This document shows positions 1 through 38,727 of a stretch of 38,727 nt of DNA, one piece after another. The notes below the pieces were generated by a model. That model saw only the letters and a list, made by a program, of their open reading frames with translations, had not been told where the DNA came from and ran no database searches. Position numbers and translations under genes: made by a program. Every line of letters starts with the position of its first letter. The first letter of the stretch is position 1. Where the stretch lies: assembly GCA_025927765.1 (NCBI GenBank), contig JAICKU010000033.1, forward strand, positions 1 through 38,727, in the 5' to 3' direction. This stretch comes from Burkholderiales bacterium. GTDB taxonomy: Bacteria > Pseudomonadota > Gammaproteobacteria > Burkholderiales > Casimicrobiaceae.

Positions 1-3
1 CCC

Positions 4-3000
4 ATGAACGCGCTTGGCGAACCGGTGGCCGCGAGGCAGGATTCGCGCACGGAACGCTCCCGCCTGCGCGAGATCCCGTACAACTACACGTCGTTCTCGG
101 ATCGCGAGATCGTGATCCGCATCCTCGGCGCGCCGATGTGGACGCTGCTCGAGGAACTGCGCGGCGAGCGGCGCACCGGCCGCTCGGCGCGGATGCTGTT
201 CGAGGTGCTGGGCGACATCTGGGTCGTCGAGCGCAATCCGTACCTTCAGGACGACCTCCTCGACAACCCGCGGCGGCGCAAGCTGCTCGTCGAGGCGCTG
301 CATCACCGGCTCACCGAGATCGACAAGCGGCGCGCGGCCTACCGCGACGCCGAGCCCGCGCGCGACGCGAGCGTGGGCAAGCTCGTGGCCGCCGCGCGCG
401 AAGCGGTCGATCGCTTCTCGACGTGGTTCCCGGAGACCACCGCGCTGCGCAAGCGCGTGCAAAGGACGCTCGGCCGCGTCACGCGCAAGGACAACATCCG
501 CTTCGACGGGCTCTCCCGCGTGTCGCACGTCACCGACGCCACCGACTGGCGCGTGGCGTATCCGTTCGTCGTGCTGATCCCCGACACCGAGGACGAAGTG
601 CGCGCGCTCGTGCGCGGCTGCATCGAGCTCGGCCTCACGATCATTCCGCGCGGCGGCGGCACGGGCTACACCGGCGGCGCGATTCCGCTCGATGCGCACT
701 CGGCCGTGATCAACACCGAGAAGCTCGAACGGTTGTCCGCCGTCGAGCCGATCGTGCTGCCGGGACGCCAGGAACCGACGCCCACGATCGACTGCGGCGC
801 CGGCGTGGTGACGAAGCGCGCGATGGACGTCGCCGACGCGAGCGGGCTCGTGTTCGCATGCGATCCCACGTCGTCCGACGCGTCGTGCATCGGCGGCAAC
901 GTCGCGATGAACGCCGGCGGCAAGAAGGCCGTGCTGTGGGGCACGGCGCTCGACAACCTCGTGTCGTGGCGCATGGTCACGCCGGCCGGCGAATGGCTCG
1001 AAGTCGTGCGGCTCGACCACAACCTCGGGAAGATCCACGATGCACCGCAGGCGTCGTTCGAGCTGCGCGCGCTGGCTGACGACGGACGCACGATCACGAA
1101 CCGCGAAACGCTGACGATCCGCGGCAATCAGTTCCGCAAGGCCGGCCTCGGCAAGGACGTCACCGACAAGTTCCTGTCGGGTCTCCCCGGCGTGCAGAAG
1201 GAAGGCTGCGACGGCATCATCGTCGGTGCGCGCTTCGTGCTGCATCGGATGCCCGGCGCGATCCGCACGTTCTGCCTCGAGTTCTTCACCGAGGCGCGCG
1301 AGTCGACGCCGGCCATCGTCGAGATCAAGCGCTTCCTCGATCGCGCGGGCGAACGCGAAGGGGCGGATCGCGTGCAGCTCGCGGGCCTCGAGCACCTCGA
1401 CGCGCGCTACGTGAAGGCCGTCGGCTATTCGACGAAGGCAAAGCGCCACGGGCGGCCGAAGATGGTGCTGATCGGCGACATCGCGGGCGCGGACGACGAT
1501 GCGGTCGCCAAGGCCGCGTCGGAGGTCATTCGCATCGCCAACGCGCGGGGCGGCGAAGGCTTCGTCGCCGTGTCGGCGGAGGCGCGCAAGAAGTTCTGGC
1601 TCGACCGCTCGCGCACGGCGGCGATTTCGAAGCACACGAACGCGTTCAAGATCAACGAGGACGTCGTCATTCCGCTCGAGCGCCTCGGCGATTACACCGA
1701 CGGCGTCGAGCGCCTCAACATCGAGATGTCGATCGCGAACAAGCTCGAGCTCGCCGATCGCCTCGTCGAATTCTTCGAAGCACCCGATCGCGAGCACCTG
1801 TGGCGCACCGGCAGCGAGGCGCGTCCTTCGGATGGCGAGCTCGACGCGACGCTCGACGATGCGCGCGCTCTGGTGCTCGGCGTGCGCTTGCGCTGGCAGG
1901 AACTCCTCGACAGTCTCGACGCGACGTTTCGCGATTTGCAAAGCCACGCGATCGTCGTGTCGTGGAAGCGCGAGCTGCGCGAGCCGCTCGAGCATCTGTT
2001 CGCAGGACGCGCGTTCGCGCCACTGCTCGCGCGCTGCGACGAAATTCATCGCGAGGTGCTGCGCAGCCGCGTGTTCATCGCGCTGCACATGCACGCCGGC
2101 GACGGCAACGTGCACACGAACATCCCCGTCAACTCCGACGACTACGCGATGCTGCAGCGGGCGAACGCGTCGGTCGTGCGCCTGATGGCGCTCGCGCGTG
2201 CGCTGGGCGGGGTCATTTCCGGCGAGCACGGCATCGGCATCACGAAGCTCGCGTTCCTCACCGACGAGGAGCTCGCGCCGTTCGCCGACTACAAGCGCCG
2301 CGTCGACCCCGATGGCCGCTTCAACCGCGGCAAGCTGCTGCGCGGCGGGCCGTTCGGCGCGGGCCTCGAGAACGCGTATACGCCGTCGTTCTCGCTGATC
2401 GGCCACGAGAGCCTGATCCTCGAGCAGAGCGCCATCGGCGACATCGCCAGCTCGATCAAGGACTGCCTGCGTTGCGGCAAGTGCAAGGCGCCGTGCGCGA
2501 CGCATTCGCCGCGCGCGAATCTCTTCTACAGCCCGCGCAACAAGATCCTCGCGACGTCGCTTCTGACCGAGGCATTCCTGTACGAGGAGCAGACGCGGCG
2601 TGGCGTGTCGCTGCGCCACTTCGACGAGTTCGGCGACGTCGCCGACCACTGCACGGTGTGCCACAAGTGCCTGAACCCCTGCCCGGTCGACATCGACTTC
2701 GGCGACGTTTCGATCGCCATGCGCAACCTCCTGCGCAAGGAAGGCAAGCGCCGCACGAAGCCGCTGACCGCGGCGACGATGTTCTTCCTGAACGCCACCG
2801 ACCCGACGACGATCAAGCTCGCCAAAGCCGCCATGATCGATGTCGGCTTTCGCGCGCAGCGTCTTGCGTATCGCGTGCTGAAATCGACGCCGCTCGCGCG
2901 CGCGCAGACAGCGCACCCGCCGGCCACCACCGGGAAGACGCCGATCAAGGCGCAGGTGATCCACTTCGTGAACAAGCCGATGCCGGCCGGCGTGCCGGCA

Positions 3001-3870
3001 CGCACAGCGCGCGGCCTGCTCGACATCGAGGATCCGGCGATCGTGCCGATCATTCGCGATCCGGCGCGCATCAACGACGATTCCGACGCCGTGTTCTATT
3101 TCCCCGGCTGCGGCTCCGAGCGGCTGTTCTCGCAGGTGGGACTCGCGACGCAGGCGATGCTCTACCACGTCGGCGCGCAGTGCGTGCTGCCCCCGGGCTA
3201 TCTCTGCTGCGGCTATCCGCAGACGGCGGCCGGCAACCACGACAAGGGACAGGCGATCGTCACGTCGAATCGCGTGCTGTTCCACCGCGTCGCCAACACG
3301 CTCAACTACCTCGACATCCGCACGGTGATCGTGTCGTGCGGCACCTGCCTCGATCAATTGCAGGGCTACGAGTTCGACAAGATCTTCCCGGGCTGCCGCC
3401 TGCTCGACATCCACGAGTACCTGCTCGAGAAGGGGGTGAGGCTCGAGGGCGTCGAAGGCGTGCGGTACATGTACCACGACCCGTGCCACACCCCGATGAA
3501 GGTGTACAAGCCGCTCTCGGTGGTGAGCGGCCTGATGGGCAGCGACGTGCCGCTCAACGATCGCTGTTGCGGCGAGTCGGGCACGCTCGCCATGTCGCGT
3601 CCCGATATTTCCACGCAGGTGCGCTTCCGCAAGGAGCACGAGATGCGCACGGGCGCCGCGGCGCTTCGCGCCGACGGCTTCGACGGCAAGGTCAAGGTGC
3701 TGACGTCGTGCCCGTCGTGCCTGCAGGGCCTTTCGCGTTTCGGCGACGACGCCGGCACCGACGCCGACTACATCGTCGTCGAGCTCGCGAAGCACGTGCT
3801 CGGCGAGAACTGGCTCGCGGATTACGTGGCGAAAGCCAACAGCGGCGGCATCGAGCGCGTGCTCGTCTAG
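4..3870 (+). CDS. FAD-linked oxidase / Fe-S oxidoreductase fusion (DUF3683-type, 1288 aa)
   Basis: A giant flavoprotein of the D-lactate/glycolate dehydrogenase superfamily, likely oxidising a 2-hydroxyacid and passing electrons through Fe-S centres to the respiratory chain; the substrate cannot be read from sequence. An N-terminal region of about 180 residues resembles DUF3683. An FAD-binding PCMH domain follows, with the glycine-rich [11 protein letters not shown] at about 214-224. The FAD-oxidase C-terminal domain carries [10 protein letters not shown] and GEHGIGI near 740. Two ferredoxin-type motifs are [11 protein letters not shown] (821-831) and [11 protein letters not shown] (883-893), the latter followed by PVD. 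Two cysteine-rich CCG domains come last ([13 protein letters not shown] near 1035-1070, and DPCHTP/CCGESG near 1160-1190). The fusion thus holds GlcD-like and GlcF-like parts in one chain. The ATG lies 3 bases from the window edge, so a start further upstream cannot be excluded. No signal peptide; probably cytoplasmic or peripheral on the membrane. Confidence 0.9.
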
Positions 3871-3875
3871 GCAAG

Positions 3876-3896
3876 AAGTAGGGTCGGACCCTACTT
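3876..3896. terminator. Palindrome AAGTAGGGTC-G-GACCCTACTT after the FAD oxidase
   Basis: A perfect 10-bp inverted repeat around one base starts 5 bases after the stop codon of the FAD oxidase. As RNA it would fold as a strong short hairpin and could end transcription or protect the 3' end, though only three T follow. The left arm shares AAGTAGGGTNNGAC with sites at 32097 and 35160, so it may belong to a dispersed REP-like family rather than being a dedicated terminator. Confidence 0.55.
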
Positions 3897-3956
3897 TCGG
3901 CCACCGTTCATCGGCTCGCCTGCGGTCCGGCTCCGCCATCGTCCGCGCCGCCATGC

Positions 3957-3962
3957 TATAAG
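3957..3962 (+). promoter_or_regulatory. Possible extended -10 (TGCTATAAG) upstream of the 542-aa gene
   Basis: TATAAG preceded by TGC matches an extended -10 hexamer and lies about 85 bases before the ATG at 4049. It is the centre of a small palindrome, CATGCT-ATA-AGCATG (3952-3966), which could also be a regulator site. No convincing -35 is seen. The 178-base gap between the first two genes holds nothing else recognisable. Confidence 0.35.
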
Positions 3963-4048
3963 CATGAAAGTGCGCACATCGCCGCTTTTGGCGATTCCTC
4001 GGCATTTCGGGCCGAAAGATAAGGTTGACGGCGCGCGGGAGACAAGCG

Positions 4049-5677
4049 ATGAACGAATCGGTCATCGAGCACGACGACGCGCCGGCCGACGAAGGCGCGG
4101 ACACGCTGCCCGCGCTGGCGCTGCACGACGCCGCCAGCGCCACGCGCTGGCTGAAGGCGCTGCCGCTGTCGAACGTCGGCCAGGCGTACGACATGCTGCT
4201 CGGGCAGCTGCAGGCACTCACCGCGTCGGATACCGGTCCGCGCGAACGGGCGACGATCGCCGAGCTCGCCCGCGAGCCGCTCGTGCACCTGCACGACGAG
4301 CTCGCGCGCCGCTACGCGGGACGCCCGCAGCCGCCGGACGAGCGTGAAGCGGATGCCGCCGACCAGGCGATCGCCTTGTGGCAGGCATTGTGGATCCAGT
4401 ACTCGGTGTGCCTGCGTCCGCTGCTGGAAGGCAGCACCGAGCTCACCGGCGTCAAGGCGAAGCTTCTGCAGCGGGCGCTCTACGTGGGCAAGCAGCTCGT
4501 ACTCGTGCATGCGCTCGCACGCCGCCTGCCCGACGCCGAGCTGTGGCAGGAGCTGCACGCGTATTACCGGCTCGCGGAGATCCTCGACTGCACGTCGGCG
4601 GCGGTGTCCGATCCGCTGATGCCCGATGCGGAAGGCCTGTCGTGCTACTCGACGTACAGCCACGCGCTGCTGCTCGGCCTCGCCGATCCCTACGCGCTCC
4701 CGGTTCGCCAGATCGAGCTCGTCGATCGCTGGCTCGGCTTGTGGGCGCGCAAGGTGTTCGCGTACGCGAAGCAGCGTGAAAGCGAGGGGCCGGTGATCGT
4801 CGTCGACCTCGAGGGATCGCGCGGGGCGGCGCTGTTGGCGACCGCGACGGCAACGGCCGGAAACGCGATGCGCTTCGCGTACCCGATCAAGCTCGCCACG
4901 AGCATCCGCGGGCGGCTGAAGCGCCTTGCCGGCGGCGCGTCGCCCGCCGAGCTGCAGCTCGGCGACGACATATCGACGGACGCCGCCACCGCCTTGCTGC
5001 AGCACCTCGACGAGCGCTGGACGCGTGCGGCCACCGGCGGCGGCCGCGCGCGATCGAAGGCGCTCGATGTCGCCGCGGGCGGCATCGAGGCGGCGTATTT
5101 CCGCATCGGGGGCCGCTCGTTCCGGCGCATCGATCCGCTCGGCCGCGACACCGATCCCACGAAGTACCTGCAGTCGGTCGGCGGTTTGACCGAGCTCGAT
5201 CGCCACAAGGAGCAGGCCGAGCGAACCTGGCCGTGGGAGCGCTGGTACGGCAGCGTCGAATGGCGGCAGGCGGCCATCCGCCGACAGGATGCGGGCGCGT
5301 ATCACTGGTTCCTCGACCAGCTCGTTGCCGTGCGCGACGAAGGCGAGCTGCGGCTCGGCCACGTGTCGCGTGTCGCGCTGGCGCCCGACGGCGCGCTCGA
5401 GCTGTCGCTGCGACTGTGGGCGGGCGCCGCGAAGGTCTTCGCGGTCCGGCTCGTGAATCCGAACCGCACGGAGGAGCCGCCGGTGCCGGCGCTCATGCTC
5501 GAGGAGACGCCGGAGGAACCGGCGACGCTCGTCATGTCGCCGCGTGCCTTCCTGCCAAACCGCGTCATGCGCTGCGACGAGGCGGGACCGGTGCGCAAGT
5601 TCAAGCTGACGCGCGTCGTGCAGCGCGGCGGCGATTTCGAGCGCGTGGCGCTGGAGTGGGTGGATCCGGAATTCTAG
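4049..5677 (+). CDS. Conserved betaproteobacterial protein of unclear function (542 aa)
   Basis: I do not recognise a well-defined enzyme family. The ATG at 4049 is chosen because a GGGAGA ribosome site lies just upstream; longer versions of the frame lack one. The protein is soluble, with no signal peptide or membrane segment. The first 250 residues look mainly alpha-helical and include the dipeptide-rich stretches [15 protein letters not shown] and [18 protein letters not shown]; the last 170 look more beta-rich, ending [11 protein letters not shown]. From memory, similar proteins in Burkholderia and Ralstonia are sometimes labelled molecular chaperone or cyclic-di-GMP-binding; I see no clear PilZ RxxxR...D/NxSxxG signature to support the latter. 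It lies 23 bases before the DUF255 gene and may be co-transcribed with it. Real gene with high confidence, function unknown. Confidence 0.7.
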
Positions 5678-5700
5678 GCACCCGGCGTTGTCGGTCCTCG

Positions 5701-7731
5701 GTGCAGAACGAACTCGCCACCGCCACCAGTCCCTACCTCCGCCAGCACGCCGACAACCCGGTCGCGTGGCGGCCGTGGAGTGAGGAGGCGCTCACTGTCG
5801 CCAGGCGCCAGAACAAGCCGATCCTGCTGTCGATCGGCTATTCGGCGTGTCACTGGTGTCACGTGATGGCGCACGAGTCGTTCGAGGATCCGGCGGTGGC
5901 CGCGGTCATGAACGATCGGTTCGTGAACATCAAGGTCGACCGCGAGGAGCGGCCCGACCTCGACCAGATCTACCAGACCGCGCACGCGCTGATGACGCGG
6001 CGCTCGGGCGGCTGGCCGCTCACGATGTTCCTGACGCCCGACGGTGTCCCTTACTTCGCCGGCACCTACTTCCCGAAGCACGCGCGCTACGGCATGCCGG
6101 GGTTCCTCGACATCCTGCCGCGGCTTGCGGACGCGTATCACGAGCAGGGAGCGCAGATCGCGCAGCAGGGCGAGCGTCTCGCGCGCGCGCTCGACGCGCT
6201 CGAGCCCTCGCAAGCTGCGGATGCGTTGCCGGCACAGGCGCCCACGCAATCGCTCGAGATGCTCGAGCAGCGCTTCGAGCCGATCCACGGCGGCTTCGGC
6301 GGCGCGCCGAAATTCCCGCATGCGGTCGAACTCGACTTTTGCCTGCGCGAGTGGAAGCGGCGTGATGACGACCGCTACGCGACGATCGTACGCACGTCGC
6401 TCGACGCGATGGCGAACGGCGGCATCTTCGACCAGCTGGGTGGCGGCTTCTGCCGCTACAGCGTCGACGCCGAGTGGTCGATTCCGCACTTCGAGAAGAT
6501 GCTGTACGACAACGCGCTGCTGCTCGCGCTCTACGCCGACGCGGCGAGCGCGTTCGGAGAGCCGCGCTACGCCGATGTCGCACGCGCGATCGTCGGCTGG
6601 CTCGAGCGCGAGATGCGCGCACCGGACGGTGCGTTCTGGTCGAGCCTCGACGCCGACAGCGAGGGCGAGGAAGGCCGCTTCTACGTGTGGACGCGCGACG
6701 ACGCGCGCGCGGTCCTCTGCGACGAGGAATGGGCGGCCGCGGCGCCGTATTTCGGCCTCGACGGTCCGCCGAACTTCGAAGGGCATGCGTGGAACCTGCG
6801 CATCGTCACGCCGCGGATCAACATCGCCGCGCAACTCGGCACGTCGGTCGAGGACGTCGACGCGCGGATCGCGCGATCGCGCGACAAGCTCTTCGCGGCG
6901 CGTGCGCAGCGCGTGCGTCCCGGCCTCGACGACAAGATCCTCACGTCGTGGAACGCGCTGACGATCGCAGCGCTCGCGCACGCGTCGCGCGCGCTCGACG
7001 AACCCCGGATGGCCGACCTCGCGTTCGACGCGCTCGACCGCCTCGTCGCCACCGCGTGGCGCGACGGTCGGCTGTACGCGACGCGACATGGCGACGAAGC
7101 GACGCTGCCCGCGTATCTCGACGACTACGCGTTCCTGCTCGCGGCGCTGCTCGAGGCGATGCAGACGCGCTTTCGCGCGCGCGATTTCGCGCTCGCGATC
7201 GAACTCGCCGACGCGCTGCTCGCGGGCTTCGAGGATCAGGATCGCGGCGGCTTCTGGTTCACGAGCCACGATCACGAACGGCTCTACCATCGCACCAAGC
7301 CTGCGCACGACAACGCGACGCCGTCGGGCAACGGCATCGCGGCGCAGGCGCTGCTCGCGCTCGGGCATCTCGCGTCAGTGACGCGCTACGTGGACGCAGC
7401 CGAGCGCGCGCTGAAGCTCTTCGCCCCCCGGCTTGCCGAGGCGGGGGGCTCGCAGTGCTCGCTGCTCGTGGCGCTCGAGGGCGCGCTCGATCCGCCGGCC
7501 ACCGTGGTGCTGACCGGTGATAGTCACCTGACGCGCGACTGGCGGCGTGCGCTCGATCGACGTTATCGGCCCGACGTGACGATCGTCGATACGGCCGGCG
7601 CGGCGCTTCCGCCCGCGTTGCAGAAGGGGCATGCGACCACGCCGGCGGCTGCGTTCGTCTGCCGCGGCATGACGTGCCTGCCCCCCGTCACGACGCTCAC
7701 CGCGATCGAGGCCGCGCTCGTCGTTTCTTGA
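5701..7731 (+). CDS. DUF255 thioredoxin-domain protein (YyaL/SSP411 family)
   Basis: A 676-residue protein of the family called YyaL in Bacillus and SPATA20 in animals, whose biochemical role is poorly known. Residues 1-165 form a thioredoxin-like domain (DUF255) with the hallmark SACHWCHVM, cysteines at 50 and 53, and the following [14 protein letters not shown] and [12 protein letters not shown]. The remainder is a glycoside-hydrolase-like (alpha/alpha)6 barrel, with [14 protein letters not shown] and [18 protein letters not shown] typical of the family. Length and motif order fit the family. The GTG at 5701 is chosen because family members begin a few residues before [14 protein letters not shown], which here starts at residue 9. 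No signal peptide. It lies 23 bases after the 542-aa gene. Confidence 0.88.
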
Positions 7732-7770
7732 TCCATGTCGAGCCGTGCGGCTTCGCGTGTCGGGTCGTCG

Positions 7771-7779
7771 TGCTATTTT
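7771..7779 (+). promoter_or_regulatory. Possible extended -10 for the cytochrome c gene
   Basis: TGCTATTTT is an extended -10-like element about 60 bases before the cytochrome c ATG, inside the 107-base gap after the DUF255 gene. It is one of the few A/T-rich spots in the gap. No good -35 is visible. Confidence 0.3.
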
Positions 7780-7838
7780 TCCCGCTTCCGCCGTTTCGTC
7801 GCCGTATCCACCTCGATCGTCAACTTCACGGAGTCGCA

Positions 7839-8159
7839 ATGAAAAGAATCGGTACCGTCGTCCTCGCCGTCGCGTCGCTCGCCGTCGCGTCGAGCGCCCT
7901 CGCCGACCAGCTCGAGGACATGATGAAGAAGTACGGATGCAACGCCTGCCATTCGGAGGACAAGAAGATCATCGGTCCCGCGTACAAGGAAGTGGCCGCC
8001 AAATACAAGGGCGACGCGGGCGCCGTCGCGAAACTCACCGAGAAGGTGAAGAAGGGCGGCTCGGGCGTGTGGGGACAGGTGCCGATGCCGCCGAACCCGC
8101 AGGTGCCGGACGCCGACGTGAAGAAGATGGTCGAGATGATCCTCGCGCTCAAGAAGTGA
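7839..8159 (+). CDS. Small periplasmic c-type cytochrome (class I, c551/c552-like)
   Basis: A 106-residue electron-transfer protein. A signal peptide covers residues 1-22 (KR, hydrophobic core, ASSALA before the cleavage site). The haem-binding motif CNACH is at 34-38, and Met83 in QVPMPPNP is the likely sixth iron ligand, as in cytochromes c551/c552. After removal of the signal the mature form is about 84 residues, typical of the family. Lysine-rich, so probably basic. It would carry electrons in the periplasm, for example between the bc1 complex and a terminal oxidase or reductase; the partner is not identifiable here. It is monocistronic, between the DUF255 gene and the riboswitch. Confidence 0.92.
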   Translation: MKRIGTVVLAVASLAVASSALADQLEDMMKKYGCNACHSEDKKIIGPAYKEVAAKYKGDAGAVAKLTEKVKKGGSGVWGQVPMPPNPQVPDADVKKMVEMILALKK

Positions 8160-8182
8160 CGAGCGTGTGTTAGGCTACAAAT

Positions 8183-8456
8183 CGCGAGCAGGAGAGCGCG
8201 CCTCCACTTCGGGAGGTCTGACTTCGGGGTCAGAGCGACAAGTCGGGACGACTTGTCGCTCTGACCCCGAAGTCAGACCCCGAAGTCCGAAGTGAAGGCG
8301 CCGCCGAAGGCGTAATCCCGAAACCGCTCAGGCAAAACGGACTGCACGCGAGGCAGCACACGATCTGGAGAGCGGTTGCGGGCTCGTGGCTCGCGATCCA
8401 CCGAAGGGGCACCGGCGGCTCGATCCGCCGCAATCTCTCAGGTAAAAGGACAGACG
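8183..8456 (+). ncRNA. Tandem glycine riboswitch (two aptamers) controlling gcvTHP-dadA
   Basis: Two glycine aptamers in series. Aptamer I (8183-8350) has the core strings GGAGAG, GCCGAAGGCG and CTCAGGCAAAACGGAC, closed by P1 pairing CGCG/CGCG and CAG/CTG. Aptamer II (8361-8456) has GGAGAG, CACCGAAGGGGCA and CTCTCAGGTAAAAGGAC, closed by TCTG/CAGA. The linker is about 10 bases. Glycine binding in this family usually switches on the glycine cleavage operon, and gcvT follows directly. Aptamer I is unusual: its P3 stem starts GCGCC/GGCGC, continues as CACTTCGG/CCGAAGTG (8205-8212 with 8287-8294), and then carries a long extra palindrome at 8216-8278. The core residues on both sides of this insert look intact. 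Aptamer II has a stem of normal size. Confidence 0.93.
8216..8278. repeat. Perfect 29-bp inverted repeat inserted in the riboswitch P3 stem
   Basis: Arms 8216-8244 and 8250-8278 are exact reverse complements around the 5-base spacer GGGAC (one further G-C pair can close, leaving GGA). The arms contain GACTTCGGGGTC and its complement, and a partial copy ACCCCGAAGTC follows on the right, next to the CCGAAGTG that closes the native stem. The element behaves like a REP/miniature inverted repeat placed at the tip of the stem, where a long hairpin is tolerated. Confidence 0.85.
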
Positions 8457-8489
8457 GGGCGATGCGAAGCGATTCGCGTCGCCCTTTTT
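8457..8489 (+). terminator. Riboswitch expression platform: intrinsic terminator
   Basis: GGGCGATGCGAA (8457-8468) pairs with TTCGCGTCGCCC (8473-8484) through 12 pairs including one G-T, around the loop GCGA, and TTTTT follows at 8485-8489. It begins immediately at the 3' edge of aptamer II, 20 bases before the gcvT start. This is the classic layout for transcriptional control: glycine binding would stabilise P1 of aptamer II and disfavour the terminator, whose 5' bases abut that helix. Confidence 0.8.
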
Positions 8490-8509
8490 GCATCTGCCCG
8501 GAGATTCGC

Positions 8510-9601
8510 GTGTCCAGGACGACGGTTCTCAACAGCGCCCACCGCGCACAAGGCGCGCGGATGGTCGACTTCGGCGGCTACGACATGCCGCTGCACTACG
8601 GCTCGCAGATCGACGAGCATCACGCGGTGCGCAACGACGCGGGGATGTTCGACGTGTCGCACATGCGCGTCGTCGACCTGCACGGCGAGCCGCGCCCGTT
8701 CCTCTCGCATGCGCTCGCGAACGACGTCGCGAAACTGACCGTACCCGGCAAGGCGCTCTATTCGTGCCTGCTGCGCGACGACGGCGGCGTGCTCGACGAT
8801 TTGATCGTCTACTTCCTGCGCGACGATTGCTTCCGCCTCGTCGTCAACGCTGCCACTGCCGACAAGGACATCGCGTGGCTGCACGCGCTCGCGGCGAAAC
8901 ACGCGCCGGGACTGCGCATCGCGCCGCGCGACGATCTTGCAATGATCGCCGTGCAGGGCCCGCATGCGCGCGAGAAGGTGTGGCGCGCGTTGCCGGGCAG
9001 CGAGACCGCCACGCGCGAGTTGAAGCCGTTCAGCGCCGCGTCGTTCACGACGCCCTTCGGCGAGGTGTTCGCGGCGCGCACCGGTTACACCGGTGAAGAC
9101 GGCTTCGAATTGATCGTGCCCGCACGCACGGTCGAAGCGGTCTGGAACGCGCTTCGCACCACGGGTGTGACGCCTGCCGGCCTCGGTGCGCGCGACACGC
9201 TGCGCCTCGAAGCGGGTCTCAACCTGTACGGTCAGGACATGGACGAAGCGGTGTCGCCGCTCGAATCGGGCCTTGCGTGGACCGTCGACACGAAGCGCGA
9301 GCGCGATTTCGTCGGCCGCGGCGCACTCGCGAAGCAACCGGTCGCGCGCCGGCTCGCGGGGCTCGTGCTGCAGGACGCCGGCGTGCTGCGCGCGCATCAG
9401 GTCGTTCATACGTCACACGGCGCCGGCGAGATCACGAGCGGCACGTTCTCGCCGACGATGAAGAAGTCGATCGCGCTCGCTCGGCTGCCGAAGGGCGTCG
9501 CCGACGGCGAGATCGTGCACGTCGACGTCCGCGGCAAGTCACTGGCCGCGCGCGTCGTGAAGCCGCCGTTCGTGCGGCAGGGCCGCATTCTCGTCGAGTG
9601 A
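8510..9601 (+). CDS. gcvT: Aminomethyltransferase, T-protein of the glycine cleavage system
   Basis: Transfers the aminomethyl carbon from lipoyl-GcvH to tetrahydrofolate, releasing ammonia. 363 residues, the normal length. N-terminal [19 protein letters not shown] and [12 protein letters not shown] are typical of the folate-binding domain; the central [10 protein letters not shown] and the C-terminal [19 protein letters not shown], with its conserved aspartates and arginine, are family hallmarks; [20 protein letters not shown] closes the barrel domain. The GTG at 8510 is chosen: a CGGAGA ribosome site lies just upstream and the next codons, [20 protein letters not shown], match the usual N-terminus. 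It is the first gene after the riboswitch, with gcvH 34 bases downstream. Confidence 0.96.
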
Positions 9602-9635
9602 ACCCGACGACGACGATATACGAGGAGGAAACGCG

Positions 9636-10019
9636 ATGAACGTCCCGACCGGACTCAAGTACGCCGACACGCACGAATGGCTGAAGCGCGAAGACGACGG
9701 CACGGTGACGATCGGCATCACCGATCATGCGCAGAACGCGCTCGGCGATCTCGTCTACGTCGAACTGCCTGCCGTCGGCCGCAAGCTCGCGAAAGGCGAA
9801 GCCTGCGCGGTCGTCGAGTCGGTCAAGGCGGCGAGCGACGTCTATGCACCCATCGCCGGCGAAGTCGTTGCCGTCAACGACAAGCTGTCGGGCTCACCCG
9901 AAGCAGTGAACGAGGACGCGTACGCCGCGTGGCTGTTCCGCCTGCGCCCCGACGACGCGGACGCGCTCGCGGGTTTCATGGATGCCGCCGCGTACTCGCG
10001 ATTCGCTGCGGAGCCGTGA
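9636..10019 (+). CDS. gcvH: Glycine cleavage system H protein (lipoyl carrier)
   Basis: Small carrier whose lipoyl arm shuttles the aminomethyl group between GcvP, GcvT and lipoamide dehydrogenase. 127 residues. The lipoylated lysine is K64 in [14 protein letters not shown], and [17 protein letters not shown] is the conserved strand before it. An excellent ribosome site, GAGGAGGAAA, precedes the ATG. The lipoyl group would be supplied by LipB and LipA encoded at 23.6-25.2 kb in the same window. No lipoamide dehydrogenase (L protein) gene is seen here; it is commonly shared with other complexes and encoded elsewhere. Confidence 0.97.
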
Positions 10020-10024
10020 ACCGC

Positions 10025-12958
10025 ATGAAACGTCCTCACGCCAGCCCTCTCCCCGCGCGCGGGGAGAGGGAGCAGGCTTCGCTGCGCGATCTCGAAGCGC
10101 ACGACGAATTCCTGGCGCGCCACATCGGCACATCGCCCGCGCCCCAGGAGGCGATGCTGCGCGACCTGGGCTTCGCGTCGAGCGACGCGCTGATCGACGC
10201 CGTGGTCCCGGCCGCAATCCGGCTCGCCACGCCGCTCGCACTGCCTCCGCCCGTCAGCGAGGCCGGAGCGATCGACCGCCTGCGCGCGATCGCCTCGCGC
10301 AATCGCATGCTGAAGTCGTTCATCGGCCAGGGCTATTACGGCACGTTCATGCCGGGCGTGATTCGGCGCAACGTGTTCGAGAATCCCGCGTGGTACACGG
10401 CGTACACGCCGTACCAGCCGGAGATCTCGCAGGGCCGTCTCGAAGCGCTCGTCAACTTCCAGACGATGGTCACGGATTTGACCGGCATGGAGATCGCCAA
10501 CGCGTCGATGCTCGACGAGGCCACCGCCGCCGCCGAGGCGATGACGCTTTGCCAGCGTGCGAAGCCCGCGAAGTCGCGCACGTTCTACGTCGCCGACGAC
10601 GTTTTCGCGCAGACGATCGACGTCGTGCGAACGCGCGCGGCGGCGCTCGGCATCGACGTCGTCGTCGGGCCCGCGCCCGAGGCCGCCAACGCCGATGCGT
10701 TCGGCGTGCTGCTGCAATACCCGAGTGCGGATGGCGGCGTGCGCGACGACCGTGCGCTCGTCGAAGCGGTGCATGAACGCGGTGCGCTCGTCGTCGTCGC
10801 CACCGACCTGCTCGCGTTGACGCTGCTCGCCGCCCCCGGCGAATGGGGCGCCGACGTCGTCGTCGGCTCGTCGCAGCGGTTCGGCGTGCCAATGGGCTTC
10901 GGCGGGCCGCACGCGGCGTTCATGGCGACGCGCGACGCGATGAAGCGCGCGCTGCCCGGACGCCTCGTCGGCGCCACCGTCGACGCCGAAGGCCGGCGTG
11001 CGTATCGCCTCGCGCTGCAGACGCGCGAGCAGCACATTCGCCGCGAGAAGGCGACGTCGAACATCTGCACCGCGCAGGTGCTGCTCGCGGTGATCGCGAG
11101 CATGTACGCGGTCTATCACGGCGCCGAGGGCCTGACCACCATCGCCCGGCGCGTGCATCGGCTGACGTCGATCCTGCGCGACGGACTCGTGCGCCTCGGC
11201 TTCGCCGCGCCGCCGCGACCGCACTTCGACACGCTGACGATCGTCACCGGCGAACGCACGCAGGCGATCGCCGCGCGCGCGGTCGCAGCGGGCTGCAACC
11301 TGCGGCTCGGCGATGCGCATTCGCTCGGCGTGTCGCTCGACGAAACCACCACGCGTGACGACGTCGCGTTGCTGTGGCGCGTGTTCGCCGGTGGCGACGT
11401 ACCCTTTGACGTCGACGCGCTCGACGCCGCGGTCGACGACGGTTACACGGCGCCGCTCGCGCGCACGTCGCCGTTCCTCACGCATCCGGTGTTTCGAGCG
11501 CATCGTTCGGAGACGCAGATGCTGCGCTACCTGCGCCATCTCGCCGACAAGGATCTCGCGCTCGACCGCACGATGATCCCGCTCGGGTCGTGCACGATGA
11601 AACTGAACGCGACGTCCGAGATGCTGCCGCTCACGTGGCGCGAATTCTCGTCGCTGCACCCGTTCGCGCCGCTCGATCAGGCGCAGGGTTACGTCGAGCT
11701 CGTGGCCGATCTCGAGCGGATGTTGTGCGCGTGCACCGGCTACGACGCCGTGTCGCTGCAGCCGAACGCCGGCTCGCAGGGTGAGTACGCGGGCCTTTTG
11801 ATGATTCGCGCGTACCACGAAAGCCGCGGCGAGGGTCAGCGCGACGTGTGCCTGATTCCCGCGTCGGCGCACGGCACCAATCCGGCATCGGCGCAACTCG
11901 CGGGCATGAAGGTCGTCGTGGTCGCGTGCGACCGCGCCGGCAACGTCGATCTCGCCGACCTCGAGGCGAAGGCGAAGCAGCATCACGACCGCCTCGCGGC
12001 GATCATGGTCACGTATCCGTCGACGCACGGCGTGTTCGAGCCGGGCATCGTGCACGTGTGCGACATCGTGCACGCGCACGGCGGCCAGGTGTACGTCGAC
12101 GGCGCCAACCTGAATGCGCTGGTCGGGCTTGCGGCGCCGGGCGAGTTCGGCGCCGACGTGTCGCACTTGAATCTGCACAAGACGTTCTGCATTCCGCACG
12201 GCGGCGGCGGTCCTGGGATAGGTCCTGTCGCATGCAGGGCGCACCTCGCGCCGTTCCTGCCCGGGCATCGGCAATTCGGCGATGCCACGCGCGCCGTCAG
12301 CGCCGCGCCCTACGGCTCGGCGTCGATCCTGCCGATCTCGTGGATGTACATCACGATGATGGGCGCGAGCGGACTGCGCGCGGCCACCGAGAGCGCGATC
12401 CTCGCCGCCAATTACGTCGCGAAGAAGCTCGGCACGCACTACCCCGTGCTCTACACGGGCCCCGACGGGCTCGTCGCGCACGAATGCATCCTCGACCTGC
12501 GTCCGCTCGCCGCCCTCGCGGGTATCGAGGTGGAGGACGTCGCGAAGCGGCTCATTGATTACGGCTTCCATGCACCGACGATGAGTTTTCCCGTCGCGGG
12601 CACGCTGATGGTCGAGCCGACCGAAAGCGAATCGAAGGGCGAGCTCGACCGCTTCGTGAACGCGATGATCGCGATCCGCGACGAAGTGCGCGACATCGAG
12701 CGCGGCACGTTCGACCGCGACGACAATCCGCTGAAGCACGCGCCGCACACGGCGGCGGCGGTGACGGCCGACGACTGGGCGCACGCGTACACGCGCCGGC
12801 AGGCGGCGTATCCGGTGCCGTCGCTCGCGGAGAACAAGTACTGGTGCCCGGTCGCGCGCGTCGACAACGTGTACGGCGATCGCAACCTGTTCTGCAGCTG
12901 CCTGCCCGTCGACGACGCGGCCGAGGCGCCCGTTCCACTCGCTGCGGCGCTCGCCTGA
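10025..12958 (+). CDS. gcvP: Glycine dehydrogenase (decarboxylating), P-protein
   Basis: Pyridoxal-phosphate enzyme that decarboxylates glycine and loads the aminomethyl group onto GcvH. 977 residues, the fused single-chain form. The family pattern is clear: [10 protein letters not shown] near the N-terminus, [54 protein letters not shown], and the PLP lysine K719 in [18 protein letters not shown]. The N-terminus is odd: codons 8-15 (PLPARGER) are encoded by a perfect 26-bp palindrome. The ATG at 10025 lies 5 bases after the gcvH stop; a GTG at 10016 in the same frame overlaps that stop. No start codon lies between the palindrome and the conserved [10 protein letters not shown], so the palindrome must be translated. 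dadA starts directly at the stop codon. Confidence 0.96.
10045..10070. repeat. Perfect 26-bp REP-like palindrome inside the gcvP N-terminal codons
   Basis: Thirteen bases, CCCTCTCCCCGCG, are followed directly by their exact reverse complement. This matches the common REP-type sequence of GC-rich proteobacteria that, when read through, gives the peptide PLPARGER. It starts 20 bases after the A of the gcvP ATG, in frame. As RNA it could form a very stable hairpin just behind the initiation site. Confidence 0.88.
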
Positions 12959-14212
12959 ATGCGCATCATCGTCCTCGGCGGAGGCGTCGTTGGCGTCGCC
13001 TCCGCGTGGTACCTCGCGGCCGACGGCCACGACGTCACGCTCGTCGATCGGGCGCGCGGCCCCGCGCTCGAAACGTCGTTCGCCAACGGCGGTCAGATCT
13101 CCGCGTCGTACGCGGAGCCCTGGGCCAATCCCGAGGCGCCCGCGAAGATCCTGAAATGGCTCGTGCGCGACGACGCGCCGCTGCTGTTTCGGCCTCGTCT
13201 CGATTGGCGCCAGTGGCGCTGGGGCCTCGAGTTCCTGATCCAGTGCCTGCCCGGGAACACGCGGCGGAACACGATCCAGTGCCTGAACCTCGCGTTGTAT
13301 TCGCGCGACTGCCTCGACGCGCTGCGACGCGAGACCGGCATCGAATACGACGCATTGACGCGCGGGATCCTGCAGTTCTATACGGAGCGCGACGAATTCG
13401 ACCAGGCTGTCGCCTCGGCTGAGCTCATGCGCCGGTACGGATGCGACCGGCAGGTGAAGACGCCCGACGAATGCCTGGCGATCGAGCCCGCGCTCGCGTC
13501 GTGCCGTGCGTCGATCGTCGGCGGCATCTTCACGTCGACCGACGAATCCGGCGACGCGCAGCGCTTCACCACGGAGCTCGCGACACTCGCGGCTTCGCGT
13601 GGCGTGACGTATCGCTGGAACACCCAGATCCAGGCGCTCACGTCGGCGGGTGGCTCGATCGACGGCGTGCGCGCCGTGCACGACGGACGCTTCGAGACGC
13701 TGCGCGCCGACGCCTACGTGGTCGCGCTCGGCAGCTACAGCCCGTTCCTGCTGTCCACCGTCGGCGTGCCGTGCAACGTCTATCCGGCAAAGGGCTATTC
13801 GGCGACGATCGACATCGGCGACCATCGGGGTGCGCCGACGGTGTCGCTCACCGACGTCGCGTGGAAGATCGTGCTGACGCGCCTCGGGCAGCGGCTGCGC
13901 GTCGCGGGCACGGCCGAGCTCGCGGGCTGGGACCTGTCTTTGGATCGGACGCGCTGCGAAGCCCTCGCCGCGCGTACGTTCGAGCTCTTTCCCGACGCCG
14001 GCATGCGCGACAGCGCGCGCTACTGGACGGGCTTGCGTCCCGCGACGCCGTCGAACGTGCCGCTGATCGGCCGCACCCGCTACCCCAACCTGTTCCTCAA
14101 CACCGGTCACGGCACGCTCGGCTGGACGATGGCCTGCGGCTCGGGCCACGCGCTCGCCGACGTCGTCGCCGCGCGCAAGCCCGAGGTCGACTTCCGCTTC
14201 ATCGGACGCTGA
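12959..14212 (+). CDS. dadA: D-amino-acid dehydrogenase small-subunit type flavoenzyme
   Basis: FAD-dependent oxidase of the DAO/DadA family that deaminates D-amino acids, chiefly D-alanine, to 2-oxo acids, feeding electrons to the quinone pool. 417 residues. The dinucleotide-binding motif is at the extreme N-terminus, VLGGGVVGVASAWYLA (5-20); SFANGGQISASYAEPWANP and the C-terminal TGLRPATPSNVPLIGRT and LNTGHGTLGWTMACGSG are typical of DadA. The ATG immediately follows the gcvP stop, so it is translationally linked to the glycine cleavage operon and probably under the same riboswitch. Glycine-oxidising relatives exist in the wider DAO family, so activity on glycine or sarcosine is an alternative; the sequence looks more like DadA. 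Confidence 0.9.
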   Translation: MRIIVLGGGVVGVASAWYLAADGHDVTLVDRARGPALETSFANGGQISASYAEPWANPEAPAKILKWLVRDDAPLLFRPRLDWRQWRWGLEFLIQCLPGNTRRNTIQCLNLALYSRDCLDALRRETGIEYDALTRGILQFYTERDEFDQAVASAELMRRYGCDRQVKTPDECLAIEPALASCRASIVGGIFTSTDESGDAQRFTTELATLAASRGVTYRWNTQIQALTSAGGSIDGVRAVHDGRFETLRADAYVVALGSYSPFLLSTVGVPCNVYPAKGYSATIDIGDHRGAPTVSLTDVAWKIVLTRLGQRLRVAGTAELAGWDLSLDRTRCEALAARTFELFPDAGMRDSARYWTGLRPATPSNVPLIGRTRYPNLFLNTGHGTLGWTMACGSGHALADVVAARKPEVDFRFIGR

Positions 14213-14248
14213 CGCCCGCACGATCGCGGGAAGCCTCGCGCGGTTTCG

Positions 14249-14274
14249 CCTGTTCTCATTCGAACGAGAACAGG
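14249..14274. promoter_or_regulatory. Near-perfect 26-bp palindrome (CCTGTTCTC-N8-GAGAACAGG)
   Basis: CCTGTTCTC and GAGAACAGG flank ATTCGAAC, itself a TTCGAA core with one A/C mismatch on either side, so the whole element is symmetric except for one pair. It lies in the 73-base gap between dadA and the next gene, ending 11 bases before its ATG. It could be an operator for the exported-protein cassette downstream, or a hairpin ending the gcv transcript; there is no T-tract, which favours an operator or an RNA stabiliser. Confidence 0.5.
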
Positions 14275-14285
14275 AAACTCGCAGG

Positions 14286-15179
14286 ATGCGGCGCTCGGGG
14301 TTGCCATGGCTGGCGGCGCTCGTCGTCATGGCCGGGAGCGCGGCTGCGCAAACGGTCGTGCACAACGACGAGCGGCTCGCGCACGATCGTCCCGAGGCGT
14401 GGGCGATGAACGACGTCGCCGCGTCGACGTTCATGACGGCGTTCGGCGCCACGCCGCTGCTTGCGCCCGGACGCTGGCAGGGTGCGCTGGAGCTCACCGC
14501 TATTCCGCGCCTGAGCGCCGAAGAGCAGCGTGTCGGCTTGGGCGGGTTCAAGGAGGAGGATCTCGATCGCTCGCCCGTGTTCGGGCGCGGCCGGCTGCAG
14601 GTCGGCCTGCCGGCGGGATGGGTCGCCGAAGTCGCGTACACGCCGCCCATCGAAATCGCGGGCACCCATCCACGCGAGCTCTTCGACGTCGCGCTCGCGC
14701 ATCGCGTCATCGCCCGCGACGGCTTCACGCTGTCGGCGCGCCTCTTGGGCCAGCACGGCTTCGTCGGCGGCGACATCACGTGCCCGGCGCGCCTCGCCGG
14801 CATCGCCGACCCCGCCCGCAATCCATCGGGTTGCGTGGCAGCCTCGGACGATCGGCTGCGCGTCGACTACTACGGCGGCGACGCGACGCTCGGCCGCGAT
14901 CTCGGCGCGTGGCACTGGCACGCGACGCTCGGTGTGCTTCGCACCGAGCTCGCGGTGCAGGTGAACGCGCACGTGTTCGACCAGATCGATCGCTCGCGCC
15001 TCGTCGCGCGCGACGTGCTGCCGTATGTGGCGCTCGGCGTCAGCAACGACGTCGATCCGCACTGGAACCTCGGCGCCGAAGTGCTGTACGTGCCGCTAAC
15101 CGTCCGGCGCGACGTGAACGGGCCGCGCGCCGACGATTCGTTCGTCACGCTGCGCGTGGCGGCACGCTTTCGGCCGTGA
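14286..15179 (+). CDS. Exported, probable outer-membrane beta-barrel protein (297 aa)
   Basis: I do not recognise a named family. A signal peptide is clear: RRSG, a hydrophobic run (LPWLAALVVMAGSA), then AAAQ as a likely cleavage site near residue 21. The rest alternates hydrophobic and polar residues in short strands (GRLQVGLPAGWVAEVAYTPP, HRVIARDGFTLSARLLGQ) and ends VTLRVAARFRP with a penultimate-type aromatic near the C-terminus, a pattern common in outer-membrane barrels; two cysteines (in TCPARL and GCVAAS) may form a disulphide in a loop. It is the first of three genes packed end to end (next start 5 bases after its stop, or overlapping if a GTG is used), all exported, suggesting a joint envelope function. 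Role unknown. Confidence 0.6.
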   Translation: MRRSGLPWLAALVVMAGSAAAQTVVHNDERLAHDRPEAWAMNDVAASTFMTAFGATPLLAPGRWQGALELTAIPRLSAEEQRVGLGGFKEEDLDRSPVFGRGRLQVGLPAGWVAEVAYTPPIEIAGTHPRELFDVALAHRVIARDGFTLSARLLGQHGFVGGDITCPARLAGIADPARNPSGCVAASDDRLRVDYYGGDATLGRDLGAWHWHATLGVLRTELAVQVNAHVFDQIDRSRLVARDVLPYVALGVSNDVDPHWNLGAEVLYVPLTVRRDVNGPRADDSFVTLRVAARFRP

Positions 15180-15184
15180 CGGCG

Positions 15185-15784
15185 ATGCCATTGCGCCGAT
15201 GCGTCGGACGGGCGGTTCGCGCAGCGCTTGCCGCGTGCGTCATCGCGAGCGTCGCGGTGCGTGCGCAGGCGGCCGACATCGTGTGGCACGTAAGCCGCGC
15301 CGACGATGCGCTCGCGATCGAGGCGAGCGCGCGTCTTCGCGCCGATCTTCCGGGTGCGTGGCACGTGCTGACCGACTACGATCGCTACGCGCAATTCATT
15401 CCCGGCCTGGACGCGAGCCACGTGATCGTGCGGCGCGGCGCCGACGTGGTCGTCCGCCAGAGCGTCGAGGTGACGCTGTGGCTGTTTCGCGCGCCGGTCG
15501 ACGTCACCTACGAGATCACCGAAGAGGCGCCGTCCCGCATCGTGTCCCGCACGGTCGGCGGCTGCGCGTGCACGCTCGACAGCACGTACACGCTTCGCCG
15601 TGACGGTGGGGACGTGCGCCTCGATTACCGCGGGCGCCTCGTCACCGGTTCGGGCGTCGCGTCGTTGTTCGAGAACGCCGCCGGCGAGCGGACGGCGATG
15701 CGTCAGTTCCGTGCGCTCGCCGACGAGATCGAGGCGCGCGCCCGGCACGAAACGTCGGTCGTGCCGTGGCACGTCGCCAAATGA
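15185..15784 (+). CDS. Exported START/SRPBCC-fold protein (polyketide-cyclase/Coq10-like)
   Basis: 199 residues. A signal peptide (RRCVGRAVRAALAACVIASVAV..AQAA) ends near residue 30. The mature part looks like the SRPBCC/START fold: ADLPGAWHVLTDYDRYAQFIPGLDASHVI is the typical first helix-strand with the Y-D-x-Y-xxF-P pattern of Coq10-like cyclase/lipid-carrier proteins, followed by VDVTYEITEEAPSRIVSRTV strands and a long C-terminal helix, ENAAGERTAMRQFRALADEI. Such folds bind hydrophobic ligands. Being exported is unusual for Coq10-like members. ATG 15185 is preferred; a GTG at 15176 overlaps the stop of the barrel gene. Its own stop overlaps the start of the YceI-like gene (ATGA), so the two are translationally coupled. 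Confidence 0.7.
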   Translation: MPLRRCVGRAVRAALAACVIASVAVRAQAADIVWHVSRADDALAIEASARLRADLPGAWHVLTDYDRYAQFIPGLDASHVIVRRGADVVVRQSVEVTLWLFRAPVDVTYEITEEAPSRIVSRTVGGCACTLDSTYTLRRDGGDVRLDYRGRLVTGSGVASLFENAAGERTAMRQFRALADEIEARARHETSVVPWHVAK

Positions 15785-16515
15785 ACGGCGCGTCCAGGCA
15801 TCGACGCACGCGCGTCTTTCTCGCGATGGCGCTCGTCGCGGCGCTCGCGTCCGCCTGCGCACCGACGCTTCCGTCCCCGGAAGGCGTCGCACCGCAGCAG
15901 CGCATCGAAGCCGCGCGTCCGCCGGGATTTCCCGAGGGCGATTACCGCGCGGCGATCGCACGCGGCGAACTCGTCTACGCGATCGAGCCCGCGCGTTCGC
16001 TCGTCGTGCTGGAAGTGCATCGTGCCGGCCGGCTCGCGCGCCTCGGCCACGATCACGTCGTCGCGAGTCACGACGTGCAGGGCTTCGTTGCGCCGGCCTT
16101 GCGACGCGCGGACCTCTTCGTGCGGCTCGACCGGCTCGTCGTCGACGAGGAGGACCTGCGCCTCGAGGCCGGATTCGGCGCGCGTCCGCCCGAGGCGGCG
16201 GTGACCGGGACGCGCGACAACATGCTGGGACCGGTGCTGCACGCCGAGGCCAATCCGTTCGCAACGATCCATGTCGCCGCGGTGAACGGCGGCGGCGATC
16301 TTGACGTGGCGATCACGCTCAATGGCGTCACGCACGCATCGCGCGTTCGTGCGACGATCGATCGGCAGGGCGACGAGCTCGTCGCGTCGGGGGGCCTTGC
16401 GATCGACCAGACGGACTTCGGTATCACGCCGCTGTCGATCCTCGGCGGGGCCATTCAAGTGCAGGATCGCGTCGACGTGCGCTTCACGATCCGCGCACGC
16501 GAAGTTGCCGGCTGA
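15781..16515 (+). CDS. YceI-like lipoprotein
   Basis: 244 residues. The N-terminus is a lipoprotein signal: RRTR, hydrophobic run, then ALASAC with a lipobox cysteine near residue 26, so the protein should be anchored to a membrane facing the periplasm. Residues about 55-240 look like the YceI domain, a lipocalin-like barrel that binds long isoprenoid chains: VYAIEPARSLVVLEVHRAGRLARLGHDH at the start, ATIHVAAVNGGG and ITLNGVTHASRVRATID in the middle and FGITPLSILGGAIQVQDRVDVRF at the end. The start is the ATG at 15781 overlapping the previous stop. With a START-fold protein and a probable barrel upstream, a role in moving or sensing a lipid or quinone-like molecule in the envelope is a reasonable inference. 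Confidence 0.72.
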   Translation: MNGASRHRRTRVFLAMALVAALASACAPTLPSPEGVAPQQRIEAARPPGFPEGDYRAAIARGELVYAIEPARSLVVLEVHRAGRLARLGHDHVVASHDVQGFVAPALRRADLFVRLDRLVVDEEDLRLEAGFGARPPEAAVTGTRDNMLGPVLHAEANPFATIHVAAVNGGGDLDVAITLNGVTHASRVRATIDRQGDELVASGGLAIDQTDFGITPLSILGGAIQVQDRVDVRFTIRAREVAG

Positions 16516-16536
16516 GAGTCATCATCGGCCGGCAAC
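16504..16536. terminator. Hairpin between convergent YceI-like gene and secreted repeat protein
   Basis: GTTGCCGGC (16504-16512) pairs with GCCGGCAAC (16528-16536) around a 15-base loop that contains the TGA of the YceI-like gene. It sits in the 51-base gap between convergent genes. There is no T-tract, so any terminator role is uncertain. Confidence 0.4.
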
Positions 16537-16566
16537 GAGGTTCCGCTTACGGTGGAAACGTTTCGC

Positions 16567-18051
16567 TTACGGCGGGCCGTAGCCACCCGGCGGATAGCCC
16601 ATGCCCGGCATCGGCGGGTCTGCCGCGCTCGCCACGGTCCCGCATCCCGGCGGCACCGGTCCCACGCGCGAGAGCATGATCGTGCCCGAGCGTCCGACGC
16701 TCGTGCCCCCCGTGAAGTTGTAGGCGAGCTGCGCCGACGTGCAGGTGACGAACGTGACGGTCGCCGTGCCCACCGCCACCGTCTTCTGGCCCGCCGGCGT
16801 TGCCTGGTCGAACACGCCGCCCGTCGTTTCGCCGAGTGTCAGCGCGATGCTGCGGCTGCCCGGCGTGAACGCCCCCTGGCCCGTATACCAGCGCTGGCCC
16901 GCGGCGCCTGCGGCCTGGCCGGTTGGCGAATACGTGTACCACGCGAAGAATACGGCTGGCGCGAGCGGATTCACCTCGAATACGAAGCCCTGTCCCGACG
17001 TCGTCGGGTCGTACCAGTTGCCCGACAGGCTGAAGTCGGCGTTCGTCGGCGCCGCGCCTGCGGTGACGCACGTCACGTTCGGCGTGATGCGCGTCATCGG
17101 GATCGTGCCGCTGCGACCGCTGCCGTCGGTGAACGCGTAGGTCAGCGAGCCGGTGTTGCAATCGCTGAACGCGAGCGTGCCGCTGCCGACGATCGTAGGC
17201 GTCGTGATGGGCGCGGCCGCGAAATTGCCGCCGACGTTCTGCCCGATCGCGATCGGAATCGTCGTCGCGCCGCGCGTGGCGTTGCCGTTGAACACGTACC
17301 AGCGCTGCCGGTCGGCGCCCCCCGGCGCGCCGCTGTCGAACGTGAACCACGCGCCCGAGACGAGCGCGCTGCCCGGCGCGGCGAGGTCGGGATAGAACTC
17401 GACTTCCACACCCTGACCGCTCTCGGCCGCCTTGAACCACGAGCCGCTGAGCCCGTGCTGGTCGAGGTCGAGCGTGGCCATCGGCGGCGGCGTCGCCGTG
17501 AGCGTTGCGCTGCTGCCGGCGAAGTTCTTCGGCGTGGCAGGCACCGGCATGCCGGTGCGATCGATCGCCGTGGCGCCATCGGCCGGGAGTGCGGGCAGCG
17601 CGATCGTGTCGACGTTCGCGTAATTGAGCGTGCCGCCGCTGCGTGGAATGAAGCCGTTCGGAATCGTGTAGTCGGGCGCGACGAGGCCGAGCGCGGCGAA
17701 CCCCGGCGTGGCGATCAGCACCGTCTTGCTCGCCGTGTCCGTCGACGGGAGATTCGCCGGAAACGTGAATTGCTGATTGCCTGCGGGGCTCGTCGTCGTG
17801 AACGGGTTGCCGGCCCAGAAGCTCTCGCCGCTGCTGCCGGTCGATTCGCGCATCACGACGTATTGCACGGTGCCGTCCGCGTTCGAGTACACCTGGTCGA
17901 TGCGAAACAGGTGGAACGCGGCGAACGCAGGCACGCTGACGAGCGCCGCGAGCACGCAGGCGACCGCGCGTACGGCCAAATGCCGCATGCATTGATCGGG
18001 AACGTGCAGGCCCTTCCCTGCACGCGCTGTCCACGCCGATGTCTGCGTCAT
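16567..18051 (-). CDS. Secreted protein with two WF/WY-type repeats (494 aa)
   Basis: An exported protein of unknown function. A strong signal peptide is MRHLAVRAVACVLAALVSVP..AFA; if translation starts at 18051, where a GGAG site sits 6 bases upstream, this signal has a 21-residue N-extension; starting at 17988 gives a textbook signal but no good ribosome site. The mature N-terminal part (about 170 residues, FHLFRIDQVYSNADGTVQYVVM) resembles the opening domain of proteins found in Lysobacter-like and betaproteobacterial genomes. Two copies of a repeat follow, GLSGSWFKAAESGQGVEVE (near 202) and SLSGNWYDPTTSGQGFVFE (near 341), each followed by WFTF/WYTY and QRWYVF/QRWYTG and a cysteine pair (DCN.., TCTSAQLAYNF). 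The C-terminus is Pro/Gly-rich (MGYPPGGYGPP). Possibly a surface or extracellular adhesion-type protein. Confidence 0.75.
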   Translation of the reverse strand: MTQTSAWTARAGKGLHVPDQCMRHLAVRAVACVLAALVSVPAFAAFHLFRIDQVYSNADGTVQYVVMRESTGSSGESFWAGNPFTTTSPAGNQQFTFPANLPSTDTASKTVLIATPGFAALGLVAPDYTIPNGFIPRSGGTLNYANVDTIALPALPADGATAIDRTGMPVPATPKNFAGSSATLTATPPPMATLDLDQHGLSGSWFKAAESGQGVEVEFYPDLAAPGSALVSGAWFTFDSGAPGGADRQRWYVFNGNATRGATTIPIAIGQNVGGNFAAAPITTPTIVGSGTLAFSDCNTGSLTYAFTDGSGRSGTIPMTRITPNVTCVTAGAAPTNADFSLSGNWYDPTTSGQGFVFEVNPLAPAVFFAWYTYSPTGQAAGAAGQRWYTGQGAFTPGSRSIALTLGETTGGVFDQATPAGQKTVAVGTATVTFVTCTSAQLAYNFTGGTSVGRSGTIMLSRVGPVPPGCGTVASAADPPMPGMGYPPGGYGPP

Positions 18052-18164
18052 GGCGAACTCCGTCAACCACGCCTCCAAAGAGGCCATGGCGCGCAAACAA
18101 CGGCGTCGCGTGCGCTATTCCCGCGTTGCCGCGGCAGCGTTCGATCCGCGCGCGAAGATGCGCT

Positions 18165-19112
18165 TCAGGGACGCCCGGGGAGCGCCACGTCGTACGCGAG
18201 ACGCCAGGCGCCGTCGCGATCGCGCATCCACAGGTGCGCGTAGTAGCCGTCGCGCACGGTGTCGTCGCGATCGGTTTCGCGATAACGCCCGTAGGTCACC
18301 GCCATGTCGTTCGAGCGGGCGATGCGCGCGTCTTCCGGCATCCATACGACGCGCCGCACGTGCAACGCGATTTCGCGCGCGACCTTCGCGCGCGTGGCCA
18401 GCGGCGACGAACCGTTGCGGTGCAGGCGCACGTCGTCGCGCAGCAACTTCGCGTACGTGGTGGGCGTCAGTCCGCCGGCGCTCGCGCCGAACGCCGAGGC
18501 TTCGTCGGCGAGGAGGCGGGCGCGCGCGCTTTGCACGATACCGTCGCGCCGTCTTGCCGCGGGCATCGCGGCCACCGGCCGTGGCGCCGCACCGAGCGCC
18601 GCGAAGTCCCCCGGGGACGGCACGCTCGTTCCCGCATCGAGCAGCACCTTCCACTGTCCCTTCGCATTGCGCTGCCACACCGAGAAGAACACGCCGTGAC
18701 GGGTCGCCTTCGCGTCGCCGGCGCGTGTGACCGAATAGGGTCCCGTCGTGTAGCCGAAATCGTGGCTGTGCGCGACGCCGGCCTGCGCCGGCGTCCAGAC
18801 GAGGCGCAGCCGCCGCGCATGCGTGTCGCGCTCCGCGTCGCGCCACGCTTCGGCGATGCGTACGGGTGCGGGTTGGAGTGCGATGCCGTCCGGCGCGAAA
18901 TTCGCCACGAACGCGGCTCGCACGCCGTCGTTGGCGCTCGCACGTGCAAACGCGAGCTCCGCATCGACGAGCGAGCCGAGCGCGACCTCCTCGGCGTCGG
19001 GTTCGTGCGCGCTTGCGCTGCCGATCGGCGCGAGCGCGCCGACGAACGCGACGAACGCGACGATCGCGAATGCGTGCGCGATGCGCGGCGTGAATTCGAC
19101 GTTCGCAAGCAT
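18165..19112 (-). CDS. Exported two-domain NTF2-like (SnoaL/DUF4440-type) protein
   Basis: 315 residues, function unknown. A signal peptide occupies about the first 36 residues (hydrophobic AFAIVAFVAFVGALAPIGSASA then HEPD). Two NTF2-like modules follow: residues 40-165 (VDAELAFARASANDGVRAAFVANFAPDGIAL .. HDFGYTTGPYSV .. GVFFSVWQRNAKGQWKVLLD) and about 195-315 (ARARLLADEASAF .. NDMAVTYGRYRETD .. GYYAHLWMRDRDGAWRLAYDV). The repeated ending W-x-R-x-x-x-G-x-W-[KR]-[VL] is the DUF4440/SnoaL signature. Such folds bind small hydrophobic molecules or act as scaffolds. It is divergent from dacC, only 42 bases apart, so their promoters share DNA. Confidence 0.75.
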   Translation of the reverse strand: MLANVEFTPRIAHAFAIVAFVAFVGALAPIGSASAHEPDAEEVALGSLVDAELAFARASANDGVRAAFVANFAPDGIALQPAPVRIAEAWRDAERDTHARRLRLVWTPAQAGVAHSHDFGYTTGPYSVTRAGDAKATRHGVFFSVWQRNAKGQWKVLLDAGTSVPSPGDFAALGAAPRPVAAMPAARRRDGIVQSARARLLADEASAFGASAGGLTPTTYAKLLRDDVRLHRNGSSPLATRAKVAREIALHVRRVVWMPEDARIARSNDMAVTYGRYRETDRDDTVRDGYYAHLWMRDRDGAWRLAYDVALPGRP

Positions 19113-19122
19113 CGCGTTTCAG

Positions 19123-19128
19123 TATAAT
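19123..19128 (+). promoter_or_regulatory. Perfect -10 hexamer upstream of dacC
   Basis: TATAAT in the context CAGTATAATGC lies 27 bases before the dacC ATG, in the 42-base gap to the divergent NTF2-like gene. A consensus hexamer is notable in such GC-rich DNA. A -35 would fall inside the first codons of the divergent gene; only weak matches are seen there. Confidence 0.6.
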
Positions 19129-19154
19129 GCCGCGGTCGTTCTGGCAGGCCCTCC

Positions 19155-20423
19155 ATGCGTCCCCTCTCGATTGGCTGCGCAGTGCTCTGCGCGGCGCTCG
19201 CGGTTTCCGTTCCCGCCACTGCCCATTCCCCGCTGCTCGTCGCGGCGCGTTCGCGTCCGAGCGCGCCGGCCGCGCCACCGCCTTCACCGGCCACGCCGCC
19301 GGTCGTGCTGCAGGCGCCGGGCGCACCGGCGGCGCCGTCGATCGCGGCCGCGTCGTGGATCCTCGTCGACACGTTGTCGGGGCAGACGCTCGGCGCGGCG
19401 AACGCGGACGAGCGCCGCGATCCCGCATCGCTGACCAAGCTGATGACCGCGTACGTCGCGTTTGCCGCGTTGCGCAGCAAGGCGATCACGCCGTCGCAGA
19501 TGGTCAGCGTGTCGCAGCGCGCATGGAAGGCCGAAGGCTCGCGGATGTTCATCGAGCCGCGCAAGGCGGTGAGCGTCGACGAGCTGTTGCACGGCGTGAT
19601 CATCCAGTCGGGCAACGACGCGTCGATCGCGATCGCCGAGCTCGTGGGCGGCACCGAGGCGGCGTTCGTCGACAAGATGAACGAGGAAGCGAAGCGGCTC
19701 GGCATGACCGGCACGCACTTCGCCAATGCCGACGGCCTGCCCGATCCGCAGCACTACTCGACCGCGTCGGACCTCGCGAAGCTCTCCGTCGCGCTGATCC
19801 GGGATTTCCCCGAGTATTACCCGCTCTATTCGCAGAAGGAATTCCGCTACAACAACATCACGCAGTCGAATCGCAATCGGCTGCTCTGGACCGATCCGTA
19901 CGTCGACGGGCTGAAGACCGGGCACACGGAGGCGGCCGGGTACTGCCTCGTGGCGTCCGCGAAGCGCGGCGATCGCCGGCTCGTGTCGGTGCTGCTTGGC
20001 GCCGCGAGCGATTCCGCGCGCGCCGCCGAGAGCCAGAAGCTCTTGAACTGGGGCTTCCAGTCGTTCGACACGGTTTCGCTCTATCAATCGGGCAAGACGG
20101 TCACGACGCTCCGAGTATGGAAGGGTGCGAAGCGCGACGTGAACGCGGGCTTCGTCGCCGACCGCTACCTGACGTTGCCCAAGGGCAAGGCCGACAAGCT
20201 CGCGCTCACGCTCGAGTCGAAGGACCCGCTCGTCGCCCCCGTGCTGAAGGGGCAGGCGGTGGGCACGGTGAAGGTCTCGCTCGAGGGCAAGCCGATGGCC
20301 GAGTTTCCGCTGATCGCGCTCGAGGAAGTGCCGCTCGCGAGCCTGTTCGGACGCGCCGTCGACACCGTCAAGCTATGGTTCCAGAGCAAGTCGATGAGCG
20401 CCTCGGGAAAGGATTCCGAATGA
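19155..20423 (+). CDS. dacC: D-alanyl-D-alanine carboxypeptidase (S11, PBP5/6 family)
   Basis: Low-molecular-weight penicillin-binding protein that trims the terminal D-alanine from peptidoglycan stem peptides in the periplasm. 422 residues. Signal peptide residues 1-23 (VLCAALAVSVPATA). A Pro/Ala-rich linker follows (35-62). The catalytic motifs are complete: SLTK with nucleophile S92 and K95, SGN at 152-154 (IIQSGNDAS), and KTG at 254-256 (VDGLKTGHTEAAGYC). A C-terminal PBP5-type beta domain (about 290-385) and a weakly amphipathic tail (LFGRAVDTVKLWFQ) for membrane attachment complete the protein. The dat gene overlaps its stop (ATGA), coupling D-Ala release to a D-amino-acid transaminase. 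The symbol dacC versus dacA is uncertain. Confidence 0.93.
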   Translation: MRPLSIGCAVLCAALAVSVPATAHSPLLVAARSRPSAPAAPPPSPATPPVVLQAPGAPAAPSIAAASWILVDTLSGQTLGAANADERRDPASLTKLMTAYVAFAALRSKAITPSQMVSVSQRAWKAEGSRMFIEPRKAVSVDELLHGVIIQSGNDASIAIAELVGGTEAAFVDKMNEEAKRLGMTGTHFANADGLPDPQHYSTASDLAKLSVALIRDFPEYYPLYSQKEFRYNNITQSNRNRLLWTDPYVDGLKTGHTEAAGYCLVASAKRGDRRLVSVLLGAASDSARAAESQKLLNWGFQSFDTVSLYQSGKTVTTLRVWKGAKRDVNAGFVADRYLTLPKGKADKLALTLESKDPLVAPVLKGQAVGTVKVSLEGKPMAEFPLIALEEVPLASLFGRAVDTVKLWFQSKSMSASGKDSE

Positions 20424-21271
20424 CCGAACTGCCCGATGGCGATCGCATCGTCTACCTGAATGGCGAATTCACGCCGCTTCGCGATGCGAAGGTGTCCGTG
20501 CTCGATCGCGGCTTCGTCTACGGCGACGGCGCATACGAAGTCGTTCCCGTCTATCGCCGCAAGCCGTTTCGCATCGCCGAGCACCTCGCGCGCCTCGCGC
20601 ACAGCCTCGGCGGGATCCGGCTTGCCGATCCGCATCCCGAACGCTGGGCCGGGCTGATCGCCGAGCTCGTCGCGCGGCAGCCGTTCGACGATCAATCGGT
20701 GTACCTGCAGGTCACGCGCGGCGTGGCCAGGCGCGATCATGCGTTCCCGGCGAACGTCACGCCGACGGTGTTCATGATGAGCAATCCGCTCGCGCTGCCC
20801 ACGCGCGAGCAGGTCGAGCGCGGCGTGCGCGTCATCACCGCGCAGGACACGCGGTGGCTGCATTGCGATCTCAAGGTCACGTCGCTCGTCGGCAACGTGC
20901 TGATGCGCCAGTTGGCCGTCGATCACGGCGCCGTCGAAACGGTGATGTTCCGAAACGGGTACCTGACCGAAGCGTCGGCGTCGAACGTGCTGATCGTGCG
21001 CGACGGCGGAATCGTCGCGCCGCCAAAGGACAACCTGATCCTGCCCGGCATCACCTACGACGCGACGTTCCAGGTCGCGAAGGCCGCGGGCGTGCCGGCC
21101 GAGATCCGCGCGGTGTCGCACGCCGAGGCGATGGGCGCCGACGAGATGTGGCTGTCGTCGTCGACGAAGGAAGTGCTGGCGGTGACGACCGTCGACGATG
21201 CGCCGTTCGGCAACGGGACACCCGGTCCCGTGTTCCGGCGCGTGTGGGAAGCGTTCCAGGCGATGAAGTGA
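20420..21271 (+). CDS. dat: D-amino acid aminotransferase (class IV PLP fold)
   Basis: 283 residues. Transfers the amino group between D-amino acids (D-Ala, D-Glu) and 2-oxo acids. Family features: VYLNGEFTPLRDAKVSVLDRG then FVYGDGAYEVVPVY near the N-terminus, the PLP lysine K152 in HCDLKVTSLVGNVL, the glutamate of GYLTEASASNVLIV, and LPGITYDAT. The pattern is closer to D-amino acid transaminases than to branched-chain aminotransferases (IlvE) or aminodeoxychorismate lyase, but class IV enzymes are hard to separate by eye. The ATG at 20420 overlaps the dacC stop. The gene ends at a symmetric hairpin shared with the convergent flavin reductase gene. Confidence 0.85.
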   Translation: MTELPDGDRIVYLNGEFTPLRDAKVSVLDRGFVYGDGAYEVVPVYRRKPFRIAEHLARLAHSLGGIRLADPHPERWAGLIAELVARQPFDDQSVYLQVTRGVARRDHAFPANVTPTVFMMSNPLALPTREQVERGVRVITAQDTRWLHCDLKVTSLVGNVLMRQLAVDHGAVETVMFRNGYLTEASASNVLIVRDGGIVAPPKDNLILPGITYDATFQVAKAAGVPAEIRAVSHAEAMGADEMWLSSSTKEVLAVTTVDDAPFGNGTPGPVFRRVWEAFQAMK

Positions 21272-21292
21272 GGGTCAGAGCCTCATTTCATC
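21262..21292. terminator. Bidirectional hairpin made from the last codons of two convergent genes
   Basis: GATGAAGTGAGG (21262-21273) pairs with CCTCATTTCATC (21281-21292): 12 pairs with one G-T, loop GTCAGAG. The left arm encodes the final Met-Lys-stop of the aminotransferase, and the right arm, read on the minus strand, encodes the final Met-Lys-stop of the flavin reductase. No T-tract follows on either strand, but position and symmetry fit a two-way terminator. Confidence 0.6.
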
Positions 21293-21795
21293 GGCGTCGT
21301 TGCGCGGAAGTGCCCGTGCTGGAACACGAGGCCCTCGCCGCTCGCGCGTTCGACCGTCACCACCTCGCCGATGAACACTACGTGATCGCCGGCGACATGC
21401 CGGGCGTGCGGCCGGCACTCGAACCACGCGACGCAGCCTTCGATCAGCGGCGCATCGGACCAGCCGAGCCGAAACGGCACGTTCGCGAAGCGATCCTCGT
21501 GCGGGCGCGAGAAGCGCTTCGCGAGTTCGACCTGCGAAGCCGCGAGCACGTTGATCGCGTAGTGCCGCGCTGCCTCGAAGGCGGGCAGGCTCGCCGAACG
21601 GCGTGACAGCGTCCAGAGGATCAGCGGCGGGTCGAGCGACGCCGAGCTGAACGAGTTCGCGGTGAAGCCGACGTAGCGCGCATCGGGCGCGCGCGCGCAC
21701 ACGATCGTCACGCCGGTCGCGAATTGCGCGAGCGCATCGCGAAATTGCCGCTCGGTGAACGCGGGCGTCCCCGCGGGGCGGCTTTTGACGGGCAT
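21283..21795 (-). CDS. Flavin reductase-like domain protein
   Basis: 170 residues, a compact FMN-binding split barrel. These enzymes reduce FMN/FAD with NAD(P)H, usually for a partner flavin monooxygenase, or are stand-alone flavoproteins. Family features: FRDALAQFATGVTIVCARA at the N-terminus, GFTANSFSSASLDPPLILWTL with the flavin-contacting residues, YAINVLAASQVELAKRFS, and GDHVVFIGEVVTVE near the C-terminus. No monooxygenase partner is encoded nearby. It is divergent from the cyclopropane synthase-like gene (81-base gap) and convergent with dat (11-base gap). Confidence 0.88.
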   Translation of the reverse strand: MPVKSRPAGTPAFTERQFRDALAQFATGVTIVCARAPDARYVGFTANSFSSASLDPPLILWTLSRRSASLPAFEAARHYAINVLAASQVELAKRFSRPHEDRFANVPFRLGWSDAPLIEGCVAWFECRPHARHVAGDHVVFIGEVVTVERASGEGLVFQHGHFRATTPMK

Positions 21796-21832
21796 GCGCG
21801 GACTGTAGCAAAGGGCGGTCCAGCCCGCTTGT

Positions 21833-21838
21833 TACACT
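21833..21838 (+). promoter_or_regulatory. Possible -10 (TACACT) before the methyltransferase gene
   Basis: TACACT in GTTACACTCC lies 39 bases before the ATG at 21877, in the 81-base gap between two divergent genes. The spacing fits a -10 element, but no recognisable -35 was found 16-18 bases upstream. Confidence 0.35.
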
Positions 21839-21876
21839 CCGAGGTTCCTGCCTGCTCGTCGAAACGCCGCCAAGAG

Positions 21877-23079
21877 ATGCTGGACGCCTTGCAGAAGATG
21901 ATCGCGCACCGCTATGCGGGCCGCGAACTCCCGGTCGCCCTCGTGCTGCCCGATGGCGCGCGCCTGCCGCTGTCACCGGCCCCCGAAGTCGACGTCATCG
22001 CGCGCTCGCTCGCCGGTTTGAAGGCGCTCGCCGCGCCCGCGATGGGCAAGCTCGCGCGCGCCTACGTGCAAAACGACGTCGATTTCACCGGCAGCGCAAA
22101 GCGCGTGCTCGCGATCGCCGAGAAGATGGTGGGCGACGTCGCGAGTGGCGGCGAGAGCGCGCGCGGCCGCGTGCTGTCGTTCGTCCACCATCATCGCAGC
22201 AACCGCAGCAACATCGCGCATCACTACGACGTGTCGAACGCGTTCTACCGGATGTGGCTCGACCGGCGGATGGTGTACTCGTGCGCGTACTTCAAGACCG
22301 CCGGCGATTCCCTGGACGACGCGCAGGCGCAGAAGGTCGACCACATCTGCCGGAAGCTGCGCCTCGCACCCGGCGAGCGTTTCCTCGACATCGGCTGCGG
22401 CTGGGGCGCGCTGATCTTCTGGGCCGCCGAAAACTACGGCGTCGACGCCACGGGCATCACGCTGTCGCAAAACCAGTTCGAGCATGTCTCGCGCGAAATC
22501 GAAGCGCGGGGCCTGCGCGATCGTGTGCGCGTCGAATTGCGCGATTACCTCGACCTGCCCGACGAGCCGATGTTCGACAAGATCGCGAGCGTCGGCATGT
22601 TCGAGCACGTCGGCCCCCGGAACTACGACCGGTATTTCGGCAAGATCCGCAACCTGCTCGTGCCGGGCGGTTTCGTGCTGAACCACGGCATCACGCAGAA
22701 CGATCCGTCGCGCCGGGCGCTTGGCAGCGGCATCGGCGAGTTCGTCGAGGAATACGTGTTTCCCGGCGGCAGCCTCGCCCACGTGTCGCGCGTCATGGAA
22801 GGCATCGCGAAGCAGGGGCTCGAAGTCGTCGACGCGGAAGCCCTGCGCGAGCATTACGCGAAGACGCTGTGGCACTGGGTCGAGCGGCTCGAGTCGAACG
22901 CCGACGCTGCGCGTGCGGAGGTGGGCGAGGAAAAGTACCGGATCTGGCGCATCTATATGGCCGGATCGGCGCACGCGTTCGATCGTGGATGGTTGTCGTT
23001 GTGGCAGTTGCTCGCCGGGAAGCCGCACGCGGATGGGCGCCTGCCCCACCCGCTGACGCGGGACTACATCTACGGGTAA
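21877..23079 (+). CDS. cfa: Cyclopropane-fatty-acyl-phospholipid synthase-type SAM methyltransferase
   Basis: Transfers a methylene group from S-adenosylmethionine to double bonds of membrane phospholipid acyl chains, or is a close paralogue. 400 residues. An N-terminal lipid-side region (1-125) leads into SNIAHHYDVSNAFYRMWLD, typical of the family. The SAM-binding motif I is FLDIGCGWG at 169-177, with GITLSQNQFEHV and IASVGMFEHVGPRNYDRYF after it; ITQND and FVEEYVFPGGSL follow. Late conserved parts are LREHYAKTLWHWVERLE and GEEKYRIWRIYMAGSAHAF. The ATG at 21877 follows a CAAGAG ribosome site. The protein is cytoplasmic with peripheral membrane association. The exact substrate is not certain. 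Confidence 0.88.
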   Translation: MLDALQKMIAHRYAGRELPVALVLPDGARLPLSPAPEVDVIARSLAGLKALAAPAMGKLARAYVQNDVDFTGSAKRVLAIAEKMVGDVASGGESARGRVLSFVHHHRSNRSNIAHHYDVSNAFYRMWLDRRMVYSCAYFKTAGDSLDDAQAQKVDHICRKLRLAPGERFLDIGCGWGALIFWAAENYGVDATGITLSQNQFEHVSREIEARGLRDRVRVELRDYLDLPDEPMFDKIASVGMFEHVGPRNYDRYFGKIRNLLVPGGFVLNHGITQNDPSRRALGSGIGEFVEEYVFPGGSLAHVSRVMEGIAKQGLEVVDAEALREHYAKTLWHWVERLESNADAARAEVGEEKYRIWRIYMAGSAHAFDRGWLSLWQLLAGKPHADGRLPHPLTRDYIYG

Positions 23080-23269
23080 GTGCGGTGGGCGAGGCCGACG
23101 GCCGAGCCGAGGACCGGAAGGTCCCGGCACCGCAGAGCGAGGCCGCGCGACGCGCCAACGATACGCGGGGCACGGTTGGTACAAGGAGCGCGGACGTGAC
23201 GCACGGTTGCCTCCTGCGCTTCGTGCCCGCATATTGACCGGGACCACTGCATTCGCCCGGAGCCTCGCC

Positions 23270-23560
23270 ATGGAACCTCGCACTCCCGCCCCCGTCGCCG
23301 CGCAGGTCAGCCTGCTCGAATTCCCCTGCAGCTTCCCGATCAAGATCATGGGTCGCACGCGCGACGGTTTCGCGCAGGCCATCGCCGAGGTCGTGTGCCG
23401 TCATGTACGGGACTTCGACCCCGCCAGCCTGGAAATGCGCGCGTCGAGCGCGGGCAACTACCTGTCGATGACCGCCACGGTCAACGCGACGTCGCGCGAG
23501 CAGCTCGACGACCTCTACCGCGAACTCGTCGCGCACCCGATGGTCGCGATGGTGCTGTAG
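23270..23560 (+). CDS. ybeD: YbeD/UPF0250 (DUF493) family protein
   Basis: A 96-residue protein with an ACT-like fold, conserved beside lipB in many proteobacteria and of unknown biochemical role. LLEFPCSFPIKIMGRTRDGFAQAI is the family N-terminus and SAGNYLSMTATVNATSREQLDDLYRELVAHPMV the C-terminal half. The ATG at 23270 is preceded by CCCGGAGCC, a usable ribosome site. The lipB start lies 6 bases after its stop. Its position between the methyltransferase and lipB and its synteny support the call. The 190 bases upstream contain no gene and no promoter I can support. Confidence 0.9.
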   Translation: MEPRTPAPVAAQVSLLEFPCSFPIKIMGRTRDGFAQAIAEVVCRHVRDFDPASLEMRASSAGNYLSMTATVNATSREQLDDLYRELVAHPMVAMVL

Positions 23561-23566
23561 CACGCC

Positions 23567-24205
23567 GTGGTCGTCCGCGCGCTCGGCCGCAGCGATTACG
23601 AAGCGACCTGGCGCGCCATGCAGGCCTTCACGAACGGCCGCAGCGCCGTCACGCCCGACGAGATCTGGCTCACCGAGCACGAAGCCGTCTACACGCTCGG
23701 CCTCGCCGGCCGACGTGAGCACTTGCTTCGCGACAATGGCATACCCGTCCTCAAGGTCGACCGCGGTGGCCAGGTCACCTATCACGGGCCGGGACAGCTC
23801 GTCGCGTACCTGCTCGTCGATCTTCGCCGTGCGCACCTCGGCGTGCGCGAGATGGTCTGCCGCATCGAGCGGGCGGTCGTCGATTGGCTCGCCTCGCTCG
23901 GCATCGCCGCGTACGGCAAGCGCGACGCGCCCGGTGTCTACGTGCGCGAGCACGGCGCCGAAACGAAGATCGCGTCGCTCGGGCTCAAGGTGCGTAACGG
24001 CTGCACGTATCATGGCGTGGCGGTGAACGTCGACATGGACCTCGCGCCGTTTCGCGACATCGACCCCTGCGGCTACCCGGGGCTTCGTGTTACGCAGCTT
24101 TCGCATTTCGGCGTCGCGCGCTCCGCGGCGGAGGCGGGGCGCGAACTCGCGCCGCGGCTCGCCGCGCATCTCGAGGCCGTCGAACTCGCCGAAGGCGCCG
24201 TGTAA
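23567..24205 (+). CDS. lipB: Octanoyl-[acyl carrier protein] transferase
   Basis: Moves the octanoyl group from acyl carrier protein to the lipoyl domains of target proteins, the first step of lipoyl synthesis. 212 residues. Catalytic features are present: [16 protein letters not shown], the acyl-binding lysine K141 in [16 protein letters not shown], and the nucleophile C168 in DPCGYPGL. The start is a GTG 6 bases after the ybeD stop; no better alternative exists. lipA follows 29 bases later, so the pair forms a small lipoylation operon. GcvH in this window is a predicted substrate. Confidence 0.94.
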
Positions 24206-24234
24206 CCGATCGCTTCGAAGCCCGCCCCACTCCC

Positions 24235-25206
24235 ATGGATGACGTGACCAAAGCCGTCCCCGACAACGCCGCCGGCGTCAAGCACAAGGCCGGCGCGAAG
24301 ACCTCGCGGATCCCGATTCCGATCGTTCCCGCCGAGCGGCTGCGCAAGCCCGAATGGATTCGCGTGCGCGCGCCGTCGTCGCCGCGGTTCTACGAGATCA
24401 AGCAGATCCTGCGCGAGCATCGCCTGCACACGGTGTGCGAGGAAGCGTCGTGCCCCAACATCGGCGAGTGCTTCGGCAAGGGCACGGCGACGTTCATGAT
24501 CATGGGCGACATCTGCACGCGGCGCTGCCCGTTCTGCGATGTCGGCCACGGCCGTCCGCTGCCGCTCGACCGCGACGAACCGGTCAACCTCGCGAAGACG
24601 ATCGCGGCACTGAGACTGCGCTACGTCGTCGTCACCAGCGTCGACCGCGACGACCTCCGCGACGGCGGTGCGCAGCATTTCGTCGACTGCATCCGCGCTG
24701 TGCGCGAGCATTCGCCGCGCACGAAGATCGAGGTGCTGGTGCCGGACTTCCGCGGCCGCCTCGAGCGTGCGCTCGATATCCTCGCGGCGGGTCCGCCCGA
24801 CGTGATGAACCACAATCTGGAAACCGTGCCGCGCCTCTACAGGCAGGCGCGCCCGGGCGCCGATTACGCGCATTCGCTCACGCTGCTCGCCCGCTTCAAG
24901 GCGCGCTTCCCCGACGTGCCGACCAAGTCGGGGCTGATGGTGGGCCTCGGCGAAACGGACGACGAAATCCTGCAGACGATGCGCGACATGCGCGAGCACG
25001 CGATCGACATGCTGACGATCGGTCAGTACCTGCAGCCGTCGCCGCAGCATCTGCCCGTGCTGCGCTACGTGCATCCCGACGCGTTCAGGGAGTTCGAGCG
25101 CGAGGCGTACGCGATGGGTTTCCGCCATGCCGCGGTCGGCGCGCTCGTGCGCTCCTCGTATCACGCAGACGCGCAGGCCGAGGACGTCCTCGCCACAGGC
25201 GCGTAG
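24235..25206 (+). CDS. lipA: Lipoyl synthase (radical SAM)
   Basis: Inserts two sulphur atoms into the octanoyl chain attached to lipoyl domains. 323 residues. The auxiliary cluster is bound by C68, C73 and C79 ([12 protein letters not shown]) plus the serine in the C-terminal RSSYHA. The radical-SAM cluster is bound by C94, C98 and C101 in [10 protein letters not shown], the CxxxCxxC form. [36 protein letters not shown] and [13 protein letters not shown] are all typical. The ATG at 24235 gives a 55-residue basic N-extension before the conserved core, normal for betaproteobacteria. Cytoplasmic. Confidence 0.97.
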
Positions 25207-25370
25207 CCACCGGGCTCTCGCGTCGCGCTGGCCGCCCTCGGCTTCGCCCTCTCCCTGCGCTCGGCGTGCTGCGACGCGCGAAGGGCTGGCCGCGCAGGCG
25301 CTCCTCGTGGCGCTCGTCGCCACCGCGTGGTTCGTGGGAAGACGCCGGCAGGGGGCGGCGTCGCGGTCTC

Positions 25371-25376
25371 TATAAT
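25371..25376 (+). promoter_or_regulatory. Perfect -10 hexamer before the ABC binding protein gene
   Basis: TATAAT in CTCTATAATCGCGG lies 26 bases upstream of the ATG at 25403, with the ribosome site CCGGAGC between them. No good -35 is seen. The rest of the 196-base gap after lipA carries no gene I can support. Confidence 0.6.
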
Positions 25377-25402
25377 CGCGGCGTTTCCCGTCCGGAGCTT
25401 TC

Positions 25403-26434
25403 ATGCGCCCGCCAATCCTTCGCGCCCTCGCCGCGCGTGCCGTCGCGTTGTTCGCCGCATTCGGCCTGCTTGGCACCCCGACGCTCGCCGCGGCCGAAGC
25501 GTCGACCGTTCGCATTTCGTACGGCTACGGCATCCTGTACCTGCCGCTGATGGTGATGGACCGCGAGCACCTGCTCGAGAAGCACGCGAAGGCGGCGGGC
25601 CTGTCCGACGTGAAGGTCGAATGGAAGACGTTCGACGGCGGCAACGTGATCAACGACGCGATGCTGTCGGGAGCGCTCGACATCGCGGGCATCGGCGTGC
25701 CGGGCTTCCTCACGTTGTGGGCGAAGGCCAAGGACAATCCGCAGGTCGAGGTGCGCGGCCTGACGGGCATGAGCAGCTCGTCGATGTACCTGATGACGCG
25801 CAACCCCAACGTGAAGAAGCTCGCCGACTTCACCGACAAAGACCGCATCGCGGTGCCGGGCATCAAGACGTCGCTGCCCGCCGTGCTGCTGCACATGGCG
25901 GCGGCCAAGGAGTTCGGCGACGCCAACTACGCGAAGCTCGACCCCATCACCGTCGCGCTGCCCCATCCCGAGGCGCTCGCGGTCATGCTGGGCGGCAAGG
26001 GCGAGATCGACTCGCACATGGCGTCGCCACCGTTCTCGTACATCGAGGCCGAGTCGCCGAACCTGCATCGCGTCTTCAATTCGGTCGACCTGCTCGGCAA
26101 CATCACGCTCGACATGACGTTCGCGAGCCGCCGCTTCGTCGACGCGAATCCCAAGCTCGCGAACGCGTTCGTCGAGGCGATGAAGGAAGCCTGCGCGATG
26201 ATCGGCGCCGACAAGCGCAAGGCCGCGACGATCTACAACGACGTGCGCAAGAGCAAGCAGCCGATCGAGGAAACGCTGAAGATCCTCGAGGACCCGAACT
26301 CGAAGTTCAGCGCCGTGCCCGAGGGCACGATGCACTACGCCGAGTTCATGGCGCGCATCGGCACGATCAAGGCGAAGCCCACATCGTGGAAGGATTACTT
26401 CTTCGTGCCGATCACGTCGTCGCCCGGCAGCTGA
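25403..26434 (+). CDS. Orphan ABC transporter substrate-binding protein (NitT/TauT, NMT1-like)
   Basis: 343 residues with a signal peptide (AVALFAAFGLLGTPTLAAAEA). The mature domain looks like the NMT1/THI5-type periplasmic binding fold used by nitrate, taurine, sulphonate and thiamine-precursor uptake: VRISYGYGILYLPLMVMDREHLLEKHAKAAGL, GALDIAGIGVPGFLTLWAKA, LADFTDKDRIAVPGIKTSL, and a C-terminal helix with KKAATIYNDV-type sequence. The ligand cannot be told. No ATPase or permease gene of this type is next to it, so the transporter is either encoded elsewhere or the protein acts as a sensor. Its last 13 codons overlap the end of mltA on the other strand. Confidence 0.82.
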   Translation: MRPPILRALAARAVALFAAFGLLGTPTLAAAEASTVRISYGYGILYLPLMVMDREHLLEKHAKAAGLSDVKVEWKTFDGGNVINDAMLSGALDIAGIGVPGFLTLWAKAKDNPQVEVRGLTGMSSSSMYLMTRNPNVKKLADFTDKDRIAVPGIKTSLPAVLLHMAAAKEFGDANYAKLDPITVALPHPEALAVMLGGKGEIDSHMASPPFSYIEAESPNLHRVFNSVDLLGNITLDMTFASRRFVDANPKLANAFVEAMKEACAMIGADKRKAATIYNDVRKSKQPIEETLKILEDPNSKFSAVPEGTMHYAEFMARIGTIKAKPTSWKDYFFVPITSSPGS

Positions 26435-27684
26435 GCGCCCGTCGGCCACAGCAGCCACATCGCGCCCTGCTCGCGCATCCGGCCCGCCTGCTGTCCGGCC
26501 TCGTCGCCGAAGCCCCAGAAAAAATCGGCGCGGATCGGCCCGCGGATGGCGCCCCCGGTGTCCTGCGCCAGCACGACGCGCGACAGCCGGGTGCCGGTCA
26601 CGGGCTCGGTCGTGTCGAGGTAGACGGGCGCGCCGAGCGGCACCGAGCGCGTGTCGACGGCGATCGTGCGTGCGGCGAGCAGCGGTACGCCGAGGCTGCC
26701 GATCGGCCCGCCGATGATCGCTTCGAGCGAGCCCGGCACCGGCGGCGGCAGCTCGCGAAAGAACACGTAGCTCGGATTTTCGTCGAGGAGCGCCGGCAGC
26801 TTCTCCGGATGCGCGCGACCCCACGCGCGGATGCCCTGCATCGACGCCTGCCCGACGTCGAGCTCACCCCGCTCGATCAACACACGCGCCACCGAGCGAA
26901 ACGGCTGCCCATTCTGGTCGGCGTAGCCGATGCGCATCGTGCTGCCGTCGTCGAGCTCGACGCGCCCCGAGCCCTGGATCTGCACGAAGAACGCGTCGAC
27001 GGGATCGCTCACGAACACGAGCGCCTTGCCTTGCGTGCCGGCCTTGCCGGCCTCGATGTCGGCGCGCGTCCAGTACGGGACCACGTGCCGCCCGTCGAGC
27101 CGTGCGCGTACGCGCTTGCCGTGAAGCTCTGGGTAGAGATCGGCGAGCTCGACGGTCAGAAGATCGTCGGGCGGCGCGAAGAGCGGCGCCGGATACGCGT
27201 CGCTTCGCGTGCGCGATCCGTGCAGCAGCGGCTCGTAATAGCCGGTGACGAGTCCGCGGTCGCTGCCGTCGCTCGAAACGATGCGGTACGGCGTAAAATG
27301 GTCTTCGAAGAAGCGCCGCACGGCGGCATTGTCCGCAGCGTCGACGCCATCCGCCTTTCCACACACGTCCTGCCACAGCAGCCGCGTCTTCGGACGCGCG
27401 ACGAGCGTCCTGCAGCCGATGCGAAACGCCGGCCATGCCTTCGCCTGCGCATCGTCGTTCCAGCCGGGCAGATCGGCGAACGTCGCGGCGCGATATTGCG
27501 CATGCGGTGGCGCGGGTGGCGAGACGACCGGAGGCGGAACGCAGCCGGCGAGTGCCAGTGCGCCGAGGAGTGCGAGCAGGTGGAAGCGCAGCGACGTGCG
27601 TGCAGGAACGCAGGCACGCGTTCGTCGCGGTGCGGGCGCGGAGAGTCGCAATGGCTTGGCTGATACTGGAATCGGCGATCGCAT
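26395..27684 (-). CDS. mltA: Membrane-bound lytic murein transglycosylase A
   Basis: Cleaves the glycan strands of peptidoglycan to form 1,6-anhydro ends. 429 residues. The N-terminus carries a lipoprotein signal with lipobox LALAGC, cysteine near residue 48, so the mature enzyme is anchored to the outer membrane. The MltA domain (about 135-290) includes GLVTGYYEPLLHGSRT and FFVQIQGSGRVELDDGSTMRIG, and the C-terminal 3D domain includes ARTIAVDTRSVPLGAPVYLDT and the aspartate-rich QDTGGAIRGPIRADFFWGFGDEAG. ATG 27684 is preferred because AGGATCAGAA precedes it; an ATG at 27729 is possible. The signal region is long before the hydrophobic core, so a later non-ATG start is also possible. It overlaps two neighbours: the end of the binding-protein gene and the start of the 37-aa peptide gene. 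Confidence 0.92.
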   Translation of the reverse strand: MRSPIPVSAKPLRLSAPAPRRTRACVPARTSLRFHLLALLGALALAGCVPPPVVSPPAPPHAQYRAATFADLPGWNDDAQAKAWPAFRIGCRTLVARPKTRLLWQDVCGKADGVDAADNAAVRRFFEDHFTPYRIVSSDGSDRGLVTGYYEPLLHGSRTRSDAYPAPLFAPPDDLLTVELADLYPELHGKRVRARLDGRHVVPYWTRADIEAGKAGTQGKALVFVSDPVDAFFVQIQGSGRVELDDGSTMRIGYADQNGQPFRSVARVLIERGELDVGQASMQGIRAWGRAHPEKLPALLDENPSYVFFRELPPPVPGSLEAIIGGPIGSLGVPLLAARTIAVDTRSVPLGAPVYLDTTEPVTGTRLSRVVLAQDTGGAIRGPIRADFFWGFGDEAGQQAGRMREQGAMWLLWPTGAQLPGDDVIGTKK

Positions 27685-27764
27685 TTCTGATCCTGGTCGG
27701 AATCGTCGCGTGGACGATGCTGCCGTCACGCAAGCGCCGGCGCGGGCCGGGCGAGGACGAGTGA
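27651..27764 (+). CDS. 37-aa single-pass membrane peptide
   Basis: MAWLILESAIAFLILVGIVA followed by WTMLPSRKRRRGPGEDE: one hydrophobic segment (about residues 3-24) and a positively charged then acidic tail, predicting an inner-membrane microprotein with its C-terminus in the cytoplasm. A GGAG ribosome site lies 7 bases before the ATG. It is antisense to the first 34 bases of mltA when the 27684 start is used. Small membrane proteins of this shape are frequent in betaproteobacteria, but I cannot name a family. Its function is unknown. Confidence 0.55.
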   Translation: MAWLILESAIAFLILVGIVAWTMLPSRKRRRGPGEDE

Positions 27765-27802
27765 CGCACGTTCGCGTGCGTCGCGATGCGCGGGCGAACG
27801 CG

Positions 27803-28186
27803 TCAATGCAGCGTGCGTGGAATCGACAGCGTGAACGACGGAATGGGCACCTCGAAGGCGGCGCCGTCTTCGGCGACCATGTGATACGACCCGCGCATCG
27901 TGCCCACTGCGGTCGGCAGGCTCGTGCCGCTCGTGTATTCGAAGCTTTCGCCCGGACGCAGCACCGGCTGCTTGCCGACGACCCCCTGCCCCTTCACTTC
28001 CTGGACGCGATGATCGGCATCGGTGATGATCCAGTGCCGGCTGACGAGCTGCGCGGTGACTTCACCCGTGTTCGTCACCGTGATGGTGTACGCGAACACG
28101 AAGTGGTTCTTGTCGGGATCGGACTGGTCGGCGAGAAAGGTGACTTTCGGCGCGACGGTGAATTCGTAACGCTTGCGCTCCGCCAT
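27803..28186 (-). CDS. apaG: ApaG domain protein
   Basis: A 127-residue fibronectin-III-like single-domain protein conserved in proteobacteria; linked to cobalt/magnesium homeostasis phenotypes and pyrophosphate binding in other species, but its role remains unclear. Family features: VTFLADQSDPDKNHFVFAYT, ITVTNTGEVTAQLVSRHWII, the glycine-rich GQGVVGKQPVLRPGESFEYTSG, and GTMRGSYHMV near the C-terminus. The ATG at 28186 matches the usual N-terminus (ERKRYEFTVAPKVTFL). It is divergent from rpe with a 40-base gap holding the promoter. Confidence 0.95.
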   Translation of the reverse strand: MAERKRYEFTVAPKVTFLADQSDPDKNHFVFAYTITVTNTGEVTAQLVSRHWIITDADHRVQEVKGQGVVGKQPVLRPGESFEYTSGTSLPTAVGTMRGSYHMVAEDGAAFEVPIPSFTLSIPRTLH

Positions 28187-28213
28187 GTTTCGACTGCTCG
28201 AGGCTGTCGGGCG

Positions 28214-28219
28214 ATTATA
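28214..28219 (-). promoter_or_regulatory. -10 hexamer TATAAT (minus strand) for apaG, possibly shared with rpe
   Basis: On the minus strand the gap reads TCTATAATCGCCC, a consensus -10 about 28 bases before the apaG ATG. On the plus strand the same bases read ATTATA, 7 bases before the rpe ATG. The -35 for apaG would lie inside the rpe N-terminal codons and is weak. Confidence 0.55.
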
Positions 28220-28226
28220 GACCCCC

Positions 28227-28913
28227 ATGCCGCGTAACTGCCGAATCGCTCCATCGCTCCTGTCCGCCGACTTCGCCCGCCTCGGCGAGGAAGTGCGCGA
28301 CGTCGTCGCCGCGGGCGCCGACTTCGTGCATCTCGACGTGATGGACAACCATTACGTGCCGAACCTCACCGTCGGCCCGCTCGTATGCGCGGCGATCAGG
28401 CCCTATGCGACCGTACCCATCGACGTTCACCTGATGGTGAAGCCCGTCGATCGCCTCGTTCCCGAGTTCGCGAACGCCGGCGCATCGCTCATCAGCTTTC
28501 ACCCGGAAGCGTCCGAGCACGTCGACCGCACGATCGACCTGATCCACGACAGCGGCTGCAAGGCGGGTCTCGTGTTCAATCCCGCCACGCCGCTCGACTG
28601 GCTGATGCACACGCTCGACAAGCTCGACCTCGTGCTCGTCATGTCGGTGAATCCGGGCTTCGGCGGACAGTCGTTCATTGCGCATGCGCTGCAGAAACTC
28701 GAGTCGGCGCGCAAGCTCATCGACAGCGCGATCGAGCGCACCGGGCGCGAGATCCTGCTCGAGGTCGACGGCGGCATCAAGGTCGACAACATCCGCAGCG
28801 CGGCCGACGCCGGCGCCGACACGTTCGTCGCGGGGAGCGCGATCTTCGGCAAGCCCGATTACGCGGCGACGATTGCGGCGATGCGCGCCGCGCTGGCCGA
28901 ATCGCAGGCATGA
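28227..28913 (+). CDS. rpe: Ribulose-phosphate 3-epimerase
   Basis: Interconverts ribulose 5-phosphate and xylulose 5-phosphate in the pentose phosphate or Calvin cycle. 228 residues, a (beta/alpha)8 barrel. Hallmarks: [17 protein letters not shown], the metal/catalytic residues in [57 protein letters not shown] and [12 protein letters not shown]. The ATG at 28227 gives the normal N-terminus but has no ribosome site and lies only 40 bases from the apaG start. In many betaproteobacteria phosphoglycolate phosphatase (gph) lies between rpe and trpE; here it is absent and trpE follows after 38 bases. Confidence 0.96.
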
Positions 28914-28951
28914 TGACGTCCGCGCACGTACCGACTTAGTCAGCGCCGGAC

Positions 28952-30433
28952 ATGATCACCGAAGCCGAATTCCACGCACTCGCCGAGCAGGGCTACAACC
29001 GCATTCCGCTCGTGCTCGAGTCGTTCGCCGACCTCGACACCCCGCTGTCGCTGTACCTGAAGCTCGCGCAGCAACGCTACACGTTCCTGCTCGAATCCGT
29101 GGTGGGCGGCGAGCGCTTCGGCCGCTATTCGTTCATCGGCCTGCCGGCGAAAGTGCGCATTCGCGTCAAGGGCGAGCACGTCGAAGTCGAGGACGCGAGC
29201 GGCGTCATCGAGCGTCACGAAGGCAACCCGCTCGCGTTCCTGCGCGAATTCCTGGGCCGCTTTCGCGCGGCGCCGCAGCCGGGATTGCCGCGCTTCTGCG
29301 GCGGCCTCGCCGGCTACTTCGGCTACGACACGGTGCGCCACATCGAGCCGAAGCTCGCCCAACACAAGCCGGCGCGTTCCGACGCGCTCGACGATCTCCC
29401 CGACATGCTGCTGCTCCTCACCGACGAGCTCGCGGTGATCGACAACCTCGCCGGGAAGATCTATTTGATCGTCTACGCCGATCCGGGGGAAACGGGCGCG
29501 TACGCACGCGCGCAGGAGCGTTTGCTGCAGTTGCGGCGCGCACTGCGCGCACCGGTGGGGATTCCGCTGCAGACGGCCACGACCGTCACGCGCGCGGAAA
29601 GCGAAACGGGCGCCGACGCGTACGTGGCGGCCGTGCGCCGTGCGAAGGATTACATCGCCGCAGGCGACATCATGCAGGTGGTGCTGTCACAGCGGATGCA
29701 GTTGCCGTTCGCCGCGTCGCCGCTGTCGCTGTATCGCGCGTTGCGCTCGCTCAATCCGTCGCCGTACATGTTCTATTACGATTTCGGCGACTTCCACGTC
29801 GTGGGCGCGTCGCCGGAGATCCTCGTGCGCAAGGAAGGAGAGACGGTGACGCTGCGGCCGATCGCAGGCACGCGCCCGCGCGGCGCGACGCGCGACGCCG
29901 ACGAGCGCCTCGCGCAGGAGCTTGCGGGCGATCCGAAGGAAATCGCCGAGCACGTGATGCTGCTCGACCTCGGCCGCAACGACGTCGGCCACGTCGCGGC
30001 GATCGGCAGCGTCAGGGTGACCGAGCAGATGGCGATCGAGCGCTACTCGCACGTGATGCACATCGTGTCGAACGTGGAGGGGCAGCTGCCGGCCGGGACC
30101 ACGAGCTTCGACGTGCTGAAGGCGAGCTTCCCCGCCGGCACGGTAAGCGGCGCGCCGAAGGTACGCGCGATGGAGATCATCGACGAACTCGAGCCGATCG
30201 CTCGCGGCATCTATGCGGGCGCGGTCGGCTACGTGAGCTTCCAGGACGACATGGACCTCGCGATCGCGATTCGCACGGCGGTGGTGCGCGACGGCACGTT
30301 GTACGTCCAGGTCGGCGCGGGTATCGTTCACGACTCGGCGCCGGAGAGCGAATGGCAGGAAACGCTCAACAAGGCGCGCGCGGTGCTGCGCGCGGCCGAA
30401 CTCGTGCAACTCGGGCTCGACACGGAGCTCTGA
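28952..30433 (+). CDS. trpE: Anthranilate synthase component I
   Basis: Converts chorismate and ammonia, delivered by TrpG, to anthranilate. 493 residues. The N-terminal regulatory part has [19 protein letters not shown] and [19 protein letters not shown], the tryptophan-feedback region being the LLES element. The catalytic half carries [76 protein letters not shown], and late [16 protein letters not shown] and [17 protein letters not shown]. No tryptophan-rich leader peptide or attenuator is seen in the 38 bases before it. Unusually, its partner trpG is 3.1 kb downstream, not adjacent. Confidence 0.97.
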
Positions 30434-30671
30434 ATCACCCCGCGCGCGCGTCCCGCACGCACGCCGTCCAACCGTACGTTTCAGCGCGCTCATGCGCGAC
30501 TGCGGGCACCGCGGTTTGCAACGACATCGCAAGCTTTACCGGCGAGAGTAATTCCTTCCGCAAACCTGCGTCGAACCACGCAGCGTTCGCGTTGATTCGG
30601 CGAGCAATTTTCGAGCTTTCACGCTGGCACGCCGACTGCTCGAATCAGAAGACCCAACGATCGGATTTCCC

Positions 30672-31124
30672 ATGGATAAAGTTCAATTGCGCGCTGCCGC
30701 GCGCGCTTCGTTCCGTGCTTCCAAGGGCCTCGTGGCGCCGCTCGACGATACGCTCCCGCGCACAAGCCGCGAGCGCGCACGCGTCGACGACGGTATCGCA
30801 CCGGGGCGCGGCCGGGTGCCGCCTCCCCTCGACAAGGCGCGTGCGCGCCGCGCGTGCGCGCCGATGGGCTCGCTGCATTCCATCGTAGTGACGGTCGATG
30901 CGCGCAAGCGCCGGCGCACGTGGTACATCATCGATCCCGATCCCGCGGTCGCGCCGCAGTACGCCGCGGCGGGGCTCGATCTCACGCCCGGCTGCAAGGT
31001 GCTGGTCGACGCCGAAGCGATGCGCCCGGTCGCGCTGGTCGATTTCGACCCGGCCGTGAGCGCCGAGGACTGCGAGCCGATGCCGCTCGGCTTCAACCCA
31101 TACTTCGATCTTCCCGCGGGCTGA
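30672..31124 (+). CDS. Uncharacterised 150-aa protein
   Basis: Not recognised. Residues 1-65 are basic and low in complexity (many R, A, P; RARRACAPMG), while 66-150 look like a real folded domain: SIVVTVDARKRRRTWYIID, PGCKVLVDAEAMRPVALVDF and the acidic end CEPMPLGFNPYFDLPAG. Codon third positions are G/C-rich throughout, as for true genes here. No ribosome site precedes the ATG at 30672; an internal ATG at 30864, also without a good site, would yield just the conserved-looking domain. The 238 bases between trpE and this gene are less GC-rich and hold nothing I can name. The transglutaminase-like gene starts 13 bases downstream. Confidence 0.5.
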   Translation: MDKVQLRAAARASFRASKGLVAPLDDTLPRTSRERARVDDGIAPGRGRVPPPLDKARARRACAPMGSLHSIVVTVDARKRRRTWYIIDPDPAVAPQYAAAGLDLTPGCKVLVDAEAMRPVALVDFDPAVSAEDCEPMPLGFNPYFDLPAG

Positions 31125-31137
31125 TACGCCGGCGGAC

Positions 31138-32037
31138 GTGCCTGACGTGCAGCGCGTGGCGGCTCCGGGCGAGAGCCGGCTTCGCCTCGAGTACGCGATC
31201 GGACTGCGGTACGACGTCTACGTGCCGACGGCGTTCGTCTTGAACGTTCACGCCGCCGAGACCGCGCAGCAGCGTGTGCTCGAGGAGGACGTCGAGGTCG
31301 ATCCGTCGCGCACGTGGCGTGTCGACACCGAGCCCGCGTCCGGCAATCGGCTGTTGCGCTTGACGTCAGAGCCGGGGAAACTCGACGTTCGCTATCGCGC
31401 TGTCGTCGAGGTGACGCAGCATCTCGCGCTTCCGGAAAACGTCGTCGCCGAACCCATCGACGAACTCCCGGCCCCCGTGCTTCCGTACCTGCTCGCGAGC
31501 CGCTATTGCCAGGCCGACCAGGTGCAGGGGCTCGCCTGGCGCGAATTCGGCGACATGTCGCCGGGGTTCGCGCAGGCCGCTGCCGTGTCGCGCTACGTGC
31601 ACGATCACGTGGAGTTTCGACCCGGCACGTCGACTGTCTCGACGTCCGCGCTCGAGACGCTCGAGCAGGGCGTCGGCGTGTGCCGCGACTTCGTGCACGT
31701 GACGATCGCGATGCTGCGCGCGCTCAACTATCCGGCGCGCTTCGTGACCGGCGTCGACTACGGCGCATCGCAGGACCTGGGGCCGCCGGACTTCCATTCG
31801 TACGTCGAGGCGTACATCGGCGATCGGTGGTGGCTGTTCGACCCGACGGGCATCACGCCGCTCACCGGACTGATTCGCATCGGCACCGGCCGCGACGCCG
31901 CAGACGTCGCGTTCGCCACCATGTTCGGGCGCGTGCAGGGAACGATGCCCCAGGTGCGTTTCCACGCGCTCGAGGACGAAGCGGACGGCATCGCCAAGCC
32001 GGTACCCACCGCCTTCGCGGTGTCGACCGCGCAATGA
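31138..32037 (+). CDS. Transglutaminase-like cysteine protease-fold protein
   Basis: 299 residues, cytoplasmic by appearance (no signal peptide). The core has the catalytic triad C182 in QGVGVCRDFVHV, H220 in DFHSYVEAYI and D235 in WWLFDPTGITP, all intact. An N-terminal beta domain (LRLEYAIGLRYDVYVPTAFVLNVHA .. RYRAVVEV) corresponds to the bacterial transglutaminase N region, and YLLASRYCQAD plus GFAQAAAVSRYVHDHVEF links the two. Members act as peptidases or amide-forming enzymes; substrates are mostly unknown. The GTG at 31138 is used because it opens the frame just after the upstream stop; no ATG is available before the conserved region. Confidence 0.85.
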   Translation: MPDVQRVAAPGESRLRLEYAIGLRYDVYVPTAFVLNVHAAETAQQRVLEEDVEVDPSRTWRVDTEPASGNRLLRLTSEPGKLDVRYRAVVEVTQHLALPENVVAEPIDELPAPVLPYLLASRYCQADQVQGLAWREFGDMSPGFAQAAAVSRYVHDHVEFRPGTSTVSTSALETLEQGVGVCRDFVHVTIAMLRALNYPARFVTGVDYGASQDLGPPDFHSYVEAYIGDRWWLFDPTGITPLTGLIRIGTGRDAADVAFATMFGRVQGTMPQVRFHALEDEADGIAKPVPTAFAVSTAQ

Positions 32038-32096
32038 GACCGGTCACAGCCTGCTTTTCGGCAACCTCGTCGGCCCGGTCGAAAGATTGCGGCGAG

Positions 32097-32111
32097 AAGT
32101 AGGGTCTGACC
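32097..32111. repeat. REP-like half site AAGTAGGGTCTGACC
   Basis: Lies 60 bases after the transglutaminase-like gene and shares AAGTAGGGTNNGAC with sites at 3876 and 35160. No complementary arm is present, so it may be a decayed copy. The surrounding 231-base gap (32038-32268) has no gene. Confidence 0.4.
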
Positions 32112-32268
32112 GCGATGTCGTAGGACTGACGGTGACAGTTCCCTGCCGTCAACCCCGACCGCATGAACCGGCGGCCACCGACTGCGGCCGCATCGCGCAC
32201 ATCCCACAATGCCTCCACATCGCGGGCAGGCCGGCTTCATCGGCATGCCGCTACAACCAGGAGGCTTC

Positions 32269-32940
32269 ATGGGTACTCAGCAAAGCCGCTCGGGACACGG
32301 ACGGCAGGGCAGCGAGCAGCACAGCCAGCAAACCGACCACCGGCCGCAGCAGGATCGCGACCTGCAGCGCAACAAGCAAAGCGATCGCGGCCAGCACCAC
32401 CAAGGCGGCGCCTCGACCCGGCAGCAGTCGCAGGGCGGCAGTTCGCATCGCCAGCAATCGCAAGGCGGCGGGTCGAGCGACGAATCGCAGGGCGTGGGCC
32501 TCGATCGCCAGGACAACGAGGTGCAGCAAAGCACGTTGGGCGGCGGGCGCGACTTCGAGCACAAGCTCGAAAACGAAGGTCGCGAGCAGAACCGGATGCA
32601 GGATACGCAGCGCCGGCAGATGAGCCAGCAGAACGTCGGTACGGGCCAGCAGGCCGAGCGCGCATCGGGCCAGGTGGACGCGCTTCGCGGCAGCAACGAG
32701 TACGGCGAAGGCAACTACGCGGGCACCCGCCAGTACGACAAGGCGACGAAGGAGTACGCCGAGTCGGGCCGCGTCGAAGAGGCCGCGCGCGCCGCGGCGC
32801 CGAAGTCCGAGGCGGAGGCGCGCGAGATGCAGGCCGCCGAAGACGAAGGCAAGCGCCACGCGAAGGGCGAGGATCCGGCGTTGACGCGCCACAGTCCGCC
32901 GGCGTCGGGCACGCCGCGCTCCGGGCGCGGGGAGGATTGA
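32269..32940 (+). CDS. Gln/Gly/Ser-rich intrinsically disordered protein (223 aa)
   Basis: An AGGAGG ribosome site precedes the ATG at 32269. Residues 1-100 are rich in Gln, Ser, Gly, Arg and His and include two copies of RQQSQGG (about residues 51-67), while 100-223 are charged and helix-prone (NEVQQSTLGGGRDFEHKLEN, EAEAREMQAAEDEGKRHAKG). There is no cysteine, no signal peptide and no membrane segment. The composition suggests a hydrophilic disordered protein of the kind induced by desiccation, osmotic or general stress, but that is an inference from composition. A second small gene starts 2 bases after its stop and a DUF1328 membrane protein follows, so the three may be one stress-type transcript. 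Confidence 0.7.
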   Translation: MGTQQSRSGHGRQGSEQHSQQTDHRPQQDRDLQRNKQSDRGQHHQGGASTRQQSQGGSSHRQQSQGGGSSDESQGVGLDRQDNEVQQSTLGGGRDFEHKLENEGREQNRMQDTQRRQMSQQNVGTGQQAERASGQVDALRGSNEYGEGNYAGTRQYDKATKEYAESGRVEEAARAAAPKSEAEAREMQAAEDEGKRHAKGEDPALTRHSPPASGTPRSGRGED

Positions 32941-32942
32941 TC

Positions 32943-33134
32943 ATGCGACCAGCCCTTTCCAATGCCGTCCTCACGTCCAACACGATCCCGTTGCTCGACG
33001 CGAGCTCGCTTCCGTCGAGCGACGACTGGGCGTTGCTAGAGTCGATCAACGCCTGGGCCGACGCCGGTGTCGATTTCGAGCCCGATTCGGACCGCTTCGG
33101 CAGCTTCAACGTCAGCGCTGCATACGACGAGTAG
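32943..33134 (+). CDS. 63-aa acidic small protein
   Basis: A small protein with a strong ribosome site (GGGGAGGA) 8 bases before the ATG. The sequence is acidic, with SSLPSSDDWALLESINAWAD and VDFEPDSDRFGSFNV, and lacks a signal peptide or membrane segment. It starts 2 bases after the disordered-protein gene and is likely co-translated with it. I do not recognise a family. Confidence 0.6.
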   Translation: MRPALSNAVLTSNTIPLLDASSLPSSDDWALLESINAWADAGVDFEPDSDRFGSFNVSAAYDE

Positions 33135-33197
33135 GGCCGCGACGCGCGGCATCGCGCCAACGCGGAAATTCTTGACCCAAACCAGGAGGTACTCTCC

Positions 33198-33365
33198 ATG
33201 TTGCAATACGCTGCGGTGTTCTTCGTGATCGCTCTGATCGCGGCCGTGTTCGGCTTCACCGGCATCGCTGTCGGCGCCGCCGAAATCGCGAAGGTGCTCT
33301 TCTTCATCTTCCTCGCATTGTTCGTGATCTCGCTGCTCGTCGGCATGTTCCGGCGTTCGCCGTAG
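33198..33365 (+). CDS. DUF1328 (YtjA-type) small membrane protein, 55 aa
   Basis: [20 protein letters not shown] then [29 protein letters not shown] and a short basic end MFRRSP: two membrane helices joined by a glycine-rich turn. This is the standard DUF1328 layout, and [10 protein letters not shown] and [13 protein letters not shown] are its hallmarks. An AGGAGG site lies 9-14 bases before the ATG. Members are often induced by envelope or general stress, but function is unproven. Followed by a perfect GC-rich inverted repeat and then a strong terminator. Confidence 0.9.
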
Positions 33366-33373
33366 GTTGCGCC

Positions 33374-33396
33374 CGGCCGGCCGTTTCGGCCGGCCG
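33374..33396. repeat. Perfect 10-bp inverted repeat CGGCCGGCCG-TTT-CGGCCGGCCG
   Basis: Sits 9 bases after the DUF1328 stop codon. The loop is TTT and no T-tract follows, so it may only stabilise the message; the intrinsic terminator is the separate hairpin further on. Confidence 0.6.
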
Positions 33397-33427
33397 CTGA
33401 ATTCAAACAGGACCGTTTACCTCGGAG

Positions 33428-33461
33428 CCCCTCGAACGGCGAGTTCGAGGGGTCTTTTTTT
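33428..33461 (+). terminator. Strong intrinsic terminator before trpG
   Basis: CCCCTCGAAC (33428-33437) pairs perfectly with GTTCGAGGGG (33443-33452) around GGCGA, followed by TCTTTTTTT. It ends the transcript carrying the disordered, 63-aa and DUF1328 genes and isolates them from trpG, which starts 85 bases later. Confidence 0.92.
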
Positions 33462-33507
33462 GGCCGCGGCCGGGAGCGTCGCCGGCGGGCGCGAATTGAG
33501 CGCGTAC

Positions 33508-33513
33508 TACAAT
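33508..33513 (+). promoter_or_regulatory. Possible -10 (TACAAT) before trpG
   Basis: TACAAT in GTACTACAATTCGC lies 32 bases before the trpG ATG and just after the terminator, where a promoter is needed. The -35 is not obvious. Confidence 0.45.
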
Positions 33514-33545
33514 TCGCATCGAACACGCATGCGGCGGACCGTTCG

Positions 33546-34109
33546 ATGCTCCTGATGCTCGACAATTACGACAGCTTCACCTGGAACCTCGTGCAGTACC
33601 TGGGGGAGCTCGGCGCATCCGTGAAGGTCGTGCGCAACGACGCGGTCGGTGTCGACGACATCGAGGCGATGCATCCCGATCGCATCGTGATCTCGCCCGG
33701 GCCATGCACGCCGAGCGAGGCCGGCATCTCCGTGCCGCTGATCCGGCATTTCGCGGGCAAGGTACCGATCCTCGGCGTGTGCCTCGGGCACCAGGCGATC
33801 GGACAGGCGTTCGGTGGACGCGTGGTGCGCGCCGAGCGGGTAATGCACGGCAAGCTGTCGTCGATCGTGCACGACGGCCGTGGCGTGTTCGCCGACATCC
33901 CGTCGCCGTTCAACGCGACCCGCTACCATTCGCTCGCGATCGAGCGGGCGAGCCTGCCGCCTCTGCTCGAGGTGACGGCCACCGCCGACGACGGCGAGAT
34001 CATGGCGGTGCGCCATCGCGAGCTGCCCGTCGAGGGCGTGCAGTTCCATCCCGAAGCCATCCTGACCGAGCACGGCAAGCGCGTGCTCGCCAATTTCCTC
34101 GCATCCTGA
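33546..34109 (+). CDS. trpG: Anthranilate synthase component II (glutamine amidotransferase)
   Basis: Supplies ammonia from glutamine to TrpE. 187 residues, class I amidotransferase. The nucleophile is C79 in [16 protein letters not shown], the catalytic dyad H168 and E170 in [11 protein letters not shown]. The N-terminal [17 protein letters not shown] and [11 protein letters not shown] are diagnostic for TrpG/PabA. It can in principle serve both anthranilate and aminodeoxychorismate synthases. trpD follows after 3 bases. It has its own promoter candidate because a terminator separates it from the genes upstream. Confidence 0.97.
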
Positions 34110-34112
34110 ATC

Positions 34113-35150
34113 ATGGCGATTTCGCTCCAGGACGCGCTGCAACGCACGATCGAGCATCGCGAGATCTTCCACGACGAGATGCTGTCGCTGATGCGCCGCA
34201 TCATGAGCGGCGAAGTCACGCCGGTGATGATCGCCGCGCTGACCGTGGGCCTGCGCGTCAAGAAGGAGACGATCGGCGAGATCGCGGCCGCCGCGCAGGT
34301 GATGCGCGAATTCGCGACGAGGGTCGACATCGCCGAACCCGACGCGCTGCTCGACATCGTCGGCACGGGCGGCGACGCGTCGCACACGTTCAACATCTCG
34401 ACGGCGTCCATGTTCGTCGCGGCCGCCGCCGGTGCGCGGGTGGCCAAGCACGGCAACCGGTCGGTATCGTCGCGCTCGGGCAGCGCCGACGTGCTCGAGG
34501 CGCTCGGCGCGAACATCATGCTGGCGCCTGCGCAGGTGGCGCGCTGCATCGAGGACGTGGGCGTGGGATTCATGTTCGCGCCCATTCACCACTCGGCGAT
34601 GAAGCACGCGGGCGCCGTGCGCAAGGAGCTCGGCGTACGAACGATCTTCAACATCCTCGGGCCGCTCACCAATCCCGCGGGCGCGGGCTCGAGCCTCGTC
34701 GGCGTGTTCCACCCGGATCTCGTGGGCATCCACATCCGCGTGCTGCAGCGACTCGGCAGCCGCCGCGCGCTCGTCGTGTACGGCAAGGACGGCATGGACG
34801 AGGTGTCGCTCGGCGCGGCGACGATGGTGGGCGAGCTCAAGGACGGCCAAGTCACCGAGTACGAGATCCATCCGGAGGATTTCGGGATGCACATGAAGTC
34901 GAACCGCGGGCTCAAGGTCGCCAATGCCGCGGAGTCGAAGGAGATGGTGCTCGAAGCGCTTGGCAACGTCGACGGCACGCCGCGCGAGATCGTCGCGCTG
35001 AACGCGGGCACCGCGCTCTATGCGGTGGGCCGCGCGGCGAGCATCGCGGAGGGCATCGAGCGGGCGCGGGAGGCGATCGCGAGCGGTGCCGCGCGGCGCA
35101 AGCTCGACCTGTTCGTGCGCACGACGCAATCGCTCGGCCATGAAAAATAG
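34113..35150 (+). CDS. trpD: Anthranilate phosphoribosyltransferase
   Basis: Joins anthranilate to phosphoribosyl pyrophosphate. 345 residues. Hallmarks: [21 protein letters not shown], the PRPP-binding glycine-rich loop; [44 protein letters not shown]; and [13 protein letters not shown]. The gene is 3 bases after trpG. An 89-base gap then separates it from trpC, in contrast to the close packing in the rest of the operon, and that gap opens with an AAGTAGGGTGAGAC element. Confidence 0.97.
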
Positions 35151-35159
35151 CCTGACGAT

Positions 35160-35173
35160 AAGTAGGGTGAGAC
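35160..35173. repeat. REP-like half site AAGTAGGGTGAGAC in the trpD-trpC gap
   Basis: Begins 9 bases after the trpD stop. It shares AAGTAGGGTNNGAC with the sites at 3876 and 32097. A weak inverted partner (ACTCCAC) follows at once. The 89-base spacer may have been opened by such an element. Confidence 0.4.
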
Positions 35174-35239
35174 TCCACGTTTCATCGCGCACGCGAGAAA
35201 CAGGGCCTGCCCCTGCTTGTCGAGGCGCGGCTTGTCGCC

Positions 35240-36043
35240 GTGGCTGACGGCGACATCCTCGCGCGCATCCTGGCGACCAAGGCGGAAGAGGTCATCGCCG
35301 CCCAGCTCGCGCATCCGCTCGAGGCCGTCATGCGCGAGGCGCGCGAGGCGAGTGCGCCGCGCGGATTCGCGAACGCCATTCGCGCGCGTATCCACGCAGG
35401 CCGGCCCGCGGTGATCGCGGAGATCAAGCGCGCGAGCCCGAGCAAGGGCCTGTTGCGTCCGCAGTTCGAGCCCGCGGCCATCGCCGCGTCGTACGAGCGC
35501 GCCGGCGCGGCATGCCTGTCGGTGCTGACCGACCGTCCATTCTTCCAGGGCGCGCCCGAATATCTCGTCGAGGCGCGCGCGGCGTGCACGCTGCCGGTGC
35601 TGCGCAAGGAGTTCATCGTCGACGAGTACCAGGTCGCGGAATCGCGCGCGCTCGGCGCCGACGCGATCCTGCTGATCGTCGCGGCGCTCGACGACGAACG
35701 CCTTGCCGCGCTCGAAGCGTGCGCCCACAGTTTCGGCCTCGACGTGCTCGTCGAAGTGCACGACGAGGCCGAACTCGCGCGTGCGCTGCGGCTTGCGACG
35801 CCGCTCATCGGCATCAACAACCGCAACCTGCGCACGTTCGGCGTGTCGCTGCAGACGACGATCTCGCTGCTTGCGCGCATTCCGCCCGACCGCATCGTCG
35901 TCACCGAGAGCGGCATCGTCGCGCAACGCGACGTCGCACAGATGCGCCGCCACGACGTCAATGCGTTCCTCGTCGGCGAAGCGTTCATGCGCGCACCCGA
36001 TCCTGGCGCGGCGCTGACCGCGCTCTTCGGTGCGCCTGCCTAA
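35240..36043 (+). CDS. trpC: Indole-3-glycerol phosphate synthase
   Basis: Closes the indole ring in tryptophan synthesis. 267 residues. Hallmarks: [20 protein letters not shown] with the catalytic lysine, the [19 protein letters not shown] stretch, [56 protein letters not shown], and VTESGI. The start is a GTG at 35240, in frame with the normal N-terminus ([14 protein letters not shown]). It encodes only the synthase, not a TrpC-TrpF fusion. trpF, trpB and trpA are not in the window. The UgpC-type ATPase gene begins 4 bases after its stop. Confidence 0.96.
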
Positions 36044-36047
36044 GCGC

Positions 36048-37139
36048 ATGTCCGCGATCGCTGCGCAGCACGTCAGCAAGCTCTGGTCGACCCCGGAAGG
36101 GCTCGTGCGCGCCGTGGACGGCGTGTCGTTCGCGTTCGAGCAGGGCACGCTCAACGTGCTGCTCGGACCCTCGGGTTGCGGAAAGTCGACGACGCTGCGC
36201 CTGATCGCGGGGCTCGAGATCTGCGATGCGGGGCGGATTCTGATCGGCGAGCGCGACGTCACGAGCCTGCCGCCGGCGGCGCGCTCGATCGCCATGGTGT
36301 TCCAGAGCTACGCGCTTTTTCCGCACCTGTCGGTGGCCGAGAACATCCTGTTCGGTCTCCGAGTGCGCAGGACGCCAGCGGCGGAGCGCGAGCAACGTCT
36401 TTCCCGCGTGGCCGACCTGCTCGGGCTCGCACCTTTGCTTTCGCGCAAGCCCTCGCAACTGTCGGGGGGACAGCAGCAGCGCGTGGCACTCGGACGCGCG
36501 ATCATTGCCGAAGCGCCGGTGTGCCTGATGGACGAGCCCCTGTCGAATCTCGATGCTCAGCTTCGCGCCGAGATGCGCCTCGAGATCCGTGCACTGCAGC
36601 GCAAGCTCGGCATGACGATGGTGTACGTCACGCACGACCAGGTCGAGGCGATGTCGATGGCCGATCGCGTCGTGCTGCTGCGCGCCGGTCGCATCGAGCA
36701 GAACGGCAGCCCGGTGTCGCTGTACGAGCGGCCTTCGAACACCTTCGTCGCGCGCTTCATCGGCACGCCGCCGATGAACCTGCTGACGCTTGCGGCCGCG
36801 CGCGGTGGTGCCGTGATCGCCGGCACCGACGGCCCGATCGTCGCCGATGCGTCGCGTGCCGGCGGCGCGCTCGGGATTCGCCCCGAGCACATCCAGCTCG
36901 CGTTCGAGAGCGGCGTGCGTGGCGGCGTCACGAACGTCGAGTATCTCGGCGGCGATTCGCTGGTGAGTTGCCGCGTCGGCGCGCAGTCGGTGTCGGTGCG
37001 CGTGAGCGGCAGCGTCGGGCTCTCGCCGGGCGATGCGGTGTGGCTGCGATGGGCGAAGGGTGCCGAGCATTATTTCGACGACGACGGCATGCGCGTGGAC
37101 ACGGAGCCGCGCGAAATGGCGGCGACGTCGCCGGCGTAG
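36048..37139 (+). CDS. ugpC: ABC transporter ATP-binding protein (UgpC/MalK type)
   Basis: Energises import of a sugar or glycerol-phosphate compound on the cytoplasmic face. 363 residues. Walker A GPSGCGKST at 40-48, Q-loop Q86, signature LSGGQQQR at 138-145, Walker B CLMDEP at 159-164, and H-loop H196 are all intact. A C-terminal OB-fold regulatory region (about 245-350, GIRPEHIQLAFE) marks the MalK/UgpC subfamily. ATG 36048 is chosen; a GTG at 36030 in frame would overlap trpC. The gene starts 4 bases after trpC, so it probably shares the trp transcript. The binding protein follows after 28 bases. The symbol reflects family resemblance, not a proven substrate. Confidence 0.85.
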   Translation: MSAIAAQHVSKLWSTPEGLVRAVDGVSFAFEQGTLNVLLGPSGCGKSTTLRLIAGLEICDAGRILIGERDVTSLPPAARSIAMVFQSYALFPHLSVAENILFGLRVRRTPAAEREQRLSRVADLLGLAPLLSRKPSQLSGGQQQRVALGRAIIAEAPVCLMDEPLSNLDAQLRAEMRLEIRALQRKLGMTMVYVTHDQVEAMSMADRVVLLRAGRIEQNGSPVSLYERPSNTFVARFIGTPPMNLLTLAAARGGAVIAGTDGPIVADASRAGGALGIRPEHIQLAFESGVRGGVTNVEYLGGDSLVSCRVGAQSVSVRVSGSVGLSPGDAVWLRWAKGAEHYFDDDGMRVDTEPREMAATSPA

Positions 37140-37167
37140 TGGACGTTCTTTAAACGAGGGAGGAGCG

Positions 37168-38460
37168 ATGAAAGGGTTCGCAAGGGTGTGGGGGCGGATC
37201 GCGGGACTCGTGCTCGCGTTGTTCGCCGGCGCCGCGATGGCGCAAGGAACGGTGGAGGTGCCGTTCTTCTATCCGGTCGCCGTCGGCGGTCCGATCACGA
37301 AGATCATCGACGGCCTCGCCGCCGATTTCGAGAAGGACAATCCCGGCATCAAGCTGAAGCCGATCTACTCGGGCAGCTACCAGGAGTCGATCGCGAAGGC
37401 GCTCACCGCCGTGAAGAGCGGCGATCCGCCGGTGACGTCGATCCTGCTGTCGACCGACATGTTCACGCTGATCGACGAAGACGCGATCGTGCCGTTCGAC
37501 GATCTCATCAAGACCGCCGACGACAAGCAGTGGCTCGCGAGCTTCTACCCGGCGTTCATGGAGAACAGCCAGACCGGCGGCAAGACGTGGGGCATTCCGT
37601 TCCAGCGCTCGACGGTGGTCATGTATTACAACAAGGAAGCGTTCAAGGAAGCGGGCCTCGATCCGAATCATCCGCCGGGCACGTGGACCGAGATGCGTGA
37701 GTACGCGCAGAAGCTCACCAAGCGCGACGCGTCGGGCAACGTCACGCAGTGGGGCGTGCAAATCCCGTCGTCGGGCTTTCCGTACTGGCTGTTCCAGGGC
37801 CTCGTGATCGAGAACGGCACGAACCTGATGAACCAGGCGGGGACCGAGGTCTATTACGACAAGCCCGAAGTCGTCGGCGCATTGCAGTACTGGCTCGACC
37901 TCGTCAACAAGTACAAGGTGCATCCGCCCGGCATCGTCGAATGGGGCACGACGCCGAAGGACTTCTTCGAGCGCAAGGTCGCGATGATGTGGACGACGAC
38001 GGGCAACCTTACCAACGTCAAGAACAACGCGAAGTTCGATTTCGGCGTCGCGATGCTGCCGGCGGAAAAGCGGCGCGGCAGTCCGACCGGCGGCGGCAAC
38101 TTCTACATCTTCAAGAAGTCGACGCCGGCGCAGCGCGAAGCGGCGTTCAAGTTCATCAAGTGGATCACGACCCCGGAGCGTGCCGCACAGTGGGGCATCG
38201 ACACCGGTTACGTCGCCGTGCGCGCCGATGCATGGAAGACGCCGGCGATGGAGAAGTACGTCGCAGGCTTCCCGGCCGCGGCCGTGGCGCGCGACCAGTT
38301 GCCGTACGCGAAGGCGGAGCTGTCGACGCACGACAACCAGCGCGTGACGAAGGCGCTGAACGACGCGCTGCAGGCGGCGCTGACGGGCACCAAGCCTGCG
38401 GGGCAGGCGCTGAAGGACGCGCAGCGCGAAGCGGATCGGCTGCTGCGGTCGTACAAGTAA
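37168..38460 (+). CDS. ugpB: ABC transporter substrate-binding protein (UgpB-like, family 1)
   Basis: Periplasmic binding protein of 430 residues, near the length of E. coli UgpB. Signal peptide 1-25 (IAGLVLALFAGAAMAQ). Mature motifs: VPFFYPVAVGGPITKIIDGLAADFEKDNPGIK-type N-terminus, IYSGSYQESIAKALTAV, TWGIPFQRSTVVMYYNKEAF then KEAGLDPNHPPGTWTEM, and late AAFKFIKWITTPERAAQWG. A GAGGGAGGAGCG ribosome site precedes the ATG. It follows the ATPase gene, but no permease genes (UgpA/UgpE type) lie in the sequence seen before the window ends, where a broken toxin-antitoxin locus begins instead. Glycerol-3-phosphate or another sugar-like ligand is inferred. Confidence 0.88.
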   Translation: MKGFARVWGRIAGLVLALFAGAAMAQGTVEVPFFYPVAVGGPITKIIDGLAADFEKDNPGIKLKPIYSGSYQESIAKALTAVKSGDPPVTSILLSTDMFTLIDEDAIVPFDDLIKTADDKQWLASFYPAFMENSQTGGKTWGIPFQRSTVVMYYNKEAFKEAGLDPNHPPGTWTEMREYAQKLTKRDASGNVTQWGVQIPSSGFPYWLFQGLVIENGTNLMNQAGTEVYYDKPEVVGALQYWLDLVNKYKVHPPGIVEWGTTPKDFFERKVAMMWTTTGNLTNVKNNAKFDFGVAMLPAEKRRGSPTGGGNFYIFKKSTPAQREAAFKFIKWITTPERAAQWGIDTGYVAVRADAWKTPAMEKYVAGFPAAAVARDQLPYAKAELSTHDNQRVTKALNDALQAALTGTKPAGQALKDAQREADRLLRSYK

Positions 38461-38481
38461 CAAACCAAAGACGTTGTCTCG

Positions 38482-38512
38482 ATCAGCTTCAATCAATGCG
38501 ATTAAAGCTGAT
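38482..38512. promoter_or_regulatory. Imperfect inverted repeat upstream of the antitoxin remnant
   Basis: ATCAGCTT (38482-38489) pairs with AAGCTGAT (38505-38512), with an inner AATC/GATT pair around AATGC. The local base composition is much lower in GC than the window. It lies 14 bases before the antitoxin start, where ribbon-helix-helix antitoxins bind to repress their own operon; it could equally act as a terminator for ugpB. Confidence 0.5.
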
Positions 38513-38525
38513 TGAGGCACCCCTC

Positions 38526-38708
38526 GTGACCGACACCAAAGTCCTCACCGCGCACATCCCGATCGAACTCGCGGAGAAGGTCGCATTCGACGGTCCGCGA
38601 TGCGAGTGGTTCAGGCGCTCACCGCCGGTCCCGGCCGGCTTCGTCGATTTCCGCGCATCGGCGAAAGGCTCGGTCAGTTCGATCCGCGCGAGGTGCGACG
38701 CCTTCTGA
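38526..38708 (+). pseudogene. Remnant of a ribbon-helix-helix (CopG-type) antitoxin gene
   Basis: From a GTG at 38526 the peptide VTDTKVLTAHIPIELAEKV is the classic N-terminal strand and first helix of CopG-type antitoxins of type II toxin-antitoxin loci, which normally continue with a DNA-binding and toxin-binding helix of about 60 more residues. Here the match stops at the 19th codon (38582); the frame continues with unrelated residues (AFDGPRCEWFRRSPPVPAG) to a stop at 38706-38708. Immediately after the break another frame matches the C-terminal half of a toxin. An internal deletion that removed most of both genes explains the pattern. Confidence 0.65.
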
Positions 38709-38727
38709 TGGGCGCTTACGAAATGCG
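38600..38727 (+). pseudogene. ParE/RelE-superfamily toxin fragment, C-terminal half, cut by window edge
   Basis: In the frame starting at 38600 the peptide reads MRVVQALTAGPGRLRRFPRI then GERLGQFDPREVRRLLMGAYEM, closely resembling the C-terminal half of ParE-type toxins (pattern RFPxxGERL..F.PREVRRLLVG.YEMRYE). The first strand and helices of the toxin are missing, and the antitoxin N-terminus lies just upstream in another frame. The last residues lie beyond the window. As the toxin core is lost it is likely inactive. Confidence 0.6.

What the first reader, a model, noticed from the sequence alone, without database searches (positions are those of the whole stretch)
8183..8350. Glycine riboswitch aptamer I carries a 63-nt palindromic insert in its P3 stem
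Seen: aptamer I core strings are intact, its P3 stem closes with GCGCC/GGCGC and CACTTCGG/CCGAAGTG, and between them lies a perfect 29-bp inverted repeat (8216-8278) plus a short partial copy (ACCCCGAAGTC). Known: the outer P3 region of glycine aptamers is variable, while the core and the contacts between aptamers lie elsewhere. Inference: a mobile palindrome landed at the one site where a working riboswitch can absorb it. It adds a stem of nearly 40 pairs to one aptamer, which might change folding speed, RNase access or how the two aptamers couple.
Basis: partly seen in the sequence, partly recalled or inferred. Interest (0 to 1): 0.72.

Follow-up and report, generated by a model that had tools for sequence, protein, structure and literature searches.

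The report
Mobile palindrome inside a glycine riboswitch
A small mobile-type DNA palindrome has landed in an expendable hairpin of an RNA switch that senses glycine, and the rest of the switch looks undamaged, which suggests where some odd extra stems in riboswitches come from.

Summary
The window holds a tandem glycine riboswitch (RF00504, two hits over gathering score) ahead of gcvT-gcvH-gcvP. In aptamer I a perfect 31-bp inverted repeat with a 3-nt loop sits in the first hairpin, which is P2, not P3. The insert is a REPIN: its motif TCTGACCCCG occurs 135 times in this genome (reversed control 1), neighbouring motifs stand head-to-head 40 times and tail-to-tail never, and a RAYT-type transposase gene is flanked by the same REPs. 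The CACTTCGG/CCGAAGTG pair taken as native belongs to the element. In 19 of 21 same-genus relatives the riboswitch was found; all 19 have a short P2 (21-37 nt, against 107) without these motifs. Predicted pairing outside the insert is the same with and without it. Other dispersed repeats sit in aptamer II P3b of related bacteria (three genomes of one family, one genome of another), so variable stems of this riboswitch may be colonised repeatedly. Likeliest reading: a tolerated passenger. Effects on RNase III cleavage or folding kinetics are open. New variant of a known kind.

The parts
8179..8354 (+). Glycine riboswitch aptamer I (with insert in P2)
   Evidence: RF00504 47.1 bits
8198..8202 (+). 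P2 stem, 5' side, native (GCGCC)
   Evidence: pairs with 8297-8301; same stem position in the same-genus alignment
8203..8296 (+). Interval that holds the insert (about 80 nt of it new; exact ends not resolvable)
   Evidence: P2 region 107 nt (8197-8303, counted) against 21-37 nt, mean 26.6, in 19 relatives
8205..8219 (+). left outer tail of the element (contains CACTTCGG)
   Evidence: further REP copies or fragments beside REPIN cores in 35 of 76 other flanks, control 3 of 76
8220..8245 (+). REP unit, left (GACTTCGGGGTCAGAGCGACAAGTCG)
   Evidence: its 24-nt core found in 6 of 73 other fetched loci
8249..8274 (-). REP unit, right, inverted
   Evidence: perfect complement of the left unit
8275..8294 (+). 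right outer tail (second REP fragment AGACCCCGAAG and CCGAAGTG)
8297..8301 (+). P2 stem, 3' side, native (GGCGC)
8355..8463 (+). Glycine riboswitch aptamer II, no insert
   Evidence: RF00504 48.7 bits
8456..8485 (+). Intrinsic-terminator-like hairpin followed by a T run; overlaps the 3' end of aptamer II (expression platform, inferred)
   Evidence: 13 pairs, loop 4; 3 terminator-like sites in the region, shuffles 0.5
8462..9601 (+). gcvT open frame (start more likely the GTG at 8510, after GGAG at 8500; inferred)
   Evidence: NCBIfam gcvT 364.8 bits over cut-off, matching from residue 20
9636..10019 (+). gcvH
   Evidence: NCBIfam 152.6 bits over cut-off
9677..12958 (+). gcvP open frame (its 5' part overlaps gcvH; the domain starts at residue 148)
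   Evidence: NCBIfam gcvP 1430 bits

Best explanation
[quoted passage not shown] Shown by sequence: the element is multicopy, its motifs are often paired head-to-head, a RAYT-type gene is bracketed by the same REPs, the orthologous stems of 19 same-genus relatives lack it, and both aptamer cores are intact. Inferred: as RNA the insert is a self-contained hairpin on top of P2 that leaves P1, P3, the P3a/P3b pocket and the terminator alone, so the switch still turns gcvT on with glycine. The insert is a tolerated passenger, kept because P2 is a distal, length-variable stem outside the pocket and the inter-aptamer contacts.
For: Copy number: TCTGACCCCG 64+71 in G000, reversed control 0+1; 18-mer TCTGACCCCGAAGTCAGA up to 2 mismatches 19+26, control 0. 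Lineage-specific expansion: CTCTGACCCCGAAGT 80 copies in G000, 5 in G021, 2 in G019, 1 in G016, 0 in the other 18 of 22 same-genus genomes. REPIN geometry: among neighbouring motifs within 110 bp in the 74 sources read (134 nine-base motifs), -+ 40, +- 0, -- 10, ++ 6. Identical 24-nt arm in 6 of 73 other loci. RAYT-type gene at L178:15458-16156 between REP(-) at 15371 and REP(+) at 16179; Pfam Y1_Tnp 45.7 bits (cut-off 23), NCBIfam REP_Tyr_transpos its only hit. P2 21-37 nt in 19 of 19 same-genus loci read, 107 in the window. The end of the upstream gene is shared with G005 and G012, so the left flank belongs to this locus. RNAfold: 0 of 75, 232, 277 and 188 compared positions change partner with and without 8207-8292 in four lengths of leader; 8 positions at the junction were not compared. 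Riboswitches tolerate 'variable insertions' that form stem-loops (PMC2258182, passage); the gonococcal gcvT riboswitch responds to glycine with a 73-nt P3 loop in aptamer 2 (PMC13104608, section 7 part 1).
Against: No expression or binding data. The relatives are other species (57-77% identity over the aligned leader); no strain-level empty site was found, so 'insertion' is inferred by parsimony. 54 of the 134 motifs read are not part of a head-to-head pair. Both RAYT candidates score under NCBIfam's curated cut-off (67.5 and 72.1 against 80). The family lacks the GTAG tag of classical REPs (3 of 133 units contain GTAG), and the single unit shows only weak self-complementarity (37 of 133, against 23.5 when halves are dealt anew). 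In some searches the genome-wide search saw aptamer I only as a fragment (31.7 bits, just below the cut-off of 32). The sigma-70 scan found no promoter. In the predicted fold of the whole leader, P1 of aptamer I is replaced by a pairing with aptamer II, with and without the insert, so RNAfold is no test of the ligand-bound state.
Confidence: 0.74

Rival explanations
1. The REPIN is not neutral: the perfect 31-bp RNA duplex makes the leader an RNase III substrate, or delays cotranscriptional folding and stalls polymerase, so that it sets the level or timing of gcv expression (a co-opted insert).
For: 31 perfect pairs with a 3-nt loop near the 5' end of the leader; about 80 extra nt to transcribe before the core; a repeat of another family is co-transcribed with riboswitches (BOX between two T-boxes, PMC3049150, passages).
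Against: No predicted pair outside the insert changes at the positions compared; P2 lies upstream of all of P3 and of the terminator, so only the P1 5' strand waits for it (inference); one species only, so no sign of selection.
Confidence: 0.18
2. The insertion has broken aptamer I, and the riboswitch works through aptamer II alone or is decaying.
For: The whole-genome search scores aptamer I just below cut-off, as a fragment.
Against: The window search with RF00504 gives 47.1 bits, close to aptamer II, and the core letters match those of relatives; the P2 base pairs have predicted probability 0.994-1.0.
Confidence: 0.06
3. Assembly artefact: the contig was joined wrongly across a repeat.
For: The genome is in 148 contigs and a number of REPs sit near contig ends.
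Against: Both sides of the insert are halves of one aptamer: P2 and core partners match, aptamer II and gcvT follow, and the upstream gene end is the one found at this locus in relatives.
Confidence: 0.02

Closest known systems
REPINs and RAYTs (PMC3116915, 2011; abstract and passages seen)
   Same: Multicopy short sequence, inverted doublets that form a hairpin, RAYT-type gene flanked by the same sequence.
   Different: No GTAG tag; the unit is built on GGGGTCAGAG with variable ACTT- or AAAT-type ends; this copy lies inside a riboswitch stem.
'Variable insertions' of riboswitches (PMC2258182, 2007; passages seen)
   Same: Stem-loop added at a tolerated site of an aptamer.
   Different: Here the source of the stem-loop is identified as a mobile-type repeat.
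BOX element between two T-box riboswitches of the pneumococcal trp leader (PMC3049150; passages seen)
   Same: Dispersed repeat in a riboswitch leader, thought to fold independently.
   Different: BOX lies between two riboswitches, not inside an aptamer helix.
Tandem glycine riboswitch of Neisseria gonorrhoeae gcvT with a 73-nt P3 loop (PMC13104608; passages and section 7 part 1 seen)
   Same: Expanded distal stem in a glycine aptamer of a leader that responds to glycine.
   Different: P3 loop of aptamer 2; in the parts I saw the authors do not call the loop a repeat, and I did not test it.
Palindromes in other structured RNAs: Rickettsia palindromic elements, STRR repeats in cyanobacterial RNase P RNA (recalled, confirmed by no call)
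   Same: Repeat tolerated in a variable stem of a functional RNA.
   Different: Other RNA, other repeat families.

Membership tests
Glycine riboswitch (RF00504) | covariance-model score over gathering threshold, both aptamers | tested here: met
   47.1 and 48.7 against 32 bits
Glycine riboswitch (RF00504) | upstream of a glycine-metabolism gene | tested here: met
   gcvT, gcvH, gcvP
Glycine riboswitch (RF00504) | binds glycine and switches expression | not testable with these tools
   needs probing or a reporter
REPIN | short sequence over-represented in the genome | tested here: met
   135 against 1 reversed control
REPIN | two units as an inverted doublet forming a hairpin | tested here: met
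   -+ 40, +- 0, -- 10, ++ 6 among neighbouring motifs, 54 of 134 motifs unpaired; this copy has 31-nt perfect arms
REPIN | linked RAYT gene flanked by the same REP | tested here: met
   L178:15458-16156 between REPs; a second Y1_Tnp gene on the same contig has GCGGGTCAGAGATG-type variants beside it; Pfam Y1_Tnp over cut-off for both, NCBIfam REP_Tyr_transpos below its cut-off for both
REPIN | mostly extragenic | not tested
   no gene calling was done around the sites
classical GTAG-tagged REP | GTAG tetranucleotide 5' of the palindrome | tested here: not met
   GTAG anywhere in the 40-nt unit in 3 of 133 units
REPIN | mobilised by the RAYT | not testable with these tools
   needs an excision or cleavage assay

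The most novel reading that the evidence does not exclude
The distal stems of the tandem glycine riboswitch are recurrent landing sites for unrelated dispersed palindromes, so mobile repeats are a general source of the 'variable insertions' of riboswitches. Seen here: a GGGGTCAGA REPIN in P2 of aptamer I (family f1), a TCATTCCCGC palindrome in P3b of aptamer II in three genomes of family f25, and a third repeat in P3b of aptamer II in G040 (family f5). A bolder form is that such elements insert preferentially into loops of existing hairpins, of which a riboswitch stem is one; the flank test in this genome is suggestive only.
Probability: 0.4. Interest if true: 0.68.

Novelty: new variant of a known kind. 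Interest (0 to 1): 0.52.

Why it matters
It gives a natural with/without pair for a question usually asked with engineered RNAs: what a riboswitch does with a long stem on a peripheral helix. It also ties the 'variable insertions' of riboswitches, in this case, to a definite source, a mobile REP-type repeat. That can be tested widely by asking in each genome whether an aptamer's extra stem is a multicopy sequence.

Tried and rejected
Native stem: rejected, 19 of 19 same-genus loci read have a short P2 without the motif; two further same-genus relatives, G009 and G010, gave no riboswitch hit.

Other long P2 stems as further repeat insertions: G052 has a 117-nt P2 (string), but its unit TTGCATAGCCAAAACCGCTATG (up to 3 mismatches) occurs only at this locus, 2 places, so it is a local tandem repeat. 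An order-wide pattern search for P2 of roughly 45-105 nt matched 10 of 399 genomes: G000, six of genus g19 whose printed stems do not contain the REP motif, and three (G295, G124, G354) that by eye are not aptamer-I P2 stems. The copy number of the g19 stems was not tested.

REPs in other structured RNAs of this genome: Rfam at gathering threshold on 73 other REP loci gave one match, a tRNA-Leu next to and not containing REPs.

Preference for hairpin loops: outer flanks pair more than when dealt anew (10 of 42 sites with at least 4 further pairs, shuffle mean 0.79, largest 5; mean duplex energy of 40 sites -11.8 against -9.96, sd 0.56, 0 of 300 shuffles as low). Several top sites (L174, L172, L158, L125) pair through REP tails despite masking, and some of the 42 sites overlap, so I do not claim it. 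Target-site duplication: none visible by eye.

Literature: ten searches ran on REPIN/RAYT, riboswitch-with-repeat, glycine-riboswitch, one DNA string and Rickettsia palindromes. No listing or passage that I saw describes a REP inside an aptamer helix. Several searches returned far more papers than were listed (20 of 965, 10 of 154, 10 of 54, 8 of 35,242), most listed papers were not opened, and most subscription papers are not held, so this is no proof of absence. Papers of which I saw passages: PMC3110155 (and section 14), PMC13104608 (and section 7 part 1), PMC2258182, PMC3116915, PMC8266576, PMC3049150, PMC7812874, PMC3733652, PMC6944388, PMC11751092, PMC3764141. In PMC5666159, PMC12060979, PMC4495719 and PMC6006769 my terms matched nothing. 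The rest: listing and start of abstract only.

Full report
What is there. The window carries a tandem glycine riboswitch (RF00504, 8179-8354 and 8355-8463) followed by a terminator-like hairpin (8456-8485) and gcvT, gcvH and gcvP. In aptamer I the first hairpin after GGAGAG holds a perfect inverted repeat, arms 8215-8245 and 8249-8279. A published description puts the binding pocket in P3/P3a and the inter-aptamer contacts in P3 and P1 (PMC13104608). The hairpin between GGAGAG and CGCCGAAGG is therefore P2; this naming is my reading of the 5'-to-3' order together with the Rfam alignment.

It is a mobile-type repeat. The motif TCTGACCCCG occurs 64+71 times in the 4.0-Mb genome, against 0+1 for the reversed pattern; the 18-mer with up to 2 mismatches occurs 19+26 times, control 0. 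I read 74 stretches (73 loci chosen from the listed hits, and the window); the hit list was capped at 100 places, so not every copy was read. They hold 134 nine-base motifs. Neighbouring motifs within 110 bp are -+ 40 times, +- never, -- 10 and ++ 6 times; 54 motifs are not in a head-to-head pair. The head-to-head doublet is what defines REPINs (PMC3116915). The 24-nt arm of this copy recurs exactly in 6 of the 73 other loci. Two Y1-transposase genes lie on contig C111; the one at L178:15458-16156 is bracketed by the same REPs in the same -/+ orientation. Pfam Y1_Tnp passes its cut-off for both; NCBIfam's REP-associated transposase model is the best NCBIfam hit for both but below its cut-off (67.5 and 72.1 against 80). 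The family lacks the GTAG tag (3 of 133 units), so it is not a classical GTAG REP.

It is absent from relatives. Of 21 same-genus relatives searched, 19 had a riboswitch hit (G009 and G010 had none). All 19 were read: P2 is 21-37 nt, mean 26.6, and none contains CTTCGG or CCGAAG. In the window the same stretch, 8197-8303, is 107 nt (counted). The 15-mer CTCTGACCCCGAAGT occurs 80 times in this genome, 5 times in G021, 2 in G019, 1 in G016 and not in the other 18 of 22. The element therefore expanded in this lineage, and G021 carries a few copies with a clean riboswitch. The relatives are different species (57-77% identity over the aligned leader), so the empty site is inferred and not seen at strain level.

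The outer helix belongs to the element. Further REP copies or fragments lie within 30 nt outside the REPIN core in 35 of 76 flanks of other sites, against 3 of 76 at 105-135 nt; some of these are neighbouring full units rather than tails. The REP behind the RAYT-type gene has the same kind of tail. CACTTCGG/CCGAAGTG is thus not native P2, and the insert is about 80 nt.

What it does to the RNA. RNAfold gives the same partner to every compared position outside the insert with and without 8207-8292, in four lengths of leader (0 of 75, 232, 277 and 188 positions differ; 8 positions at the junction were left out). The base of P2 has pair probabilities of 0.994-1.0. RNAfold does not show P1 of aptamer I in the whole leader in either case, so this is evidence that the insert is self-contained, not that the ligand-bound fold forms. 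Riboswitches are known to tolerate stem-loop 'variable insertions' (PMC2258182), and the gonococcal gcvT riboswitch responds to glycine with a 73-nt P3 loop in aptamer 2 (PMC13104608). The passenger reading follows; RNase III cleavage and kinetics remain open.

Is it a single case? A search of 399 genomes of the order for P3b of about 46-106 nt in aptamer II matched 6. Three of them, G149, G312 and G060 of family f25, carry a palindrome built on TCATTCCCGC. Its form ATTCCCGCGCAGGCGGGAATCCAG has 27, 9 and 34 matches in these genomes with up to 2 mismatches, control 0; with at most 1 mismatch the numbers are 21, 4 and 12, and in G312 the only exact copy is the riboswitch itself. Four other genomes of f25 were in that search (G106, G187, G222, G283: 16, 27, 0 and 2 matches). 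In G060 the riboswitch copy is a variant with an AAAA spacer that one search does not match; the looser palindrome stands at 5 places in G060, four of them with another spacer. The other three genomes (G387, G225, G422) have longer P3b stems that were not tested for copies. G040 (family f5) has a 176-nt P3b in aptamer II, of which 58-101 nt match three other places in G040 and three in G060 at 76-86% identity. Its resemblance to the betaproteobacterial repeat BRE (PMC3110155, section 14) was not tested, since that section gives no sequence. For f25 and G040 no empty-site comparison was made, so insertion there rests on length and copy number. In one order, then, three repeat families occupy distal stems of the same riboswitch in three bacterial families. 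Because an insertion in the core would hide an aptamer from detection, this does not show that stems are preferred targets; survivorship explains it equally well.

Within the stretches of this genome that were scanned, the riboswitch is the only Rfam-detectable RNA that contains the REP: of 73 other REP loci, one holds a tRNA-Leu beside a REP cluster and none holds an RNA with a REP inside, at gathering threshold. An RNA interrupted by an insert may escape the filters, as aptamer I itself did in the genome-wide search (31.7 bits).

Verdict. Observation confirmed; mobile-insert interpretation supported, with the helix renamed P2, the element enlarged and identified as a REPIN with a RAYT-type gene in the same genome, and the claim of a single permissive site withdrawn.

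Noticed in passing
G149 (L258), G312 (L259), G060 (L114), aptamer II P3b: A dispersed TCATTCCCGC palindrome sits in P3b of aptamer II of the gcvT riboswitch in three genomes of one family.
   Followed up: partly
G040 (L096, L215), aptamer II P3b, 176 nt: Insert of which 58-101 nt recur at three more places in this genome and three in a genome of another family; possibly the BRE repeat, not tested.
   Followed up: partly
G052 (L218), aptamer I P2, 117 nt: P2 grown by a local tandem repeat of TTGCATAGCCAAAACCGCTATG that was found nowhere else in that genome.
   Followed up: yes
genus g19 (L226-L231): Long P2 stems in aptamer I, in several of them with GTGCAG-type micro-repeats.
   Followed up: no
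L142:275-532 (G000:C28): Cluster of six REP motifs directly beside the 3' end of a tRNA-Leu gene.
   Followed up: no
G000 contigs C1, C48, C65, C67, C79, C86, C88, C100, C107: REP copies lie within about 150 bases of these contig ends, so the assembly may break at them.
   Followed up: no
8181-8189 and 8389-8397: The P1 5' strand of aptamer I is complementary to a stretch in the first hairpin of aptamer II, and RNAfold pairs them in the whole leader with and without the insert; a possible ligand-free alternative pairing.
   Followed up: no
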